From: Fibrobacterota bacterium | GTDB lineage: Bacteria > Fibrobacterota > Fibrobacteria > UBA11236 | DNA length: 64,000 nucleotides | Direction: 5' to 3' | NCBI GenBank assembly: GCA_947482115.1 | Contig: CANKII010000002.1 | Span: 62,001-126,000 of the forward strand | The notes under the pieces: generated by a model | Database searches by the model: none | What the model saw: the letters and a program-made list of their open reading frames with translations, nothing else | What the model was told of the DNA's origin: nothing | Shown: in pieces, positions 1-64,000 of the stretch | How positions within the stretch are numbered: the first letter of the stretch is position 1 | Layout: each line of letters starts with the position of its first letter | Program-made: the position numbers and the translations under genes

Positions 1-1347
1 CTCGGGGAACGCAGGATGTTGTCACGGGTCGCTCCGCATTGCGTTTGGCCTCTGCGCTTCGGTCTGCCGGTGTACGCCCATGCCAGACACGGGACGTGGA
101 AGTTGAAGGCAGGATTGACGCTTTACGATCTGTTGGCCGGATTACCGGACGAAAGGATGCGGCACCATCATCTCAATGTCGTCGACTTTTCGGAACGCTT
201 TCCTTTTCTCAATGGAAATGGATTGAAGGGTGGTTTTACCTATGGCGATTCGCAAACGGACGACGCGCGGCTGGTGCTAGAACTGGTGGCGGGCGCGATG
301 GAACATGGCGCAACATGCGTCAACCACGCGGAGATTACTGAATGGATTGAGGAGAATGGTCGCGTGCGCGGGGCGACGGTGCAGGACAAGATGAGCGGTG
401 CTGTGTTGCGGGTCCTTGCGAAGGAATGCGTCAGCGCTTCCGGTCAATGGGCTGCCGCCACTTCACAGAGCCGTCACTGGTGCCGTTTGACGAAGGGCGT
501 TCATCTGGTGTTGCCCGCTCTGCCTGTAAAGGATGTAAACGAAGCCCTCCTGCTCACCGCAGAACGGGACGGGCGCGTATTCTTTATGCTCCCTTGGTAT
601 GGGCGCACTTTACTCGGAACCACCGACACCGACTATCGCGGCGACGTTAATGATCGCCTGGAAGTGGGGGACGACGATGCGGACTATCTGCTCTCCGCCG
701 CCAATCATTTCCTCCGAACGCCGTGGACACGCCGGGATGTCATCGCAAGTTTTGCGGGATTGCGGGTGTTGAAGCAGAGTGAAAAATCCGCGCCCTCTGC
801 GGTCAGCCGGGATTGGGAATTGCGCACGGCGGACAACGGGTTGCATTATTCCATCGGCGGCAAACTCACCACGGCGCGCGAGGATGCGGCATTCATTGTG
901 GACGCGGTTTGCGCGGGGCTGGGTCGGAAGGATCGCTGTTCGACTTGGGGCCGGGATTTTCCGTGGAAGCCGTCAGGGGATTTCGCAGCATGGTCGGAGG
1001 AGGCATGCACGCAGGCGCGGCGTCTCGGAGTCGACGCCGAGAGCGCGGAATGGCTGATGCGCCGTCACGGCTCGCGCGTCGCGCAGGTGTTTTCCATCCT
1101 CGAGGAAACGCCGGGGCTGGCGGAACGCATTGTGCCGGATGTGCCGCTCATCCACGCGGATTTGATCTTGTGCGCCCGTGAAGAGATGGTCCAGCATCTT
1201 TCCGATCTGCTGCGCCGCCGCATGCCGCTGCTCATTCTGGCGAAGCTGGATGAGAAGGATATCCGCCGTCTCGCCGAGCAGGTCGCTCCGGAGATGGGTT
1301 GGGACACGGCCCGGATTTCACAAGAGGTGAAGGATTGTTGCGGCTGA
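1..1347 (+). CDS. glpD: FAD-dependent glycerol-3-phosphate dehydrogenase, 5'-truncated by window edge
   Basis: Oxidises sn-glycerol-3-phosphate to dihydroxyacetone phosphate at the membrane, passing electrons to quinone. The reading frame is open to base 1 and the N-terminal GxGxxG FAD-binding fold is missing, so the start lies outside the window; the ATG at 16 is internal. Visible family motifs are TKGVHLVLP, the FMLPWYGRTLLGTTDTDY block, and the C-terminal alpha-helical domain beginning near RRHGSRVAQVF. The gene ends with TGA at 1345-1347. Its last 139 bases are repeated, diverged, at 2887-3025. The family assignment is firm. Confidence 0.93.
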   Translation, partial: LGERRMLSRVAPHCVWPLRFGLPVYAHARHGTWKLKAGLTLYDLLAGLPDERMRHHHLNVVDFSERFPFLNGNGLKGGFTYGDSQTDDARLVLELVAGAMEHGATCVNHAEITEWIEENGRVRGATVQDKMSGAVLRVLAKECVSASGQWAAATSQSRHWCRLTKGVHLVLPALPVKDVNEALLLTAERDGRVFFMLPWYGRTLLGTTDTDYRGDVNDRLEVGDDDADYLLSAANHFLRTPWTRRDVIASFAGLRVLKQSEKSAPSAVSRDWELRTADNGLHYSIGGKLTTAREDAAFIVDAVCAGLGRKDRCSTWGRDFPWKPSGDFAAWSEEACTQARRLGVDAESAEWLMRRHGSRVAQVFSILEETPGLAERIVPDVPLIHADLILCAREEMVQHLSDLLRRRMPLLILAKLDEKDIRRLAEQVAPEMGWDTARISQEVKDCCG

Positions 1348-1499
1348 TTGTGTTTCAAGAGCTGTCGCGATACAATTAGTTACCATGGAATCGATATCAT
1401 GGTGCGCTTCCACACAAAAGCGAATTTTTCCCGCTTCCCTGAGAAGTATGGCTTTATATTATTTCTAAAGGAAACCGAATTCTTTTTAAGGGGGGAGCT

Positions 1500-2297
1500 A
1501 TGAGACTCAATAAGAAATTACCGACCGCTTTGAGTGTTTTGTCCACAGTCCTGTTGACTTTCACTTTTTCGCACGCCGCGCAGGACACGGCTCGCGTCAA
1601 CTGCGGAGGCTCCGCCTACACCGATGTTGCAGGCCACGCCTGGGCCGCCGATTCGGGCTTCACTGGGGGCCAGACCTATTCCGAGGCCGGCACCACCATC
1701 AACAACACGGCCGACCAGACGCTTTACCAATATGAGCGGTGGGACTCGCAACCGTTTTCCTACAACTTCAATGTGACCCCGGGCAGCTACCGTGTCAGCC
1801 TGTACGAGGCGAGCCTCTATTCCGCCGTTTGCAACTCCGGCGGCCGCGTCTTCAACGTATCCATCAACGGTACCCAGGTGCTCACCAACTACGACATGTA
1901 CAACGAGGTCGGCTGTCTCACCGCCCAGATCAAGCAGTTTGTGGTCGTGACGACGGACGGGAAGATCAACATCACCTTCACCCTCGGCACCGCCTCAAAC
2001 CCCAAGATCGATGCCATCGAAATCGTCCCGGGAACGACCATCTCGATTTCAAACAAGCTGAACGGGAAACAATCATGGCTTTCGATATCCAATTTGAATG
2101 GCGGACTTTCCATTCAAACTCAGGCTGAGGGCGCTTACATTCTGGAACTGAGCAATCTCCAAGGTAAACGCATCGGTCAAAAACATGGGTTTGGGTCCGG
2201 GGTGCAATCCTTCAAGAACTTGAATCCGGGGCTGTATTTACTGACCTCCCGCATGGGCCATCAAACCGTCACACGCACAGTCAACGTAGTTCGATAA
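1500..2297 (+). CDS. Secreted malectin-like carbohydrate-binding protein with C-terminal sorting-like domain
   Basis: Has an N-terminal signal peptide (about residues 1-26, ending HAAQ). A malectin-type domain follows (about 28-178): it opens RVNCGG, has Y/W-rich strands, and ends KIDAIEIVPG, as in di-glucose-binding malectin folds. The last 85 residues (LSISNLNGG, NLQGKRIG, NPGLYLLTSR, final RTVNVVR) look like the beta-sandwich sorting tails of secreted FCB-group proteins, although that function is inferred. A purine-rich ribosome site (aaggggggagct) immediately precedes the ATG, and a terminator hairpin follows at 2320. No catalytic domain is visible, so binding of oligosaccharide or cell surface is the likely role. 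Confidence 0.75.
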   Translation: MRLNKKLPTALSVLSTVLLTFTFSHAAQDTARVNCGGSAYTDVAGHAWAADSGFTGGQTYSEAGTTINNTADQTLYQYERWDSQPFSYNFNVTPGSYRVSLYEASLYSAVCNSGGRVFNVSINGTQVLTNYDMYNEVGCLTAQIKQFVVVTTDGKINITFTLGTASNPKIDAIEIVPGTTISISNKLNGKQSWLSISNLNGGLSIQTQAEGAYILELSNLQGKRIGQKHGFGSGVQSFKNLNPGLYLLTSRMGHQTVTRTVNVVR

Positions 2298-2319
2298 AGT
2301 ACGGGCGAAACCCAAATCG

Positions 2320-2349
2320 AGCCGCTTCCTAACGGGGGCGGCTTTTTTG
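2320..2349 (+). terminator. Rho-independent terminator after the malectin gene
   Basis: Perfect 6-bp stem agccgc (2320-2325) / gcggct (2338-2343) with a 12-base loop, overlapping and followed by six T (2343-2348). It lies 23 bases after the stop codon of the malectin protein. Confidence 0.75.
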
Positions 2350-2361
2350 TTGCGTCTGATG

Positions 2362-2386
2362 ATTTGAATTTTGATATCATTCAAAT
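2362..2386 (+). promoter_or_regulatory. Inverted repeat abutting the VOC gene start
   Basis: Perfect 8-bp inverted repeat, atttgaat (2362-2369) and attcaaat (2379-2386), separated by 9 bases. The right arm ends at the base before the ATG at 2387. No Shine-Dalgarno sequence is present. It could be an operator or a hairpin that controls access to the start codon; nothing in the sequence decides which. Confidence 0.35.
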
Positions 2387-2815
2387 ATGACTACAATAAA
2401 TCCCTGGATTAATTTCAATGGCAATGCTGAAGAAGCATTTGTTTTTTACAGATCCGTATTCGGCGGAGAGTTTACGAAAGTGATGCGCTTCAAGGACATG
2501 GCAAGTCCTGAATTTCCCGTGGCAGAAAAAGATGAAAACAAGCTGATGCTCATTTCTTTGCCCATAGGCAAAAGCAATGTATTGATGGCAAATGATGTTC
2601 CGGAATTTATGGGACGAGTCAATGAGAACGAAAACAGAAGCAAAATTTCAGTAAGTACGGAAAGCAAAGAAGAAGCAGACAAATTATTTAACGGCCTTTC
2701 GGCCGGAGGAAAAGTAGAAGTGCCCATGGTGGATAGCTCGTGGGGATCCTATTTCGGGATGTTCAGAGATAAATACGGCATTGAGTGGGTCATTGAATTT
2801 TCTCCGGGTAAATAA
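2387..2815 (+). CDS. VOC-superfamily (PhnB-like, '3-demethylubiquinone methyltransferase'-type) protein
   Basis: A 142-residue protein with the paired beta-alpha-beta-beta-beta folds of the vicinal-oxygen-chelate superfamily. Diagnostic blocks are INPWINFNGNAEEAFVFYRSVFGG at the start and SSWGSYFGMFRDKYGIEWVIEF at the end, as in PhnB-like proteins of unknown substrate. It is clearly richer in A and T than flanking chromosomal genes, has no Shine-Dalgarno sequence, and stands alone between a terminator and a zone of gene remnants. These are signs of lateral arrival, perhaps from a Bacteroidota-type donor (inference). Family is sure; substrate unknown. Confidence 0.8.
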   Translation: MTTINPWINFNGNAEEAFVFYRSVFGGEFTKVMRFKDMASPEFPVAEKDENKLMLISLPIGKSNVLMANDVPEFMGRVNENENRSKISVSTESKEEADKLFNGLSAGGKVEVPMVDSSWGSYFGMFRDKYGIEWVIEFSPGK

Positions 2816-2886
2816 AATCCTCTTTCGAACATTGTCCCAAGTTCGGACTACTTCCTTCCCGCACCCTTCATACCTGTAAATCCCCG

Positions 2887-3025
2887 GCGCGGCCGGATGC
2901 CGCTGCTTATTCTGGCGAAGCTGGATGAGAAGGAAATCCGCCGTCTCGCCGAGCGTGTCGCTCCGGAGAAGGGTTGGGGTACGGTCCGGGTTTCACAAGA
3001 GGTGAAGGATTGTTGCGGATGATTG
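2887..3025 (+). pseudogene. glpD: Second, diverged copy of the glpD 3' end (remnant)
   Basis: Bases 2887-3025 align without gaps to 1212-1350 (constant offset 1675), with about 12 mismatches in 139 bases by my count. In frame it reads MPLLILAKLDEK...EVKDCCG and a stop, with about six changes against the C-terminus of the glpD at 1-1347. There is no upstream coding sequence, so this is a decapitated copy. It marks a duplication or recombination joint at the left side of the accessory zone. Confidence 0.9.
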
Positions 3026-3051
3026 CGTCAGAAGGATAACCGCAGCCTCAA

Positions 3052-3150
3052 GGCGTAGAATGCGTCCATGTCGATGTGGATGATTTTGCGGATCAAGGGC
3101 GGGTCGGCTTTGTCTATAAAGTCATTTCGGAGGCGGAAGAGCCCAGGAAT
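3052..3150 (-). pseudogene. dinB: Remnant of the 5' end of dinB (DNA polymerase IV)
   Basis: Read on the minus strand the segment encodes IRKIIHIDMDAFYA (its last residue at 3052-3054), the conserved N-terminus of Y-family polymerase DinB carrying the first catalytic aspartate. Directly after Ala the frame departs into unrelated residues and stops a few codons later. The rest of the polymerase is absent. The break lies about 27 bases from the glpD remnant, so both probably belong to one deletion joint. The limit on the N-terminal side is uncertain. Confidence 0.7.
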
Positions 3151-3179
3151 GTCCGCGCATACAGATCAGTTGGTAACTG

Positions 3180-3785
3180 TTATTGAGGACAGGTTTCCTT
3201 CATACGTTTACACAACTCTCCTAATACAGGGCAACGGGCTAGGATTAAATTAATATCGAGGTTGTCGATAAAGTTTTTAGAGGCAAACCCCTTCCTGTAA
3301 TCTTTGTCAGCGAGCTCGAAAAGCTTGCTCATGTCGCGATTGTTAAGGCTCTCTACAGGGGTGTATTTTCCGGGGACGCGGTGTTTCTGTTCTAACCGCA
3401 AGAATCGAAATATCCCTTCAACATCGTGAAAAAACCAAGATTCAATATCTTGAATAGCCTCAAACAAAACTAAATCTTTGTGACGAACCAGTCCCGAAGC
3501 GCAAAGCTCCTCTCTTATAGTAGCCATATTGATTGGCGCAAAACCTGTTCTCGACTCCCGATCAATTGCGATAAAAACACGAAATTTTTTTTCTGGATTT
3601 TTTCTTTGGTAATTTTCAAATTCGTCCAGAACTTTCTGGTTAATGTTCCAATTTCCCTCTAGGTTAATGATCTTGGCCGGAGTCCGTCGATGAAATAAAT
3701 CCTTGACTCTATGATAAAAAAGGTCCTCAGTAAAACCTTCGACCATCAGTAGAGTATAGGGTACGAGTCGCTTCTTCCTTTTCAA
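3180..3785 (-). CDS. DUF4276-type TOPRIM-like protein, putative nuclease/effector of a defence pair
   Basis: A 201-residue protein. Residues 11-20 read TLLMVEGFTE, the conserved-glutamate strand of TOPRIM-like folds (E16). Residues 71-77 read FIAIDRE, an acidic D-x-E motif (D75, E77). Residues 114-121 read IESWFFHD, the signature seen in DUF4276/RloB-type proteins. Family knowledge suggests a metal-dependent nuclease or toxin partnered by an ABC-type ATPase. The gene starts 5 bases after the ATPase stop on the same strand, so they form one operon. Base composition is AT-rich compared with the surroundings. Motifs are clear; enzymatic activity and defence role are inference. Confidence 0.7.
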   Translation of the reverse strand: MKRKKRLVPYTLLMVEGFTEDLFYHRVKDLFHRRTPAKIINLEGNWNINQKVLDEFENYQRKNPEKKFRVFIAIDRESRTGFAPINMATIREELCASGLVRHKDLVLFEAIQDIESWFFHDVEGIFRFLRLEQKHRVPGKYTPVESLNNRDMSKLFELADKDYRKGFASKNFIDNLDINLILARCPVLGELCKRMKETCPQ

Positions 3786-3790
3786 CGAGG

Positions 3791-4990
3791 TTACTCCGAC
3801 AACGTGTAATCATCTTTTTGGGATTTAAAATTTCCGGCAAATAGATCCCCAAAATTCACGTATTTACCTTTCAGTCTCGCCTCAAGATTTTTAATCGTTA
3901 ACGCTGGAATTAAAGTGCTTAGCCCTGTTTCGGCGCTCTCCATCAGGAAAATATTCTTTGGATCGAGGAGGTTTAACAAGTAAGCCGAATGTGTTGTAAT
4001 TATGGCTTGGGAGCCGGTTTCTCCGGTCAAAAATATCCGCAAGATTTTGTTCAAGGCCGACGGGTGTAATCCTATTTCTGGCTCCTCTATACACACGAGA
4101 GGCGGATTACTTATGAAAATATTGTACAGCATTAAGAAAAGAATCTTCGACCCGTCTGATAAGTTGGATATGAGCGTATGCCTTCTTTGGTGCTGTTCTG
4201 TGACTATGCAAAACAGAAATTGCTCTTCGGTATCTTTTAAATGCTTTGCGGCGTCATGAATTCTAATGTCGCTTAAGCCTAGGATTTCAATGTAGGCCCT
4301 TTTGAATTTATTGAATGACTGGGCGTTTCCTTCCTGGAGAGGGAAGATAAATTTTAGTGCATCGTCGATTTCTTTATCATACGCCCCATTAAGTTTGTGT
4401 GCACTAAAAGTAGGAGTTCTAAAATATTCCAAAAAATCAAGATATAGCGCGACGCAGTTTAATGACTCCGGGCCTATGGTTGGATCGACAGCGGACTTGA
4501 TTACTACGTAAGCGGGATCTTCGGCGCTAATGTCGTACTTCCTCAGCTTATCCGAAGGGGCCCTTAAAAAAAAGGATTTATCGGTTCGATTGAAAAATTG
4601 TTTAGGCTTTCCTGGCGATGATTTTTGTTTGTAATCAAACGACTCAGAAGTAATTACCAGGTTGCCTCTATTGCTTTTATTTTCAACTGTAACACTAATT
4701 ATTAGTCTATACGTGACCTCAAAAATTGACTCTGCTTTTTTGACATGTCCCACCAGCCGAACCTCAATTTGGTTTAGTCCGTTGAAGTAGCGCTTCACCC
4801 GGTCTTTTCCATCTTGGCCTCCAAAATGGAGGTCAGACAAGAACTTGAATATTTCTAGAAAGTTGCTCTTCCCAGAATTATTTGATCCTACAATGACGGT
4901 GGTTTGGTCCATAATTAACCGGCACTCCGAGAGGTTTTTAAACCCGGAGAAGTAAATTTCTTTGAGAGATTTTACGTGTAATTCATCCAT
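3791..4990 (-). CDS. OLD/RloA-like ABC-type AAA ATPase, putative sensor of a defence pair
   Basis: A 399-residue protein with an N-terminal YFSGFKNL strand, Walker A GSNNSGKS (35-42), ABC signature NLSDGSK (276-282), Walker B VCIEEPE (299-305) followed by IGLHP, and switch histidine H334 in ITTHSAYLL. This is the SMC/OLD-type ATPase fold. Unlike single-chain OLD nucleases there is no C-terminal TOPRIM domain; that function is supplied by the next gene. A Shine-Dalgarno (aaggcgg) lies 7-8 bases before the ATG. The two-gene layout resembles PARIS (AriA/AriB), AbiL and RloAB-type systems; I cannot assign it to one. AT-rich and probably acquired. Confidence 0.75.
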   Translation of the reverse strand: MDELHVKSLKEIYFSGFKNLSECRLIMDQTTVIVGSNNSGKSNFLEIFKFLSDLHFGGQDGKDRVKRYFNGLNQIEVRLVGHVKKAESIFEVTYRLIISVTVENKSNRGNLVITSESFDYKQKSSPGKPKQFFNRTDKSFFLRAPSDKLRKYDISAEDPAYVVIKSAVDPTIGPESLNCVALYLDFLEYFRTPTFSAHKLNGAYDKEIDDALKFIFPLQEGNAQSFNKFKRAYIEILGLSDIRIHDAAKHLKDTEEQFLFCIVTEQHQRRHTLISNLSDGSKILFLMLYNIFISNPPLVCIEEPEIGLHPSALNKILRIFLTGETGSQAIITTHSAYLLNLLDPKNIFLMESAETGLSTLIPALTIKNLEARLKGKYVNFGDLFAGNFKSQKDDYTLSE

Positions 4991-5255
4991 TTTAACCGCC
5001 TTATCCCCACAAATATCTCATTTATTGTCAAAAAACGTGTGAATAGGTGCTGATTTTAACCATGATTAACTTATTAAAAAAATATTGTTTCGAATCCCTC
5101 GTCCCCTTTATTTCAGTAGAAATTAAGGAGGTTAGGCATAATATTGGTTTTTAGGTTAAAAAAGGCCTGTTGAACTTTCACCGGCTCAGAGGATGGAAAT
5201 GAGGAGCTTGACGATCAGGAAGATGGGGCCCCGATTGGCTTGCTACTGTCTCTTC
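4991..5255. other. AT-rich non-coding stretch upstream of the ATPase
   Basis: No convincing gene. It holds the ATPase ribosome site at its left end, a tRNA-3'-end-like stretch at 5087-5106, and an isolated aaggagg near 5125 with no useful reading frame after it. A promoter for the ATPase pair must lie here, but I see no clean -35/-10 pair. Confidence 0.5.
5087..5106 (+). other. Possible att-site remnant resembling a tRNA 3' end
   Basis: gtttcgaatccctcgtcccc reads like a tRNA T-loop (TTCGAAT), the 3' strand of the T-stem and most of an acceptor 3' strand. No 5' half of a tRNA precedes it. Such 3' fragments are left by integrases that use tRNA genes, and it sits beside the ATPase/TOPRIM pair. 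It is short, so chance resemblance is possible. Confidence 0.3.
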
Positions 5256-5333
5256 CTAAAGGGCAGGTCTTAGCCACAGATAGTAGATGGCCGGATACAC
5301 TGCCAGTTCCATCAACACCGAACTCAAAACCCC
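5256..5333 (-). pseudogene. Remnant of the 3' end of a CusA/CzcA-type RND pump gene
   Basis: Minus-strand frame starting at 5333 encodes 25 residues, beginning GVLSSV, continuing LMELAVYPAIYYLW and ending RPAL with TAG at 5256-5258. This matches the extreme C-terminus of heavy-metal RND pumps, including the intact cusA of this window (LLELAVYPALYYLW). Codons differ from that copy, so it came from another homologue. It overlaps the last codons of the esterase gene in a different frame, so two genes are welded together here. Confidence 0.85.
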
Positions 5334-6433
5334 GCAGGGGCTCGCGGTGTGGCAAAGCGCTTTCCATCAAGGCTGTGCAGAATCGTGCTACCGTTAGTTC
5401 CGATTCTTTCAATGAGCACATCATTACCGTGGACAACCAGCCTCGTTTCCTTTCGGGCCTGACGCACGGAGTGCGAAGCGGTCAGGGCGACGGTGACGCC
5501 TGCGATCTTCTGTTTTGAAAACACCCAGTCGGTCAGCATCGGATGCCGCCAAGCCTCGAGCCATCCGGAGTTGTGCACGCCTCCCGTGATTTCTGAGTAA
5601 AGGAAGTTCTGCTTTGTCACGTATACCGCTTTGCGCAGGGAGTCCACGGAGATGGCCGTGGGGTTCACCTGATTGGCGGAGCTGACGAAGCGCACGATAG
5701 GCCTGCCGAGTACCACTTCCACCTTTCTCGCAACGGTGCGGGAACCGCGATCCACATTGATAGTGGGATCGGCGGAGCCGTGAAAGAGCCAGAACGGAGT
5801 TTGCGTCAGGTTGAGAATGGTGGAGGCTGCGGTGTCGCTTCCCCCGGCCGTCGGCACCGCCGCCGCGAATAGCGTCGGGTTCCATTTCATCAGTTCGAAG
5901 GACCCGAACCCGCCCATCGAAAGGCCGGCCACGTAAAAGCGCGTGGTATCCAGGGAGAACTCCCGCTTCAGCGAATCCAGGATTTGGACGATGGCGGCGT
6001 TGGCGATGCTGCGCGTTCCGCTCCACGTTCCGTTCCATGTTCCGGCCCAGTTGTTCCATGGCCACCAGTACTGGTTGTTCGTGGTGGGGCATTGCGGGAT
6101 CATCACGAAGTGCGGATGCTTGGCCTGCACGCTGTCGCGGACCCAGGGCTGGGCAAGTTCCTCCGCCGTGAGCTGGTTGACGTTGTTGTTTCCGCGCTCT
6201 CCCACTCCATGGAGGGCCACCACGATGGGATATTTCAGGGCCGGATTGTAATTCGTGGGCACATAGAGGCGGTACACCATGGTGATTTGAGAGGATGTAT
6301 ACGACCGCGCCTGAAACATGGCTTGAAGCTGGGCCGCAGTTTTGTTCTGGCCCCAAGCCGGGTTTGTGGCGAGGTTTGCGGCGAGGAGGGAAAGGAGAAC
6401 CGGGAGGATTCTCCGGAAAGAAAAGCGGATCAC
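5324..6433 (-). CDS. Secreted alpha/beta-hydrolase esterase (CE1/feruloyl-esterase-like), sorting domain truncated
   Basis: Signal peptide (residues 1-28, ending PAWG), then an alpha/beta-hydrolase domain: ALHGVGE oxyanion region, nucleophile elbow GLSMGG, an aspartate in HGSADPTI, and the histidine in GGVHNSGW. This suggests a polysaccharide-linked carbohydrate esterase. The C-terminal tail (VLIERI, LHSLDGKRFA) is the start of a sorting-like domain but stops at APAGF. Related tails continue with a Gly-hydrophobic-Tyr strand and about 15 more residues. The break coincides with the joint to the RND-pump remnant at 5333. It is co-transcribed with the ThuA gene (3-base gap). The fold is clear, the substrate inferred. 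Confidence 0.75.
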   Translation of the reverse strand: MIRFSFRRILPVLLSLLAANLATNPAWGQNKTAAQLQAMFQARSYTSSQITMVYRLYVPTNYNPALKYPIVVALHGVGERGNNNVNQLTAEELAQPWVRDSVQAKHPHFVMIPQCPTTNNQYWWPWNNWAGTWNGTWSGTRSIANAAIVQILDSLKREFSLDTTRFYVAGLSMGGFGSFELMKWNPTLFAAAVPTAGGSDTAASTILNLTQTPFWLFHGSADPTINVDRGSRTVARKVEVVLGRPIVRFVSSANQVNPTAISVDSLRKAVYVTKQNFLYSEITGGVHNSGWLEAWRHPMLTDWVFSKQKIAGVTVALTASHSVRQARKETRLVVHGNDVLIERIGTNGSTILHSLDGKRFATPRAPAGF

Positions 6434-6436
6434 CGG

Positions 6437-7567
6437 TTAACGGACAATCTTCATTGTCCTGTGAAAATTTCCGGCCTTGAAGTCGACGAGGTATAAGGCG
6501 CTTCGCGAACCGGCAGGCAGGGCCACCGAGTAAGAGCCGGCATTTACGTTCGCATCGACCAATTTCGAAATCATCCGGCCTTCGAAATTGAACAGCCGAA
6601 TGACCACGCGCGCTTTTTGCGGAACCCCGTAATGCAACAATTGGCTCTTGCCGTTGTTGAGGCGTTCAAGCGAGAAACCCATCACCTCGGGGCCCTTGGC
6701 AATTTTGGTAGTGCCCCCGTAGCCGGGGCGGTTGAGCGCGTACAGAATGCCGTTGAGGAACATATTGTTCCAGTTGGAGTTCGTAGCGGTCCACGTTGTG
6801 GCGTTATGGCCGGGAGCCAAATGGAACACACGCGAACCTTGAAGATTGTGCCGGTAGACAAAGGGAAAAAAGGGCATCCAGGGAACAACCGTGGTGTTGT
6901 TGACCCAGGGTCCCAGCTTCGCCATGTTCGCAGCTCTGTTCGCGACATAATCGTTAATGTCGCCCCGGACCAACACCTTGAAATTCGGGTCGGATTCTGC
7001 GAAAAACAGGCTGTCGATCCGTAGCTGTTCGTTGCCGGTGAAGTTCGCGGGCATGCCTTGGGTTATGGGGTCGTTCAGGTCCGCCACATGAAAGTTGCTG
7101 GTTACCGGTCCGACATCCTCCACGTACTTTGCGCCGACAAGGGTTTGGTACCACCACGGCCAGTTGGGGTTCTGCCGGGTGTCGCAATGCACGCCGATGT
7201 AACCCTTTCCCGTGAGAAACCAATTTTTGAAGGCGGAATCCTGTTCCGCCGACATGGTGTCGCTTATTCCCGTGCCGGGATCGGCCCGCGTGGCTTTTTC
7301 AGGGTACATGAGCATCACCGCGTCGTAGTTCGCCAGATTGGCTGTGTTAAACGAGGTAAAGCGTGTTGTGGTGTCAAACGTAAAGGCGTTGGCCGTCGCC
7401 CATGTCCTTAACTTCGCCATGGCCGCGTTAATGGCCGCGGTGTGGCCGTTGTAGGTAAGAGAGTCTTTGAACACCAGTATTTTTTCACCCGCAGCGGAAA
7501 CCGTGGACGGTATCGACAATGCAAGAAAGGACAATGCGATTGCGCGACCCAAAAATCTGCTCAGCAT
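6437..7567 (-). CDS. Secreted ThuA-domain protein with C-terminal sorting-like domain
   Basis: The start is set at the ATG at 7567, which has gaggag just upstream and opens a signal peptide (MLSRFLGRAIALSFL...STVSA). A longer frame from 7642 would place the start upstream of the promoter's -10 box. The body is a ThuA/trehalose-utilisation class-I-glutamine-amidotransferase-like domain: KILVFKDSLTYNGH, YDAVMLMYP, GKGYIGVHCD, GSRVFHLAPGHN, LNGILYALNRP. Such domains are common in secreted carbohydrate-processing proteins, although the reaction is not settled. The tail (VVIRLFNFEGRMIS, final TMKIVR) is a sorting-like domain. First gene of a two-gene unit with the esterase. Confidence 0.75.
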   Translation of the reverse strand: MLSRFLGRAIALSFLALSIPSTVSAAGEKILVFKDSLTYNGHTAAINAAMAKLRTWATANAFTFDTTTRFTSFNTANLANYDAVMLMYPEKATRADPGTGISDTMSAEQDSAFKNWFLTGKGYIGVHCDTRQNPNWPWWYQTLVGAKYVEDVGPVTSNFHVADLNDPITQGMPANFTGNEQLRIDSLFFAESDPNFKVLVRGDINDYVANRAANMAKLGPWVNNTTVVPWMPFFPFVYRHNLQGSRVFHLAPGHNATTWTATNSNWNNMFLNGILYALNRPGYGGTTKIAKGPEVMGFSLERLNNGKSQLLHYGVPQKARVVIRLFNFEGRMISKLVDANVNAGSYSVALPAGSRSALYLVDFKAGNFHRTMKIVR

Positions 7568-7627
7568 AACATCTCCTCTTGTTGATACCCGATTTATTGT
7601 TTCCCAGGCTGGTTTAGTATGCCTCAT

Positions 7628-7656
7628 ATAGTAAGGTGGCATTAACCTTATGTCAA
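7628..7656 (-). promoter_or_regulatory. Consensus sigma70-type promoter of the ThuA-esterase operon
   Basis: On the minus strand TTGACA (7656-7651), a 17-base spacer and TACTAT (7633-7628). The predicted start of transcription lies near 7620, about 50 bases before the ATG at 7567. The six-of-six -35 and optimal spacing make this the best promoter in the window. Confidence 0.65.
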
Positions 7657-7705
7657 GTTGAACTTCCCCCGGTTTGGTGTGCCGTTACCTTCAAAACAAC
7701 TGTTT

Positions 7706-8863
7706 TTAATTGTTTCGCCACGGTGCGTAGCCGTCAAGCGAAGCGATTTCATGACTCTTCATCGCTTGCAACAATTCCCGGTTCATCTTGATGACTGCAT
7801 TCCACCGATAAGCCAACACCGTATAAACCTGCACAGCGTCCGCTCCAGCCTCAAGCAAATCCAAAACCTTTTCCCCATGATCAATGCCGCCAGCCGCGAA
7901 GATGGCCATGTGCGGCAATTGCTTGCGGATGAAGCGTACGGCAGGCAATGTGTTTTGATACAACACGCGGCCCGAAACGCCGCCGAGCGCACCGGATTCC
8001 GCAAGCGGCAGAAAGTTTTCCTGCGCCGTCTGCATGTGCAAAAACTTGCTGCGATCTCCGGGGAAGGTGTTGAACAGCACCAGTCCGGTCACACCGGAAT
8101 CGGCCACGGTTTGCAGCACGGACTCCAGCGTCTTCATTCCCATATCGGGGGAGAGTTTGACGAAGACAGCCTTGCGCGGCGCAAGCGTGCGGCGAATGTC
8201 CATGACATGGCTGAGAATATCGCCGAGCAATTCCACATTGGTGTCGAGACGGGAATTTCCCGTGTTGGGACAACTCAAATTCAACTCGATATAATCGGCG
8301 GCTCCGTATCCCCGACGGAAGGTTGTTTCGACCTCGGAGAAAATCTGTTCCTCGTCTGTCACACCGGGTGTGTCCGTGACGCTGATGCCCAGCGCCATTT
8401 TGCGTTTGTGACAGCGGCCCAGATATCGATCCACTTCCTTCGCGATATGCTCAATGCCCGGATTGTTCAGGCCCATGGAATTTTGCATGGCGCGATCGAG
8501 TGGCAGAAGACTGACACGTGGGCGATGGGGATTGCCATCCCATTTATCCAAAGTGGCGGAACCCGTGGTGATGCCACCGAATCCGAGTTCGGCAAATGCC
8601 GGCAAACTCTCCGCCGTTTTGTTTCCACCCGCCGCGAGGAAAATCGGACTTCCCACCGTCAGCGGCAGACTGCGATCGTGAAAGCGGATGGTTTTCGTCA
8701 GCGCGGGAGCAGGATGATAATGCGAAGGAAGTGTTGCGCGCAACCGCGCATAGGTGGCGAGTAGGTGGTGGCGGGTTTCGGCATTGGAGATCAGGGATTT
8801 CGCAGTATCGAGAAAGCGATCGCCCAGGTCTTTTCCGTAATCGGGTTCGGGAGGAGAATCCAC
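7706..8863 (-). CDS. pyrD: Dihydroorotate dehydrogenase, class-2-like framework with a class-1-like cysteine
   Basis: Oxidises dihydroorotate to orotate in pyrimidine synthesis using FMN. FMN/substrate motifs are AAGGNKTAE, GITTGSATL, NSMGLNNPGI, ELNLSCPNTG, VKLSPD, GGVSGRVLY and AAGGID. The N-terminal extension and NxMGxNNxG motif resemble membrane-linked class 2 enzymes. However, the catalytic position in NLSCPN is a cysteine, as in class 1, not serine. Start codon is GTG at 8863; the ATG overlapping it is in another frame. pyrE lies 3.7 kb away on the other strand. The call is firm; the electron acceptor is uncertain. Confidence 0.85.
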   Translation of the reverse strand: MDSPPEPDYGKDLGDRFLDTAKSLISNAETRHHLLATYARLRATLPSHYHPAPALTKTIRFHDRSLPLTVGSPIFLAAGGNKTAESLPAFAELGFGGITTGSATLDKWDGNPHRPRVSLLPLDRAMQNSMGLNNPGIEHIAKEVDRYLGRCHKRKMALGISVTDTPGVTDEEQIFSEVETTFRRGYGAADYIELNLSCPNTGNSRLDTNVELLGDILSHVMDIRRTLAPRKAVFVKLSPDMGMKTLESVLQTVADSGVTGLVLFNTFPGDRSKFLHMQTAQENFLPLAESGALGGVSGRVLYQNTLPAVRFIRKQLPHMAIFAAGGIDHGEKVLDLLEAGADAVQVYTVLAYRWNAVIKMNRELLQAMKSHEIASLDGYAPWRNN

Positions 8864-8912
8864 ATCCGCAAAATAGCTTTAATGGCAAAAGGAGGCCACG
8901 CCTTTGCGGGGG

Positions 8913-10157
8913 TCAGACTCCCTTTACACCCCGCCGAATAATGCCCCGATTGATGAAGTACATGAGAAAGGCCGTGATGGCCATGGCTCCAACCACCATG
9001 TAGCCAAGGATGTCGTATCGGCCCAATTTTCCATCAGGGTTTTGGGTCACAACCAGTCCGGCCACACCCGCAGCGATGCCACCGGCAAACTGTTGAATCG
9101 CGGCATTCACCGACATGAACGCTCCCCGATCGCGCTGGACGGGAACCGCCGACATCAGGGCTTGCGAAGGAATCATGCGGGTGGAGATGCCGATGAACAG
9201 AATGACGTTGACGACCACCACCAGCCACAGGGGCGTGATTCCCAAGTGTGTGTAGATGATCACTACGATCATGGTCAGGAAAGTGCCTCCGAGGAACAGG
9301 GGGTACTTGCCCAGCTTGTCGCTCAGCCGGCCCGCCAACGGTCCCGCAATGATGGCGAAAACCCCGGTGATCATGTACACCACGGGAAGTTTTGCGAAAG
9401 GAATGCCGAGGTTCTGGACGCTGAATGCGCTGCTGAAGGGCATGAGCATGAACCCTCCCGTCACCAGCAAAGTCGTGGCGGCGAAGGCCTGAATATAGTG
9501 GCCCTTGGACACGGTTTGAAAAAGATGCCGGAACGGATTGGGATCGGGATGGAGCTTCAAATGGGCGTCGATGGGCCGCAGGTAGAATACAATGCCGATT
9601 CCAGCCACAAGACCGACGGCGCTGATCATAATGAAGGGGGCGTGCCAGCCCCAAAGATTGGAAAGATAAAGCCCCAGCGGAATTCCCAGAATCTGACTGG
9701 CCGCGAAGGCTGTTTGCACCACGCCCATCACGCGTCCGCGTTTGGCAAGCGGAAACAAATCGGCGACGATGGTCATGACGATGGATCCAATCACACCGCC
9801 GAATAGTCCGGTGACGATGCGCGCAAAAATCAGGAAGGGGTAATTGGGTGCAATGCCGCAGAGAAAGGTGCCAAGGATAAATCCTGTGTAGAAAAAGAGC
9901 AGCAGCTTTTTTCGATCGAAACGATCGGCGAACCCCGCCGACGCCAGACCCGAGGCACCGGCGCTAAAGGCGTAGACGGAAACCGCCAGACCGAAATGCG
10001 CCGCGGGGATGCTCAGATCGTGCATCAAGATCGCTCCCAGCGGGGAGAGAATCATGAAGTCGAGAATGATGGTGAACTGCAGAAAGGCCAGCAGGCCGAT
10101 CACGAAAACCTGATAGCGCGAGAAGGGCGAGTCGGCAGCGGGCGAATGTGCCTCCAT
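8913..10157 (-). CDS. MFS transporter (drug:H+ antiporter-1 type)
   Basis: About 12 hydrophobic segments over 414 residues. The motif-A-like loop GFADRFDRKKLLLF lies between TM2 and TM3, the second half repeats a RLSDKLGKYP loop, and RIVTGLFGGVIGSI and GVVQTAFAASQILGIPLGLYL are DHA1-like helices. It probably exports a small molecule; substrate unknown. I take the ATG at 10157, two bases after the aconitase stop, rather than the frame's first ATG at 10199, which overlaps the aconitase gene. It is therefore likely co-transcribed with acn. Confidence 0.8.
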   Translation of the reverse strand: MEAHSPAADSPFSRYQVFVIGLLAFLQFTIILDFMILSPLGAILMHDLSIPAAHFGLAVSVYAFSAGASGLASAGFADRFDRKKLLLFFYTGFILGTFLCGIAPNYPFLIFARIVTGLFGGVIGSIVMTIVADLFPLAKRGRVMGVVQTAFAASQILGIPLGLYLSNLWGWHAPFIMISAVGLVAGIGIVFYLRPIDAHLKLHPDPNPFRHLFQTVSKGHYIQAFAATTLLVTGGFMLMPFSSAFSVQNLGIPFAKLPVVYMITGVFAIIAGPLAGRLSDKLGKYPLFLGGTFLTMIVVIIYTHLGITPLWLVVVVNVILFIGISTRMIPSQALMSAVPVQRDRGAFMSVNAAIQQFAGGIAAGVAGLVVTQNPDGKLGRYDILGYMVVGAMAITAFLMYFINRGIIRRGVKGV

Positions 10158-10159
10158 GA

Positions 10160-12406
10160 TTATTTCATGAGGTTCAGGGCGCTTCCGGCCTTGAACCATG
10201 CGATTTGTTCTCCGTTAAATGTGTGGATGACTTCGAAGGATTCATTAGTCCCATCGCTGTGATTCAAGGTCACGGTCAAATTTTTTGCCGGAGCAAAATG
10301 GGAAAGACCGGTGATTTCCACAGTGTCGTCTTCCCGCACCTTGTCATAGTCCACCGGATTCACGAAGCGCAGCGGAAGCAATCCCTGCTTCTTGAGATTG
10401 GTTTCATGAATGCGGGCCATGCTTTTCACGATGACGGCCTTGCATCCGAGAAAACGCGGTGACATGGCGGCGTGTTCGCGCGAGCTGCCTTCGCCATAGT
10501 TTTCTTCTCCGAAAACGACCCAAGGCATGTCTTTTTTCTGATAATCACGAGCTATTTCGGAAAATGTTTTTCCGGTTTCGCCGCTGAGAACGTTGCGTGC
10601 TTTTCCGATTTCGCCAGTAAAAGCATTGGTTGCGCCGAGGAACATGTTGTCGGAAATTTTATCGAGGTGACCACGGAACGCCAGCCATTTGCCTGCGGGA
10701 GAAATATGATCCGTAGTGCATTTGCCTTGCGCCTTGACCAGTACCCGTGTGCCGGTGATGTCCTTGCCGTCCCATTTCGTGAACGGCATGAGCAATTGCA
10801 AACGCGGGCTGTTGACATCCACTTTCACTTCAACGGAAGAACCGTCTTCAGCGGGCGGGATGAATCCGCCATCGTTGAAGGCGAATCCCTTGCTGGGCAG
10901 CGCATCACCTTGCGGCGGAGTGAGCATGAATTCTTTTCCGCTCGAATCCTTGAGAGAGTCGGTCAACGGATTGAAGGCAATGGTTCCGGCCAACGCCATG
11001 GCGGTGACCAGTTCGGGGGAGCCGATGAAGGCCAAGGTTTCAATGTTGCCGTCGTTGCGGCCACGGAAGTTGCGATTGAAGGAAGTGATGATGGAGTTTC
11101 GTGTTCCATCCGGCAAATCCTTGCGCTTCCATTGACCGATACAGGGACCGCAGGCATTGGCCATCACCGTGGCGCCCAGAGCGTCCAATGTGGCGAGATA
11201 GCCGTCGCGCTTGGTGGTGTCGAAAACCTGTTCCGATCCCGGACTCACGAAGAAACTGGATTTGGCTTTTCCACCGCGCTGCAAAACCTGATCTGCAATG
11301 GAAGCTGCGCGACCCACATCTTCATAGGAAGAGTTGGTGCAGGAACCGATCAACGCCGCGCTGAGTTCGGCGGGATAATTTTCGCTGATGATCTCGGCCT
11401 TGAATTTGGAAATGGGTCGGGCCTTGTCCGGCGAATGCGGGCCGACGACATACGGTTCCAAAGTGTCGAGATTGATTTCGATCACCTCGTCGTAGTACTT
11501 GGCCGGATCTTTTTCCACTTCCGCATCGGGACGCAGGAAATCCGCATACTTGTCGGCCAGCTCCGCGATGGAGGCACGGCGTGTGGCGCGAAGATAATCG
11601 CCCATGGCTTTGTGATAGGGAAATAGTGAGCAGGTGGCACCGAGTTCTGCGCCCATGTTGGCGACGGTGCCCTGACCCGTGCAGGAAAGGCTTTCCACAC
11701 CGGGACCGAAGTATTCGATGATCTTGTTCGTGCCACCTTTGACGGTGAGAATTTCCAGCAGCTTGAGAATGATGTCCTTGCCCGAAGTCCATCCGTTCAA
11801 TTTGCCGGTGAGTTTTACACCGGTGACGCGCGGATACAACACTTCCCAAGGCATGCCGACCATCACATCGACTGCATCCGAACCGCCAACGCCCACAGCC
11901 ATCATGCCGAGACCGCCTGCGTTGGGTGTGTGCGAATCAGTGCCGATCATCATGCCGCCGGGGAAGGCGTAGTTTTCGAGAACGACTTGATGGATGATGC
12001 CGGAACCCGGCTTCCAAAATCCCATGCCGTATTTTTTCGCAGCGGAGCTGAGGAAGTCGAACACTTCCTTGTTCTGGTGGTTGGCGATGTCGAGATCGCG
12101 CGTGGCGCCTTCCTGCGCGATGATGAGATGATCGCAATGCACGGTGGTCGGCACTTCGACCCTGGCCTTGTTGGCCTGCATGAATTGGAGAATGGCCATT
12201 TGCGCGGTGGCGTCCTGCATGGCGACGCGGTCGGGGCGCAGCAAGACGAATGACTTGCCGCGTTCCAGCATTCCCTGATTGGCATCGTCGAGATGCGACC
12301 AGAGGATTTTTTCGGCGAGGGTTAGCGGTTTTCCGAGAATTTTCCGCGCCCGGGCGTGCTTTTCGGCCAGTCCCTGATATAGCGCTGCGACATCGATGCC
12401 ATGCAT
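10160..12406 (-). CDS. acn: Aconitate hydratase (mitochondrial/AcnA-type)
   Basis: Interconverts citrate and isocitrate in the TCA cycle. At 748 residues it is close to eukaryotic mitochondrial aconitase rather than the longer AcnB. [4Fe-4S] ligands appear as GSCTNSS and NACGPCIGQW. Substrate motifs include IGTDSHTPNAGGLGMMAVGVGG, SFNRNFRGRNDGN, and the swivel domain GEENYGEGSSREHAA. The ATG at 12406 is preceded by aaggag (minus strand). It is the first gene of a short unit with the MFS gene and supplies the same pathway as sdhCAB downstream. Confidence 0.95.
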   Translation of the reverse strand: MHGIDVAALYQGLAEKHARARKILGKPLTLAEKILWSHLDDANQGMLERGKSFVLLRPDRVAMQDATAQMAILQFMQANKARVEVPTTVHCDHLIIAQEGATRDLDIANHQNKEVFDFLSSAAKKYGMGFWKPGSGIIHQVVLENYAFPGGMMIGTDSHTPNAGGLGMMAVGVGGSDAVDVMVGMPWEVLYPRVTGVKLTGKLNGWTSGKDIILKLLEILTVKGGTNKIIEYFGPGVESLSCTGQGTVANMGAELGATCSLFPYHKAMGDYLRATRRASIAELADKYADFLRPDAEVEKDPAKYYDEVIEINLDTLEPYVVGPHSPDKARPISKFKAEIISENYPAELSAALIGSCTNSSYEDVGRAASIADQVLQRGGKAKSSFFVSPGSEQVFDTTKRDGYLATLDALGATVMANACGPCIGQWKRKDLPDGTRNSIITSFNRNFRGRNDGNIETLAFIGSPELVTAMALAGTIAFNPLTDSLKDSSGKEFMLTPPQGDALPSKGFAFNDGGFIPPAEDGSSVEVKVDVNSPRLQLLMPFTKWDGKDITGTRVLVKAQGKCTTDHISPAGKWLAFRGHLDKISDNMFLGATNAFTGEIGKARNVLSGETGKTFSEIARDYQKKDMPWVVFGEENYGEGSSREHAAMSPRFLGCKAVIVKSMARIHETNLKKQGLLPLRFVNPVDYDKVREDDTVEITGLSHFAPAKNLTVTLNHSDGTNESFEVIHTFNGEQIAWFKAGSALNLMK

Positions 12407-12524
12407 GTTTTAAACTCCTTGAAGGCCTAAAACGTTAGAATTTTTGAGTCTTCTTCTGTAATATGCCTGAAATGCCTTTTCGTCATGAAATTCCGTTCTA
12501 CTTTTGAACAAACAGGAAAATTCC

Positions 12525-13214
12525 ATGCAAGACCACAAAACCGAATTCATCCGCTTCATGCTTTCCTGCGGAGCCTTGAAGTTCGGAGACTTCACGACCA
12601 AAAGCGGACGCAAGACACCTTACTTCATCAACACCGGGGCCTATCAACGCGGGTCACAGATGGACAAGCTGGGCGGGTTTTATGCCCAAGCCCTGTATGC
12701 CACACATGGCAAAGAGGTGGACAATCTTTTCGGCCCGGCCTACAAGGGAATTCCACTGGCAGTTTCCACCGTCATGTCCCTGAACAAACTTTTCAACCTC
12801 GACATCAGCTATACCTTCAACCGCAAGGAAGCCAAGGATCATGGCGAAGGCGGGGCGTTGGTGGGATTCGATTACAAGGACTGGAATCCATCCGAGTCAT
12901 GTCGTGTGGTGCTCATCGAAGATGTGACCACCGCCGGTACTTCGGTGCGGGAATCCCTGCCGTTGATTCAAAAAGGCGGAAAGGCAAAGGCCATTGGTCT
13001 GGTTGTCTCCGTGGATCGCATGGAAAAAGGTTCCGGTGAGCGTTCGGCATTGCAGGAGATTCGCGAAGAGTTCGGAATCGCCACCACGGCCATCGCATCC
13101 TTCACGGACTTGGTCGCTTTTCTGGAAACGGATGAAGGCGGGGAATACCTCAGTCGTGATGCCGGATTGTTGTCACGGATGCGCGGGTATCGAGAACAAT
13201 ACGGGGCCATGTAG
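12525..13214 (+). CDS. pyrE: Orotate phosphoribosyltransferase
   Basis: Converts orotate and PRPP to OMP. The PRPP-binding motif is VVLIEDVTTAGTSV; GPAYKGIPLAV and YTFNRKEAKDHGEGG form the catalytic loop with its conserved Lys/His. The start is set at ATG 12525, with acagga about 8 bases upstream, instead of the TTG at 12504. The stop codon (TAG) falls in an atgtaggg sequence just before the palindromic repeat at 13221. The 3' end overlaps the repeat-altered GH5 gene on the other strand by 42 bases. Confidence 0.93.
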   Translation: MQDHKTEFIRFMLSCGALKFGDFTTKSGRKTPYFINTGAYQRGSQMDKLGGFYAQALYATHGKEVDNLFGPAYKGIPLAVSTVMSLNKLFNLDISYTFNRKEAKDHGEGGALVGFDYKDWNPSESCRVVLIEDVTTAGTSVRESLPLIQKGGKAKAIGLVVSVDRMEKGSGERSALQEIREEFGIATTAIASFTDLVAFLETDEGGEYLSRDAGLLSRMRGYREQYGAM

Positions 13215-14366
13215 GGCCGCATCGCGTAGGGGCAACCCGTGGTCCCTGAGCGTAGTCGAAGGGCCGGTTGCCCCTACGCGATCCCCACGCAAATCAAATA
13301 TTTCCAATCCCGGTGCAAGCCCTCGCGATGAAAATTTCCGAGGTGTAAATATCGCCGTTACCGCAGCATTCTTGGCCCGGATTTCATTTCTCACCCATGT
13401 GCCGGAACCGCTGATTTGAGCGGTGGTCCAGTTTCCGGAACCACTGGCTGCAGAAGTCAAAGCTGCCGAGGTTTCGGTGAGTCCCGCTACCGACCAGTTC
13501 ATCCAACTGATGCCGCGTTGATCCATGAAGTTAACCCATCTCCGCATTTCAGCCGTGTCGATGGTCCCATTGCCGCTCGACGAACTCAATCCGCCTTCCG
13601 TAACCATCAAAGGCAGCCCGTATTTAATAGCGGTATCCGCCTTGTCCCGGAGCGATTGCTTGTGAGTGGCTGCGTAAAAGTGCAAGGTGTAGATGATGTT
13701 GGTGCTGATGGTGATGGGGTTTTTGGAAGCCTCATCCACATCTTGATCCCAGCTTTTGGAACCGCAAAGAATGAGGTTGTTGGGATCGATGGCGCGTATC
13801 ACTGGAATGATGGCCTCGTGATAGGGCTTGATGACAGTGGCCCAAGGATGAGTATTCAAAGGCTCGTTCCACAATTCATAAATCACATTAGGGTAGGAGT
13901 GATAGGCGGTTGCCATCTTGGTGAAAAAGTCCTTGGATTCAGCAAGGTAGTCGTTGCCATTTGCGGTTTCGTGCCAGTCAATGACGACATACATGCCCAA
14001 TGCAATGGCGGCCTGAACCACTGAATCCACCTTGGCTTTTTCCACGGCGGGGCTGGCGATGTATCCCGCCGTTCCACCGAGCGGGCGCACACCCATCGAT
14101 GCACGTACGATATTGCAATGCCAGTCGTCCCGTATCCATTTCACTGTGGCGCCCGTATAATATTTCGATTGCGCGCTATTGCTCCAGTACAGTGCCATGC
14201 CGCGAAATTGCACGACTTGATTGTTCTTGTCGAGAATATGGGTGCCTTGAACATGGAGCTGGCCATGCAACTGCACTGCAGTTTGTGAATGAGTGAATGA
14301 AAAGGCGAGGAGGGAAATGGAAAGTGCGAGAGTTGCGGATCTTTTCAGGAATTTTTTTTCGGACAA
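13173..14366 (-). CDS. Secreted GH5 endoglucanase, C-terminus replaced by repeat-encoded sequence
   Basis: Start is taken as TTG at 14366, with gggagg upstream and a signal peptide after it; the frame's first ATG (14462) lies inside a perfect palindrome. The GH5 (cellulase A) barrel shows QFRGMALYWS, HCNIVRASMG, YVVIDWHET, acid/base Glu in YELWNEP, YTLHFYAA, nucleophile Glu in MVTEGG, and GISWMNWSVAG. The chain then enters a sorting-like domain that breaks after LEIFDLRG. From there the frame runs through the repeat at 13221-13282 and antisense to pyrE, ending at 13173. The enzyme probably is active but its sorting tail is lost. Confidence 0.82.
   Translation of the reverse strand: MSEKKFLKRSATLALSISLLAFSFTHSQTAVQLHGQLHVQGTHILDKNNQVVQFRGMALYWSNSAQSKYYTGATVKWIRDDWHCNIVRASMGVRPLGGTAGYIASPAVEKAKVDSVVQAAIALGMYVVIDWHETANGNDYLAESKDFFTKMATAYHSYPNVIYELWNEPLNTHPWATVIKPYHEAIIPVIRAIDPNNLILCGSKSWDQDVDEASKNPITISTNIIYTLHFYAATHKQSLRDKADTAIKYGLPLMVTEGGLSSSSGNGTIDTAEMRRWVNFMDQRGISWMNWSVAGLTETSAALTSAASGSGNWTTAQISGSGTWVRNEIRAKNAAVTAIFTPRKFSSRGLAPGLEIFDLRGDRVGATGPSTTLRDHGLPLRDAALHGPVLFSIPAHP
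13221..13282. repeat. 62-base composite palindromic (REP-like) repeat
   Basis: Outer 17-bp perfect stem, atcgcgtaggggcaacc (13221-13237) with ggttgcccctacgcgat (13266-13282), around the core ccctgagcgtagtcgaaggg (13244-13263). The same architecture and length recur at 53334-53395. It forms the end of the GH5 reading frame and follows the pyrE stop directly. Confidence 0.85.
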
Positions 14367-14441
14367 AGAAGCCTCCCATTCAAATCGATTGGGATCAATG
14401 TATGGTATTAGGGGTTGGGTCGCAACGTGTTTTTCGGGTCC

Positions 14442-14481
14442 GAACCTGTAGGGGCAACCCATGGGTTGCCCCTACAGGTTC
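14442..14481. repeat. Perfect 40-base palindrome upstream of the GH5 gene
   Basis: gaacctgtaggggcaaccca and its exact reverse complement with no loop. It shares taggggcaacc with the outer stem of the repeat at 13221. It lies between the GH5 start and the stop of the next upstream gene and may act as a terminator or as a mobile repeat unit. Confidence 0.85.
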
Positions 14482-14489
14482 AATCGATG

Positions 14490-15374
14490 TTATTTCGCTT
14501 TGGCGGCTTTTTTCTTAGACGGGGCTTTGGGGACGGGCTGTGATTTTACAACGGGTTCCAATGTGGGTGGACTGACCGAATCCCATTCCGCTTTAAAATG
14601 GCTGGATGAGATTCCGTATTTGTAATGCGTATAGCCGAAGTGGGGGTCTTTACGGATGAAGGCCACGCCGATGCTTTCCACCAGTTTCTTTTCTTTCAAT
14701 TCCTCTTTCGCCTTGGCGACAAGTCCCCGTGCAATGGCTTCTTTTGCAATCGGAACGCCCTTTACATTCACCCGGTTGGAGTCCAAATCGGTTGTGTCCT
14801 CATCATCGTAAACCTTGACCGCGAGCATGCCGCCTTCGTTGAAATCGATCAGGACGACGGAATGGATGTCGACATTCTTTCCGTCGATTTTCCACGTTTG
14901 ATCGCCGTCGAGCCGCTTTTCCGAATTCTCCAGAAATGTTTTGACGAAGCCGCCCGCTGCGAGGTTGAAGGTGGAATCTTTGAACCAGAGATGAATCACG
15001 ATCAGCGGCGCTCTTTTGTTGGATTCGTTGGCGAGCCGGTACTCCCGGAAGAAGGCGGTTTCGCCGTTTTTGGCGATCTGGGTACCAGTCATGAATTGTT
15101 CGACGGTGTCGCCGATGAGCCGGGACAGCCAGGTGATTTGACCGTTGATGCTTTTGAAGACTTCCTGCGTGAGGTTGACCTTGACGCTGTCCTCGAAATA
15201 TTTGGACACGGACTCGGTATCGCCGCGCGTGAGTTCATGGATCAACCGGACGCCCACTTCCTCCTGCGAAATCTTTTCCTGTTTTTGCGGAACCGTTGTG
15301 GGTGCCACGGTTGTGCTGGCATTGGCAAAGGCTGCGACGGACAGTAGAAAGATGAAAGCAGGTAAGGATTTCAT
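14490..15374 (-). CDS. Exported protein of unknown function, possibly DUF3887-like
   Basis: Start is set at the ATG at 15374, which begins a clear signal peptide (MKSLPAFIFLLSVAAFANAS); earlier in-frame starts lie in repeat sequence. Residues about 35-150 hold a helical and beta segment (RLIHELTRGDTESVSKYF, WLSRLIGDTVEQF) that resembles growth/turnover domains of the DUF3887 kind, but only loosely. The C-terminus is a lysine/alanine/proline-rich tail (KAPSKKKAAKAK) that may bind nucleic acid or the cell wall. No catalytic motif is seen. It stands alone between repeats. Confidence 0.55.
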   Translation of the reverse strand: MKSLPAFIFLLSVAAFANASTTVAPTTVPQKQEKISQEEVGVRLIHELTRGDTESVSKYFEDSVKVNLTQEVFKSINGQITWLSRLIGDTVEQFMTGTQIAKNGETAFFREYRLANESNKRAPLIVIHLWFKDSTFNLAAGGFVKTFLENSEKRLDGDQTWKIDGKNVDIHSVVLIDFNEGGMLAVKVYDDEDTTDLDSNRVNVKGVPIAKEAIARGLVAKAKEELKEKKLVESIGVAFIRKDPHFGYTHYKYGISSSHFKAEWDSVSPPTLEPVVKSQPVPKAPSKKKAAKAK

Positions 15375-15424
15375 GGGGGATAAGGTATTTAATGTTTTCT
15401 GGACATGGGGCTTGGTCTCGATAC

Positions 15425-15462
15425 GCCCGCCGGTTGCTGAGCGGAGTCGAAGCACGGCGGGC
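15425..15462. repeat. REP-like hairpin, variant core
   Basis: Stem gcccgccg (15425-15432) with cggcgggc (15455-15462) around the core ttgctgagcggagtcgaagc, a variant of the ccctgagc...gtcgaaggg core found elsewhere in the window. Confidence 0.75.
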
Positions 15463-15592
15463 TATACATCGACAAGCTCGGCACATCGCCCGACCATCGC
15501 TTCTTCGTTCTTGACATCTCCGGTGTCGTTTCGACAGGCTCAACGAGCGGTCTTCGATCAACAATACTTTACTTGAACAGAGAGGCTTATAA
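15463..15592. repeat. Further degenerate REP-like cores between two hairpins
   Basis: This 130-base stretch contains cgacaagctcggc near 15470 and tttcgacaggctcaacgagcgg at about 15529-15550, which are inverted, partial copies of the same core. The 305-base intergenic region 15375-15679 is thus largely built of repeats and holds no gene. Confidence 0.6.
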
Positions 15593-15629
15593 CCCACCGG
15601 TCCCTGAGCCTGTCGAAGGGTGGTGGGTT
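15591..15629. repeat. REP-like hairpin with canonical core
   Basis: Stem aacccacc / ggtgggtt around ggtccctgagcctgtcgaaggg. The core has cctg where the copies at 13221 and 53334 have cgta. Confidence 0.8.
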
Positions 15630-15679
15630 TGCGAACAATCCTGCGAAATGGGATTTTGATCGAAATGGTTTTGGGTTTT

Positions 15680-16105
15680 TTATGTGATTCGTTTGTTGCC
15701 CAATATCTCATTCAGTTTTGTTTCGTTGTCTGCCGATAAAATTCTTTGGACATAAACCTTCTTTCCAGATTTGAGCTTAAAGAGATAGTATTGCACCACT
15801 TGAGCCGTAGCGCTGTCGTACGGTGTTGTTCCGGTAGAGGATTGGGTTTCTATTTCAAAGGAGTCAACGTCTTCTATTTTGATTTTAACAGTTCCCCACC
15901 AATTGTACCTGTAAACCAACTCGTCATCGTTGTATTCAATTTTTCTTTTCCCGCCAGCAAATAGATAAACTATCGAAAATATGGATCCCAATGCTATAGC
16001 CATTCGTAGTGCGTTTCCCCCTGTACTTACTATAAGCAGGGTGAAAGCCACAAGAATGATCAACATCCAGCGTGTTGTGATTTTCTTTTCTTCAAATAAA
16101 ACCAT
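15680..16105 (-). CDS. Small membrane protein with cytoplasmic PH-like domain
   Basis: A 141-residue protein. Two adjacent hydrophobic segments (residues 13-29 and 33-50) are followed by a soluble beta-rich part (IEYNDDELVYRYNWWGTVKIKIEDVDSFEIE) that looks like the membrane-anchored bacterial PH-type domains of unknown function. No catalytic residues are seen. It stands alone between repeats and dnaN. Base use is slightly more AT-rich than in neighbours. Confidence 0.55.
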   Translation of the reverse strand: MVLFEEKKITTRWMLIILVAFTLLIVSTGGNALRMAIALGSIFSIVYLFAGGKRKIEYNDDELVYRYNWWGTVKIKIEDVDSFEIETQSSTGTTPYDSATAQVVQYYLFKLKSGKKVYVQRILSADNETKLNEILGNKRIT

Positions 16106-16171
16106 GCGTCACCTACGATATCGCTGGCCGAGTGCCTGCCGTTGGCGGGTGTATCGAGGCCAGCCCAAAGA

Positions 16172-17287
16172 TTACCCCGGTTCTTTGAGAATCCTCAACG
16201 GCATTACGATAAAGAAATAATTCGGCTTGTCCATCACCGGTTCCACCACAATCGCGCCCAACGGATTGTTGAATTTGAACAGCACTTCCTCGCTGTGCGC
16301 CAAGCGCAGTTCTTCCAACAAATACGCTGCATTCACGCCCACTTCCACGGCATCGCCGGTGAATTCAATCGGCATCGATTCCTCGGAGTCGCCGCCGAGA
16401 TCAGGATTCTTCGCAGTCAGTTGAAGTTTCTTGTTCTCAAACCCAAAAACCACCAAACGGGTTTTGGAATTAGCCATGGTCGAAACGCGGCGCAGCACCG
16501 ACATCAAATGCTCGCGATTGCATTTCATCGTCCGCGAAAATTCCTTGGGAATCACATTCTCATAATTCGGATACGGACCGTCGATGAGCTTGGTCAGCAA
16601 GGTGATGGACGGCGTGGTGAAGCGGGCCTGCGCGGCGCCAATTTCCATTTCAATCAACTGTTCGGGGTCTTCCGCCATACGCAAGACCTGGCTCAACGCT
16701 TTCGGTGGCAGAATCACGCCGGGAAGAGAAATCCCTTTCGATGCCACCCATGCTTTGCCGAAGCGATGACCGTCCGTGGCAACCATGCCGAGGTTTCCAC
16801 CCTTGCCTTCGCAATACACGCCGGTCAGGCTCATGCGGCTGAAATCGGCGGACACGGCGAACGATGCCTTTTCGGCAAGAAATTTTAGTTCCTTGAGCGG
16901 CGCGCTGAACGGCTTGCCCTGTTCGACTTCGGGGAGGGAAGGATATTCCGCCGCGTCATAGCCGGTGAGTGTGCCTTGGAACCCGGATTCGGACTTGATG
17001 GTGAACAAAAATTCATCCACGGAAATGATGACGGGGAAGTCGGGAAGCTCTTTGGTGACTTCCAGCAGCTTGCGGGCGTTCACCACGATGGAACCGTTCT
17101 CATGGCCCTCCACCTGCAGTTTCAGCACGATGGTCATGTCCAAATCAGTGGCCCGGATCTCGAGTTCATTGCCCTTGAGCTGGAACAGCAGGTTGTACAG
17201 GATTTGCAAAGTGGTTTTGCTGGGGATGGCGTTGCAGGCCATTTGCAGTGCATCCAGAAATACCGGCTTGTGGACTTCGAATTTCAT
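16172..17287 (-). CDS. dnaN: DNA polymerase III beta subunit (sliding clamp)
   Basis: A 371-residue ring clamp with three repeated domains. Characteristic segments are NLLFQLKGNELEIRATDLDMTI, VNARKLLEVTKELPD, MVATDGHRFGKAWV, RRVSTMANSKTRLVVFGF, and the C-terminal PNYFFIVMPLR peptide. It confers processivity on replicative polymerase. Neither dnaA nor recF lies beside it, so this is not a classical origin region. The gene diverges from fabV with 112 bases between them. Confidence 0.95.
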   Translation of the reverse strand: MKFEVHKPVFLDALQMACNAIPSKTTLQILYNLLFQLKGNELEIRATDLDMTIVLKLQVEGHENGSIVVNARKLLEVTKELPDFPVIISVDEFLFTIKSESGFQGTLTGYDAAEYPSLPEVEQGKPFSAPLKELKFLAEKASFAVSADFSRMSLTGVYCEGKGGNLGMVATDGHRFGKAWVASKGISLPGVILPPKALSQVLRMAEDPEQLIEMEIGAAQARFTTPSITLLTKLIDGPYPNYENVIPKEFSRTMKCNREHLMSVLRRVSTMANSKTRLVVFGFENKKLQLTAKNPDLGGDSEESMPIEFTGDAVEVGVNAAYLLEELRLAHSEEVLFKFNNPLGAIVVEPVMDKPNYFFIVMPLRILKEPG

Positions 17288-17399
17288 GCGCAGAACTCCC
17301 CGTTTTTTATGCAGCCGGGAAAGATAATACCCGCCCCGTCCGGTCGCGAAAAGCTAATTTTACCGGGTCATTCAGGGAAATCGAAGGGAAGCTACAGGA

Positions 17400-18578
17400 A
17401 TGGTTATCGAACCCAGAATTCGTGGTTTTCTTTGCACCACCGCCCATCCCATTGGCTGCACCGCCAGTGTGGAAGAACAAATCCAGCATGTGAAGTCCCA
17501 TGGAGCCATTGCCAATGGTCCGCGCAAGGCGCTGGTCATCGGTTGTTCCACCGGTTATGGACTGGCATCGCGCATCGCCGCCGCATTCGGCTGCGGAGCG
17601 GGCACCTTGGGCGTGGCTTATGAACGGCCCGCTGAAAAAGGCCGTACGGCTTCGCCGGGATGGTATCAAACCCGTGCTTTTGAAGAAGCCGCCGCGAAGG
17701 AAGGCCTTTATCACAAAAGCATCATGGGCGATGCCTTCTCAAAAGAGATCAAGGACGAAGTCATTGCGACCTTGAAGAGCGAACTCGGTGCCGTCGATCT
17801 TTTCGTGTACAGCCTTGCCGCTCCGCGTCGCGTACATCCGGTGACAGGCGTGGCGCATCGCTCGGTGTTGAAACCCATCAAGGCTCCGTACACCAACAAA
17901 ACGCTGGACTTCAACAGCGGTGTGGTCAGTGAAATCACGCTCGAATTGGCCACGCCTCAGGAAGTGGAAGACACCATTCAAGTCATGGGCGGCGAAGATT
18001 GGGAAATGTGGGTGGACTTGTTGAAGTCTGAAGATCTGCTGGCTCCCGGCGCGATTACGGTGGCCTATTCCTATATCGGACCCGATGTGACCCAGCCTGT
18101 TTATCGCAACGGCACCATCGGTGCGGCGAAAGATCATCTGGAAAAAACCGCACACACCTTGCAAGGCAAACTCAAGGACATCAACGGTCAGGCTTTTGTG
18201 TCGGTCAACAAGGCGCTGGTCACACAAGCCAGTTCCGCCATTCCGTTCATGCCACTTTACATCAGCGTGTTGTACAAGGTGATGAAGGAAAAAGGAATTC
18301 ACGAAGGCTGCATCGAGCAAATCGACCGGTTGTTTCGTGACCGATTGTACGTCGGTGGAAAAATTCCCACTGATGAACAAGGCCGGATTCGTTTGGACGA
18401 TTTAGAAATGCGCGAGGATGTGCAGAACGAAGTGAAACGGTTGTGGGTGGGCATTGCCACGGAGAACATGGTGGGCCAGTCGGATCTGGAAGGCTATCGC
18501 TCCGATTTCCTGCGCCTGTTCGGTTTTGGAATCGCGGGTGTGGATTATGCGGCGGATGTGCCGGAGGAGTTGATTTGA
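17400..18578 (+). CDS. fabV: trans-2-enoyl-CoA/enoyl-ACP reductase (FabV)
   Basis: A NAD(P)H-dependent reductase that completes the elongation cycle of fatty acid synthesis. At 392 residues it is the usual FabV length. It has the MVIEPRIRGFLCTTAHPIGC start, the nucleotide-binding ALVIGCSTGYGLASRIAAAFG, ERPAEKGRTASPGWYQT, and the catalytic Y-x8-K motif (VYRNGTIGAAKDHLE). FabV enzymes are typically resistant to triclosan. The stop codon overlaps the sdhC start by one base (tgATG), so it is translationally linked to sdhCAB. Confidence 0.95.
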   Translation: MVIEPRIRGFLCTTAHPIGCTASVEEQIQHVKSHGAIANGPRKALVIGCSTGYGLASRIAAAFGCGAGTLGVAYERPAEKGRTASPGWYQTRAFEEAAAKEGLYHKSIMGDAFSKEIKDEVIATLKSELGAVDLFVYSLAAPRRVHPVTGVAHRSVLKPIKAPYTNKTLDFNSGVVSEITLELATPQEVEDTIQVMGGEDWEMWVDLLKSEDLLAPGAITVAYSYIGPDVTQPVYRNGTIGAAKDHLEKTAHTLQGKLKDINGQAFVSVNKALVTQASSAIPFMPLYISVLYKVMKEKGIHEGCIEQIDRLFRDRLYVGGKIPTDEQGRIRLDDLEMREDVQNEVKRLWVGIATENMVGQSDLEGYRSDFLRLFGFGIAGVDYAADVPEELI

Positions 18579-19267
18579 TGGCGAAGAATCCCGTGACCGC
18601 TTATTTGTCTTCCTCCATCGGGAGGAAACAAATCATGGGTTTGAGCGGTGTGTACCTGTATTTCTTTCTGCTCGTTCATCTGGCCGGAAACATTGGCATG
18701 CTCTCCGGTGCCGAGCATTTCAACAGCTATGCCTATTTACTGCTGCACACGCTGAAGGAAATCATCTATCCCGTTGAATGCACCTTGGTGGCGGCATTCC
18801 TGTTGCACGTCTATCTGGGCATCAAGGTCACCATTGAGAATCGCGCCGCGCGGCCGGAACGCTATGCCGTCAACGCTTCTAAGGCGAAACAGGGGCCTTA
18901 TGCGAAATACATGTTCGTCTCCGGAATGTGGCTTTTGATTTTCGTCCTCGTGCATGTGCCGCATTTTCGGATGGGACTGTATTCCGAAATCGGAACGGTG
19001 ACCTACGACGGAGTGGAGATGCGCGACCTGTATGGCGCGGCCATGCACTTCTTCGCCAAGGGCTGGTTCACGGCCTTCTACGTCATCAGCTTTCTTTTCC
19101 TGTTCAACCATCTGGCGCATGGCGTCGGCAGCAGTTTGCAAAGTGTGGGGCTGAATCATCCGCGCTACAATGCCGCCATCCAATTCATTTCCAAGGCCTA
19201 CGCTGTGGTTATTACGGGTGGCTTCACGGCCATCGCCATCTGGGCCTATTTCCAGAGGGGAGTGTGA
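18578..19267 (+). CDS. sdhC: Succinate dehydrogenase/fumarate reductase cytochrome b subunit
   Basis: Membrane anchor carrying haem b, about 229 residues with five hydrophobic helices, the single-subunit type found in Bacteroidota, Fibrobacterota and Bacillus. It has [49 protein letters not shown] and [18 protein letters not shown], with histidines in the helices placed for haem. The start ATG at 18578 overlaps the fabV stop; a longer frame from 18443 is an artefact. sdhA follows after 2 bases. Confidence 0.9.
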
Positions 19268-19269
19268 AC

Positions 19270-21183
19270 ATGATACTCGATTCCAAAATTCCCCCGGGCT
19301 CCATTGAGAACAAATGGACCGATTACAAGTTTCAGATGAAGCTGGTGAATCCGGCCAACAAGCGCAAGCACAAAATCATCGTGGTGGGAACCGGTTTGGC
19401 CGGAGCCTCGGCTGCCGCCAGTCTTGCAGAGCTGGGCTATAACGTCCACTCCTTCACTTTCCATGACAGCCCCCGTCGTGCGCATAGCATCGCGGCACAG
19501 GGTGGCATCAACGCCGCGAAGAATTATCCCAACGACGGCGACAGCGTTCATCGCTTGTTTTACGACACGGTAAAAGGCGGCGACTTCCGCGCTCGCGAAG
19601 CCAATGTGCATCGCCTCGCCGAGATCAGCACGCAAATCATCGATCATTGCGTGGCACAGGGCGTGCCTTTCGCCCGCGAATACGGTGGTCTGTTGGACAA
19701 CCGCTCCTTCGGTGGTGCACAGGTTTCCCGCACCTTTTATGCGCGCGGACAAACCGGCCAGCAATTATTGCTCGGTGCCTATCAATCGTTGATGCGTCAG
19801 GTTGGACTCGGCGCGGTGAAATTGCATACGCGCCGCGAAATGCTGGATGTGGTCGTGGTTGACGGACAAACGCGTGGCATCATCGTCCGTAATCTGGTCA
19901 CGGGTGAACTGGAACGTCATGAAGCCGACGCCGTGGTATTGGCCACGGGTGGTTATGGCCGCGTCTTTTATCTCTCCACCAATGCGGTGGGTTGCAATGT
20001 CACTGCGACGTGGCGTGCACACAAGCGCGGAGCGTTGTTTGCCAATCCTTGCTTCACGCAAATCCACCCGACCTGCATTCCCGTCACCGGTGATCATCAA
20101 AGCAAGCTGACCTTGATGTCGGAGAGTTTGCGCAACGACGGCCGCGTGTGGGTTCCGAAAACGGCGGGGGACAAGCGTTCGCCGGAAAAAATCCCCGAGT
20201 CCGAACGCTTTTATTTCCTTGAGGAAAAATATCCGAGTTTCGGAAATCTGGTTCCGCGCGACGTGGCTTCGCGCAATGCGAAACAGGTTTGCGATCAGGG
20301 ATTGGGAGTGGGGGAGACGGGGCTGGCCGTCTATCTCGATTTCTCCGATGCCATCAAGCGTTTGGGCAAGGACAAGATTGCGGAGAAATACGGCAACCTC
20401 TTTCAGATGTATGACAAGATTACGGATGAAAATCCGTATCAGGTTCCCATGCGCATTTATCCCGCGGTGCATTACACCATGGGCGGTTTGTGGGTCGATT
20501 ACAATCTCATGAGCAATTTGCCGGGTCTGCATGTGCTGGGCGAAGCCAACTTCTCCGACCACGGAGCAAACCGCCTCGGTGCGAGCGCCTTGATGCAAGG
20601 ACTTGCGGATGGATACTTCATCATCCCGCATACTATCGGTCATTATCTCGCGTCGAACAAAATCCCCAAGGTCACCACGGATCATCCCGCGTTCGTTGAT
20701 GCGGAAAACTCCGTGAAGGCGCGTCAGGACAAGTTGCTGGCAGTCAAAGGCAACAAGCCTGCGATGGAATTTCACAGGCAATTGGGGAAAGTGATGTGGG
20801 ACTATTGCGGCATGGCGCGCAATGAAGCCGGACTTAAAATCGCGTTGGATGAAATCCCGAAGATTCGCGAAGCGTTCTGGAAGGAAGTCAGTGTCACCGG
20901 TTCCGGTCAGGATTTGAACATGGCTTTGGAAGAAGCGGGACGCATTGCGGACTTCCTTGAGTTCGGCGAATTGCTGGTTCTCGATGCTTATACGCGGCGT
21001 GAATCCTGCGGCGGGCATTTCCGCGAAGAGTCGCAAGTCGGAGAAGGTGAAGCCCTGCGAGACGACAACAACTTTTGCCACGTCGCCGCGTGGGAATTCA
21101 AGGGCGTGGGACAAAAATCCGAGTTGCACAAGGAACCCCTCGCCTTTGACAATGTTCATTTAACGCAGCGGAGTTACAAGTGA
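19270..21183 (+). CDS. sdhA: Succinate dehydrogenase/fumarate reductase flavoprotein subunit
   Basis: A 637-residue catalytic subunit. The FAD fold begins [23 protein letters not shown]; the covalent-flavin histidine region is [17 protein letters not shown]. Substrate motifs include THP-like [24 protein letters not shown], and [20 protein letters not shown]; the C-terminus has [12 protein letters not shown]. Start ATG at 19270. Direction of the reaction (succinate oxidation or fumarate reduction) cannot be told from sequence. Confidence 0.95.
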
Positions 21184-21968
21184 ACCAGAAGCTTTCATTC
21201 CTCCTGCGCCTGTGGCGCCAAAAGGACGGAAACTCGCAGGGAAAATTTCAGGAAATCCGCATGAAGGATATTCCGCCCGACATGTCCTTTCTGGAAATGC
21301 TGGACGAGGCGAACAACGATTTGATTCGCAAGGGTGAAGAGCCGGTGGCGTTTGAAAGCGATTGCCGCGAGGGCATTTGCGGAACCTGTTCGCTGGTCGT
21401 GAATGGTTTGCCGCACGGTTCCGATCCCGGAACCACGGTGTGCCAATTGTTCATGCGCCGGTTTAACGACGGAGCCACCATCACGGTGGAACCGTGGCGT
21501 GCGAAAGCCTTTCCGGTGATCAAGGATTTGGTGACGGATCGCAGCGCCTTCGATCAAATCATCTCCGCAGGCGGATTCGTTTCCGTCAACACCGGCGGTG
21601 CGCCGGATGCCAATGCCACTGCCATTCGCAAATGCGATGCCGATACGGCCATGGATGCGGCGGCTTGCATCGGTTGCGGTGCCTGCGTGGCGGCCTGTCC
21701 CAACGCCTCCGCCATGTTGTTTGTTTCCGCCAAGGTTTCGCATCTCGGACATTTGCCGCAGGGGCAACCGGAACGTGAACGCCGCGTGGTGCGCATGGTC
21801 CAAAAGATGGACGAACTGGGTTTTGGAAACTGTTCCAATCGTTATGAATGCGAAGCGGCATGTCCCAAGGAAATTTCCGTGGAACATATTGCGCGCATGA
21901 ATCGCGATTATGGTTTTGCCAGTTTATTGGGAACTGAACGCGAACGCGGAAATTCGGGGGCGGGGTAA
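21180..21968 (+). CDS. sdhB: Succinate dehydrogenase/fumarate reductase iron-sulfur subunit
   Basis: Starts with GTG at 21180, overlapping the sdhA stop by 4 bases (gtga). The [2Fe-2S] ligands lie in [17 protein letters not shown]; the [4Fe-4S] and [3Fe-4S] ligands lie in [13 protein letters not shown] and [16 protein letters not shown]. It transfers electrons from FAD to haem b and quinone. Length 262 residues is normal. Completes the fabV-sdhCAB unit. Confidence 0.95.
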
Positions 21969-24077
21969 TTGCGAACCGCAATTTTGGCTGCGGTGTTTTC
22001 CACGGCCATTGCATTTGCGGAACAGGCACCGGCCTTTCATCTTGAAGACTTTGACGGAAAAACATTCAGCTTGAATGAACATCTGGGAAAAGATGTGGTC
22101 CTGCTGGATTTCTGGGCCACTTTCTGTGTTCCCTGTTTATCTGAACTCAATACCTACAGCGACATTCAAAAGCGTTATCCGGATTTGAAGATTGCCGCCA
22201 TCTCGGTTGATCAACCGCAAACCGCAGCCCGTGTCCGTTCTTTCGCCAAATCCAAAGCCTTTCCGTTTTCAGTGTTGCTCGATCCTGAACAGCAGGCTTA
22301 TCGATTGTATAACGTGGCGGTTTTGCCGACCACCATTTTAATCGATCGTTCGGGTCGCATCATTTTCCGCAAGGAAGGTTTTGAACCGGGTGATGAAAAG
22401 GAATTGGAAAAACGGATTGCCGAACTTCTTTCTCCTCCCACGATTTCTGCCGGAGCGGATTCCACAAACAAAACGCATGCTGCTTCGCAGGCTTCGACTT
22501 CTGCGTCAGATAAAGGTTTGCTGACTCATGTGAATCTTTCCGGGTCCAATTTCATGCGGGCTAATTATGGCAAAGAGAATCGCGACGATCCAGGTTCCAG
22601 CGGATGGCTGGAGGACTGGTTTGATTTTCGCATTGCGAGTGACAAACTCAGCTATCAGGCACGGTTCCAGGCCTATCAATTCCTAAACGACAAAACCATT
22701 CGCAATCCCACGGATCGCATCGTGAAGCAGACCTTTGCTTACGATGGGGAGCATGCCGACATCCGCGCCGGAAATCTTTACGGCAGCCTTAATCAGGGTT
22801 TGGTGTTGCATTTCTTCGAAGATCGGCAGGCGCGCATTGACCGGGATATGAAAGGCGCGTGGGGTTCACTTTCGGCGGGGAACGCTTCAAGCGCCATCGG
22901 CTTGGGGCGCGGTCGCGTATCCGTGTTCGGAGGCAACACTTATTCCAGTTTTGCGGATGTTTATACGAATGATGCCGAAGAGGATGCCCGCCGGGATGTT
23001 TATTTGCAGGGCTTGGAAGGGGAATGGGAACCGCAAACCGGAATGAAGGTCGGGTCCCAGTATCTTGAAGCTTTTCGAAAAGGCTGGCATGTCAAACTGG
23101 CCGGAGGAAACTGGCAGCAGCTTTGGGGCCCTACATCGCTGTATCTCGCATACGTCGGTTTGGTGGGACATGACGATTTCAATTATCCGAACGATTATCA
23201 CGGTCGCGCACTGTACGGGTCGCTTTCCGCAAACTGGGGAAAGTTCGAAATGGGCGGCGAGCTCAAGTACTACTACAACTATGACTTGAGTTTTACCAAT
23301 CCTCCCAGTCTGGTGAAGTATCACACCTTCCGTTTAATGGCCCGCGATATGCTGTTCTCCAACAATCAGGCCGAACGGGGTGGACAAGTGCATGGAACCT
23401 GGCATTTCCAAGACGAAGATTTTTACTCGGTGAATGTTTCCAACATAGTGTCACATCCCGAACACGATCCCAGTAAACTCATTTCTCATGTAAGCCTGCC
23501 GTATCTGGATGTGGATCAAAGCCTGCAATTGTCCAAGTCGAAACAGGGAACATTGCTTCTCGATTTGGATTGGAATCATCAGCGCAAGGCGGGAGAAGGT
23601 TCCTTTGAAGACATCAACGCCTTTAATGCCGGAATTACCGCCACCAAACCTTTGTCGGGGCCGTGGACGCTTCAGGGCGAAGCCGAACTTCAGCGTCGCT
23701 ACACGGAGTATCGCCGGGTGGATTCGGCCAATGCCTTGCTTGGAAAATTGGGTGGCGTGGGTGCCGTTTATGACAGGGACAATCCCTGGCAGGGTGTCCT
23801 CTCCGCAACGTTGGGCCGTAATTCCGCATGGACTTTCACTGTGGATTATGAAGTGACCAATTCGAAGGTGCTGGCGGACACGAACTCCATCCATTCCAAA
23901 CTTCCCGGAATCACCAACGGCTGGGCCTCTGCGTATTTCACGTATTCCGCGCTGGAAGGCAATCAAATCAGCCTGTGGGTCGGACAACGGCAGGAACGAG
24001 TAGTTTGTTCGGGAGGCAGTTGCCGTCTGGAGCCCGCCTTTGAAGGCGCAGAATTGATATGGATTACTCACTTCTGA
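21969..24077 (+). CDS. TlpA-type thioredoxin domain fused to a DUF6029-like outer-membrane beta-barrel
   Basis: Begins with TTG directly after the sdhB stop. Residues 1-18 form a signal peptide. Residues about 19-155 are a TlpA/ResA thioredoxin fold with the redox pair C53-V-P-C56 (FWATFCVPCLSEL) and the cis-proline loop VAVLPTTILID. After a Ser/Ala-rich linker, residues about 180-702 form a beta-barrel-like chain (DIRAGNLYGSLNQGLVLHFFEDRQ and many alternating aromatic strands ending WITHF) that resembles DUF6029 proteins. A periplasmic thiol-redox domain attached to a barrel suggests disulfide handling at the outer membrane. The following Omp28 and redoxin genes fit this. Function is inferred. 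Confidence 0.65.
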   Translation: MRTAILAAVFSTAIAFAEQAPAFHLEDFDGKTFSLNEHLGKDVVLLDFWATFCVPCLSELNTYSDIQKRYPDLKIAAISVDQPQTAARVRSFAKSKAFPFSVLLDPEQQAYRLYNVAVLPTTILIDRSGRIIFRKEGFEPGDEKELEKRIAELLSPPTISAGADSTNKTHAASQASTSASDKGLLTHVNLSGSNFMRANYGKENRDDPGSSGWLEDWFDFRIASDKLSYQARFQAYQFLNDKTIRNPTDRIVKQTFAYDGEHADIRAGNLYGSLNQGLVLHFFEDRQARIDRDMKGAWGSLSAGNASSAIGLGRGRVSVFGGNTYSSFADVYTNDAEEDARRDVYLQGLEGEWEPQTGMKVGSQYLEAFRKGWHVKLAGGNWQQLWGPTSLYLAYVGLVGHDDFNYPNDYHGRALYGSLSANWGKFEMGGELKYYYNYDLSFTNPPSLVKYHTFRLMARDMLFSNNQAERGGQVHGTWHFQDEDFYSVNVSNIVSHPEHDPSKLISHVSLPYLDVDQSLQLSKSKQGTLLLDLDWNHQRKAGEGSFEDINAFNAGITATKPLSGPWTLQGEAELQRRYTEYRRVDSANALLGKLGGVGAVYDRDNPWQGVLSATLGRNSAWTFTVDYEVTNSKVLADTNSIHSKLPGITNGWASAYFTYSALEGNQISLWVGQRQERVVCSGGSCRLEPAFEGAELIWITHF

Positions 24078-25615
24078 AATCCCGACGAGGATTCTGGATT
24101 CCCGCACTCGCGGGAATGACGGCTTTGGCGTTGATCGGCGGCTGTTTGACGTTCAACGATCCCAACCAGGAATTGGATCCGACACGCATTGGAGATTTGA
24201 CCTTGACTCCGTTGATAGCAGCGGAACATTACAAGGTTCAGAGAAAATTTATTCTGGAATCCTTCGGTTCTTTTGGATGCACGAATTGCCCGGATGCCGA
24301 GAGTCGACTTTTGCCTTACATCCGCAAAGATTTGCATTCGCCCCGCTATAATGCGCGCCTCGTGGTGGTAAACTATCACGTAAAATTCGGAACGGTGGAT
24401 GATCCGTGGATCACTGCCGGAACACAGGCGCGTTATGATCAGGCTTTTGCCAACAGTCTCCCGCAAGTCACATTGAATGGTTCCAATACGACTTTCGGAA
24501 TTCGGGAAACAGACGTGAGATATGCGCAGGGGGAATACGATTCCCTGGTGGCGCGATTGAAGCGAGTGGACAGCACCACTTATCTGGATTTAAGGCTGAA
24601 TGCGGTGAGTTATGACAGCCTTTCGCACAGGATGAATGTTCGTTTTACGGTCTTGAACCGGGACAGCATTGCGCAGGAGGCTTTAACCTTTCGTGTAATC
24701 GTTTCTAAAAATCTTCCCGTGAAAATCCCCCTCTATGCAAACAACTGGGAAACCATTGTTTCGGAAACGTCGGACAAGGATGCATCCGGCAAGGCGATGG
24801 TTTTAAAATCACTGGCGGGATTGAATTCGAAAACCTATTCCACAGCATTAACGATTATACCCGAAGCCACGGGTCATGGGAATCCATCCGGCTTGGAAAA
24901 TCCCACGGATTATGCTGTGGTTGTGATGGTGAAAAACGCGGATGGAGTCGTGCAAAATGTGGCGTCCTATCGCTATCATCCCGGCGCAACAGGTTTGGAT
25001 GCCCCCTTGGCCTCAACGGCCCACCTTGAGAAGCTTCTGTATAATCCGAAGTGGTATCGCACATTCGACACTTCTATAACGACCAGTATCGTTCCCGACG
25101 ATGGCAGCCTGTTGTTTGCGTGGTCCTTCGGCGATTTGGCGCGGCGTCCCGACAGTTTTTATGTGGGCATTGACACGCTGTGGACTTTGCCCCAAAATGT
25201 GAATGGCGACACGGCCAATGACTGGGACTTGCAGGTTTGCCCGGACGGGTTTTGCATGAACGGTCTCAAGGTGAATGTGCATGGTGCCAATGCGCCCATT
25301 GTTTTCGGGGACACGGGGGAATTTGGGGACACCAGCTTTCAAACTGAGCATCACTTTCAGTTCTTTCCGGCGACTTCGGCGAGCTATCACTTCACGGCAC
25401 CGGACAACAGCATCTTTGGTGCGATGATGTTCGTCCGTTCGCGATCGAGAGATGGTGCGGATACGATATTTGCTTTTGGAGCCTGGAATCTGGGATGGGA
25501 TACCACCTCGAGTGGGGCCTATCTTCCACCGATACGGCCCGTGAATGGTTACCGCCCTAAGCGGTCTGATTTCACGATAGTGGGAAATAAAGTGCGCTAC
25601 GTTCATTCTCCGTAG
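24059..25615 (+). CDS. Omp28-type outer-membrane lipoprotein with repeat-derived signal peptide
   Basis: Overlaps the preceding gene by 19 bases. A short signal peptide ends in a lipobox (LIGGC, Cys29). The Omp28 domain begins KFILESFGSFGCTNCPDAE (a Cys-x-x-Cys, thioredoxin-like) and includes LVVVNYHVKFG and SLPQVTLNGSNTTFG. A C-terminal beta-rich region of about 250 residues follows. The signal-peptide core GFWIPALAGMT is the familiar translation of a genomic palindrome (24098-24117). Likely role: cell-surface or periplasmic thiol protein acting with the neighbouring thioredoxin-fold proteins (inference). It ends 21 bases before the convergent redoxin gene. Confidence 0.75.
   Translation: MDYSLLKSRRGFWIPALAGMTALALIGGCLTFNDPNQELDPTRIGDLTLTPLIAAEHYKVQRKFILESFGSFGCTNCPDAESRLLPYIRKDLHSPRYNARLVVVNYHVKFGTVDDPWITAGTQARYDQAFANSLPQVTLNGSNTTFGIRETDVRYAQGEYDSLVARLKRVDSTTYLDLRLNAVSYDSLSHRMNVRFTVLNRDSIAQEALTFRVIVSKNLPVKIPLYANNWETIVSETSDKDASGKAMVLKSLAGLNSKTYSTALTIIPEATGHGNPSGLENPTDYAVVVMVKNADGVVQNVASYRYHPGATGLDAPLASTAHLEKLLYNPKWYRTFDTSITTSIVPDDGSLLFAWSFGDLARRPDSFYVGIDTLWTLPQNVNGDTANDWDLQVCPDGFCMNGLKVNVHGANAPIVFGDTGEFGDTSFQTEHHFQFFPATSASYHFTAPDNSIFGAMMFVRSRSRDGADTIFAFGAWNLGWDTTSSGAYLPPIRPVNGYRPKRSDFTIVGNKVRYVHSP
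24083..24120. repeat. REP-like palindrome inside the Omp28 signal-peptide region
   Basis: attcccgc (24098-24105) / gcgggaat (24110-24117) with tgac after it, in the well-known ggattcccgc...gcgggaatgac form. Translated it gives FWIPALAGMT on the plus strand and SRHSRECGNPE on the minus strand, both common footprints of this repeat family in bacterial proteins. Confidence 0.8.
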
Positions 25616-25619
25616 CGCA
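25593..25619. terminator. Hairpin between convergent Omp28 and redoxin genes
   Basis: Perfect 9-bp stem tgcgctacg (25593-25601) / cgtagcgca (25611-25619) spanning the Omp28 stop codon. There is no adjacent T-run on the plus side, only ttttt near 25634, so terminator function for either gene is uncertain. Confidence 0.4.
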
Positions 25620-25636
25620 GACTCACCGAAAGCTTT

Positions 25637-26494
25637 TTACGGTGTCCAGTTGATGCGCTGGCTGGCGGATGCGCCGCCAATTGTCACCTTAGCGAAGTAG
25701 GTTCCGAAGGGAACATTTCCTGCCGCGCCATTCCAAACCACATTACTTCCAGCGGGAATGGAGAAGGTGCGAATCATGCGTCCTTGAAGATCGAGGATTT
25801 GCAGAGAGGCGGGGCCGTTGGCTGTGGAGCCCAGATTGAAATGGAAATTGCCCCCTTGACGATAAGCTCTGAGTCCATTCTTGGAGCAGGAGTTCAGACA
25901 AAGGATGTTGGTGGTCGCTGCGGTCAAAGCTTTGGCGATGGCATTCCGGATATTTCTGAAATTAGAATCGGGCATGAGATTGCTGCGATTTCCCGCCACG
26001 CGGAAGACGATTTTTCCATTGACGTCAATGACGAAATAAACGTCCCGATAGGAGTTGTATCGTTTCCAGACGGTGCCCGAGGGATTGGTCGCGGTGTAGA
26101 TAGCCGTATCGAATGGAACATGGACGAGGGGGTAATTGATGTTCGGCGCGTTCTTTTTGAGCTGCGGGACATAGGATGTTTGGATTTGAGTATAGGTGCC
26201 GTTGTCTATTTCCGTTCCTACACCTTGAAAGGGAACCGTGGACGAGCCACTACCGATGCTGTCCGCCATTCTTCCGAGTTTGGGGGCGTTGGCATCACAG
26301 CCTCCGCAATTGTATTGAAAGACATTCATCAAAATGACCTTGCCGTGAAAATCCGACAGGCTGTAAGTCTTGGGTGTGGGAGCCAAATCGGAATAGCCCG
26401 ACCATTGAAAGGCCATTGTGCCCGTGTCACCTTCCGCGCCAAAGGCCAAAGCGTTTCCCAAAACTGCAATTAATGCCAGTAATAGTTTTTTCAT
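25637..26494 (-). CDS. Secreted TlpA-family redoxin with C-terminal sorting-like domain
   Basis: Signal peptide (1-20), then a thioredoxin fold with the redox motif C-G-G-C (FQYNCGGCDANAPKLG), a YFVIDVNGKIVFRVAG strand pair, and a second cysteine pair in ILCLNSCSKNG. The C-terminal 80 residues (ASLQILDLQGRMIRTF, VPFGTYFAKVTI) are a sorting-like domain, so the protein is probably secreted or surface-held. It converges on the Omp28 gene, and the three thioredoxin-like proteins at 22-26.5 kb probably share one role. Confidence 0.72.
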   Translation of the reverse strand: MKKLLLALIAVLGNALAFGAEGDTGTMAFQWSGYSDLAPTPKTYSLSDFHGKVILMNVFQYNCGGCDANAPKLGRMADSIGSGSSTVPFQGVGTEIDNGTYTQIQTSYVPQLKKNAPNINYPLVHVPFDTAIYTATNPSGTVWKRYNSYRDVYFVIDVNGKIVFRVAGNRSNLMPDSNFRNIRNAIAKALTAATTNILCLNSCSKNGLRAYRQGGNFHFNLGSTANGPASLQILDLQGRMIRTFSIPAGSNVVWNGAAGNVPFGTYFAKVTIGGASASQRINWTP

Positions 26495-26610
26495 TTTTTT
26501 ATACCCCTCTCAAATCCTACCATATAATAGCCTCGTTTCCCGCGCCCGGCATGGGAGATGAAACCTTTGTAGGCGGGCGATTATTACAGGATTGCTGAAA
26601 TCCGGCGAAA

Positions 26611-27933
26611 TCAGGAATTCAAGGGCAGTTCGACCACAACCCTTGTTCCTTCACCTATGCCGCTGGCAAGGAAGATTTTCCCGCCGTGCATTTCCACGAT
26701 GCGTTTGCAGAGGGACAATCCGAGGCCGTAACCGGGAGAACGGGATCGTGAACGATCCACACGGTAAAAGGGTTCAAACACGAGACGCAATTCCTTTTCC
26801 GGAACTCCCTGTCCGAAATCCCGCACTTCCAGTATCGCGAAATCTCCTTCTTTTTTGAGGGAAATCTCCACAGGTCTTGAAGCTGTTCGCCCGTATTTCA
26901 GGGCGTTGTCCAGAATGTTGCGAAGGACGAGGCTGATGCGATCCTCGTCCACCAACAGAAAAAGGGGATCGGAAGGTTTCCACAGGATGCCGGGACTTTG
27001 CCCCGTCAACCGGGAAACTTTTTCAGTGATGAGCTGGGAAAAATCAGCCGACTTGCGATTCAGTTGTCCGGCGGGGCTTTGGAGGCGTTCAGTTTCCAAA
27101 AGTTCGGCCACCATCTTTTCCAAAGATTCCACTTCTTCACGCAAACTGTTTACGGCCGCGCCGGGAGCGGCCATTTCCAGCGCCACCCGCATGCGAGTCA
27201 GCGGCGATCGCAATTCATGACTCACATCGAGCAGCAATTGATCGCGTGCATGCATGCGTTCCTTGAGGCTTTGCGTCATGGTATTGAAGGAACGGGCGAG
27301 ACCGGCCAGCTCATCGCTTCCCTTTTCCGAAAGCCGGATTTCCAGATTTCCGTCCGCCACGGCTTTTACACCGTGCTCCAGCCCGCGTATGGGGCGCAAC
27401 ATGCGGTGGAGCGTTGTCCAGGCCAGCACCCACGCCATGAAGATGAAAAGAAACAGCACAATCCAGTCCCGGCTCAGGGTTTCTCCGGTCGGTTTGCGGC
27501 GGGAGCCGTACACGTAGGTGTAATTGCCCTTGGGGATGGCCGCCCACAATCGGCCCTTGCTTAAAAACATTTGCAAGGAGTCGGGGTGTGTGTTGTTTTC
27601 CAGATGTGACCAGATGTCATCCGAGAAATCTGAGGCCTGCCAATGACCTCCGGGTAGTTGGATGCCTATGGCAACACCGAGGTAGAGGGAAAGAGCGGCT
27701 GCGAGCGCCGTATCCGGCGGGGTGCCAATTTCATCCGACAACAATTTCCAATAATGGATTTGGTTGGGGTGTGATTCCAACCGGTCGTTTTCATTCCAGC
27801 TGAAACGGTAAAAGCCGCCAAACGCGAGATAGGTTAGCATGACGCTTCCCATCAACACCACAAAAAGTTTGAAGAAAAGGGATTGATAACCCCTGCGTTG
27901 TACGCTTCCTTCGGACTTAGGTCCTTGGGTCAT
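26611..27933 (-). CDS. Membrane sensor histidine kinase, CpxA-like
   Basis: About 440 residues from the ATG at 27933, which overlaps the regulator gene by 17 bases. TM1 is near residues 22-43, a periplasmic domain of about 120 residues follows, TM2 is DWIVLFLFIFMAWVLAWTTL, then HAMP (LRPIRGLEHGVKAVADGNLEIRL), the phosphoacceptor H in LLLDVSHELRSPLTRMR, N-box NILDNALKYG, and G-boxes DFGQGVPE and GYGLGLSLCKRIVEMHGG. It is the last gene of the seven-gene stress operon, in the CpxRA order with a Spy/CpxP-like protein at the front. The stimulus is unknown. Confidence 0.87.
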   Translation of the reverse strand: MTQGPKSEGSVQRRGYQSLFFKLFVVLMGSVMLTYLAFGGFYRFSWNENDRLESHPNQIHYWKLLSDEIGTPPDTALAAALSLYLGVAIGIQLPGGHWQASDFSDDIWSHLENNTHPDSLQMFLSKGRLWAAIPKGNYTYVYGSRRKPTGETLSRDWIVLFLFIFMAWVLAWTTLHRMLRPIRGLEHGVKAVADGNLEIRLSEKGSDELAGLARSFNTMTQSLKERMHARDQLLLDVSHELRSPLTRMRVALEMAAPGAAVNSLREEVESLEKMVAELLETERLQSPAGQLNRKSADFSQLITEKVSRLTGQSPGILWKPSDPLFLLVDEDRISLVLRNILDNALKYGRTASRPVEISLKKEGDFAILEVRDFGQGVPEKELRLVFEPFYRVDRSRSRSPGYGLGLSLCKRIVEMHGGKIFLASGIGEGTRVVVELPLNS

Positions 27934-28618
27934 CTTCGATTCCACCAAGGAATAGATAGCCAGATCCGCGTACCGTTTTAAGGTAGCGGGGACTTTGCGG
28001 ATCATCCCCCAGTTTCTGACGAAGCCGGCTGACCAGAACATCCAGAGAGCGGTTCAGCGGCTCCCACTCGCCGCCTTTGAGCAAATCCATCAATTGATCC
28101 CGGCTGAGGATGACACCCACATTCCGGACAAAGGCCATCAGGGCGTCGAATTCGAGACCCGTAAGCCTGAGATCCTCGCCGTTTCGGGAGGCCATGCGGC
28201 GGGAATTGTCCACTTCCAAATCGCCGCAACGCAAAACTCCGCTGCGGGAAGAGGAATGGCGGCGGCGAAGCACGGCCTGAATTCGCGCGGCGAGTTCGCG
28301 CGGTTCGAAGGGTTTCGGCAAATAATCATCCGCGCCGATTTCAAGACCCACCACGCGGTCGGCCACTTCTCCGCGCGCAGTCAGCATGATTACAGGCACA
28401 TCGGATACCTTGCGGATTTCCCTGCAGATCTCGAAACCGTCCTGCCCCGGAAGCATGATATCGAGCAGAATGCAATCCGGTCCGGTATGGCGCAGCATGC
28501 GCAATCCATCTTCGCCATTTTCCGCGGTAGTCACATGGATTTCAAAGCGATCGAGATACTCGGTCAGGAGTTCCCCTAATTTGTGATCATCATCGATCAA
28601 AAGCGTGTTGATTTTCAT
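27917..28618 (-). CDS. OmpR/PhoB-family response regulator, CpxR-like
   Basis: Receiver domain (acidic LLIDDDHK, phospho-Asp in CILLDIMLPG, Thr in VIMLTARG, Lys in YLPKPFEPREL) and a C-terminal winged helix (LRLTGLEFDALMAFVRNVG, DVLVSRLRQKLGDDPQSPRYLKTVRGSGYLF). It is expected to activate envelope-stress genes after phosphorylation by the adjacent kinase. A possible binding site with two GTAAC half-sites lies upstream of the operon at 33673-33687. Confidence 0.9.
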   Translation of the reverse strand: MKINTLLIDDDHKLGELLTEYLDRFEIHVTTAENGEDGLRMLRHTGPDCILLDIMLPGQDGFEICREIRKVSDVPVIMLTARGEVADRVVGLEIGADDYLPKPFEPRELAARIQAVLRRRHSSSRSGVLRCGDLEVDNSRRMASRNGEDLRLTGLEFDALMAFVRNVGVILSRDQLMDLLKGGEWEPLNRSLDVLVSRLRQKLGDDPQSPRYLKTVRGSGYLFLGGIEDDPRT

Positions 28619-28632
28619 GTGTTCTCCAATTC

Positions 28633-29853
28633 TTATTCGTACCGTAAGGCGTCAATAGGATTCAGTTGGGCCGCTTTGCGCGCCGGATACCATCCGAAAA
28701 AGATACCGGTTGCCGCAGAAAAACCAAAGGCCACAAAAACGGAGACGGGGGAAACGCTTACAGCCCATCCCTGCGTGGAAGCCAGAAATGCGGATGTTCC
28801 CACTCCGAGCAAGACTCCAAGCAGTCCCCCCAGAATGCTGATGACCAGGGCTTCCACGAGAAATTGCAGAAGAATGTCCCTTCCAAGGGCTCCCACGGCA
28901 AGGCGGATGCCGATTTCCCGGGTCCGCTCGGTGACGGAAACGAGCATGATGTTCATGATGCCGATGCCGCCCACCAGCAGGGAAATGGCTGCGATGCTCG
29001 CCAGCAGCACGGTCAAAGTTTGCGAGGTGGAGGTTGCGGCGGCGGCGATGTCGGTTTGGGTGCGGATGGTGAAATCGGAAGCTGCGCCGTCGGGAATGCG
29101 CATGCGGCGGCGCAGGATGTCCTCGATCTGTTTGGATGCATCGGGAATGGCATTTCCGGAAACGGCCGAGGCGAAAAAACTTTGGGCGTAGGTGCCACCC
29201 AGCACTTTGTGAAGAATCGTGGAAAACGGCGCGATCACAATGTCATCCTGATCCTGACCCAGCGCGTTTTGTCCTTTCGACTCCAGCAGGCCCGCGACTC
29301 GAAAGGGTTCATTCTTGATGCGCAATGTCCGGCCCACGGGATCGGCATCTTCGCCGAACAGATTGTTGGCGACTGTTTTCCCCACCAGACAAACCTTGGT
29401 GGCGCCCCTTTCGTCCGACACCGTGAAGCTGGAGCCGGAGACTACGTTCCACTGACGGATGAGAAGATATTCCGGATAGACGCCGTACACGTTGGTGCGC
29501 CAATTCTGTCCGCTAAATTTCAACTGTCCACCTGTGCGCACCATGGGCGTGACGTACAAGACCTGATCCGCCTGTGCGCGAATGGCGTCGGCGTCCGTCT
29601 CGCTGAAATGGCTGTTGGATCCCGCTTCGAGGCGTATTCCGGATTGATTCGGTGCTCCGGGAGAGACGATGATGACATTGCTGCCCAGACTGGCGATGGA
29701 TTTCTCCACGGCGGCGCGCGCGCCCTGTCCCACGGCGAGCATGGCGATCACCGCCGCCACGCCGATGATGATGCCCAGCATGGTCAGCGCGGATCGCAGC
29801 TTGTTGCGCGAGAGCGAACGCAGGGCAATCATAAACAGGGCTGTGGGACGCAT
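28633..29853 (-). CDS. MacB/FtsX-family ABC transporter permease
   Basis: 406 residues: one N-terminal helix (LRSALTMLGIIIGVAAVIAMLAVGQGA), a large periplasmic MacB-PCD domain (YVTPMVRTGGQLKFSGQNW), and three C-terminal helices of an FtsX domain (LVGGIGIMNIMLVSVTERTREIGIRLAVGA). Together with the separate ATPase, adaptor and TolC genes it forms a MacAB-TolC-type mechanotransmission pump. The ATG follows the ATPase stop directly. Confidence 0.88.
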   Translation of the reverse strand: MRPTALFMIALRSLSRNKLRSALTMLGIIIGVAAVIAMLAVGQGARAAVEKSIASLGSNVIIVSPGAPNQSGIRLEAGSNSHFSETDADAIRAQADQVLYVTPMVRTGGQLKFSGQNWRTNVYGVYPEYLLIRQWNVVSGSSFTVSDERGATKVCLVGKTVANNLFGEDADPVGRTLRIKNEPFRVAGLLESKGQNALGQDQDDIVIAPFSTILHKVLGGTYAQSFFASAVSGNAIPDASKQIEDILRRRMRIPDGAASDFTIRTQTDIAAAATSTSQTLTVLLASIAAISLLVGGIGIMNIMLVSVTERTREIGIRLAVGALGRDILLQFLVEALVISILGGLLGVLLGVGTSAFLASTQGWAVSVSPVSVFVAFGFSAATGIFFGWYPARKAAQLNPIDALRYE

Positions 29854-30609
29854 TTAAATCAATTCCTCAACCGAGGGCGGAGGCAACTTGATCAGTTCTT
29901 CCCTGGCGGAAAGTTGATTCGGAGTCGGAATATCGCGCACAATTTTACCATCGCGCACAATCACCTGCCGGCCTGAGAATTGCGCGATGTCCGGTTCATG
30001 AGTCACGAGCAGCACCGTGATCCCCTTCGTGTTCAATCCCTGGAACAAACCCATGATCTCGATGCTGGTACGCGTGTCGAGATTTCCAGTGGGTTCGTCT
30101 GCCAGAATGACGACGGGATCGTTGACCATGGAGCGGGCGATGGCGACGCGCTGTTGCTGCCCGCCCGAAAGTTGGTTGGGATAATGTCCGGCGCGTTCCG
30201 CCAATCCCACTGCAGCCAGACATGCCATGGCCCGATCGCGTATTTCCGATGGGGAAACATCCCTGCGGTACAGCAGTGGAAGTTCGACATTTTCCAGCGC
30301 GGTTGTTCGTGAAAGCAGGTTGAAGGACTGAAAGACAAAACCAAGCTTGCGGTTGCGCAAACGGGAAAGATCATCGCGCGTCAGATTTTGTGCCGCTTCG
30401 CCGTCCAACAAATATTGCCCGGAGGTGGGGACGTCCAGACAGCCGAGAATATTCATCAAAGTCGACTTGCCCGATCCACTGGGTCCGCTGATGGCCACAA
30501 ATTCGGAAGGGTAAACTTCCAAATCGACACCGCGCAGGGCGTGCACAGTCATTTCACCCATCTGATAGGTTTTGACCAGACTTTTGACGGACAGAATTGG
30601 ATTGGACAC
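29854..30609 (-). CDS. ABC transporter ATPase (MacB/LolD-type)
   Basis: 251 residues with Walker [11 protein letters not shown]-loop VFQSFNLL, signature [14 protein letters not shown], Walker [14 protein letters not shown] and H-loop LLVTHEPD. Starts with GTG at 30609, sharing one base with the adaptor's stop (TAGTG). Powers the permease encoded next. Confidence 0.9.
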
Positions 30610-31820
30610 TAACGGAATCCTCTCCCGCCGCCACCCTGCTGTTGCATGCCGAAAGGCTTGGCCGTGGTGGCGGAACCCGTGGTGGATTCCACTCCGATGA
30701 TCACATCGGCTCCGGTATCGATCCCGATCGTATCATCGTTAAGGGCCTCGATCTCCGTTTTAGTCCCGTCGCTGAGTCCCGCCTTGACTTTGAGAAATTT
30801 GGGTTTTCCGTTTTCCAAAAGAAACACCCGGCTTCGATCGCGGCTTCCCGAGCCTGCATGTTTTTTCCATTCGCCCTGTTTGTGCGCGGAGGAATCCGAT
30901 CCGGATTTGGCGGGTCGTGGAGGTTGGAAGCGCAATGCCGCTGCCGGAACGAGCAGCACATCCTCTTTGCGGTCGATGGCGATGGTCATGTTGGCCGTCA
31001 TGCCCGGCATCAATTTGAGATCGGGATTTTGAACGCCCACAATCACGTTGTAGGTCACGACGTTTTGAGTGACGATGGGTTGCAGGCGGATTTGTTCCAC
31101 CGTTCCCGTGAATTGTCCGTCAGGATAGGCGTCCACCGTGAAGGAAACGCTCTGTCCCACCTTTACCTGTCCGATGTCGGCTTCGTCCACCGAGGCCAGC
31201 ACCTGCATTTTCCTCAAGTCTCCCGCGATGCTGAACAAAGTGGGGGTGTTGAAACTCGCGGCCACGGTTTGTCCCAGATCCACAGCGCGGGAAAGCACAA
31301 TCCCGTCGATGGGGGAGACGATGGTGGCATAGCGGAGATTGATGCGGGCGCGCTGCAATCCGGCCTTCGCCGCCTGCACATTTCCTTCCGCGACTTTGGC
31401 GGATGCCACGGCCACGTCCAGTTCGGATTGGGACACCAGATTCTTGTCGAACAATTGCTGGGCGCGTTTCAGATCGGCTTGCGCCTTAGCTTCCTGTGCG
31501 CTGGCGCTGGCCACATTGGATGCCGCATCTTGCAACGAAGCGTAGAGCAAAGTGGTGTCAATGCGCGCGACAACCTGTCCCTTCTTCACCTGCGAATTGA
31601 AATCCACGTACAATGCGGAAACGGTTCCGGAAACCTGTGTGCCTACAGCCACGGTGACCACCGCTTGCAATGCGCCTGTCGCGGTCACGGAGATTTGAAT
31701 GGGGCCGCGTTCCACTTTCGCCGTGCGGTAACGCACTTCGGGCGTGCGCTGGGAAAACCACCACCAAGCTCCCGCGCCGATGGCAAGGATGAGAACTGCA
31801 ATTCCAATTTTTGTTTTCAT
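30609..31820 (-). CDS. MacA-type periplasmic adaptor (HlyD/RND membrane-fusion family)
   Basis: 403 residues with an N-terminal signal anchor (IGIAVLILAIGAGAWWWFS), lipoyl half-motifs (ISVTATGALQAVVTVAVGTQVSG, and INLRYATIVSPIDGIVLSRAVDLGQTV), a coiled-coil hairpin (residues about 90-150) and beta-barrel regions. Joins the ABC permease to the TolC protein encoded upstream. Its start overlaps the tolC stop by 4 bases. Confidence 0.88.
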   Translation of the reverse strand: MKTKIGIAVLILAIGAGAWWWFSQRTPEVRYRTAKVERGPIQISVTATGALQAVVTVAVGTQVSGTVSALYVDFNSQVKKGQVVARIDTTLLYASLQDAASNVASASAQEAKAQADLKRAQQLFDKNLVSQSELDVAVASAKVAEGNVQAAKAGLQRARINLRYATIVSPIDGIVLSRAVDLGQTVAASFNTPTLFSIAGDLRKMQVLASVDEADIGQVKVGQSVSFTVDAYPDGQFTGTVEQIRLQPIVTQNVVTYNVIVGVQNPDLKLMPGMTANMTIAIDRKEDVLLVPAAALRFQPPRPAKSGSDSSAHKQGEWKKHAGSGSRDRSRVFLLENGKPKFLKVKAGLSDGTKTEIEALNDDTIGIDTGADVIIGVESTTGSATTAKPFGMQQQGGGGRGFR

Positions 31821-33085
31821 TTTTCCTCGCCCCTCACCATGACTCCTGCCAGCCGTTTCAAAGCCAGTTCTGCCTGCAGCGTGTTTTGCCGTGCATTGAT
31901 TAAACGGCTTCTGGCGTCGAGCAATATTCTCTGCGCATCGCGGAATTCCAGAGCGGTGGTCGCTCCGGCTTTATAACGTTCAGAGGCGGCCTCGGCCTGA
32001 AGTTTTGCCACTTCCAGATTGCGGGTTTCCAAATCCACCTGTCGCAACCCCGATTGGTATTTCTGTTCATCCTGTTCAAACTCGGCGCGCACGTTTTGCT
32101 CGGTGAGTTTCAAACGCGTTTCACCCTGTTTCAATTCCAGTTTCGCATCGCCCACGGCTTGATGCGCCTGAAGTTTATCGAACAACGGCACGGTCAGATT
32201 GACGTTATAGGTCGTTCCGCTTTTCGCAGGCGTACCGCCCGAATTTAACGCCGATGGCGTGGTGGAATAACCTATGCCCGCGCTCAAGCTGGGCCACCAG
32301 ATTCCCCTAGCCTGACTCAAACCCGAGGCGATGGCATTGCGCTGGGCATTGGCCTGCAGGATGGAGGTGTTGTTATAGCCCAGCGAATTTTTCCATGTGG
32401 CAACCGGCAGGCTGTTTTCCACGGGAATGGAATCGATGGTTTCAAATTCCATCGCTGGGTCGCGGGCGAGTAATTGGTTGAGTTGAATCTTCGCCTGACG
32501 CAGGGAGATTTCCTGTGAGAGCAGCGAAGAGGAATCCTGATTCAATGTGGCCACAGCCTGTAATTGATCGAGATGCGAACCCGAACCGACTTCCGCCTTG
32601 GCCTGCGCGAGTTTGGCCTGATCCTCCGCCACACCGGTCAATTCCCGGATGGCCGTGAGCAATTGCTTTTGCAGCACCACGGCGTAATATCCATTCAATA
32701 CCGATTCCACCGTGGTTTCGATGGTGAAGCGTTCCTGCAACTCCGCGGCTTTTTCTGTGGACTTCAAACGCTGGTAGGAGTGATAGGACTGGAAGCCGTC
32801 GAAGATTTGCCAGTTGATGGATGCACCCACCGTGGTCACATGGGTGACGGTGTCGATCAATGCGCCGGAAGTGTTGACCGAAGCGGAGGCGCCAGGAAGA
32901 AAGGGGCCGATGCCGGATTGCCGGTTCACCGTCGCCTCGGCGGTTTGATCGCGGCTCAGGGAAAGGGAATAGTTGTTCTTTAGCGCAACGCGCACAGCCT
33001 CTTCAGGCGTGAGCAAGGATTGGGCGTTTATCAGGGTTGCGCAGCAGAGAAATAGTCCCAAACCACGGGAGGCGAATTTTCTCAT
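31817..33085 (-). CDS. TolC-family outer-membrane efflux protein
   Basis: 422 residues with a signal peptide and two repeated long-helix/beta domains. Helical segments such as AQAKAEVGSGSHLDQLQAVATLNQDSSSLL and LQAEAASERYKAGATTALEFRDAQRIL are typical, and GLSQARGIWWPSLSAGIGYS forms a barrel strand. Provides the outer-membrane duct for the MacAB-like pump. It follows the Spy-like gene after 4 bases. Confidence 0.88.
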   Translation of the reverse strand: MRKFASRGLGLFLCCATLINAQSLLTPEEAVRVALKNNYSLSLSRDQTAEATVNRQSGIGPFLPGASASVNTSGALIDTVTHVTTVGASINWQIFDGFQSYHSYQRLKSTEKAAELQERFTIETTVESVLNGYYAVVLQKQLLTAIRELTGVAEDQAKLAQAKAEVGSGSHLDQLQAVATLNQDSSSLLSQEISLRQAKIQLNQLLARDPAMEFETIDSIPVENSLPVATWKNSLGYNNTSILQANAQRNAIASGLSQARGIWWPSLSAGIGYSTTPSALNSGGTPAKSGTTYNVNLTVPLFDKLQAHQAVGDAKLELKQGETRLKLTEQNVRAEFEQDEQKYQSGLRQVDLETRNLEVAKLQAEAASERYKAGATTALEFRDAQRILLDARSRLINARQNTLQAELALKRLAGVMVRGEEK

Positions 33086-33089
33086 TGAA

Positions 33090-33590
33090 TTATTTGGAGT
33101 CTTCCTGCTTGTCCATGCCGTCCTTGTGGTCTTTCATCCAGTGGCCCCTCATTTCTTTTCCGCGCTTCTCCATGAAGTCCGCCAGTTTGGTGCGTTGCTC
33201 CGGCGTGAGGACAGCGTGGAGTTCGGCGAAGTGTTTGAGATGCATGGAATACATCTCGCGCATTTTCGCCTGGCGTGCGGCAAAGTCTTTGTTCAAGGCA
33301 GCGGTGTCCACGGAACCCGAGCGCATTTGTTTCATGAACTCCTGATGCATTTCACCCGGATGCATGTCCTTCATTTGTCCCATGCCTTCGGCGAAAATTT
33401 GATGCAGCTTGGTTTTTTGATCCGCGTTGAGGCTCAACTCCTTGGCGAGTTTTTCCGTCATGCGATCCGCCATTTTTTGGGGATCCATCATGCCCATGCC
33501 GTGATGATCGTTTCCGGGCTGGGCGGAGACAAGTGAAGTCCCGAGAATCAGGGCAAAGGCGGGTAAAAGAATGTGTCTGGCTTGAAACAT
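33090..33590 (-). CDS. Spy/CpxP-like periplasmic protein
   Basis: 166 residues: signal peptide ending SLVSA, then a His/Met-rich stretch (NDHHGMGMMDPQKM) and mainly helical body with the LTxxQ motif twice in related form (LSLNADQKTKLHQIF and LTPEQRTKLADFM). Spy and CpxP are ATP-independent chaperones and feedback inhibitors of Cpx signalling, and similar proteins sense heavy metals. First gene of the seven-gene operon and divergent from copA, which supports a link between metal and envelope stress. Confidence 0.8.
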   Translation of the reverse strand: MFQARHILLPAFALILGTSLVSAQPGNDHHGMGMMDPQKMADRMTEKLAKELSLNADQKTKLHQIFAEGMGQMKDMHPGEMHQEFMKQMRSGSVDTAALNKDFAARQAKMREMYSMHLKHFAELHAVLTPEQRTKLADFMEKRGKEMRGHWMKDHKDGMDKQEDSK

Positions 33591-33672
33591 GAGAAAACTC
33601 CCGGGGTGAAAGGTTATGAATTGACGAAGAAGGCAAACTACGATGTTTATTCGCCAAAATCCGCCCTTACGT

Positions 33673-33687
33673 GTAACGGATGGTAAC
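33673..33687. promoter_or_regulatory. Candidate CpxR-type operator between spy-like gene and copA
   Basis: GTAAC-ggatg-GTAAC on the plus strand: two direct half-sites spaced 5 bases apart, matching the GTAAA-N5-GTAAA form known for CpxR in Escherichia coli except for the last base of each half. It lies 83 bases before the spy-like start and 41 bases before the copA start, so it could serve both. Confidence 0.4.
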
Positions 33688-33727
33688 CAGAAATGTGTTT
33701 ATTGTTCATAGTGAAGGAAACCCAAAA

Positions 33728-36079
33728 ATGAATCCCATTTCCCAGTCCGATGTTGCCCGGGATCCGGTTTGTGGCATGGACGTGCCTATCACCTCCAAAC
33801 ACCGGCGCACTTATGAAGGCCGGGAGTATGTCTTTTGCTGCGGGCATTGCCTCGCAAAATTTACCGCCGATCCCACTCGTTATGCAGGAGAGGTTGAGGC
33901 ACCCACAAGGGATACCCCAACCTCGACCAGAGAGAATGCTCCGGCTGGGATAAAAACTGAAATAGAATACACCTGTCCGATGCATCCCGAAGTGCGGCAG
34001 ATGGGGCCCGGTTCCTGCCCCAAATGCGGGATGGCCTTGGAGCCGCGTGCGCCTTCGGAAAATAAAGATGTTGAGAATGTTGAACTCAAAGAAATGAGTC
34101 GTCGATTCTGGTTTGCTGTTGTCGTGACTTTGCCCTTGTTGATTTTGACTATGGGAGATCTGATTCCAGGACATCCCTTCGCAAAACTTTTGTCCATGCG
34201 CCTGCAATCCTGGCTGGCATTCGCATTGGCGACGCCGGTGTGCTTGTGGGCTGCTTCGCCTTTTTATGCCAAGGCATGGCTTTCGATTAAGAATCACAGT
34301 CTCAACATGTTCACATTGATCGGTTTGGGTGTGAGTGTCGCCTACTTCTACAGTATCGTGGCGGTGTTGTTCCCCGGTATATTCCCGTCATCTTTCCGGG
34401 GTGAGTCCGGGGAGGTGGCCACGTATTTCGAAGCGGCGGGAGTCATTGTCACACTCATTTTATTGGGACAAGTATTGGAATTGCGGGCGCGGAGTCAAAC
34501 CGGTGCTGCGATTCAAAAGCTGTTGGGCATGGCAGCCAAATCCGCACGTCGTTTGCGCGAAGATGGCAGTGAGGAAGATGTGCCGCTCGAATCGGTGCAG
34601 GTGGGGGACAGGCTTCGCATCCGCCCCGGCGAAAAAATTCCCGTCGATGGAGTTGTTCTGGAAGGGCGCAGCAGCGTGGAGGAATCCATGGTCACAGGCG
34701 AACCCATTCCCACGGAGAAGTTTCCGGGAGAAAAAGTCATCGGCGCGACTCTCAACGGAACCGGCTCGTTGATCCTGCGCGCGGAAAAAGTTGGTGCGGA
34801 AACCTTGCTGGCCCGTATTATCGCCATGGTGGCGGAGGCGCAGCGCAGCCGCGCACCCATTCAAAAACTCGCGGACGTAGTTTCCGGATATTTCGTTCCC
34901 GCCGTCATTCTCTCCGCCATCGTGACCTTCATCGTCTGGGCCTCAATTGGCCCGGATCCGCGCATGGCCCACGCCTTGATCAATTCTGTGGCGGTGTTGA
35001 TCATCGCCTGTCCCTGTGCCTTGGGACTGGCAACGCCCATGTCCATCATGGTGGCCACGGGAAAGGGTGCATCCATGGGCATTCTTTTCAAGAATGCGGA
35101 AGCCATTGAAACCTTGCGCAAAGTCGATACTTTGGTTGTGGATAAAACCGGAACGCTCACTGAGGGCAAACCGAAACTTATGAGCGTCATAACTGCATCC
35201 GGAATTGACGAAGCGGAATTGCTGGCTTTGGCCGCCACTTTGGAGCGGGGCAGCGAGCATCCGCTTGCCGATGCCATTGTGAAGGGCGCCGAAGTGCGAA
35301 AAATTTCCTTGCTCGCAAGTGAAGAGTTTGAGTCCATCACCGGCAAAGGAGTACAAGGCAAAGTGAATGGCCGTGTTGTTGCGCTTGGAAACCTGGCCAT
35401 GATGGAAAGTATTTCCGTGATGTCTGCGGACTTTGCGAAGCAAGCGGAAACTTTGCGCGGCGATGGACAGACGGTCCTGTTTGTGGCAGTGGATGGAAAA
35501 ATAGCCGGTCTGCTCAGTGTGGCCGATCCCATCAAGGAAAGTGCTGTCGAAGCCATTCGGACTTTGCATCAGGAAGGTCTGCGCATCGTCATGCTGACGG
35601 GCGACAGCGAGACCACGGCGCAGGCCGTGGCGAAGAAGTTGGGAATCGACGAAGTCATGGCAGGAGTGCTTCCGGATCAAAAAGCCGCGAAGATCAAAGC
35701 CTTGCAAACGGAAGGCCGCATTGTGGCCATGGCGGGTGACGGAGTCAACGATGCACCGGCTCTTGCCCAGGCTCAAGTGGGTATTGCCATGGGCACGGGA
35801 ACGGATGTGGCGATGGAAAGCGCCGATGTCACTTTGGTCAAAGGCGACTTGCGTGGCATTGTACGGGCGCGCAAACTCTCGCGTCAAACCATGGCGAACA
35901 TCAAGCAGAATTTGTTTTTTGCCTTTGTGTACAATACGGTGGGGGTTCCCATTGCGGCCGGGGTTTTATATCCCGCCTTCGGTTTGTTATTGAGTCCGAT
36001 GATCGCCGCGGCTGCCATGAGTTTCAGTTCCGTGTCGGTGATTGGAAACGCGCTTCGGTTGCGAAACGCCGAGATCTGA
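33728..36079 (+). CDS. copA: Copper-exporting P1B-type ATPase with YHS and heavy-metal-binding domains
   Basis: 783 residues. N-terminal YHS domain (11-54: [20 protein letters not shown]), then a CPMHPEV...CPKCGM heavy-metal-binding domain (about 80-105). The transporter core has the CPC metal site in [13 protein letters not shown], phosphorylation motif [11 protein letters not shown], actuator TGE in [14 protein letters not shown] in [11 protein letters not shown], and [13 protein letters not shown]. It exports Cu(I) from the cytoplasm. The start is ATG 33728 with aagga upstream; the frame's earlier ATG at 33680 overlaps the candidate operator. No classic HMA GMxCxxC domain is present. Confidence 0.92.
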
Positions 36080-36181
36080 AAACAGTAAAACAGGCCAAGT
36101 CTGTGTTTGTTGAGGCTTGCCGATTTGGCGAAAGCTTTCTTCGGATCATTTCACTTCGAAGGCATACCTTAACAGTTGAAT

Positions 36182-37906
36182 ATGAAGGGGCCCCGTTTTA
36201 ATGTGAGTGCGGTTTCGCGTCATTGGGGCCTTTTTGCCGCAATCATATCCATTACGTTCGTTCCATCCACGGCCCATTTCTCGGGATGGACGGAGCCGCC
36301 GGATGAGAATCCATTTAAAGGGCGCGGAAGCAAAATTTCCGCCATGGAGGTGGATGATTCACTGAAGGCTTCCGTGGATCTCTTTGGTTATTTGTCCCAG
36401 TCAGAAGCCGGTGGCGGAATTTCAGGACAACCCTTGGGGGCTGGCGGTAAACTTCCGCTGGCTTATGATCTTTCCTTATACAGGGAAGATCCCGCCAATA
36501 AGCCATATTCCTATCAAAAGGATCTGTGGCCCCAGTATCAAGACTTTTCCTATATCCCGACATGGCAGCCCAATCAACTGGAAGCACGGTTGAATTACAG
36601 GTTCTTCCCCAGGGTATGGGGCGTTGCATCCCTGTATTTTAATGATGATCCCGCGAAGGCGGATGCAAAGATTGCCACGCAGCCGCTGCAACTCGGTGAA
36701 TTCTTTTTGAAATGGGGATCGGAATCCGTTCCGGGACTTTCATTTTCCATGGGCAAATTGAAACTTTGGGGTGATTATAGTCCCATTTTCGATCAATTTC
36801 CATTGGAAAATTTCAGCTTCTCGGGTTTGGCGGCCCATTACAATCATTCCTTTGAAGGGGGAAACACATTGCGTTTGCGATTGGCGGCCGGTAAAGAGTT
36901 CCTGGGGCGCACCCAATCCCTGGACAGTTATATCTCCGCCGATAGGCAATCTCAAGGTTCCTATTTCATTTTTCTGGACGGTATCCGGGAGCGGTATCAT
37001 TTTTACACAACCGCGTGCTGGGAGTTCCCGAACGGATTTTACCTGGGAGGGCTGGCGGGATATCAGATGCTGCCGAAGGACAGCACATACATCACGGAGC
37101 TTGTCAATGTGGACATTGATTCTTATCGCATCTGGCCAAAATCCAATGGATGGCAGATGGGAGGAGACGCGGGCTATCGTTCCAAGACATGGCAGCATCA
37201 CATGACTCTTTCGTATGGGAAAAACGACGTGGAAATGGGGTGGAGTCGTCCCGACGCGGTGGAGGATTTTTCTCTTGACACAGCTTCCATCCTCTCTGAA
37301 CAGCGTTTCAGCCGGATGGGAAGCTCGCTGTTCCAGGCAGTGTATTGGATGGAATACCAAGGCCGTCGTTTTCATATGGAAGGAGGGGCATGGTGGCATG
37401 ATCGCATGCCCGCCAAGCGGGGCATTACTACAATTTTATCCAGCGGCGATGGTTCATATGACACTGTACTCTTGCAAGCCCAGGAATTCCGGACAATCAA
37501 ATACAGCTTACAACCCTCATTGGATATTGTCGGGCCTTTGAGTATTGGCTTGCGCTATGATCATATCCAATATTTTGATCCCAACGGCCATTCCAATACA
37601 GTCGAGCCACTTACGAATTCTGCCTTGCAACCGATAATTGATTCTACGGGAGGCAGGGTATGGGGCCCTTCCTTGTGGGATCGTGAGGCGGTGAACTGCG
37701 ATATTCTTTCTCCTTATCTTGAATTGAATCTGGAATCTGGGTTTAAGGTGCGAGCTTCATGGTCTGGTGCCTGGTACCAAAAATCGGTGTGGCGTCAAGG
37801 AAGCGTCGATTCGTTTCACGCGAATGCCACGCTTTCCGCTTGGCTGACCTACCATTTCGCCCAATCACAGCCAAACACTTCTAATCAAATTCATCCCAGC
37901 CCATAA
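36182..37906 (+). CDS. Outer-membrane beta-barrel protein of unknown function in the copper block
   Basis: About 574 residues with a signal sequence (HWGLFAAIISITFVPSTAHF). The body is a chain of alternating aromatic/polar strands (WQPNQLEARLNYRFFPRVWGVASLYF, FKVRASWSGAWYQKSVW, ATLSAWLTYHFAQ) with periplasmic turns, typical of a 14-18 stranded barrel. No named family recognised. It sits 100 bases after copA and before cusCBA, so a role in metal passage or outer-membrane repair under copper is plausible but unproved. The start may be ATG 36182 or TTG 36176; no strong Shine-Dalgarno is seen. Confidence 0.6.
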   Translation: MKGPRFNVSAVSRHWGLFAAIISITFVPSTAHFSGWTEPPDENPFKGRGSKISAMEVDDSLKASVDLFGYLSQSEAGGGISGQPLGAGGKLPLAYDLSLYREDPANKPYSYQKDLWPQYQDFSYIPTWQPNQLEARLNYRFFPRVWGVASLYFNDDPAKADAKIATQPLQLGEFFLKWGSESVPGLSFSMGKLKLWGDYSPIFDQFPLENFSFSGLAAHYNHSFEGGNTLRLRLAAGKEFLGRTQSLDSYISADRQSQGSYFIFLDGIRERYHFYTTACWEFPNGFYLGGLAGYQMLPKDSTYITELVNVDIDSYRIWPKSNGWQMGGDAGYRSKTWQHHMTLSYGKNDVEMGWSRPDAVEDFSLDTASILSEQRFSRMGSSLFQAVYWMEYQGRRFHMEGGAWWHDRMPAKRGITTILSSGDGSYDTVLLQAQEFRTIKYSLQPSLDIVGPLSIGLRYDHIQYFDPNGHSNTVEPLTNSALQPIIDSTGGRVWGPSLWDREAVNCDILSPYLELNLESGFKVRASWSGAWYQKSVWRQGSVDSFHANATLSAWLTYHFAQSQPNTSNQIHPSP

Positions 37907-37998
37907 AATTCTTGTGTTTTCGCCAATGTGTCCCGATTTTGACAGGATGACACTCGAAATATGAGGATGAAGCAGCTTTTCCCGTGTATTATTGACTT

Positions 37999-38415
37999 GT
38001 GAACTTCTTTCGTCGCATCAACGCTTTCAGCGCCATACTGGCCATCACCGCTTGGGCCAATGTCCAGGTCATGGCCTGTTGCTGGTCTTTTTCCGGTTCT
38101 CATAAGGCGGTTGCAAAAATTGAAACCGCTCAAATGGAACCCGGACACGCCTGTTGTCACAAGCATCCTGCTGAAGGGATCGCCGTTCCGGTTTCAGCCG
38201 GAACCGTGGCATTACATGCGACGCATGCAGGTTGCGGCGGTCAGCACGATGCTCCGGGCCTGCAGTCGCAGGCCCCTTCTCTCGATTTGATTTCGATTGC
38301 AAACGTTCAGTTTGTTTCTGAAAATCAATTCCTCGCTTCGTCTTCCTTCCCGGCGACTCCCGTGCGAGACACGGGGCCGCCGCGATACCTCGCTCTCCAG
38401 CGATTTTTGATTTAG
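37999..38415 (+). CDS. Small exported Cys/His-rich protein, putative metal-handling
   Basis: 138 residues from a GTG start, with an N-terminal signal sequence (INAFSAILAITAWANVQVMA). Cysteine and histidine clusters follow: MACCW, GHACCHKH, HATHAGCGGQH. Such spacing fits a periplasmic copper-binding or DUF2946-like protein encoded ahead of a cus operon. The C-terminal half is low-complexity Ser/Pro/Leu. Function is inferred from composition and position only. Confidence 0.45.
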   Translation: MNFFRRINAFSAILAITAWANVQVMACCWSFSGSHKAVAKIETAQMEPGHACCHKHPAEGIAVPVSAGTVALHATHAGCGGQHDAPGLQSQAPSLDLISIANVQFVSENQFLASSSFPATPVRDTGPPRYLALQRFLI

Positions 38416-38496
38416 GCCTCCGTTCCTGTCCGCACAGGACAACCCCGGTTCATTGTTTTTAAAACAGGGTTTGCGCATTGCGCGTGAGGAGGATTC

Positions 38497-39762
38497 ATGT
38501 TGTGGTTTGCGAAGAGTTCAACATTTTTACTGGCGGGTGGCATACTGGCTGCGGCAGGGGAGGTTGCGTACCCGCCTCCGGAAGCATTGCGGCTGGTTGA
38601 AACAGCCCTGAAGCAAAATCCTGGACTTGCCTCTGCGCATCTCTCCGCGCAAGCAGCGCATTCCACGGGCGTGCATCACAGCGCGTGGGACGCTCCCGAA
38701 GTGGGCGTGGATTTCTTCCAGACCCCCATCAAGAGTTTTCCGAATCCGCTCAAGAACCAGCAGGAGATCGATTACTCCGTGTCGCAGATGATTCCGTTTC
38801 CCGGCAAGCTGGATGCGATGGCAAAGCCGCAGCATTTGCACAGCGTGACGGAGGAACGACGGGCCGAGTCCATGGAATTGGAGGTGCGGCGCGACGTGCT
38901 TTCGGCCTATGCCGATTTGTATTCCGTTGAATGGAGATTGAAACTGATTCGCGAGGATCGGGTGGAAGTCGATCACTTGCTGGGTGCGGTGCGCGCGGGT
39001 TATGAAGGTGGCATGGGAAGCCAGGCCGATTTGCTGCGCATGGAATCGGAAACGGCGCGACTCGATGCGGAAGTACTGGAAGCGGAACAGGAGGGAACGG
39101 AAGCGCGCGCGGCAATGGTTTCTTTGCTCGGCGGCGGGGAGATGGATTTTCCATCAGCGGATTCCTTGACACCGGGCCAGTTGAAAATTTCCACCGACAG
39201 TTTGCAGCATCTGGCAAAGGAACGCCGTCCGGATCTGGATGCCATGCATCAGGAAATCGCCATGGCCGATGCGGAACTCGCTTCCAAAAAACAGGAGGCC
39301 TATCCCGATTTTGCGGTGCAGGGGATGTACAAGGATATGCGCACTGACATGGGCGCGCGCGGCTTCTGGTCGGTGGGATTGGGCATGAAGGTTCCCATCG
39401 CGCCATGGTCGTGGAAAGGCGTGAAAGCCGGAGTGGATGCGGCGCGGGTGCAACAGCGAAAATCGGAACAGGATTATAATGCCTCGCGGCTGGGCGTGAA
39501 TGCGGATGTGGAACGTGCGGCGGCGGCTTTGCGAACGGCATCCGGTCGTGTGGACGTCGCGCAGATCCGGCGCGTTCCGCTGGCGGAACAGACTTTGCAT
39601 TCCGCCCTGTCGGCGTATCAGGGCGGACGTGCGGATTTTAATGGAGTGATTTTGGCCTTTCGGGAATTGCGTGAAGCGCGCGATTCCTACCACAAGGCCA
39701 TTGCGGATCATTTGAAGGCCTGGGCCGCTCTGGAGTGGGCCACGGGAGGGACATTGCAATGA
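38497..39762 (+). CDS. cusC: TolC-family outer-membrane factor of the Cus-like efflux system
   Basis: 421 residues with a signal peptide (WFAKSSTFLLAGGILAAAGEV) and OEP repeats (SVSQMIPFPGKLDAMAK, RAGYEGGMGSQADLLRMESETARLDAEVLEAE, LHSALSAYQGGRADFNGVILAFRELREARDSYHKA). It provides the outer-membrane duct. The stop overlaps the cusB start by 4 bases (atga). The symbol is by position and family, not by demonstrated copper specificity. Confidence 0.85.
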   Translation: MLWFAKSSTFLLAGGILAAAGEVAYPPPEALRLVETALKQNPGLASAHLSAQAAHSTGVHHSAWDAPEVGVDFFQTPIKSFPNPLKNQQEIDYSVSQMIPFPGKLDAMAKPQHLHSVTEERRAESMELEVRRDVLSAYADLYSVEWRLKLIREDRVEVDHLLGAVRAGYEGGMGSQADLLRMESETARLDAEVLEAEQEGTEARAAMVSLLGGGEMDFPSADSLTPGQLKISTDSLQHLAKERRPDLDAMHQEIAMADAELASKKQEAYPDFAVQGMYKDMRTDMGARGFWSVGLGMKVPIAPWSWKGVKAGVDAARVQQRKSEQDYNASRLGVNADVERAAAALRTASGRVDVAQIRRVPLAEQTLHSALSAYQGGRADFNGVILAFRELREARDSYHKAIADHLKAWAALEWATGGTLQ

Positions 39763-41015
39763 AGGGAAATATCATGAAAAACGAAAAGGAATGGAGAAGG
39801 GGAAGGTCTATACTTCCTTTGACCTTGGTCGTGATCGGTTTGAGTCTTCTCGGTTGTGGAAAAAAAGAGGCCACAAAGGACGCGGAAAAGAATCAATCCG
39901 AGAGTTCGAAACAGGCGGCAAAGACGCTGTACCAATGCGCCATGCACCATCAAATCATCCGCGATCATCCTGGCGTGTGTCCGATTTGCGGAATGACCTT
40001 GGTGGAAATTCATGAGGACGCGGAGCATGGCGGACTTGTTCGCATCGATCCTTCGGTGATTCAGAACATCGGTGTGCGCACGGAGGTGGTGGAAGAGCGA
40101 CTGATGGCTGCGGAGATTCGTCTTGATGGACGAGTCGCCGCCGATGAAAGCCGCATCCGTTCCGTAACCGCCCGCGTCTCCGGTTACGTGGAAAAACTCC
40201 ACGCCTCGGTTTCCGGGCAAAGCGTGCGTGAAGGGGAATCCCTGTTGGAGCTGTACAGTCCCGATCTCGTTTCCGCGCAGGAGGAATTGATTCAGGCGGT
40301 GCAATACAGCAACGAACTGCTGGAACAAAGCGCGCGGCATCGTCTGCTCAATTGGGGTGTCACCAATGCATTCGTGGATGGATTGGAAAAATCGCATCGC
40401 ACGGAACGGCTGGTACCCATCGCCTCTCCGGGTTCCGGAGTGTTGGTGCGCAAGAACGTGGTCGAAGGTCAAAACGTCATGCCGGGAGCGGAGCTGTTTC
40501 AAGTCGCGGATCTTTCCCGTATCTGGATTACGGCGCGCGTGTATCAGCAGGATTTGGCGCAGATAAAAATCGGAACACAGGCAAGGATCCAATTTCGCAA
40601 TCTCCCGGGTAGTGATTTTTCCGGTGCGGTGTCTTTCATCTCCCCGGAAATGGATCCCGCCACACGCACAGCGGAGATTCGCATCCCGTTGTCCAACACA
40701 ACCGCCTTTGATTTGCGCCCGGAAATGTTCGCCCAGGTGTTGTTGCAAACAAAATCAGACAGCGCCATCGCAGTGCCCGAACAGGCATTGATTCATTCAG
40801 GTACCCGCAATATCGCGGTGATCAGCTTGGGTGAAGGCCGTTTTCAACCCCGTGTTGTGAAGACGGGGCGCACGGCCAATGGTTATGTGGAAATTCTGGA
40901 CGGTCTGGAAGCAGGGGATACCCTTGTGGTTTCGGCACAATTCCTGATCGATTCGGAATCCAATTTGCGGGCGGCGATTGAACAATTAAGAGGGGGGGGA
41001 AACGATGTCCGCTGA
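39759..41015 (+). CDS. cusB: CusB-type periplasmic adaptor lipoprotein with heavy-metal-binding domain
   Basis: 418 residues. A lipobox (LSLLGC) follows the signal peptide; a heavy-metal-binding domain, YQCAMHHQIIRDHPGVCPICGMTL, matches the one in CopA of this window; then membrane-fusion lipoyl/barrel domains (VSGYVEKLHASVSGQSVREGESLLELYSPDLVSAQEEL, GSGVLVRKNVVEGQNVMPGAELFQVADLSRIW). It delivers metal to CusA and bridges to CusC. Start ATG at 39759 overlaps cusC; 39774 is an alternative. Confidence 0.88.
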   Translation: MKGNIMKNEKEWRRGRSILPLTLVVIGLSLLGCGKKEATKDAEKNQSESSKQAAKTLYQCAMHHQIIRDHPGVCPICGMTLVEIHEDAEHGGLVRIDPSVIQNIGVRTEVVEERLMAAEIRLDGRVAADESRIRSVTARVSGYVEKLHASVSGQSVREGESLLELYSPDLVSAQEELIQAVQYSNELLEQSARHRLLNWGVTNAFVDGLEKSHRTERLVPIASPGSGVLVRKNVVEGQNVMPGAELFQVADLSRIWITARVYQQDLAQIKIGTQARIQFRNLPGSDFSGAVSFISPEMDPATRTAEIRIPLSNTTAFDLRPEMFAQVLLQTKSDSAIAVPEQALIHSGTRNIAVISLGEGRFQPRVVKTGRTANGYVEILDGLEAGDTLVVSAQFLIDSESNLRAAIEQLRGGGNDVR

Positions 41016-44000
41016 TCCCGGTATCCCCCAACCCCCGCCCAGCGGGGGCCAAGGTGTCACACGCTTAGGCTTTTTAACCTCCATCATCGCCGCATCGATT
41101 CGTAATCGCGTATTGGTGTTGTTGATCGGATTATTCCTGTTGTTGGGCGGCGCATGGTCGGTCTCCACCACGCCGTTGGACGCGATTCCCGATCTCAGCG
41201 ACGCGCAGGTGATCGTCTACACCGAATACAAAGGGCAGTCTCCGCGTACCATCGAGGATCAGGTCACCTATCCGCTCACCACGGCGCTGGTGTCCGTGCC
41301 CGGTTCCAAAACTGTGCGCGGTTATTCCTTCTTCGGTTATTCGCTGGTGTACGTGTTGTTCGAAGACGGCACCGATCCGTATTGGGCCCGCAGCCGTGTG
41401 GTGGAATTGTTGAACAGCGCGCAAAAGCGTTTGCCTGTCGGTGTCACACCATCGCTCGGCCCGGATGGTTCCGGCGTCGGTTGGGTTTATGAATATGCGC
41501 TGACATCGGATAAGCGATCGCTGCAGGAATTGCGTTCACTGCAGGACTGGTATTTGAAATACGGTTTGGCATCGGTGGAAGGTGTCGCCGAAGTGGCCTC
41601 CGTCGGCGGCTATGTGAAACAATACCAGGTGCAGGTCGATCCGGCGCGGTTGCGCAGCTTCGGCGTTTCGCTTCCCGACGTGGAGATGGCGATTCGCAAT
41701 TCCAATTCCGACGTGGGCGGCGAAGTGCTGGAGATGGGCGAAAGCGAATTCATGGTGCGCGGCCAAGGACTGCTGCATGGCACGGAGGATTTGCTCAAGG
41801 TTCCGGTGAAATACGATGCAGCCACGGGTGTGCCGGTGACCTTGCGCGATTTGGCGGAAGTGACGGTCGGTCCGGAAATGCGTCGCGGTCTGGCGGAGCT
41901 GGATGGTCAGGGTGAGGTGGCGGGCGGCATCATTGTGATGCGTCAGGGGAGCAATGCGCTCAAAGTGATCGAAGGCGTGAAAAAGAAACTGGAGGAATTG
42001 AAAGCCGGACTTCCGGAAGACGTGCAACTGGTTCCCGTCTATGATCGATCCGATCTCATCCTCCGCGCCGTGGATAATTTGCGCGACAAGTTGATTGAAG
42101 AGATTCTGGTAGTGGCCTTGGTATGCGGATTATTCCTGTTCCACGCCCGCAGCGCACTCGTGGCCGTGTTCACCTTGCCGGTGGCGATATTGATGGCCTT
42201 CATCATCATGCGGCTGCAGGGTATTCATGCCGACATCATGTCGCTGGGCGGCATTGCGATTGCGATTGGTGCGATGGTGGATGGTGCGATTATTCTGATC
42301 GAAAATATGCACAAGCATCTGGAGCATGAGGCGGAGAAACCGCCCGGAGAGCGCCGTGATCATTGGACCATCGTCATCGAGGCAGCTTCCGAAGTCGGTC
42401 CGGCCCTATTCTGGTCCTTGCTCGTCATCACCGTTTCCTTCCTGCCGGTTTTTGTGCTGGGCGATCAGGAAGGGAAACTGTTTAAGCCGCTGGCGTTCAC
42501 CAAAACCTATTCCATGGCCGCTTCCGCCATTCTCGCCATCACGGTCGTTCCGATTTTGCTGGGTTATTTTGTGCGCGGGGGAATTCGCTCCGAGGAAAAA
42601 AATCCCCTCAATCGCTGGTTGAAAGCGATTTACAAACCGGTGGCGGAACTCTCGCTGAAGCATCCGCGCATGATCATCGCTGCTGCATTGCTGGTGGTGG
42701 TGGCCACCGTGATTCCCTTTTCCAAGCTCGGTTCGGAGTTCATGCCACCGTTGTTCGAGGGCGACATTCTCTACATGCCCACGACTTTGCCCGGTCTTTC
42801 CATCACGAAGGCGAAGGAGTTGTTGCAGCAAACCGACAAAATCCTGCTGTCCTTTCCCGAAGTGCAGCAAGTGTTCGGAAAAATCGGCCGCGCCGAAACT
42901 GCCACCGATCCCGCCGGACTCGACATGATTGAAACCACCATCCGACTCAAGCCGGAAAAGCAATGGCGTGCGGGCATGACGGTGGACAAGCTGATCGCCG
43001 AGATGGATCGCACCTTGCGGCTTCCGGGTGTGACCAATGCTTGGACCATGCCCATCAAGAATCGCGTGGACATGTTGAGCACTGGCATCAAGACGCCAGT
43101 AGGCCTAAAAATCTCCGGGCCCAATCTCGATACGCTGGCGCAACTGGGCCAAGCTATTGAAGCTGCGTTGCGTGAAGTGCCGGGAACCTCCTCGGCGTTT
43201 GCGGAGCGTCCGCTGGGCGGCAATTATCTCGACGTGAAAGTGGATCGCGATCGCGCCGCGCGCTACGGGCTGAATGTGTCCGATGTGCAAATGGTGATCA
43301 CCTCGGCGGTGGGCGGCATGCCCGTGACCACGACGGTGGAAGGTGCGGAACGCTACACGGTGAGCCTCCGCTACAGCCGCGAGTTGCGCGACGATCTCCC
43401 CGCGCTGCGCCGCGTGTTGGTGTCGCGTCCCGGTGGCGGCGAAGTGCCTCTGGAAGAAGTCGCGGACATTTCCATTTCGCAGGGACCCATGGTGATTCGC
43501 AGCGAGGCGACGCGGCCCAATGCCTGGGTGTTCGTCGATCTCACCACCTCCGACATCGGCGGGTACGTGCATCGCGCGCGCGCGGCGCTGGCGGAAAAAG
43601 TGAAGCTGCCACAGGGTTACAGCGTCGCATTCAGCGGTCAGTATGAATATCTGGAACGAGCGCAGAAGAAACTGATGATCGTCATTCCCATGACCTTGCT
43701 ACTCATCATCATTCTGCTGTTCCTCAACACGCGCAGTCTGGCCCGCACGGCCATCGTGCTGTGCGCGGTGCCGTTCTCACTGGTGGGCGCCATCTGGCTG
43801 CTGTATTTGCTCGGATACAATCTGAGTCTGGCGGCGTGGTTGGGAATGATCGCTTTGGCGGGACTCGATGCCGAGACCGGCGTGGTGATGTTGTTGTATC
43901 TCGACCGGGAGATGGAATCCTTCACCGCCTCGGGTCACATGAATTCGCTGGCGGATCTCAAGGATGCCATCCGCTCCGGGGCCGTGCAGCGTGTGCGGCC

Positions 44001-44193
44001 AAAAATTATGACGGCATGTGTGATCCTCGCGGGTCTGGTTCCGATTTTATGGAGCCATGGCACGGGGTCGGATGTGATGAAACGCATCGCCGCGCCGATG
44101 GTGGGGGGAGTCATCACTTCGGTATTGCTCGAATTGGCTGTGTATCCCGCGCTGTATTACTTGTGGCAGGGAAGAAAACTGTCGAAGGTTTAA
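41005..44193 (+). CDS. cusA: CusA/CzcA-type heavy-metal RND efflux pump
   Basis: 1062 residues with the 12-helix RND fold in two halves. Recognisable are TTPLDAIPDLSDAQVIVYTEYKGQSPRTIEDQVTYPLT, the metal-export TM4 segment SLGGIAIAIGAMVDGAIILIENMHKHLEH, SEFMPPLFEGDILYMPTTLPGLS, MLSTGIKTPVGLKISGPN, and a C-terminus ELAVYPALYYLW. It exports Cu(I)/Ag(I) or divalent metal from periplasm or membrane to outside using protons. An N-terminal extension (residues 8-18, PQPPPSGGQGV) is encoded by a palindrome at 41032-41048. It overlaps cusB by 11 bases, with a strong aggggggg ribosome site. Confidence 0.93.
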   Translation: MSADPGIPQPPPSGGQGVTRLGFLTSIIAASIRNRVLVLLIGLFLLLGGAWSVSTTPLDAIPDLSDAQVIVYTEYKGQSPRTIEDQVTYPLTTALVSVPGSKTVRGYSFFGYSLVYVLFEDGTDPYWARSRVVELLNSAQKRLPVGVTPSLGPDGSGVGWVYEYALTSDKRSLQELRSLQDWYLKYGLASVEGVAEVASVGGYVKQYQVQVDPARLRSFGVSLPDVEMAIRNSNSDVGGEVLEMGESEFMVRGQGLLHGTEDLLKVPVKYDAATGVPVTLRDLAEVTVGPEMRRGLAELDGQGEVAGGIIVMRQGSNALKVIEGVKKKLEELKAGLPEDVQLVPVYDRSDLILRAVDNLRDKLIEEILVVALVCGLFLFHARSALVAVFTLPVAILMAFIIMRLQGIHADIMSLGGIAIAIGAMVDGAIILIENMHKHLEHEAEKPPGERRDHWTIVIEAASEVGPALFWSLLVITVSFLPVFVLGDQEGKLFKPLAFTKTYSMAASAILAITVVPILLGYFVRGGIRSEEKNPLNRWLKAIYKPVAELSLKHPRMIIAAALLVVVATVIPFSKLGSEFMPPLFEGDILYMPTTLPGLSITKAKELLQQTDKILLSFPEVQQVFGKIGRAETATDPAGLDMIETTIRLKPEKQWRAGMTVDKLIAEMDRTLRLPGVTNAWTMPIKNRVDMLSTGIKTPVGLKISGPNLDTLAQLGQAIEAALREVPGTSSAFAERPLGGNYLDVKVDRDRAARYGLNVSDVQMVITSAVGGMPVTTTVEGAERYTVSLRYSRELRDDLPALRRVLVSRPGGGEVPLEEVADISISQGPMVIRSEATRPNAWVFVDLTTSDIGGYVHRARAALAEKVKLPQGYSVAFSGQYEYLERAQKKLMIVIPMTLLLIIILLFLNTRSLARTAIVLCAVPFSLVGAIWLLYLLGYNLSLAAWLGMIALAGLDAETGVVMLLYLDREMESFTASGHMNSLADLKDAIRSGAVQRVRPKIMTACVILAGLVPILWSHGTGSDVMKRIAAPMVGGVITSVLLELAVYPALYYLWQGRKLSKV
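41032..41048. repeat. G/C hairpin repeat inside the cusA 5' coding region
   Basis: cccccgc (41032-41038) / gcggggg (41042-41048). It encodes the PPPSGG part of the extra N-terminal residues of CusA, a peptide commonly produced when this type of interspersed palindrome is translated. It would also place a stable stem in the mRNA 27 bases after the start codon. Confidence 0.65.
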
Positions 44194-44226
44194 AACAATT
44201 AAATTCTCTTGAAAAGGAAACACAAC

Positions 44227-44733
44227 ATGAAAACCCTGAAATCTTATGCCATTCTTCTCTTCGCCGCAGCCATGGTCTTTGCCAAAGCCCCCGCTCCCAT
44301 TGAGTCGGGACTCGGTAAAGTCTATGACGGCTATTTGAAAATCCAGCAAGCCTTGGCCGATGATGATTTTCAAAAGGCCAAGACCGCTTCCGCATCCTTG
44401 GTGGACACAGTGAAGGCTGTTCCGACGAAAGGGTTGGACAAAAACGCGAAATCGCATTGGGACAGCAGCAGTGTGGGAATCAGTAAATCGTTGAAGGCCA
44501 TGGCGGATGCGAAAGACATCAAGGCGTTGAGAAAGGAATTCAAAGGCTTGACGCCTTTGGTTGTGAGTGCGGTCGAGAGTTTTGGGATGAAGTCAGGTTC
44601 TTCGGCGTATCTGATCCATTGTCCGATGGCCAATGCGGACTGGGTGCAGAAGGATAAGAAGACGATGAATCCGTATTATGGGAAAGAGATGCAGGAGTGT
44701 GGGGAGGTTGTGAGGGAAGTGAAAAAGAGGTAG
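44227..44733 (+). CDS. Exported DUF3347-type protein
   Basis: 168 residues with a signal peptide (MKTLKSYAILLFAAAMVFAKA). The domain is helical (LGKVYDGYLKIQQALADDDFQKAKTASASLVDTV) and ends in a cysteine-containing CPMANADWVQ...NPYYGKEMQECGEV motif. DUF3347 domains occur with or fused to CusB-type adaptors; the Cys/Met/His residues suggest copper binding. Start is taken at ATG 44227, 34 bases after the cusA stop, with aaaggaaa upstream. Last gene of the copper block. Confidence 0.75.
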   Translation: MKTLKSYAILLFAAAMVFAKAPAPIESGLGKVYDGYLKIQQALADDDFQKAKTASASLVDTVKAVPTKGLDKNAKSHWDSSSVGISKSLKAMADAKDIKALRKEFKGLTPLVVSAVESFGMKSGSSAYLIHCPMANADWVQKDKKTMNPYYGKEMQECGEVVREVKKR

Positions 44734-44737
44734 GCGG

Positions 44738-45058
44738 TTATTTCTTCTTGCGCTTTGGAGTCGACATCGATTTGTCGACTGTTTCGGATACGGAACTGCT
44801 TTTCGAAAGATGTTTCTGAAGCAGAATTTCCCGCAAGACCTTTTTATCAGGAATCGGACGATCCTTGGTATAACCGTACAGTTCCCTCACCTCCGGATGA
44901 CGCGGCTGGTATGCGATTCGTTTTTTGCTCGCCTGCTCTCTCAACGCTAGCTTTGCTTCAATGTGGGCTTCTTCTTTTGGGGAAAGATTCAGAAATTCGG
45001 AAATCGTTCCGATCTTCCAACCCTTAGCTTCCAGTCGCTTTCTTTTGCCTTTGTTCAT
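44738..45058 (-). CDS. Chimeric antitoxin-like protein without its DNA-binding domain
   Basis: 106 residues. Residues 1-40 (KRLEAKGWKIGTISEFLNLS, EEAHIEAKLALRE) match the N-terminal arm that in many small proteins precedes an XRE helix-turn-helix antitoxin domain, but here no HTH follows. Instead residues 54-84 carry HPEVRELYG and DKKVLREILLQ, the same tail as the RHH antitoxin at 47377-47622. The end is a Ser/Lys-rich tail. No toxin gene adjoins it, so it is an orphan. It may neutralise the PIN toxin 2 kb away or be a decayed antitoxin; both are inference. Confidence 0.6.
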   Translation of the reverse strand: MNKGKRKRLEAKGWKIGTISEFLNLSPKEEAHIEAKLALREQASKKRIAYQPRHPEVRELYGYTKDRPIPDKKVLREILLQKHLSKSSSVSETVDKSMSTPKRKKK

Positions 45059-45137
45059 GGGATAAATTTATGTCTCGATTGGCATAAGATCAAAACCCTT
45101 TTCCCCAGTTAGTTGAAAAAGGAGTAAGTTTTGGTTC

Positions 45138-45626
45138 ATGAAGAACTTGACCGCAGTTATTTTGAATTTGTTTTTAGCGTTGCTAATTGGATGTGGCGAA
45201 AAAGAAAAAAGTGAGCTTTCGACCAAACCTTGGCCAAAAATAGACCTTAAAAAGTATGAGCCGAAAGCCCTATCTCCAGAGGAAATAAAAGCTAAGGAGA
45301 AACATGATCTCGATTCGGAAATATTCGCCCGTGAAACCTACCGTCAGGAACTCGGAAACAAGTTTTTAGATGAAGGGATGGATGTTTACGTTATGGTTTC
45401 TGGAAAAGAAAAACGAACTCTTAAACTTACGTACGTCTTGTTCAATAGGGTTTCAGTCCATCAGATGATGGAAGGCGAAACTTTTTGGGATTGGTGTTCT
45501 AGGGGCTTTACAAAAGTGATTATTACGGATGGCAATGACTACATCAAAACGCTAGAACTCGGGAAATACTCAATAAGTGATTGTAAGGATATGCTTGAGT
45601 ACGAACGGGCCGAGTCCAGAAAATAA
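45138..45626 (+). CDS. Small lipoprotein of unknown function
   Basis: 162 residues with a lipoprotein signal (LFLALLIGC, Cys19) and a following E/K-rich linker. The body (DVYVMVSGKEKRTLKLTYVLFNRVSVHQMMEG) may be a small alpha/beta domain; no family recognised. Low GC compared with the copper block. An aaaaaggag site lies 12 bases before the ATG. It belongs to a run of accessory genes at 45.1-46.4 kb. Confidence 0.6.
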   Translation: MKNLTAVILNLFLALLIGCGEKEKSELSTKPWPKIDLKKYEPKALSPEEIKAKEKHDLDSEIFARETYRQELGNKFLDEGMDVYVMVSGKEKRTLKLTYVLFNRVSVHQMMEGETFWDWCSRGFTKVIITDGNDYIKTLELGKYSISDCKDMLEYERAESRK

Positions 45627-45711
45627 TTTCGACTTAGCATTTGTGGTTTGGCTGTATGAAAAACTCAACTGGTGATTTCCATTTCCCAGACTACTCTTTT
45701 ACGAAAACTAG

Positions 45712-45921
45712 CTAGGGGTTCCACCTAGGCACTTCTGGTTTGGGTGGCTTAGACTCAACGTAACCGGGTGGCCTTAAGTGGATTTCAATTTTACGAAATG
45801 TATCGGCAATTTCATTCAATCTAAAATACCAAAGTGTCAACGAACGACATATTAAAAAAACAGCAGCCAGAATACAGAGGCACAGGAGAAAGAGTAACGC
45901 ACCTTCTACAAGATTATTCAT
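45712..45921 (-). CDS. Small single-span membrane protein, unknown
   Basis: 69 residues. A hydrophobic segment (ALLFLLCLCILAAVFLICRSL) is followed by a short amphipathic part and a proline-rich tail (RPPGYVESKPPKPEVPRW). A ggag ribosome site precedes the ATG. AT-rich like its neighbours. No function can be assigned. Confidence 0.45.
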   Translation of the reverse strand: MNNLVEGALLFLLCLCILAAVFLICRSLTLWYFRLNEIADTFRKIEIHLRPPGYVESKPPKPEVPRWNP

Positions 45922-45951
45922 AACCGCTCCCTTTGAATTATTTTCCCTGAC

Positions 45952-46419
45952 TTATTGAAAAGTGAGTCGCCTTGCAATTATTGTAAATCCAATCGGCATA
46001 ATCAGTAGCAAGACGCCAATGCCAAAAGTCATGATTTGAGACCAAAATAATACCCAAGTCCGTTTACCAAGGGTACACGATAACTTTCGTAAAGGTGTCA
46101 ATTTTGGATCTGACATATCATTTTCTCGCTTACGTGCTATATCTGTTGTGATTCTGAAATCACGTAATCGATTTATTGTACAGAATATTCCTAGAGCAAC
46201 AGACAAGATCAAAAAAGCTACGGAAATAAATAAGCAATTCTGCCATCTAAATTTTTCAAATTCTTTGCTTAAGAGAATCGACATTTCAAAACCCAAAGTC
46301 GCTACCGAAAGGCTAAGAATGACATTCAAGGCATAGCCAAGTTGCTCTATCGTTCGGCCCTGCCAACGAATGAAGGAATCACGATTTTTCGTTTGTGCAG
46401 GTTGTCCATAATTGGACAT
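45952..46419 (-). CDS. Integral membrane protein of unknown function
   Basis: 155 residues with three to four hydrophobic helices (ALNVILSLSVATLGFEMSILL, CLFISVAFLILSVALGIF, WVLFWSQIMTFGIGVLLLIMPIGFTIIA) and charged loops (RDFRITTDIARKREND). The N-terminus is cytoplasmic and polar. No family recognised. It starts 30 bases before the 69-residue gene on the same strand, so the two may be one unit. AT-rich accessory segment. Confidence 0.5.
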   Translation of the reverse strand: MSNYGQPAQTKNRDSFIRWQGRTIEQLGYALNVILSLSVATLGFEMSILLSKEFEKFRWQNCLFISVAFLILSVALGIFCTINRLRDFRITTDIARKRENDMSDPKLTPLRKLSCTLGKRTWVLFWSQIMTFGIGVLLLIMPIGFTIIARRLTFQ

Positions 46420-46423
46420 TTCT

Positions 46424-46849
46424 TCACGCCTCCAACTTCGCGTCCAACGTAATCTCCGCCTTCAACACCCTCGAGATCGGACATCCAACCTTCGCCGCAG
46501 CTGCAGCCGCGTCAAACGCTTCCTTCGTCGCGCCGGGGACTTTCGCCACCGTCGAAAGATTCACCTTCGTGATCGTAAACCCGGCGTCTGTCTTCTCAAA
46601 AATCACCGTCGCCGTCGTCGCGACGCTCACGGGATTCATCCCTGCTTTTCCCAACTCCGCCGACAAAGCCATCGAGAAGCATCCCGCATGCGCCGCCGCG
46701 ATCAATTCCTCGGGATTCGTTCCCGCGCCATTCTCGAATCGTGTGCTGAAGGAATACTGCTTCGCTGCCAGCGCTCCGCTTTCCGTGGAGATGGTTCCGT
46801 TTCCGTCCTTGAGTCCGCCGTTCCACTGTGCCGATGCCTTGCGTTCCAT
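46424..46849 (-). CDS. OsmC/Ohr-family peroxiredoxin
   Basis: 141 residues: an OsmC subfamily protein that reduces organic hydroperoxides. It begins ERKASAQWNGGLKDGNGTIST, carries the first redox cysteine region NPEELIAAAHAGCFSMALSAELG and the second in AAKVGCPISRVLKAEITLDAKL. Length and motifs fit OsmC rather than Ohr. It belongs to the normal chromosome by composition, unlike the AT-rich genes to its left. Confidence 0.9.
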   Translation of the reverse strand: MERKASAQWNGGLKDGNGTISTESGALAAKQYSFSTRFENGAGTNPEELIAAAHAGCFSMALSAELGKAGMNPVSVATTATVIFEKTDAGFTITKVNLSTVAKVPGATKEAFDAAAAAAKVGCPISRVLKAEITLDAKLEA

Positions 46850-46882
46850 GTTATTCTCCGGTGTGGGTGTGATGGGGATAAA

Positions 46883-47380
46883 TTAACTCTGTTTCTTCTT
46901 GCTCCGCCGCCGCGGGCGGGTTCTATAGGATGCCGTGGGTTCCTTGACCATATCGCCCGGATCTTTTTTCTGGAGCAACTTCAGGAAAAAGCGGGGATTC
47001 ACGGCTTCCACTTTGGAATGGGTGAAATCCTTCATATCCCGGGTGATGATAAAATCCATTCCATGCTTAATCGATACGGATTCGAGTACGGCATCTTCGA
47101 AATCCGTGATTCGGGAATTCATGGCCTTTTCGATAATTCCTTGATCCACCGGAAGTATTTCAATCAGGCCAAAGAGTTTGGAAATTTTTTGGCGGACTTC
47201 TCCACGCGAGCGGTCACTCTTTTCCAGAAAATAAGCGAGGGTGGTTATCTCATGCGCCGAGGCGAAGGCCTTGAATTCGCGCCGTCCCGCAAGATTCATG
47301 ATGTGGGCGGCATCCTCATAATCGTCTCTTACGAGCAGAAAATCCATAAGGACGTTGACGTCCAAAAGAGACTTGATCAT
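46883..47380 (-). CDS. PIN-domain ribonuclease toxin
   Basis: 165 residues (VapC-like). Acidic metal-site residues are D7 (LLDVNVLMDFLL), E44 (AHEITTLAYFL), D96 (ITDFEDAVLES) and D115 (FIITRDMKDF). The C-terminus is basic and longer than usual (RTRPRRRSKKKQS). Its start overlaps the antitoxin stop by 4 bases, the usual layout of a type II toxin-antitoxin operon with the antitoxin first. Target RNA unknown. Confidence 0.88.
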   Translation of the reverse strand: MIKSLLDVNVLMDFLLVRDDYEDAAHIMNLAGRREFKAFASAHEITTLAYFLEKSDRSRGEVRQKISKLFGLIEILPVDQGIIEKAMNSRITDFEDAVLESVSIKHGMDFIITRDMKDFTHSKVEAVNPRFFLKLLQKKDPGDMVKEPTASYRTRPRRRSKKKQS

Positions 47381-47622
47381 TTGAGATATCTCTGGAGCAA
47401 AGCTTCTCTCATGGCTTTTTTATCCTTCGGAACCGTCGCTCCTTTGAAGGAGCCATAAAGTTCCCTGACTACGGGATGGTCCGGCACATATTCCTTGCGA
47501 TTCTTATGCATGTCCCGAAAGAAATCTCCGACCATGTTGGAAATGGAATCGTTTTTTTCTTTTGCGAGTTTATGGGCGAACTCGATGGTTTCTTCATCAA
47601 GGCTCAGCGTCAGCTTTTTCAA
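47377..47622 (-). CDS. Ribbon-helix-helix-type antitoxin (DUF6364-like)
   Basis: 81 residues from a TTG start with ggggggc upstream. Residues 1-40 (KLTLSLDEETIEFAHKLAKEKNDSISNMVGDFF) form a ribbon-helix-helix DNA-binding domain. The C-terminal part (49-80: HPVVRELYG, DKKAMREALLQ) is the likely toxin-binding tail. It cotranscribes with the PIN toxin and probably represses its own promoter through the paired sites at 47643-47674. The tail is shared with the orphan protein at 44738-45058. Confidence 0.85.
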   Translation of the reverse strand: MKKLTLSLDEETIEFAHKLAKEKNDSISNMVGDFFRDMHKNRKEYVPDHPVVRELYGSFKGATVPKDKKAMREALLQRYLK

Positions 47623-47642
47623 GGTTGCCCCCCGGAAATTTT

Positions 47643-47674
47643 GATACGTATTAATTTATAACAGGATACGTATT
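47643..47674 (-). promoter_or_regulatory. Paired operator of the PIN/RHH toxin-antitoxin operon
   Basis: gatacgtatt occurs at 47643-47652 and 47665-47674, exactly 22 bases apart (two helical turns). Each contains the palindrome atacgtat. On the minus strand a -10-like TATAAA lies between them. The position, 20-50 bases before the antitoxin start, is what an autorepressing RHH antitoxin would use. Confidence 0.65.
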
Positions 47675-47783
47675 TAGGCAAGAAGGTTATGATTTCGCAT
47701 TCCACCTCAACTTTGACTTTTTTACAAGAAAAATGACCCCGGAAAAGAGGCCTTTTTCCCATAACCTCAGTTATTATGAAGAC

Positions 47784-48632
47784 ATGCACCTCGTCGTCGC
47801 CAAGACCCGCCTGAGCGAAAACGTCGTCCGACTGGATGTTTCGGCGCCTCGCATTGCGGAAGTACGGCAACCCGGCCAGTTCGTCATTGTGCGTCTCGGT
47901 GAGGGAGCGGAGCGCATCCCCCTGACCATCGCAGATGCGGATTCGGATGCGGGTACACTGACACTGGTTATTCAGGCGGTGGGGAAGAGTACGAAGGATT
48001 TGACTTCACTGGAAGTCGGAGACTCCATCACCGACATTGCGGGACCTCTCGGTCATCCCACCGAATTAATCACTTCCGGTCGTGCATTATGCATCGGCGG
48101 CGGCGTGGGCACGGCGGTCGTGCATCCCATCGCGCAGGAATTGTTCAGCCGTGGAGTGGACGTGATGAGCGTCATCGGTGGGCGGGCGCGGGATTTCGTG
48201 ATCTTCGAGAACGAGTTGTTCCGGTTCGGCGACGTGATCGTTTGCACCGACGACGGCAGTTATGGAAAAAAAGGTTTGGTGACGAGTGTTGCACAGGACA
48301 TTCTCGCGAACAGTGAAATCGACATTGTTTACACGGCGGGCCCGGTTCCCATGATGCGCGCCGTGGCCAATCTGACGCGGCCCTTCGGCGTGAAAACCAT
48401 CGTGTCCCTCAATCCCGTAATGGTGGACGGCACCGGCATGTGCGGCGGTTGCCGCGTAAGCGTCGGCGGACAAACGCTTTTCGCCTGTGTGGACGGTCCG
48501 GAATTCGACGGCCATGAAGTGGACTTCGAAATGCTGATGGATCGCCTGACCACTTATCGAACTGCGGAAAAACAATCGCTGAACCCGAACTGCCAGTCGC
48601 GGCATGCGTCGGTTTCAACCCATTTGCCATGA
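47784..48632 (+). CDS. nfnA: NfnA/SudB-type FAD-NAD(P)-binding subunit with [2Fe-2S] cluster
   Basis: 282 residues from ATG 47784. Ferredoxin-NADP reductase fold: FAD motif ERIPLTIADAD, NAD loop CIGGGVGTAVVHPIAQEL, and a C-terminal DGTGMCGGCRVSVGGQTLFACVDGPEFDGHEVDF that binds a [2Fe-2S] cluster. With the next gene it forms an NADH-dependent ferredoxin:NADP oxidoreductase (or sulfide dehydrogenase) of the Nfn type, which balances reduced ferredoxin, NADH and NADPH. Overlaps nfnB by 4 bases (atga). Nfn versus SudBA cannot be decided. Confidence 0.85.
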   Translation: MHLVVAKTRLSENVVRLDVSAPRIAEVRQPGQFVIVRLGEGAERIPLTIADADSDAGTLTLVIQAVGKSTKDLTSLEVGDSITDIAGPLGHPTELITSGRALCIGGGVGTAVVHPIAQELFSRGVDVMSVIGGRARDFVIFENELFRFGDVIVCTDDGSYGKKGLVTSVAQDILANSEIDIVYTAGPVPMMRAVANLTRPFGVKTIVSLNPVMVDGTGMCGGCRVSVGGQTLFACVDGPEFDGHEVDFEMLMDRLTTYRTAEKQSLNPNCQSRHASVSTHLP

Positions 48633-50119
48633 TCGCCAAATCCCCCGATACCCCTTCCAAGCCCACACCGAAACAACGGATGCTCATCGAGCGGCAGCAC
48701 ATGCCGGAACAGGATGCGCAAGCGCGCGCTGCGAATTTCGGCGAGGTGAATCTGGGTTTGACGGAACAACTGGCTTTGCTGGAGGCCGATCGTTGTTTGC
48801 AATGCAAGGTCCCCAAATGCGTGAACGGCTGTCCGGTGAAGGTCAACATTCCCCAGTTCATCAAGCATTTGTCGGAAGGGGATTTGCCGGGGGCTGCGAA
48901 ATGCCTGTTGCGCGACAACGTGCTGCCTTCCGTGACGGGCCGGGTGTGTCCCCAGGAAAGCCAGTGTGAATCGGAATGTTTGCGGGCTCACAAGGGTTTG
49001 TCCGTGGCTATCGGGTATCTGGAACGCTTCGTCGGCGATTGGGCGCGGGAGCATTCCGGCGATCAAACTCCGAATGAAGTGACACCGAGCGGGAAAACTG
49101 TTGCCATCGTCGGCTCTGGCCCGGGCGGTCTTGCCGCTGCGGGAGGATTGGCGGCAAGCGGACACGATGTCACGGTGTTCGAAGCCCTGCACAAGGCGGG
49201 TGGCGTGTTGATCTACGGCATTCCCGAATTCCGGTTGCCGAAAAAAATTGTCGAAGCCGAAGTCCGGCGTCTGGAAAAGGCCGGTGTAAAAATCGTTTGC
49301 AATACCATCATCGGGCGCACCTACACTTTGCAGGAACTGCAAGGGCAATTCGATGCGGTGTTCCTCGCCAACGGGGCCGGGTTACCCATCTTCATGAACA
49401 TTCCCGGTGAAAATCTCAAAGGTGTTTATTCCGCCAACGAATATCTCACCCGGGTGAATTTAATGGCGGCCCACGAATTTCCCAATTCCGATACGCCGGT
49501 GCTGCGTGGCAAACACGTCGCGATTGTGGGCGGCGGCAATGTCGCCATGGACGCGGCCCGCACGGCCAAAAGGCTGGGCGCGGAATCCTCCACCATCGTT
49601 TACCGCCGTTCGAAAGAAGAATTACCGGCGCGGGAAGAGGAAGCGCATCATGCCCGGGAAGAAGGGCTGCAATTCGAGTTCCTCGCCGCTCCAGTTCAGG
49701 TTTTGGGCAACGAGGAAAAATGGGTCACAGGACTCAAATGTGTGCGCATGCAAGCTGGCGAGCCGGATGAGTCCGGTCGCGCAAGGCCCGTCGCCATTCC
49801 CGGATCGGAATTCGTTATTCCCTGCGACACTGTGGTGACGGCCATCGGCAGTCGCGCCAATCCCCTACTCACCTCAACGTGTCCCGACCTTCAGCTCAAC
49901 AAATGGGGCAACATCATTGTGGATGAAAACGGGATGACGAGTCTTCCCGGTGTTTTCGCCGGCGGCGACATTGTCCGTGGAGCCGCCACGGTGATTCTTG
50001 CCATGGGCGACGGTAAACGGGCGGCGAAGGCGATGGATGATTATCTCCGAAACACCGAAACGGAATCCGGGTCCATACGGAACAACATCATGGCATCGTT
50101 GTGTGATGTGAACTTGTGA
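48629..50119 (+). CDS. nfnB: NfnB/GltD-like FAD-NAD(P)-binding iron-sulfur subunit
   Basis: 496 residues. N-terminal Fe-S domain with CLQCKVPKCVNGCPVKVNIPQF and CPQESQCESECLR ligands, then two nucleotide-binding folds (VAIVGSGPGGLAAAGGLAASGH and VAIVGGGNVAMDAARTAKRLG), and the GltD-like C-terminus ANPLLTSTCPDLQLNKWGNIIVDENGMTSLPGVFAGGDIVRGAATVILAMGDGKRAAKAMD. It would bifurcate electrons together with NfnA. No gltB large subunit gene is near, supporting Nfn rather than glutamate synthase. Confidence 0.87.
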   Translation: MIAKSPDTPSKPTPKQRMLIERQHMPEQDAQARAANFGEVNLGLTEQLALLEADRCLQCKVPKCVNGCPVKVNIPQFIKHLSEGDLPGAAKCLLRDNVLPSVTGRVCPQESQCESECLRAHKGLSVAIGYLERFVGDWAREHSGDQTPNEVTPSGKTVAIVGSGPGGLAAAGGLAASGHDVTVFEALHKAGGVLIYGIPEFRLPKKIVEAEVRRLEKAGVKIVCNTIIGRTYTLQELQGQFDAVFLANGAGLPIFMNIPGENLKGVYSANEYLTRVNLMAAHEFPNSDTPVLRGKHVAIVGGGNVAMDAARTAKRLGAESSTIVYRRSKEELPAREEEAHHAREEGLQFEFLAAPVQVLGNEEKWVTGLKCVRMQAGEPDESGRARPVAIPGSEFVIPCDTVVTAIGSRANPLLTSTCPDLQLNKWGNIIVDENGMTSLPGVFAGGDIVRGAATVILAMGDGKRAAKAMDDYLRNTETESGSIRNNIMASLCDVNL

Positions 50120-50277
50120 TTTGCGGGGGAGAACCGAACTCCCGCAGGTTTTATTTCGGAGTCATTTGATTGGCCAATACCCCGTTTTTACGATGAAACC
50201 TCGGAATTGCCCCCCCAAATGTGTCCCAAACCCATTTGTACTATTTCATCCGGTTACTACAACATGAGGAGCAGCCT

Positions 50278-51363
50278 ATGTTTGAGAAAATAATCGTATC
50301 AGTGCCGGTCATCGTGGTGACGGCATTTCTCTCCGGATGCATGGACAGCACCCAGCCTTCCACACAGACGCCAGGCGTTTCTTCCAAGGACAATGTGCTT
50401 GCGGTTTCCATCGCGTTGTCCCAGAGTGTCGCGGATTCCCTGTCCGTTGCCGAAATAAAAATTTCCGGAACTGACATGGACACGATTACCCGCCAATGGA
50501 ACGTTGCGGGTGCGGAAGTCTATAATGTCGTCGACGGTGTTCCTTCAGGATACTCCCGGAATATCGACATCAACCTTGTGGATAAACACAACCACAGGGC
50601 CTATTATGGCACGACGCACGCGGATGTCCTGTCTGATGCGCGAACGAACGCTTCCTTGAAGTTGAAATGCGACAAGGACACCACAACTCTGAACGGGAAC
50701 TGCAGGCATGAAAAAGAACGCCCCGTGTTCATGGCGGACAGTTCGACGGTTTTCCTCGCCGATTTTAACAGCAACCTGACCGATCTCGTTACCCATACGG
50801 TCGGCACGCTGAGTTCGGGTTCCTTTGTTCCGGCGTTGTCGTGGGATGGCCTCAAATTCGATCTCACTTCCCACACAAAGGCGCTTTACAAGTTCTCGAG
50901 AACACCCCAGCTCGATATTAGTACGGGAACCATGGAAGCGCTGGTTTATGTCGATTCCCTGAGGCCGGATTACAACCATATCATTGATAAATCCTGGCTT
51001 TATGGAATCACCGTGGCACCCGATGGGAATTTGGCGGTGCACTTCGGTGGGCCTCACAGCGCTGCTTGGTGGTTCACGACCGTGCCGCTTCCGTTAAAAG
51101 CATGGTCCTATGTGTGTGGTAGTTTCGACGGCACCACGCTCCGTTTGTATTTGAATGGAGCACTCGTTGCCAGTACCCCTTATGACGGATTTCATGGGGA
51201 TACTTCGTACGATTTGGGCATTGGTAACGCCACTGCGAGTACGAATGACGTGCGTTTCGCCGGAATTATCGACGAAATCAGGATTTCAAAGAGTGTCCGC
51301 TCTCCCCAGGAAATTATCGCGAACTGGTCCACGATTCATAAAAAAATTGAAGCGTGGCATTGA
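50278..51363 (+). CDS. Lipoprotein with LamG/concanavalin-A-like domain
   Basis: 361 residues from ATG 50278 (gaggagcag upstream). The signal peptide ends in a lipobox (TAFLSGC). The N-terminal half is a beta-rich region with no known match (VADSLSVAEIKISGTDMDTI). Residues about 155-360 are a jelly-roll LamG/laminin-G-like-3 domain (STGTMEALVYVDS, WSYVCGSFDGTTLRLYLNGALVASTPY, DVRFAGIIDEIRISKSVRSPQEI). Likely binds sugar or extracellular matrix at the cell surface. An isolated gene following nfnB. Confidence 0.75.
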   Translation: MFEKIIVSVPVIVVTAFLSGCMDSTQPSTQTPGVSSKDNVLAVSIALSQSVADSLSVAEIKISGTDMDTITRQWNVAGAEVYNVVDGVPSGYSRNIDINLVDKHNHRAYYGTTHADVLSDARTNASLKLKCDKDTTTLNGNCRHEKERPVFMADSSTVFLADFNSNLTDLVTHTVGTLSSGSFVPALSWDGLKFDLTSHTKALYKFSRTPQLDISTGTMEALVYVDSLRPDYNHIIDKSWLYGITVAPDGNLAVHFGGPHSAAWWFTTVPLPLKAWSYVCGSFDGTTLRLYLNGALVASTPYDGFHGDTSYDLGIGNATASTNDVRFAGIIDEIRISKSVRSPQEIIANWSTIHKKIEAWH

Positions 51364-51403
51364 GGGGATAAATCCGGATTTCTGCGGCTGTTAAAAGCTG
51401 CGC

Positions 51404-51490
51404 TGGTGCCCGAGGGGAGACTCGAACTCCCACAACCTTGCGATCACAAGAACCTGAATCTTGCGTGTCTACCAATTTCACCACCCGGGC
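51404..51490 (-). tRNA. tRNA-Leu (anticodon CAG)
   Basis: Minus strand: acceptor gcccggg pairs with ctcgggc next to an encoded CCA; anticodon stem caaga/tcttg holds loop ttcaggt, giving anticodon CAG; a long variable arm (tgatcgcaaggttgt) and the T-arm gggagttcgagtctccc follow. 87 bases including CCA. Type II architecture agrees with leucine. Confidence 0.95.
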
Positions 51491-51505
51491 GGCAGCAGGG
51501 GGCAA

Positions 51506-51534
51506 AAGATTGAAACTGGGGGGCGGGGTGTCAA
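51506..51534 (-). promoter_or_regulatory. Promoter of tRNA-Leu
   Basis: TTGACA at 51534-51529 (minus strand), 17-base spacer, then AATCTT at 51511-51506. The -35 is perfect, the -10 weak. The tRNA 5' end is 16 bases downstream. Confidence 0.5.
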
Positions 51535-51544
51535 TAAAAATGGG

Positions 51545-51585
51545 GCCCATGTAGGGGCGTGATTGAATCGCGCCCCTACATGGGC
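51545..51585. repeat. 41-base palindromic repeat between arsC and tRNA-Leu
   Basis: gcccatgtaggggcg (51545-51559) with cgcccctacatgggc (51571-51585), loop tgattgaatcg. The gtagggg...cccctac part is common to the outer stems at 13221, 14442 and 53334. A decayed relative ends the adenosine-kinase-like gene at 60372. Confidence 0.8.
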
Positions 51586-51592
51586 TAACGGC

Positions 51593-51988
51593 CTACAACC
51601 GGGTCAATAAATTTTTCACCTTTTCACCGATTAAATCGCGAACCCTGCGGAAATCCTGCGGCTGCATCAATTTGGGATCGGGCAGGCCCCAGTCTTCGCG
51701 GATGCGACCCACGACAAAGGGGCAGGCATCGCCGCAGCCCATGGTGATTACCGCATCGTATTCGATCTTGGGGACTTCGTCAAGGGATTTGGAAATGTGG
51801 GTGGAGAGATCGTAACCAGATTCCTTCATGAACTCAATCGCCTTGGGATTGACCACGCCGGAAGGCTTTGAACCCGCGCTGAAACTTTCCACCGAATCGC
51901 CGCCCAGCATTTTGGCGAAGGCTTCCGCCATCTGGCTGCGATTGCTGTTCTCAATGCACACGAAGAGGATTTGCTTTTTATGCGTCAT
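51593..51988 (-). CDS. arsC: Arsenate reductase, thioredoxin-coupled low-molecular-weight phosphatase type
   Basis: 131 residues with the phosphatase-like P-loop CIENSNRSQMAEAF, a downstream cysteine pair (MGCGDACPF) and the DWGLPDP acid loop. Reduces arsenate to arsenite. Its start overlaps the aquaporin gene by 11 bases. Coupling to an aquaglyceroporin suggests arsenite leaves by facilitated diffusion; no ArsB or Acr3 pump or ArsR regulator is present in the window. Confidence 0.88.
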   Translation of the reverse strand: MTHKKQILFVCIENSNRSQMAEAFAKMLGGDSVESFSAGSKPSGVVNPKAIEFMKESGYDLSTHISKSLDEVPKIEYDAVITMGCGDACPFVVGRIREDWGLPDPKLMQPQDFRRVRDLIGEKVKNLLTRL

Positions 51989-52676
51989 GTTGTTTTTCCT
52001 GTTGTCCCATCCAATGGGAACAAATTAAAGCCGCAACGGCCCCAATGATTTGAGCGGCTGCGAAACCTGGCACATCCTGCAAACGGATTCCGCTAAAGGT
52101 ATTACTGAATGACCTCGCCAGAGTAACGGTTGGATTCACGAAGCAGAATGAGGACGTAAACCAGATGGCCGCCGTGATGTACGCACCAATCAGCCACGGA
52201 ATTTGCGCGGAGGGAATGGAGAAGCGGCGCAGAACCAGCAGCATCATGCCGAAGGTGGCGAGGACCTCGCTGAAGCATTGCCCCATTCCTGAACGGACAT
52301 GCGTCGAAGCTTGAATCAGCGGTAAGGCAAACATGGCATGGGTGGCGATGACACCGAGCATGGCTCCCGCCAGTTGTGCAATCAAATAACCCAACACCAG
52401 CTGTTTGGACAATCGTCCTTCCCAAGTTTCGGCGAGGGTCACAAGGGGATTGAAATGCGCACCGGAGACGGGGCCGAAGATGAAAATCAACACCGCCAGC
52501 ATGGCGCCGATGGCAAGGGAGTGGAGCAGCAACGCCACTCCAATGTTCCCACCCGAGACGCGCTCGGCGATGATGCCGGAGCCGACCACGCTTACGAGCA
52601 ACAGAGCAACTCCTAATCCTTCGGCGAAGAATTTTTGGGCGGCCGAATGTGGCGTAGGGGATGCGAGTGAAGACAT
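51978..52676 (-). CDS. aqpS: Aquaporin-family channel, AqpS-like
   Basis: 232 residues with six hydrophobic helices. The first pore motif is NPL (SGAHFNPLVTLAE) instead of NPA and the second is NPT (CFVNPTVTLARSF), deviations known from AqpS channels linked to arsenic operons. Start set at ATG 52676; the frame extends six codons further to a TTG. It is likely to conduct As(OH)3 produced by ArsC. Confidence 0.8.
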   Translation of the reverse strand: MSSLASPTPHSAAQKFFAEGLGVALLLVSVVGSGIIAERVSGGNIGVALLLHSLAIGAMLAVLIFIFGPVSGAHFNPLVTLAETWEGRLSKQLVLGYLIAQLAGAMLGVIATHAMFALPLIQASTHVRSGMGQCFSEVLATFGMMLLVLRRFSIPSAQIPWLIGAYITAAIWFTSSFCFVNPTVTLARSFSNTFSGIRLQDVPGFAAAQIIGAVAALICSHWMGQQEKQHDA

Positions 52677-52763
52677 GCGGGAGTAAAAATGCAATTAAGT
52701 GGGCAACATTCCGGCATCGCGGTTGTAACCGAATGGCAATATCAAGCCCGTATACTGTTCATC

Positions 52764-53315
52764 ATGGAAACCTCATTCATTCCCAAATTGCAGATCGCTT
52801 CGCAACGGCCCAACTTTCCCTCTTTCCGCCACGAAGGGTATTCGCTCGAAGTGGTGGAGAGCTGGAACCTTCAGGAATCGATTCATTTTGTTCCGCTTCG
52901 CCCGCGATCCGAGTCGGGAAGGTTGCTTTCCGTTTGGGAACTTCAATGTCGCAACGCGTCCGGTGAATTGGCTGGAGGTTGTGCCATTGCCCTGCCCCCC
53001 GGACGGGGAGATTCGTCTTCCCCGCGTCAACTGCCTCATCCTGTGGTCGGAGAGTGGATAAGCGCCTTGCGTTATACCGGTTTGAACTGGCTCGAATGCG
53101 GACCTGTGGCCGTGGCGCCGGGATTTCCCGAAGAGGATGTCGTTGCCGCGCTTTGGGAGGGTCTCTCCCGTTTGATGGCGCGGAACGATGTCAGCTTTTT
53201 GATTGGGATCGCACAGGAGGGCTCTTTGGAGTTGGACATGGCTCTGCGCCGCAAGTCCCGCGTTCTGGAACCTTTGGCGACAGGTCCGACGCGGTATTTT
53301 CTGTACGTGGAATAA
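52764..53315 (+). CDS. Putative GNAT/OlsB-like acyltransferase-fold protein
   Basis: 183 residues from ATG 52764, the first strong start of the frame. Segments such as [22 protein letters not shown] and [43 protein letters not shown] recall the GNAT-fold hemolysin/OlsB ornithine-acyltransferase family (PF13444-like). The acyl-CoA/ACP loop is not clear. It is divergent from aqpS, and its end lies just before the palindromic repeat at 53334. Moderate to low certainty. Confidence 0.4.
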
Positions 53316-53333
53316 ATCGAGCGGCCTGTTTAT

Positions 53334-53395
53334 GGCCTGTAGGGAAACGGCACGGTCCCTGAGCGTAGTCGAAGGGCGCCGTACCCCTACAGGCC
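53334..53395. repeat. 62-base composite palindromic (REP-like) repeat upstream of thyA
   Basis: Outer stem ggcctgtagggaaacggc with gccgtacccctacaggcc (two mismatches) around the core ccctgagcgtagtcgaaggg (53357-53376). Same length and core as the copy at 13221-13282. An inverted copy of the core lies inside thyA 360 bases downstream. Confidence 0.85.
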
Positions 53396-53421
53396 GTCCC
53401 CTGTCTTTTTACCTTGTTCCC

Positions 53422-54258
53422 ATGCGACAATACCTGCAACTTCTTCAGGAAATTCTGGACAACGGGGAACGCAAGGAAGACCGCACCGGGACGGGTACGA
53501 TTTCCCTGTTCGGCATGCAGGCCAAATACGATTTGCGCGAGGGATTTCCCCTCGTCACCACTAAAAAAGTCCTTTTCGATGCGGTGTTGCGCGAGTTGTT
53601 GTGGTTTCTCCGCGGTAGCACCAACATCAACGATGATCTCGTCCAGCACACTCCAATTTGGAATGCTTGGGCCGATGCGAACGGCGAACTGGGCCCCATC
53701 TACGGATATCAATGGCGCAAATGGCCGCGATACATACGCGCCCTTCGACTACGCTCAGGGCACGAAGAATCAGGGTTATTCGAGCGTGAGCATGTCGATC
53801 AGATCACGCAAGCCTTAAATACGATCAAGAAAAATCCGGACTCGCGGCGCATCATTGTTTCAGCGTGGAATGTCGGAGATATTCCCGACATGAAGCTACC
53901 CCCCTGCCATGCTTTTTTTCAATACTATGTCTGCAACGGCCGTTTGGACATGCAGCTTTATCAACGCTCTGCGGACATGGCCTTGGGTGTGCCGTTCAAC
54001 ATCGCCAGTTATGCGTTGCTCCTGCAAATGACAGCGCAGGAATGCGGACTGATTCCCGGAATTTTTACGCATACTTTGGGCGATGCCCACATCTATCTCA
54101 ATCATGTGGACGGCATTCGCGAACAATTGAAACGCGAACCCAAGGATTTGCCACAAGTGCGCATTGCGGCCAAACCGTTTTTCGATTTGAAGTTCGAAGA
54201 CTTTGAGCTGACCGGTTATCAGCATCATCCTTTCATCAAATTCCCTGTGGCAGTATGA
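53422..54258 (+). CDS. thyA: Thymidylate synthase with a repeat-encoded loop insertion
   Basis: Converts dUMP to dTMP with methylene-tetrahydrofolate. 278 residues; motifs [14 protein letters not shown], catalytic Cys162 in [48 protein letters not shown]. Start ATG 53422. Between QWRKWP (97-102) and HVDQIT (124-129) there are 21 residues; most ThyA proteins have about six. The extra piece includes RALRLRSGH (106-114), encoded by an inverted copy of the REP-like core. The frame remains open and all active-site motifs are intact. Overlaps folA by 4 bases. Confidence 0.93.
53738..53761. repeat. REP-like core inserted in frame within thyA
   Basis: gcgcccttcgactacgctca then gggc: an inverted copy of the core in the element at 53334-53395, agreeing over 23-24 bases. 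It is read as codons 106-114 of thymidylate synthase. Confidence 0.85.
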
Positions 54259-54779
54259 CCGCATCTTCGTTTAGCATTGTCGTAGCCATGGACAAGGAAC
54301 GCGGCATTGGCTTGAACGGCAAATTGCCATGGAAGCTTTCCGGAGACATGCGGTTTTTCCGGGAACTGACGACAGGTTCGGGGCACAATGCGGTTTTGAT
54401 GGGACGCAAAACATGGGACAGTCTCCCTGCCGCCTTCAAACCCTTGCCCAAACGGCTCAACGGAGTGCTTTCCCGCAACCGAACGGACACGGATGGGACC
54501 CATAAGCTGTGGTCTTCATTGAAGGAGGCGGTCTCTGAACTGGGCCGGGATGAAAACATTCAGGAAATTTTCGTCATCGGCGGAGCGCAGATTTATTCGG
54601 AAGCCCTGACCTTGCCGGAATGCCAGCGCATCTATTTGACCGCCATCGATGCGGCTTATTCCTGCGACACCTTCTTTCCCGAAATCCCGCCGGGCTTTCA
54701 CGAGAGCACAGTCTCGGACTCGGTGGAGGAGCAGGGAATTCGATATTGTTTCCGGCTGCTTGAGCGCGCGTCTCAGTAA
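54255..54779 (+). CDS. folA: Dihydrofolate reductase
   Basis: 174 residues: [33 protein letters not shown] (substrate and NADPH region), [17 protein letters not shown] and the conserved [14 protein letters not shown] loop. Regenerates tetrahydrofolate used up by ThyA. Start overlaps the thyA stop (atga). Confidence 0.93.
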
Positions 54780-54840
54780 GTAAATTTCAGCGGACTCACG
54801 CGCTGTTGAATGGGCTGCGGCGCGAGCCTCCTGGAAGCCG

Positions 54841-56238
54841 ATGTCCCTACACAAACCGCAAACCCAGCTTCTGTATCCCGAGCTTGAACAAGCTCTCGAA
54901 GCGGGCGATCTCGAGGCTTTGGAAGCGCTTTGCGATCATCTGGCCGTCGAAGATCTTGCGGAACTGGTCGATGAACTTGAAGCATCGCTGCGGGTGGTTT
55001 TTTTCTCCAAGATTCCGTTGCAAACTGCCACCGATATTTTTCAGCAGCTTTCGCTTCCCACACAAAGTGAAGTGCTGGATTCCCTGCCCGCCGCGCGCGA
55101 GGCGGAGATTATCAATGAGATGGATCCCGATGATCGCACGGCGTTGCTGGAAACATTGCCCATCAACGACACCAAGCAGCTTCTCAGTTTTCTCAAACCG
55201 AGAGAACGTGCCCAAGCGCAAAAGCTTCTCGATTTTCCCGAGGATAGTGTGGGGCGTTTGATGACGCCGGACTTTCTGGCCATTCGTCAGGAATGGACGG
55301 TGGCCCGCGCCATGCAGTTCATCCGTGAAAACGGCGAGGACAAGGAAACACTCAACGATATTTATGTGGTGGATGAAAAGGGCCGTTTACTCGACGACAT
55401 TCGCATTCGTGAATTTCTGCTTTCCGCTCCCGAATGTCCCGTTGAGGATATCATGGATGGCCAGTATACCGCCTTGCCTGCGATGAATCCGCAGGAGGAA
55501 GCCATTCAGGCTTTCAAGAAGTACAACACTTTGACGGCGCTGCCAGTGGTGGATGAAGACGGCCTTTTGCTCGGCATCGTCACTATCGATGACATCCTTT
55601 TGCTCGAGGAAAAGGAAACCACCGAGGACATTCAAAAGCTGGGTGGTGTCGAGGCCTTGGATACGTCCTATCTCGAAGCACCATATTGGAACATGTTGCG
55701 CAAGCGCGTGGGCTGGCTCACGGGCCTGTTCATCGGGGAAATGTTCACGGCCACGGCGATGAGTTTTTATCAGGGCGAGATCAGCAAGGCCGTCGTGCTG
55801 GCGCTTTTCATTCCCCTCATTCTCAGTAGCGGGGGCAATTCCGGCTCGCAGGCCACGACCTTGATGATTCGCGCCATTGCGCTGGGCGAAGTGACCTTCG
55901 CCGACATCTGGCGCGTATTCCGCCGCGAGATTTTAATGGGTGTGGGATTGGGGATTATTCTCGCTGTCATCGGCTGCCTCCGTATATTCGTGTGGGGCGC
56001 CGCGTTTCACACCTATGGTCCGCATTACATGATTCTGGGCATGGCCGTGGGCGTTGCCATTGTGGGAGTCGTCGCATGGGGAACCATTGTGGGCGCGATG
56101 CTGCCCATTGTGCTGCGGCGTTTGGGATTGGATCCGGCGACTTCCTCCGCGCCTTTTGTGGCCACCTTCATTGACGTCACCGGAATTGTCATTTATTTCA
56201 ACATCGCCATGTTCGTCATGGGCGGACGGTTGTTTTAA
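54841..56238 (+). CDS. mgtE: Magnesium transporter MgtE
   Basis: 465 residues: N-terminal superhelical domain (residues 10-135), two CBS domains (about 140-260, DSVGRLMTPDFLAIRQEWTVARAMQFIRE and DIMDGQYTALPAMNPQEEAIQAF), a plug helix, and five membrane helices with the selectivity segment LSSGGNSGSQATTLMIRAIALGE. Mg2+ channel gated by cytosolic Mg2+ on the CBS/N domains. No upstream M-box riboswitch is seen in the 61 bases before it. Confidence 0.93.
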   Translation: MSLHKPQTQLLYPELEQALEAGDLEALEALCDHLAVEDLAELVDELEASLRVVFFSKIPLQTATDIFQQLSLPTQSEVLDSLPAAREAEIINEMDPDDRTALLETLPINDTKQLLSFLKPRERAQAQKLLDFPEDSVGRLMTPDFLAIRQEWTVARAMQFIRENGEDKETLNDIYVVDEKGRLLDDIRIREFLLSAPECPVEDIMDGQYTALPAMNPQEEAIQAFKKYNTLTALPVVDEDGLLLGIVTIDDILLLEEKETTEDIQKLGGVEALDTSYLEAPYWNMLRKRVGWLTGLFIGEMFTATAMSFYQGEISKAVVLALFIPLILSSGGNSGSQATTLMIRAIALGEVTFADIWRVFRREILMGVGLGIILAVIGCLRIFVWGAAFHTYGPHYMILGMAVGVAIVGVVAWGTIVGAMLPIVLRRLGLDPATSSAPFVATFIDVTGIVIYFNIAMFVMGGRLF

Positions 56239-56247
56239 TTCGGATGA

Positions 56248-56733
56248 ATGAACAAAATTCTTGAAATCGGTTGCGGTACCGGACGTAATCTGCCGCATTT
56301 CCTGAAAACAAATTCCCAAGTCTATGCGGTGGATTGCGATTTCGATGCAGTCAGCACAGCCCATTCTTTTTTGGATGGGAAAGCATTCCTATTTGCTGCG
56401 CGCGGGGAACAGTTGCCTTTCCGCGACGAAATATTCGACGAAGTTCATTGCATCGATGTATTGCATTGGTCTGAGAATCAGGAACAGTTTGAATCCCTGT
56501 GGCGCGATGCGTGGCGGGTGATCCAGCCCGGCGGATCTTTTTTTGTGCGGACCCGCTGTGTGAAATCAAAAACAGTATCTACAAGCGGAGCCTCGACATG
56601 GTTTCTTCCGGATCAAGCGCTGCTCAAAGAATTGACCGCTAAAACGGGAGCGGAGGGATATAAACCTCTTTTGATTAATGTTGTCGCAGAGGAGCATGTT
56701 GAAGTGACTTTGATCCTGCGAAAAAAAGTTTGA
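56248..56733 (+). CDS. SAM-dependent class I methyltransferase
   Basis: 161 residues, short for the family. Motif I ILEIGCGTGRNLPHFL, acidic AVDCDFDAV after strand 2, motif IV-like EVHCIDVLHW, and post-motif WRVIQPGGSFFVRTR. Substrate unknown. Starts 9 bases after mgtE and ends overlapping the pif1-like gene by one base. Confidence 0.8.
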   Translation: MNKILEIGCGTGRNLPHFLKTNSQVYAVDCDFDAVSTAHSFLDGKAFLFAARGEQLPFRDEIFDEVHCIDVLHWSENQEQFESLWRDAWRVIQPGGSFFVRTRCVKSKTVSTSGASTWFLPDQALLKELTAKTGAEGYKPLLINVVAEEHVEVTLILRKKV

Positions 56734-58016
56734 TGGTCGCGACATCAGACATGGAGCTGGAGTGGAACGAGGGTTTTCGCGAGGCCGTGGAATGGGTGCA
56801 GGGCAGTCGTGATTCCCTGTTCATCACCGGTCGCGCCGGTTCGGGCAAATCCACCTTACTCCGCTATCTGAAACGCCGCATCCTGCAGGATCCCGTCGTG
56901 CTTGCGCCCACCGGCGTCGCTGCGCTGGCGGTGGGCGGAGAAACTATCCACGGGTTTTTTCATTTCCCCCCGCGTGTTTTGTTTTCGTGGGACGCAGAGA
57001 CCGTGGGGCGTCGCGATGTGCTTCGGCGTCTCGACACCTTGGTCATCGATGAAGTCTCCATGGTTCGTGCCGATGCCTTCGCAGCCATGGAAGCGGTATT
57101 GCGCAAACGCGGCCCACACCCTGGAATGCTTTTCGGTGGAGTGCGGCTGATTCTGTTCGGGGATTTGCACCAGCTTCCTCCTGTGCTGCCCGAAGCCGAA
57201 ATGGAAGCCTTTAAACTGGAACATGAAGGCCCGTGGTTTTTTCAAACCCGCGCTTTTCGCAAGTTGAAGTTCCGCCGCGTCTTTTTGGACAAGGTTTACC
57301 GCCAGCATGATCCGGCGTTTCTCGATCGCTTGGAGCGGGCGCGTCGTGCGACTCCCACCGTGGAAGACATTGCCGCCTGGAACACGCGCATGGAATACGG
57401 CCCGATCGAGGATTCCGATGATCTCTCTGTCATGTTGACTTCCACCAACAGCATCGCTGCGCAGCGCAATGCGGAAGCCATGGAAAGTTTGCCCGGGCCG
57501 GAGCGCATTTATGAAGCCCGCATTGAACCGGGTTTTGATGTGGCGAATGCGCCGGTTCCCGTATCGCTGGCTTTACGCGTTGGAGCGCAGGTGATGTTCC
57601 AACGCAATCATCCCGAGCGGCTTTGGGTGAACGGCACCTTGGGTGTGGTTACGGGGATGGAGGAGGATTCTGTTTGGGTGACACCCACACATCATGGCGA
57701 TCCGTTGCGGGTGGGGCGGGAAACATGGCGTCAGATCGCCTATGAAGAAGATGCTGCCACAGGCAGATTAAAGGAGCGTGAGACGGGCGTGTTTCACCAG
57801 CTTCCGATCAAACCCGCATGGGCCGTGACGGTTCATAAAAGTCAGGGACAGGAATTCGATCGCACTTGCGTGGATCTCGGTCGTCAGGCTTTTGCGCATG
57901 GACAGGCGTATGTGGCCTTGAGCCGCTGCCGTTCCTTTGAAGGATTGACCTTGCGCCGACCTTTGCGCCGTGAGGACTTCCGACTCGATCCCGCCGTGGT
58001 GGAATTCTTCGAATGA
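56733..58016 (+). CDS. PIF1-like DNA helicase (superfamily 1B)
   Basis: 427 residues from ATG 56733, overlapping the methyltransferase stop. Motif I GRAGSGKSTLLRYL, Ia VVLAPTGVAALAVGGETIHGFFHFP, motif II LVIDEVSMVRAD, motif III LILFGDLHQLPPVLP, motif IV region YRQHDPAFLDRL, motif V AWAVTVHKSQGQEFDRTCVDLG, motif VI YVALSRCRSFEGL. Unwinds DNA 5' to 3', with roles at replication forks and structured DNA such as hairpins. Single-gene bacterial Pif1s often carry a C-terminal domain; none is present here. Confidence 0.88.
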   Translation: MVATSDMELEWNEGFREAVEWVQGSRDSLFITGRAGSGKSTLLRYLKRRILQDPVVLAPTGVAALAVGGETIHGFFHFPPRVLFSWDAETVGRRDVLRRLDTLVIDEVSMVRADAFAAMEAVLRKRGPHPGMLFGGVRLILFGDLHQLPPVLPEAEMEAFKLEHEGPWFFQTRAFRKLKFRRVFLDKVYRQHDPAFLDRLERARRATPTVEDIAAWNTRMEYGPIEDSDDLSVMLTSTNSIAAQRNAEAMESLPGPERIYEARIEPGFDVANAPVPVSLALRVGAQVMFQRNHPERLWVNGTLGVVTGMEEDSVWVTPTHHGDPLRVGRETWRQIAYEEDAATGRLKERETGVFHQLPIKPAWAVTVHKSQGQEFDRTCVDLGRQAFAHGQAYVALSRCRSFEGLTLRRPLRREDFRLDPAVVEFFE

Positions 58017-58031
58017 AAAATCCCCGGCAAT

Positions 58032-58060
58032 AAAAAAGGGTTCCGGTTGAACCGGAACCC
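58032..58060 (-). terminator. Rho-independent terminator of the DUF6588-like gene
   Basis: gggttccggtt (58038-58048) and aaccggaaccc (58050-58060) form an 11-bp stem; on the minus strand it is followed by TTTTTT (58037-58032). It lies 34 bases after the stop of the gene at 58094 and could also block read-through from pif1. Confidence 0.8.
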
Positions 58061-58093
58061 ATTCGGAAAAGTCGAAAAAGAGGTTTTACAGGA

Positions 58094-59203
58094 TTAAATA
58101 CCGACCATCAAGCCTGCGCTCATGGACGGGTACTTTGCGAGGTTGTAATCCGCATTCAGATTCAGGATAAGCACATGAATGCTGAGGCCCACGGTCAAAC
58201 GGGTGGAATTGTCCCCATCCACATCAAAGTTGACGGGAATGGTTGTGGTTTTACCGCTAAGTTGATCATACTGTTTGAAATCGTAATGGAAGCTCATGGT
58301 GGCGGACTCAAACTGGAACCCGGCATACGGGGTGATATTTAAAAGTCTCCAGCCCAACTGTTTGCTCACGTCAATGCCATAGGCGTTGGTCGAGGCGTCA
58401 AAAAGATTTCCCACCGAAAGTTCCTGGTGGAAGTAACCGACGCACACGTCAACCGGAAGGGACATTCCGAGCCACACCGCAGGATTGTGTTGGACGCCAA
58501 AGCCGAAGAAGCTGAAGTCGCCAATATCGCCTGCAGGCATGGTGGGCAACCAGCGAAGGGTGAGGTTGGTTCCATAAACCGTACCCAAGGTGACTTGGGG
58601 GGCGACCAACGGAAGCGGATAGCTGGTAAAGTCTTCCAAAAGTCCTGTTGCTTCGGTGGCTATTACAGTGGTATCGAGAGTGACGGATTGGCCGCTATTG
58701 CCGACATTCGTAAAAGTTCTTCCATCAAATTTCACCTTTACCGTACTATCCATAGAACCGATCACGGTTGGACCGCTGAGGTGCATTCTGAAATCCTGTG
58801 AGCGGAGGCTGTCAACCAATGCTTTTCTGATTGCCTTGGCACCTTGTTGTTGAGCGAAAGTACCGGAAGTGGTGTCAACCTTGTTTCCGATGACGTTGCT
58901 GGCTTGTGTGCTGTCAAGCCGGAAACTTTGTGTGGCGTTGAAACTTTTCGTTCCACCATCCAGCAGGGATCCCATGACAATTACCCCGCCTTCAAGGGAG
59001 AAGCGGAATTTCTTGGCAGGGGGGGCCTTGTGATACCAGCCTGCGTTGAGGTCTGCGCCAATACCGGAAACGATGGGGGCCACGTACTTTTGGGCAGCCT
59101 CACCGGTCAGTTGCTCCATCGCTTCCTGCAGGGAAGTCGCGTTGGCGGAGGCGATCAAGCCACCGATCAGGAAAAGACCAATTTTGAGTTTAGAGTTCCG
59201 CAT
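58094..59203 (-). CDS. Exported DUF6588-like beta-barrel protein
   Basis: 369 residues with a signal peptide (KIGLFLIGGLIASANA), then YVAPIVSGIGADLNAGWYHKAPPAKKFRFSLEGG, which is the typical opening of DUF6588-type outer-membrane proteins of the FCB group. Many amphipathic strands follow and the end is NLNADYNLAKYPSMSAGLMVGI. aaaggag lies 5-6 bases before the ATG. Function unknown; monocistronic with its own terminator. Confidence 0.7.
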   Translation of the reverse strand: MRNSKLKIGLFLIGGLIASANATSLQEAMEQLTGEAAQKYVAPIVSGIGADLNAGWYHKAPPAKKFRFSLEGGVIVMGSLLDGGTKSFNATQSFRLDSTQASNVIGNKVDTTSGTFAQQQGAKAIRKALVDSLRSQDFRMHLSGPTVIGSMDSTVKVKFDGRTFTNVGNSGQSVTLDTTVIATEATGLLEDFTSYPLPLVAPQVTLGTVYGTNLTLRWLPTMPAGDIGDFSFFGFGVQHNPAVWLGMSLPVDVCVGYFHQELSVGNLFDASTNAYGIDVSKQLGWRLLNITPYAGFQFESATMSFHYDFKQYDQLSGKTTTIPVNFDVDGDNSTRLTVGLSIHVLILNLNADYNLAKYPSMSAGLMVGI

Positions 59204-59396
59204 GAATGCTCCTTTAAATGAGAAAGGCGTTCTTTAGGTGGATGGGGGCGATACCCCATTGAATTTCAGGCCAAACGTTAGCAAACCTCGAAAAGAATGG
59301 AGGTAAAATTCTTGCTTCGCTTGCTTGAAATTCGTATGAAGCGGGTAATACAGGGGGATTTAACTAAAATTGGCGGCGCATTGAACCGGAGAGCCC

Positions 59397-60380
59397 ATGT
59401 CGCACAGCCCATTAACAGTCGGAGTCGGAGCGGCTCTTGTGGATTTGCTTCTCGAGGAGAAGGACGTCTTTTTACAGGATTTGGGCGCGGAAAAAGGCGG
59501 GATGACCTTGGTCGAATCCGCCTTGATCGAAAAAGCCCTGCAACAGACATCCTCTGAAATCAAAATGGTCCCGGGCGGCTCTGCCTGCAATACCTTGGTG
59601 GGCATCGGCAATCTCGGTGGCCGGGCCCGCATGATTGGTCGCGTGGGTCAGGATACACTTGCGGATCATTTTCGTTCGGGATTGAAAGCTGCCAAGGTAG
59701 AGGATGGGTTGCTCGTTTCTTCGGATTCTGAAACGGGAAGAGTGTTGTCGGTGGTGACTCCCGACGCACAGCGCACCATGTTCACCTATCTCGGAGCTTC
59801 TTCCGGCATTAGCCCGGCGGATTTGCGCGACTCGGATTTTGAGGGCGCGGCCCTCGTGCATCTGGAAGGCTATCTCCTTTTCAACCGCCCCGTGGTGGAT
59901 CGCGTTCTCGAACTGGCGCGCAAGCATCATGTTCGCATTGCTCTCGACATGGGTTCTTTTCAGGTGGTGCAGATTTGTCGCGAGCTCATCGACGAACTCT
60001 TCGCCAAACGTTTAATCGATATTCTCCTGGCCAATGAAGATGAGGCGAAAGCGTATACCGGACTTGGGGATTCGGATTCCCTCGAAGTTTTTGCGGACAA
60101 GGTCGACATTGCCGTGGTGAAGATCGGCAAAGACGGCGCATTGGTGGCTCGTGGCTCCGAACGCTTCGATGTCGATGCGCATTTGGTGGAAGCCATTGAC
60201 ACCACCGGTGCCGGGGATTTATGGGCGTCCGGTTTTCTGTACGGACTTAATCACGGGTTGTCACTGGAAAATTCCGCGAATCTGGGTTGCAAGGTCGGTT
60301 CCGAAGTGGTTCAGGTCATGGGTGCGGTTATACCTGGTGCGGGATGGGATCGTGTACATGCGTATCGATCCACGTTGTAG
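59397..60380 (+). CDS. PfkB-family carbohydrate/adenosine kinase
   Basis: 327 residues. PfkB signature 1 VPGGSACNTLVGIGNLGGRARMIGRVGQDTLADHF and signature 2 DTTGAGDLWASGFLYGL, where the aspartate is the catalytic base. The spacing and lid (LVESALIEKALQ) look like bacterial adenosine kinases rather than ribokinase. The stop TAG lies in a decayed copy of the gtaggg...ccctta palindrome (60372-60410). The gene converges on sua5. Confidence 0.8.
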   Translation: MSHSPLTVGVGAALVDLLLEEKDVFLQDLGAEKGGMTLVESALIEKALQQTSSEIKMVPGGSACNTLVGIGNLGGRARMIGRVGQDTLADHFRSGLKAAKVEDGLLVSSDSETGRVLSVVTPDAQRTMFTYLGASSGISPADLRDSDFEGAALVHLEGYLLFNRPVVDRVLELARKHHVRIALDMGSFQVVQICRELIDELFAKRLIDILLANEDEAKAYTGLGDSDSLEVFADKVDIAVVKIGKDGALVARGSERFDVDAHLVEAIDTTGAGDLWASGFLYGLNHGLSLENSANLGCKVGSEVVQVMGAVIPGAGWDRVHAYRSTL

Positions 60381-60410
60381 GGATACGATTCAATCACACC
60401 CTTATAACGT
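60372..60410. repeat. Decayed palindromic repeat at the end of the adenosine-kinase-like gene
   Basis: acgttgtagggatacgattc...cccttataacgt: imperfect inverted repeat related to the element at 51545-51585 (gtaggg, gattcaatc, cccttat). It supplies the stop codon of the kinase and separates it from convergent sua5. Confidence 0.5.
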
Positions 60411-61394
60411 GGCAGCGGCTTTTCGCAATCGATCATTCATTGCACGGCCCAATCCGATTTCCGGCAACAGCCGCGCATAAATAACGTTCAACCCGGAAGC
60501 ATCCAATCGATGCAAGGCTGCGAAGAGGTTCGTCGCCGCTTCGTGAAAATCCCCTTTTGTGGAAAGATTTTCAACCACAGCAAACCCTGCCAGAACAGGT
60601 TCGTTACCAAAGCAGATTAGACCTTCTCTTTCCCCCCGAACCCCCCAAGGGGGGGCACCCCCCTCTGGGGGGTTCGGGGGGATCAGCACCAACTTTGTTC
60701 TTGGCGCGTAATGACTGGGAAGATTCCCGGGAGATTGTGGGGAACTTTCCGAATCGTGGGAATGGATCGCAACCGGTTTTTTCAAAGTCACTTCAAGAAT
60801 TTCCAATGGAACACCGCCTGCGCGGAGCAAGGTGGGTTCTCCGTTGATCCAGCCGATGACAGTGGATTCCACACCCACCACACAAGGCCCACCGTCGAGA
60901 ATGCAATCAATGCCTGTGGAGAAATCCGCAGCGACATGATCCGCTTGAGTGGGACTCAAACGCCCGAAGGGATTGGCGCTGGGAGCCGCGAGCGGAATGT
61001 TGGCTTCGCGTAACAATGCTTGAGCGACCGGATGTGATGGCATGCGTATGGCGACGGTGTTCAATCCCGAGGTCGCCAGATCCGGAACGAGTTTTTGTTT
61101 GGGTAAAACCAAGGTCAGCGGACCGGGCCAGAAATGATCCATCAGGATTTTGGCTTCCGGCGGTAGTTGGTCGCAGAGTTTTTCGACCCAACTTCGATCT
61201 GCGATATGCACGATCAAAGGATCAAAGAACGGGCGTTGTTTGACGGAGAAAATTTTTGCCAGTGCCTGTGGATTCAAAGCGTCCCCTGCGAGTCCGTACA
61301 CCGTTTCCGTGGGCATGGCCACAAGGTTCCCTTGGCGCAAAGCATCGGCGGCGCGACGAATGTTTTCCGGTGTGGGGAGGAGGACGGGAATCAT
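60402..61394 (-). CDS. tsaC: L-threonylcarbamoyladenylate synthase with repeat-encoded linker
   Basis: 330 residues: YrdC domain (1-200: RQGNLVAMPTETVYGLAGDAL, KIFSVKQRPFFDPLIVHI, WPGPLTLVLP, LAAPSANPFGRLSPT, TVIGWINGEPTLLRAGG) and the Sua5 C-terminal domain (LPSHYAPRTKLVLI onward). It makes the precursor of tRNA t6A. Residues about 239-255 (PPNPPEGGAPPWGVRGE) come from a double hairpin at 60632-60681 placed early in the Sua5 domain. It follows the sulfate transporter genes by 4 bases and may be co-transcribed with them. Confidence 0.9.
   Translation of the reverse strand: MIPVLLPTPENIRRAADALRQGNLVAMPTETVYGLAGDALNPQALAKIFSVKQRPFFDPLIVHIADRSWVEKLCDQLPPEAKILMDHFWPGPLTLVLPKQKLVPDLATSGLNTVAIRMPSHPVAQALLREANIPLAAPSANPFGRLSPTQADHVAADFSTGIDCILDGGPCVVGVESTVIGWINGEPTLLRAGGVPLEILEVTLKKPVAIHSHDSESSPQSPGNLPSHYAPRTKLVLIPPNPPEGGAPPWGVRGEREGLICFGNEPVLAGFAVVENLSTKGDFHEAATNLFAALHRLDASGLNVIYARLLPEIGLGRAMNDRLRKAAATL
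60632..60681. repeat. 50-base double hairpin inserted in frame within the sua5/tsaC gene
   Basis: Perfect 16-bp outer stem ccccccgaacccccca (60632-60647) / tggggggttcgggggg (60666-60681) enclosing an inner G-run/C-run hairpin. Very stable, and translated in frame on the minus strand. Confidence 0.85.
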
Positions 61395-61398
61395 GCCA

Positions 61399-62250
61399 TC
61401 AAACGCTGTTTATTTTTGCGCGTTTCTCCACGATGGCCTTTACGATCAAAGTCAGGAACGCGAGAAAGCAAAGCAGGGAGGCCGCCGAAAAAGCGGACAC
61501 GAAGTTGTACTCGTTGTAAAGAATCTCCACTTGCAAAGGCAAAGTCGTGGTCTGTCCGCGAATGTGACCTGACACGACGGACACGGCTCCGAACTCGCCC
61601 ATGGCGCGTGCATTGGTGAGAATGACGCCGTAGAGAATCCCCCATTTGATATTGGGCAAAGTCACATGCCAGAAAGTCTGCCAGCCGCTCGCGCCCAAAG
61701 TGATCGCCGCTTCCTCCTCCTGGGTGCCTTGTTCCTGCATGAGCGGAATCAATTCCCGTGCCACCATGGGAAAGGTCACGAACAGGGTGGCCAGCACGAT
61801 TCCCGGAATGGCGAAGATCAGTTTGATGTCATGAGCTTCCAGCCACGGGCCGAGCCATCCCTGTTTGCCGAACAGCAACACATAAACCAGTCCTGCCACC
61901 ACGGGGGAGACGGCAAAGGGAAGATCGATGAGCGTGGTGAGAATGTTTTTTCCGGGAAATTCAAATTTGGCGATGGCCCACGCAGCCGCCACGCCGAAAG
62001 TCAGATTCAAGGGAACCGCAATGACGGCGATGAGCAAGGTGAGGCGGATGGAAAACAAGGTGTCCGCATCCGCGAAGGAATGGAAATAAGCCCACACACC
62101 TTTTTCAAAAGCGTTCACGAATACCGCAGCCAATGGCAGCAGCAACAAAAAGACGAGATAACCCACAGCCACGGCGATGAGCAGCCATTGAAACCACTTG
62201 GGTTCGGTGACGGCTTCGCGTTTACCGGGTTCAACTTTATTCGCATTCAT
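61399..62250 (-). CDS. cysW: Sulfate/thiosulfate ABC transporter permease CysW
   Basis: 283 residues with six hydrophobic helices and the EAA loop [31 protein letters not shown]. Segments [45 protein letters not shown] and [20 protein letters not shown] are CysW-like. It pairs with CysT; the start overlaps the cysT stop by 4 bases. No CysA ATPase gene follows; sua5 comes next, so the ATPase must be elsewhere. Confidence 0.9.
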
Positions 62251-63119
62251 CGGATCGGAGCCTTGCTACCCACCCATTTTTGTAACAGATTGATGAACAG
62301 CAACAGGGAGAAGGACAACACCAGCATCACGCAGGCGATGGCGGTGGCTCCGGCGTAATTGTATTGCTCAAGTTTACTGACGATGATCAGCGGGACGATT
62401 TCCGTTTTCATCGGCATGTTGCCGGAAATGAAAATCACCGAGCCGTATTCGCCGAGTACGCGGGCAAAGGCGAGAGAGCCGCCGGTGAAAAGGGGAGGGA
62501 GCAAAGTCGGGAAAATCACCTTGGAAAAAGTCTGCCAGCGGTTGGCCCCCAGCGATGCGGCCGCTTCTTCCACTTCCCTGTCCAAGTCCTCAATCACCGG
62601 TTGCAAAGTGCGGACGACGAAGGGCAGGCCGATGAAAATCAACGCCACTGTGATGCCCAGCGGAGTGTAGGCCACTTGAATGCCGAATCGATCCAATATG
62701 GATCCAATCCATCCGGTGGGCGCGTAAATCTCGGTGAGGGCAATACCCGCGACGGCGGTGGGTAATGCGAAAGGCAAATCAACCATGGAATCCAGCAAGC
62801 CTCTTCCGGGAAATCGGTAACGGACCAGCACCCATGCCACCAGCAATCCGAAGAAGGTGTTGACTCCCGCCGCTTCCGCCGAAGAAACGAAAGTCAAACG
62901 GAAAGCCAGCAACACTTCACGGTCGGTGAAGATTTCCTTGAATTGCGCCCATGTCAGCAAAGACGCTTTGAAAAAAGTGGCGGAGAGCGGAATGAGCACC
63001 AACAGGCTCAGGTAGAGCGTGGTGAAACCCAAAGTCAGGCCAAAGCCGGGAATGATGGAAGCGGTTTTCTTCCTTCTCTTTCCGGTTGCCTGAATCTTTT
63101 CCGCGACTGCTGCGTTCAC
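62247..63119 (-). CDS. cysT: Sulfate/thiosulfate ABC transporter permease CysT
   Basis: 290 residues, six helices: [48 protein letters not shown], and the EAA loop [30 protein letters not shown], followed by [23 protein letters not shown]. Begins 3 bases after the binding-protein gene. Confidence 0.9.
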
Positions 63120-63122
63120 GCC

Positions 63123-64000
63123 TTACTTGCCTTCCTTTTGGATTTGATCGAACACGCCGCCGTCCGCAAAATGGACTTTCTGAGCCTTCTGCCATCCGCC
63201 AAACAGGTCTTTAATGGTAAAAAGACTCACCTGTGGAAAGGACGCAGCGTATTTGTCCGCCGCTTTTTTGGAAATCGGACGGTAGAAATTTCGCGCCGCC
63301 ACATCCTGTCCTTCATCCGAGTACAGATATTCCAGATAAGCCCGCGCCACTTTTGCAGTACCGTGTTTGGACGCGACGCGATCCACTAAGGCCACGGGAG
63401 GTTCTGCGAGAATGCTAATGGAGGGAGTGACGATTTCCACTCTCCCCGCGCCCAGTTCTTTCACGGCCAGTTGGGCTTCATTCTCCCACGCGAGCAACAC
63501 ATCGCCTATGCGTCGCTGCACAAAGGTGGTTGTTGCACCGCGCGCACCTGCATCCAACACAGGTACGTTCTTGTACATGCGCTTCACAAAGTCGCGCGCT
63601 TTTGCGGAATCGCCATTGTTCTTCTTGAGCGCAAAACCCCATGCCGCGAGATACGCCCAGCGTGCCCCGCCGGAGGTTTTCGGATTGGGTGTGATGACGG
63701 CGATTCCCTGTTTCACCACGTCATCCCAGTCCTTGATGTGCTTGGGATTTCCCTTGCGAACCAGAAAGACGATGGTGGAAGTGTAAGGCGTGCTGTTGTT
63801 GGGCAGCAAAGTCTGCCAGTTCTTCGGAAGCAACTGTGCCTTTTCGGAAATGGCGTCGATGTCATAGGCCAATGCCAAAGTCACCACGTCGGCATCAAGT
63901 CCATCGATCACGGAGCGCGCCTGTTTCCCCGACCCGCCATGCGATTGGGAAACGCTGAGGTCTTGTCCGGTTTTCCCCTTCCAATAATTGGCGAACACCT
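63123..64000 (-). CDS. sbp: Periplasmic sulfate-binding protein, 5'-truncated by window edge
   Basis: Type II binding protein of the Sbp/CysP family. Its signal peptide and first strand lie beyond the right edge. Visible are [36 protein letters not shown], the [39 protein letters not shown] core, and [19 protein letters not shown]. Delivers sulfate or thiosulfate to CysTW. The in-frame GTG at 63998 is not the true start. Confidence 0.92.

Follow-up and report, generated by a model that had tools for sequence, protein, structure and literature searches.

A cusA remnant at the end of a secreted esterase gene in a Fibrobacterota genome is probably a recombination scar

Introduction

In a Fibrobacterota genome, the end of a gene for a secreted esterase is directly followed by a short stretch of DNA that resembles the end of a gene for a heavy-metal pump. 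This raises the questions of where the pump piece came from, how it came to lie there, and whether the esterase was damaged in the process. We analyzed a window of 64,000 nucleotides containing this locus, which corresponds to positions 62001-126000 of contig C2 in genome G000 (2.7 Mb, 15 contigs). The relatives compared are three congeners (genus g1, G001-G003) and members of the sister genus g2 (G004-G009). In addition, the DNA at 1348-5340 was used as the query in a search of 168 genomes of the phylum. Our analysis suggests, with a probability of roughly 0.8, that the pump piece is a recombination scar, in which a 3' piece of a foreign cusA was joined at the esterase end in a variable spot of the genome.

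Results and discussion

The pump piece is derived from another cusA

Two features are recognized next to the esterase gene.

5272-5335, minus strand: 3' scrap of cusA, about 21 codons (GVLSSVLMELAVYPAIYYLW), with DNA and peptide homology to CusA C-termini.
5256-5271, minus strand: LRPAL-stop end, in the cusA frame; a variable pump tail or sequence past a second breakpoint.

The scrap comprises 60-80 bases and abuts the end of the esterase gene. The minus strand from 5333 to 5256 translates to GVLSSVLMELAVYPAIYYLWLRPAL followed by a stop (25 codons), all of which the original prediction assigned to the last 25 residues of a CusA-like pump. The reading and its likeness to CusA, in both peptide and DNA, were confirmed, but the end differs. 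In every intact CusA compared, the residues LW are followed by basic residues such as RRGKL, RGRKL or KKRKL, whereas the scrap has LRPAL-stop. Since this end is unlike any compared CusA tail, the homology can be relied on from 5335 to about 5272 and no further. A second breakpoint may be located near 5272, in which case LRPAL-stop would lie beyond the scrap.

The scrap is equivalent to the C-terminal end of the CusA/CzcA heavy-metal RND transporters (TIGR00914). Unlike these proteins, which have about 1,050 residues, it contains only about 21-25 codons, with no start and no pump (RND) domains. It cannot be a pump and makes no product.

Intact relatives of the scrap were found in the sister genus. 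The best peptide matches are the C-termini of genus g2 CusAs, with 75-86% identity and E values of about 2e-7, and the CusA of the same genome (41005-44193) ranks behind them. When this latter CusA is the query, the scrap is the fifth and a very short match in G000 (E 4.5e-4, 73% over 22 residues). At the DNA level, 5273-5335 is 83% identical to the cusA of G009 over 63 bases (E 4.6e-10) and 78-82% identical to those of G008 and G016 in the search of 168 genomes. Over 20 codons, 51 of 60 bases are identical to the homologue in G005, the best match, and 49 of 60 to that in G009, compared to 43 of 60 for the genome's own cusA. The difference between 51 and 43 indicates that the donor was another CusA, in agreement with the original prediction. 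Many of the base differences between the scrap and its homologues are synonymous, which suggests that the source was probably a working pump gene until recently.

No cusA with this end, and hence no donor genome, was found among the genomes searched. No match to 5256-5000 was seen in the sequence downstream of cusA in related genomes, and a peptide-like reading downstream of the scrap, ANRGPIFLIVKLLISIL, has no relatives among the loci retrieved. Common ancestry with a glpD/RND neighborhood on contig C79 of G003 was considered and rejected; the genes there are arranged differently, and their pump is a distant one of the CzcA type. A broken pump gene is present on another contig of G003 (locus L046, C55:43983-44423). 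It matches an internal part of cusA over 147 residues, with 67% identity to the CusA in the window, and is interrupted by a stop.

The scrap lies within a variable segment

The scrap is one internal scar within a segment of about 11 kb, which contains the following features.

G000 C2:58637-69710: lineage-specific segment of about 11 kb, inserted beside DHOD (7706-8863); window positions 1 to about 7705 are its right-hand part.
2887-3028, plus strand: 3' scrap of glpD, 44 codons and 7 bases beyond the stop, 91% identical in DNA to the intact glpD at 1212-1354.
About 3051-3096, minus strand: 5' scrap of dinB, (L/M)IRKIIHIDMDAFYA; at the DNA level, 33-43 bases match the beginnings of dinB genes in other Fibrobacteria at 88-97% identity.
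3180-3785, minus strand: DUF4276 (TOPRIM-like) partner protein; Pfam DUF4276, 34.2 bits (cut-off 30.2), and weak matches to HEC-01.
3791-4990, minus strand: AAA_21 ATPase, a candidate anti-phage defense protein; Pfam AAA_21, E 2.2e-29, and best PADLOC match AriA, E 1e-28.

In G001 and G003, the gene matching G000 C2:57675-58637 directly adjoins DHOD, whereas about 11 kb separate the two in G000. A different gene is found beside DHOD in G002, and the esterase and ThuA homologues of the congeners are located elsewhere in their genomes. Together, these differences indicate that the spot beside DHOD is variable. The first three genes in the segment, named from their translations, are isocitrate-dehydrogenase-like, a hydrolase and glycerophosphodiesterase-like. 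They are accompanied by glpD and genes for a malectin-domain protein, a glyoxalase-like protein, the ATPase/DUF4276 pair, the esterase and a ThuA-like protein.

The ATPase and DUF4276 genes are the only open reading frames between the two scrap edges. Their GC content is about 0.41, compared to 0.59 for the esterase gene and 0.60 for glpD. Close relatives of the two proteins were not found in the genome, viral, phage and plasmid collections, and the matches to the ATPase in the 168 phylum genomes and on plasmids are all distant. Compared to the PARIS system, which is composed of AriA and AriB, the ATPase matches AriA (E 1e-28), whereas the partner is a DUF4276 protein with weak similarity to HEC-01 and not AriB. 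These similarities point to a candidate anti-phage pair, with an AriA-like ATPase and a non-AriB partner.

The glpD and dinB remnants postulated at the other border of the pair were both found, at the identities listed above. Such a duplicated glpD 3' end is what would result from an insertion with homologous exchange in glpD and illegitimate joining at its opposite end. The genes for the malectin-domain and glyoxalase-like proteins are located between the two glpD 3' copies (1212-1354 and 2887-3028). The dinB scrap IRKIIHIDMDAFYA is closest to the dinB starts of other Fibrobacteria families. The sole IMS-family gene of G000 looks like umuC, thus no intact dinB was found in this genome. Nearby, 3121-3140 is an exact 20-base match to a gluconolactonase-like gene in the same genome (C5:148761), which may be another scrap or due to chance. 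Both borders of the ATPase/TOPRIM zone therefore carry scraps, as proposed, but the CusA scrap is one of several scars in the 11-kb segment and the zone is not a single clean element. When the 23 intergenic stretches of the window were surveyed with a crude gene model, clear remnants of protein genes were found in only two, which are those on either side of the ATPase/DUF4276 pair; the database used was enriched for loci retrieved with these queries, which biases the comparison to the remaining stretches.

We considered whether the scraps and the pair could have arrived together, as one contiguous donor fragment with the order cusA-ATPase-DUF4276-dinB on one strand, cut inside cusA and dinB and inserted whole. 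The four pieces are indeed co-directional, and cusA is cut on its upstream side and dinB on its downstream side, as random breakage gives. However, cusA and IMS-family polymerases are on separate contigs in the genomes of genera g1 and g2, no close relative of the ATPase was found in the 168 phylum genomes, and none of the genomes searched was found to have the ATPase pair flanked by cusA and dinB. The two scraps also differ in their affinities, the cusA scrap resembling genus g2 and the dinB scrap other families, and a separate event would still be needed for the glpD scrap. Insertion of a single fragment is thus unlikely, although it deserves more weight than the other alternatives below.

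The esterase is of normal length for its genus

The features at the joint are as follows.

5330-5335, minus strand: junction microhomology GCGGGG, the largest common run when the window is aligned to cusA genes.
5324-6433, minus strand: gene for a secreted esterase, essentially full length; Pfam Esterase PF00756, E 2.5e-8; orthologues end equivalently.

At the joint, the sequence is GGCGGGGT in intact cusA genes and CCTGCGGGGTT in the window, so that up to GCGGGG is in common. The pump remnant is joined directly to the esterase end, as described previously, and the common run is not limited to the GGGG noted at the time. The esterase frame continues across the joint as ...TPRAPAGF-stop. Its final codons and its stop, TTT TGA, fall within the cusA scrap and are pump DNA, read in another frame. 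The esterase tail GATGGAAAGCGCTTTGCC weakly resembles, with gaps, the sequence just upstream in cusA, GATGAAGCGCATCGCC, and for this reason the break is not placeable to the base.

Final codons and a stop read from pump DNA might suggest that the esterase lost a longer sorting tail to the pump DNA and is damaged, and the original prediction held that about 15 C-terminal residues had been lost. Comparison with the orthologues contradicts this. The esterase in the window ends with LDGKRFATPRAPAGF, 10 residues after the L[DE]GK motif. The equivalent number is 7-13 in six relatives from the three congeners. The closest orthologue, in G002 (79% identity), ends with LDGKRYVDTRTIPKQMTP and is longer, but by three residues. 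A paralogue in G002 ends with LDGKPYHRVTPRP, the G001 esterase with LEGKKMEALVEEF, and the three copies in G003 with LEGKRVLPAGAAR, LEGRRVPAGASR and LDGKRFVKEVSNP. With its esterase domain and short tail after the motif, the protein in the window belongs to the genus family. Relatives outside the genus, including those in genus g2, have longer tails, in which about 20 residues follow the motif. This could be taken as a sign of loss, but as every compared relative within the genus ends at an equivalent position, it instead identifies the short tail as a genus trait. The tail residues are not conserved, and at most about three to five of them would have been exchanged at the joint. Damage to the esterase is accordingly very improbable. 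Judged by these comparisons, the gene appears neither truncated nor broken and the joint does not appear to be a functional fusion, which corrects a tempting annotation.

Even less credible is an assembly chimera: short unrelated scraps do meet at one point, but the joint is located inside a 505-kb contig, and misassembly would not usually yield scraps of 20-140 bases whose sequences differ from all copies in the genome.

The fused esterase end also forms a terminator-like hairpin at 5332-5347 on the minus strand (CCGCGAGCCCCTGCGG, then GGTTTT).

A probable route of formation

The recombination scar was probably formed as follows. A short piece of foreign DNA with a cusA 3' end would have come from a related Fibrobacteria lineage. 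End joining at a few common bases (at most GCGGGG) would have attached it inside the last few esterase codons or immediately ahead of them. The esterase would have kept its catalytic domain and a normal length, as its frame is closed by a TGA that is out of frame in the pump DNA. The cusA scrap marks one edge of the foreign, lower-GC ATPase/DUF4276 pair, and the glpD and dinB scraps the other, the 11-kb segment being filled stepwise at the variable spot beside DHOD. Illegitimate joining during the uptake of foreign DNA, possibly aided by homology at glpD, appears to be the most economical account.

The edges have no long terminal inverted or direct repeats, only short imperfect ones as chance gives. 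The terminal inverted repeats, target duplication and recombinase of a transposon or integron cassette are absent from them, and no tRNA was found near the locus. Ku genes are present in G003 and genus g2 genomes. None was found in G001, G002 or G000, so the latter is without the Ku gene that Ku-dependent end joining calls for.

A process in which one end is exchanged by homology and the other is joined illegitimately has been described (PMC3240628), and mosaic short segments have been reported after transformation (PMC13344027). Homology-facilitated and double illegitimate recombination in DNA uptake are also treated in the literature cited in PMC8116780 and PMC13344027. The exact phrase 'short-patch double illegitimate recombination' was found in no paper in our literature search. 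The locus resembles these processes in that foreign pieces are joined at a few common bases, the donor segments are short and form a mosaic, and, as for homology-facilitated recombination, homologous sequence is nearby, here the duplicated glpD 3' end. It differs from recombination observed during uptake in being a static scar, read from sequence alone.

Relation to defense genes in hot spots

Pseudogene remnants occur at the edges of acquired defense genes in chromosomal hot spots. Similarly, the lower-GC AAA ATPase/DUF4276 pair is flanked by scraps, and the segment around it varies among the congeners. Unlike such genes, integrase, tRNA and repeats are absent in and around the pair. The locus is an ordinary insertion scar and leaves the general understanding unchanged. 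It is a clear small case of a variable Fibrobacteria spot where donor-gene scraps can still be read on both sides of an acquired candidate defense pair. It is conceivable, although rather improbable, that the pair was captured by illegitimate joining of multiple patches, together with very short pieces of about 140, 45 and 63 bases that each came from a different gene in related bacteria. If so, this would be a route of defense-gene acquisition in a Ku-less Fibrobacteria lineage.

Follow-up and report, generated by a model that had tools for sequence, protein, structure and literature searches.

A small dispersed palindromic repeat lies in frame within thyA of a Fibrobacterota bacterium

Introduction

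Cyanobacterial genomes contain small dispersed repeats (SDR) of 20-30 nt that are apparently mobile, without a known transposase. In-frame insertion of palindromic DNA is best known from Rickettsia, and the Rickettsia palindromic elements (RPEs) are about 150 bp long (PMC10969869). Outside that group, Di Nocera et al. 2013 (PMC3733652) place REPs of the GTAG and CGTC superfamilies inside genes of several non-Rickettsia bacteria; genes of DNA synthesis and repair feature prominently among them, and tRNA synthetase genes are also represented. For REPs linked to RAYT transposases, every transposase gene was reported to have a REP in its flanking non-coding DNA (PMC3116915).

A preliminary description of the window (the whole 64-kb stretch of DNA analysed here) read part of thyA as a REP-like palindrome inserted in frame. 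We find that this reading is right in substance, while the REP label and the claim of rarity need qualification. Our preferred explanation, to which we give a probability of about 0.87, is that this part of thyA represents a copy of a small dispersed repeat (24-60 bp) that is non-autonomous and forms hairpins. The repeat would have spread after the split from the closest sequenced sisters and entered thyA in frame, so that the enzyme gained some eight residues.

Results

thyA is a single intact gene with a repeat-derived segment

The gene and its repeat copy are as follows.
53422 to 54258, plus strand: thyA, thymidylate synthase of 278 aa; single copy, intact; Pfam PF00303, NCBIfam NF002497.
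53737 to 53763, plus strand: repeat-derived segment, codons 106-114 (RALRLRSGH), from codon comparison with sisters; net +24 bp relative to G002.
53738 to 53760, plus strand: 23-bp core copy GCGCCCTTCGACTACGCTCAGGG in thyA, the exact reverse complement of 53357-53379.

ThyA matches PF00303 across residues 2-278 (E=7.5e-114), scores above the NF002497 cut-off, and keeps the catalytic Cys162 and every invariant residue and motif, as first described. By family match, catalytic cysteine and invariant motifs, the protein is a thymidylate synthase. The gene is preceded by an intergenic palindrome and followed by folA, whose end it overlaps. It has one match only, itself, within its own genome (rated 99% complete); no second thyA was found there, and no thyX (PF02511) was detected in this genome or its sisters. 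Pairwise comparison with sister G002 gave dN 0.10 and dS 1.9. The resulting dN/dS of ~0.05 indicates that thyA is under purifying selection. With one intact copy, no thyX found and this low ratio, a pseudogene is very unlikely and was rejected as a candidate; the enzyme is probably active.

We compared ThyA at the codon level across 11 sequences, namely this genome and ten relatives from the genus, family and order. The closest relative, G002 (88% identical), is shorter by exactly eight codons at the repeat site: TAC ATA [CGC GCC CTT CGA CTA CGC TCA GGG CAC] GAA GAA in thyA here versus TAT GTG [GAG] GAA GAA in G002. The segment is also missing from G003 and from six same-family genomes, giving empty sites. 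Two findings had been named in advance as counting against insertion: the same loop in relatives that lack the repeat, or a second intact gene beside a decaying one. Neither was made, since the repeat is absent from ThyA of the sister genomes and no second thyA or thyX was found.

The loop had been described as about 15 residues longer than usual. Measured against the usual enzyme, as found in E. coli and in most relatives at class level, the excess is indeed ~14-16 residues, but only 8 of these are repeat-derived. A loop 7-9 residues longer than in the usual enzyme (WPKYVEDPETGRLRKEAVDQI type) is already present in every close sister, and the non-repeat half of the extra residues is ancestral in the family. 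Sister G001 has an equally long loop of unrelated sequence. Because the family loop is already extended and G001 reached the same length with other residues, the site was tolerant of insertions and deletions beforehand.

An AlphaFold model, the structural check suggested at the outset, retains the overall fold, with a mean pLDDT of 84.6 and a TM-score of 0.87 against the E. coli enzyme, and draws the extra residues as a low-confidence loop excursion. Residues 110-114 are the sole segment with pLDDT below 50, in the loop between strands 101-106 and 120-125. This low-confidence modelled loop suggests that the extra residues lie on the protein surface.

The core also lies in a longer element upstream of thyA

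The other palindromic features of the window are these.
53334 to 53395, no strand: full-length palindromic element between the upstream ORF and thyA; inverted repeat, fold -39.3 kcal/mol.
53357 to 53379, minus strand: core copy inside that intergenic element, forming an exact inverted pair with the thyA copy.
13221 to 13282, no strand: full-length element with GTAGGGGCAACC arms and the core in its tip; in frame, near the C-terminus of a GH5 cellulase gene.
14442 to 14481, no strand: perfect 40-bp palindrome, arms as in 13221-13282, core-free.
15437 to 15451, minus strand: further core copy TTCGACTCCGCTCAG.

The inverted core reported inside thyA is borne out by the exact 23-bp pair at 53357-53379 and 53738-53760. 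When up to three mismatches are allowed, the 20-mer occurs at three places in the window (dinucleotide shuffles, 0.00). The upstream copy had been called intact. Its core is indeed exact, but it forms the tip of the longer element 53334-53395, whose arms are of GTAG type (GGCCTGTAGGG/CCCTACAGGCC); thyA holds the core alone with a short stem, the long arms being missing. Its hairpin is imperfect (CGCGCCC...GGGCACG, stem 6-7 bp, -10.9 kcal/mol). G002 lacks the element at the same place upstream of its thyA. The core-free perfect palindrome at 14442-14481 shares its arms with a core-bearing element, and this suggests, without proving, a modular core placed in the hairpin tip.

Palindromes with GTAGGGGC arms that lack the TTCGAC core were seen in the window at 14442-14481 and 51545-51585; they are a second repeat family, possibly the parental one. 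The GH5 cellulase gene (13173-14462, minus strand) has its predicted ATG inside the first of them.

The repeat forms a family with a constant loop and variable stems

A genome-wide search for the exact 20-mer, as the preliminary description had advised, returned 10 copies versus 0 for the reversed control. TTCGACNNNGCTCAG gave 35 copies versus 0 for controls, and a relaxed search yielded 64 distinct hairpin copies in stretches read around individual copies. These 64 place a near-constant loop, YTTCGRCTHCGYTCA, on variable, covarying stems; the constancy of the loop is partly built into the relaxed search pattern, whereas the stems are not. The first five stem pairs form in 59, 58, 59, 39 and 42 of the 64 copies, each count exceeding the maximum of 500 partner shuffles. 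About ten inverted doublets occur, spaced ~40-75 bp.

Most copies lie outside conserved genes. Around a quarter have a sense-strand stop codon no more than a few bases away, and many follow it directly. The long-armed copies (53334-53395 and 13221-13282) have GTAG in their arms, and the thyA copy does not. The full element is ~60 bp and the net gains in genes are 24, 33 and 48 bp, short of the ~150 bp of an RPE. Core copies number 7 in G002 and 0 in both G001 and G003. An assembly or adapter artefact is ruled out by the variable stems and unique flanks of the 64 copies and by the occurrence of the repeat in named isolate genomes of other phyla.

At three loci (L013, L120 and L122), related cores, TTCGACAAGCTCA / TTCGACAGGCTCAG, stand beside some copies. 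The family is therefore wider than the pattern we searched. No Rfam family matches the repeat, and a search of a limited literature collection with the core in either orientation found no relevant paper.

Other core genes carry in-frame copies

We read six frames around all copies and named the genes by family searches. At least five genes of this genome besides thyA have in-frame copies: valS, a UDPGP-family pyrophosphorylase gene, coaX, lpxB and the gene for pyruvate dehydrogenase E2. In-frame insertion of a palindrome had been called unusual outside Rickettsia. That claim has to be qualified, since Di Nocera et al. 2013 (PMC3733652) already document such insertions. Nor is thyA alone in its own genome.

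The valS locus is as follows.
Locus L101, 3-2399, plus strand: valS, valyl-tRNA synthetase; in-frame inverted doublet, net +16 aa versus genus-level relatives.

In valS the relatives have some 8 codons where the new segment stands, and the events therefore do not all resemble clean insertions. The pyrophosphorylase (UDP-sugar) is longer by 11 aa than in four relatives. Thus thyA, valS and the pyrophosphorylase gene combine an in-frame insertion with empty sites in relatives. In coaX, a complete 60-bp palindrome encodes LVGATHPSTTLRDHGSPLQG at a loop of variable length, and the copies in lpxB and the E2 linker also fall where relatives vary. Further copies occur in a uup-like ABC-F gene (antisense), a pyrimidine 5'-nucleotidase-like gene and the end of the GH5 cellulase gene.

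The core is present in many phyla, with no link to Y1 transposases found

Across unrelated bacterial phyla, at least 118 stretches of species genomes contain the exact 20-mer CCCTTCGACTACGCTCAGGG, against a random expectation of ~0.5 in 257 Gb by simple calculation. Among the matches listed are Bacteroidota, Cyanobacteria, Chloroflexota, Acidobacteriota, Clostridia, Spirochaetes, several candidate phyla and others. Loci fetched from other phyla held 28 more relaxed copies versus 0 for controls. In viral contigs the 16-base core was found in 90 stretches, versus 5 for the reversed control. A BLAST search of the intergenic element against plasmids gave weak short matches only, one of them a 21-bp exact match to a Treponema plasmid. 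At the loci in other phyla (L236-L315), the bases following CCCTTCGACTACGCTCAGGG are often TGACA, CAGGC or CAAGC.

These data bear on whether the repeat is a classical REP or REPIN moved by a RAYT transposase since lost from the genome. The label fits in several respects: the 64 copies are short dispersed palindromes, mostly extragenic and often in inverted doublets ~40-75 bp apart, they are frequent just after stop codons, and GTAG occurs in the long arms, the thyA copy lacking it. Of 30 genomes from other phyla that contain the core, 29 have Y1_Tnp genes. However, no Y1_Tnp was found in this genome or six relatives (G000-G006). Of 70 Y1_Tnp loci in those other genomes, a single one has the core nearby, compared with the REP reported in the flanking non-coding DNA of each RAYT gene (PMC3116915). 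A RAYT gene flanked by the same REP was thus not seen, and mobilisation by RAYT is not supported; Y1 was the transposase searched for. We therefore keep the description of a dispersed repeat in an apparently functional gene, absent from sisters, and drop its status as a strict RAYT-linked REP, an origin we consider unlikely. As for MITEs, inverted arms are present and no target-site duplication was recognisable at the thyA, valS and pyrophosphorylase sites, with the transposase search again covering Y1 only.

Origin of the thyA copy

The thyA copy could instead have been templated locally, by an inverted template switch during replication that copied the intergenic core upstream of the gene rather than by an element jumping from elsewhere. 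Template switching is a live alternative for thyA because, among the 64 copies, the upstream copy alone shares its full 23 bp (including the GCG before CCC) and is inverted relative to it at a distance of 358 nt. On the other hand, only three pair-specific bases extend beyond the 20-mer, the long arms of the upstream copy were not carried into thyA, and no second core was seen in the 3-kb loci of the coaX and pyrophosphorylase copies. We regard local templating as rather improbable, and arrival by transposition-like spread as the probable route.

Selection for a hairpin that functions in the thyA mRNA, for example in stability or attenuation, would account for covarying stems under a constant loop and for the quarter of copies close to a sense-strand stop codon, and the thyA copy is itself in sense orientation. 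This explanation seems highly unlikely, given that the thyA stem is short and imperfect at -10.9 kcal/mol and that the repeat matches no Rfam family; the antisense copy in the uup-like gene argues against a strict sense rule. Ordinary loop variation with a coincidental repeat match, which the long loops of the sisters and of G001 might have suggested, is refuted by the 23-bp exact match to a dispersed repeat (20-mer expectation 0.00) and opposed by the same core lying in frame in other genes.

Under our preferred explanation of insertion by a dispersed repeat, a core copy with a short stem would have entered thyA at a surface loop already variable in length in the family. The reading frame would have survived because all sense frames of the core, and two of its three antisense frames, are free of stop codons and because the insertion added a net 24 bp; ThyA would have gained about eight residues. 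Insertions out of frame would presumably have been removed by selection.

Discussion

This kind of event is already known, because Di Nocera et al. 2013 list intragenic REPs in other bacteria (PMC3733652). The element family, its anatomy of constant loop and variable stems, and its target genes were not found described in the limited literature covered.

Several core genes of a non-Rickettsia bacterium have taken up a palindromic repeat in frame, with empty sites in its sisters. This makes it possible to test cleanly whether repeats of this type supply old enzymes with new peptide loops. How the 20-bp core spreads is also a testable question, since it occurs in many phyla without a visible transposase (Y1 searched). 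It is conceivable, if somewhat doubtful, that the core is a small, phylum-crossing mobile DNA that settles at hairpin tips, is moved by non-RAYT machinery and has extended loops of essential proteins time and again; it would then supply this lineage with in-frame peptide insertions, as RPEs do in Rickettsia.

Among known systems, the repeat may be likened to cyanobacterial SDR in being very small and having no known transposase. Like the REPs of Di Nocera et al. (PMC3733652), it consists of short palindromes, single or as inverted dimers, mostly just downstream of ORFs and sometimes in frame within genes. Unlike them it has a conserved loop on variable stems; no match to a described family was established, and thyA and coaX are absent from the intragenic examples in the section covered. 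With REPINs and RAYT-linked REPs (PMC3116915) it shares inverted doublets, non-autonomous spread and an extragenic bias, whereas its own genome has no RAYT that we found and, in other core-bearing genomes, the core is missing beside all but 1 of 70 Y1_Tnp loci. The RPEs are set apart by description, as the present repeats are 24-60 bp and mostly outside genes. Like RPEs, however, they have inserted in frame into many unrelated conserved genes, and the proteins are apparently still functional.
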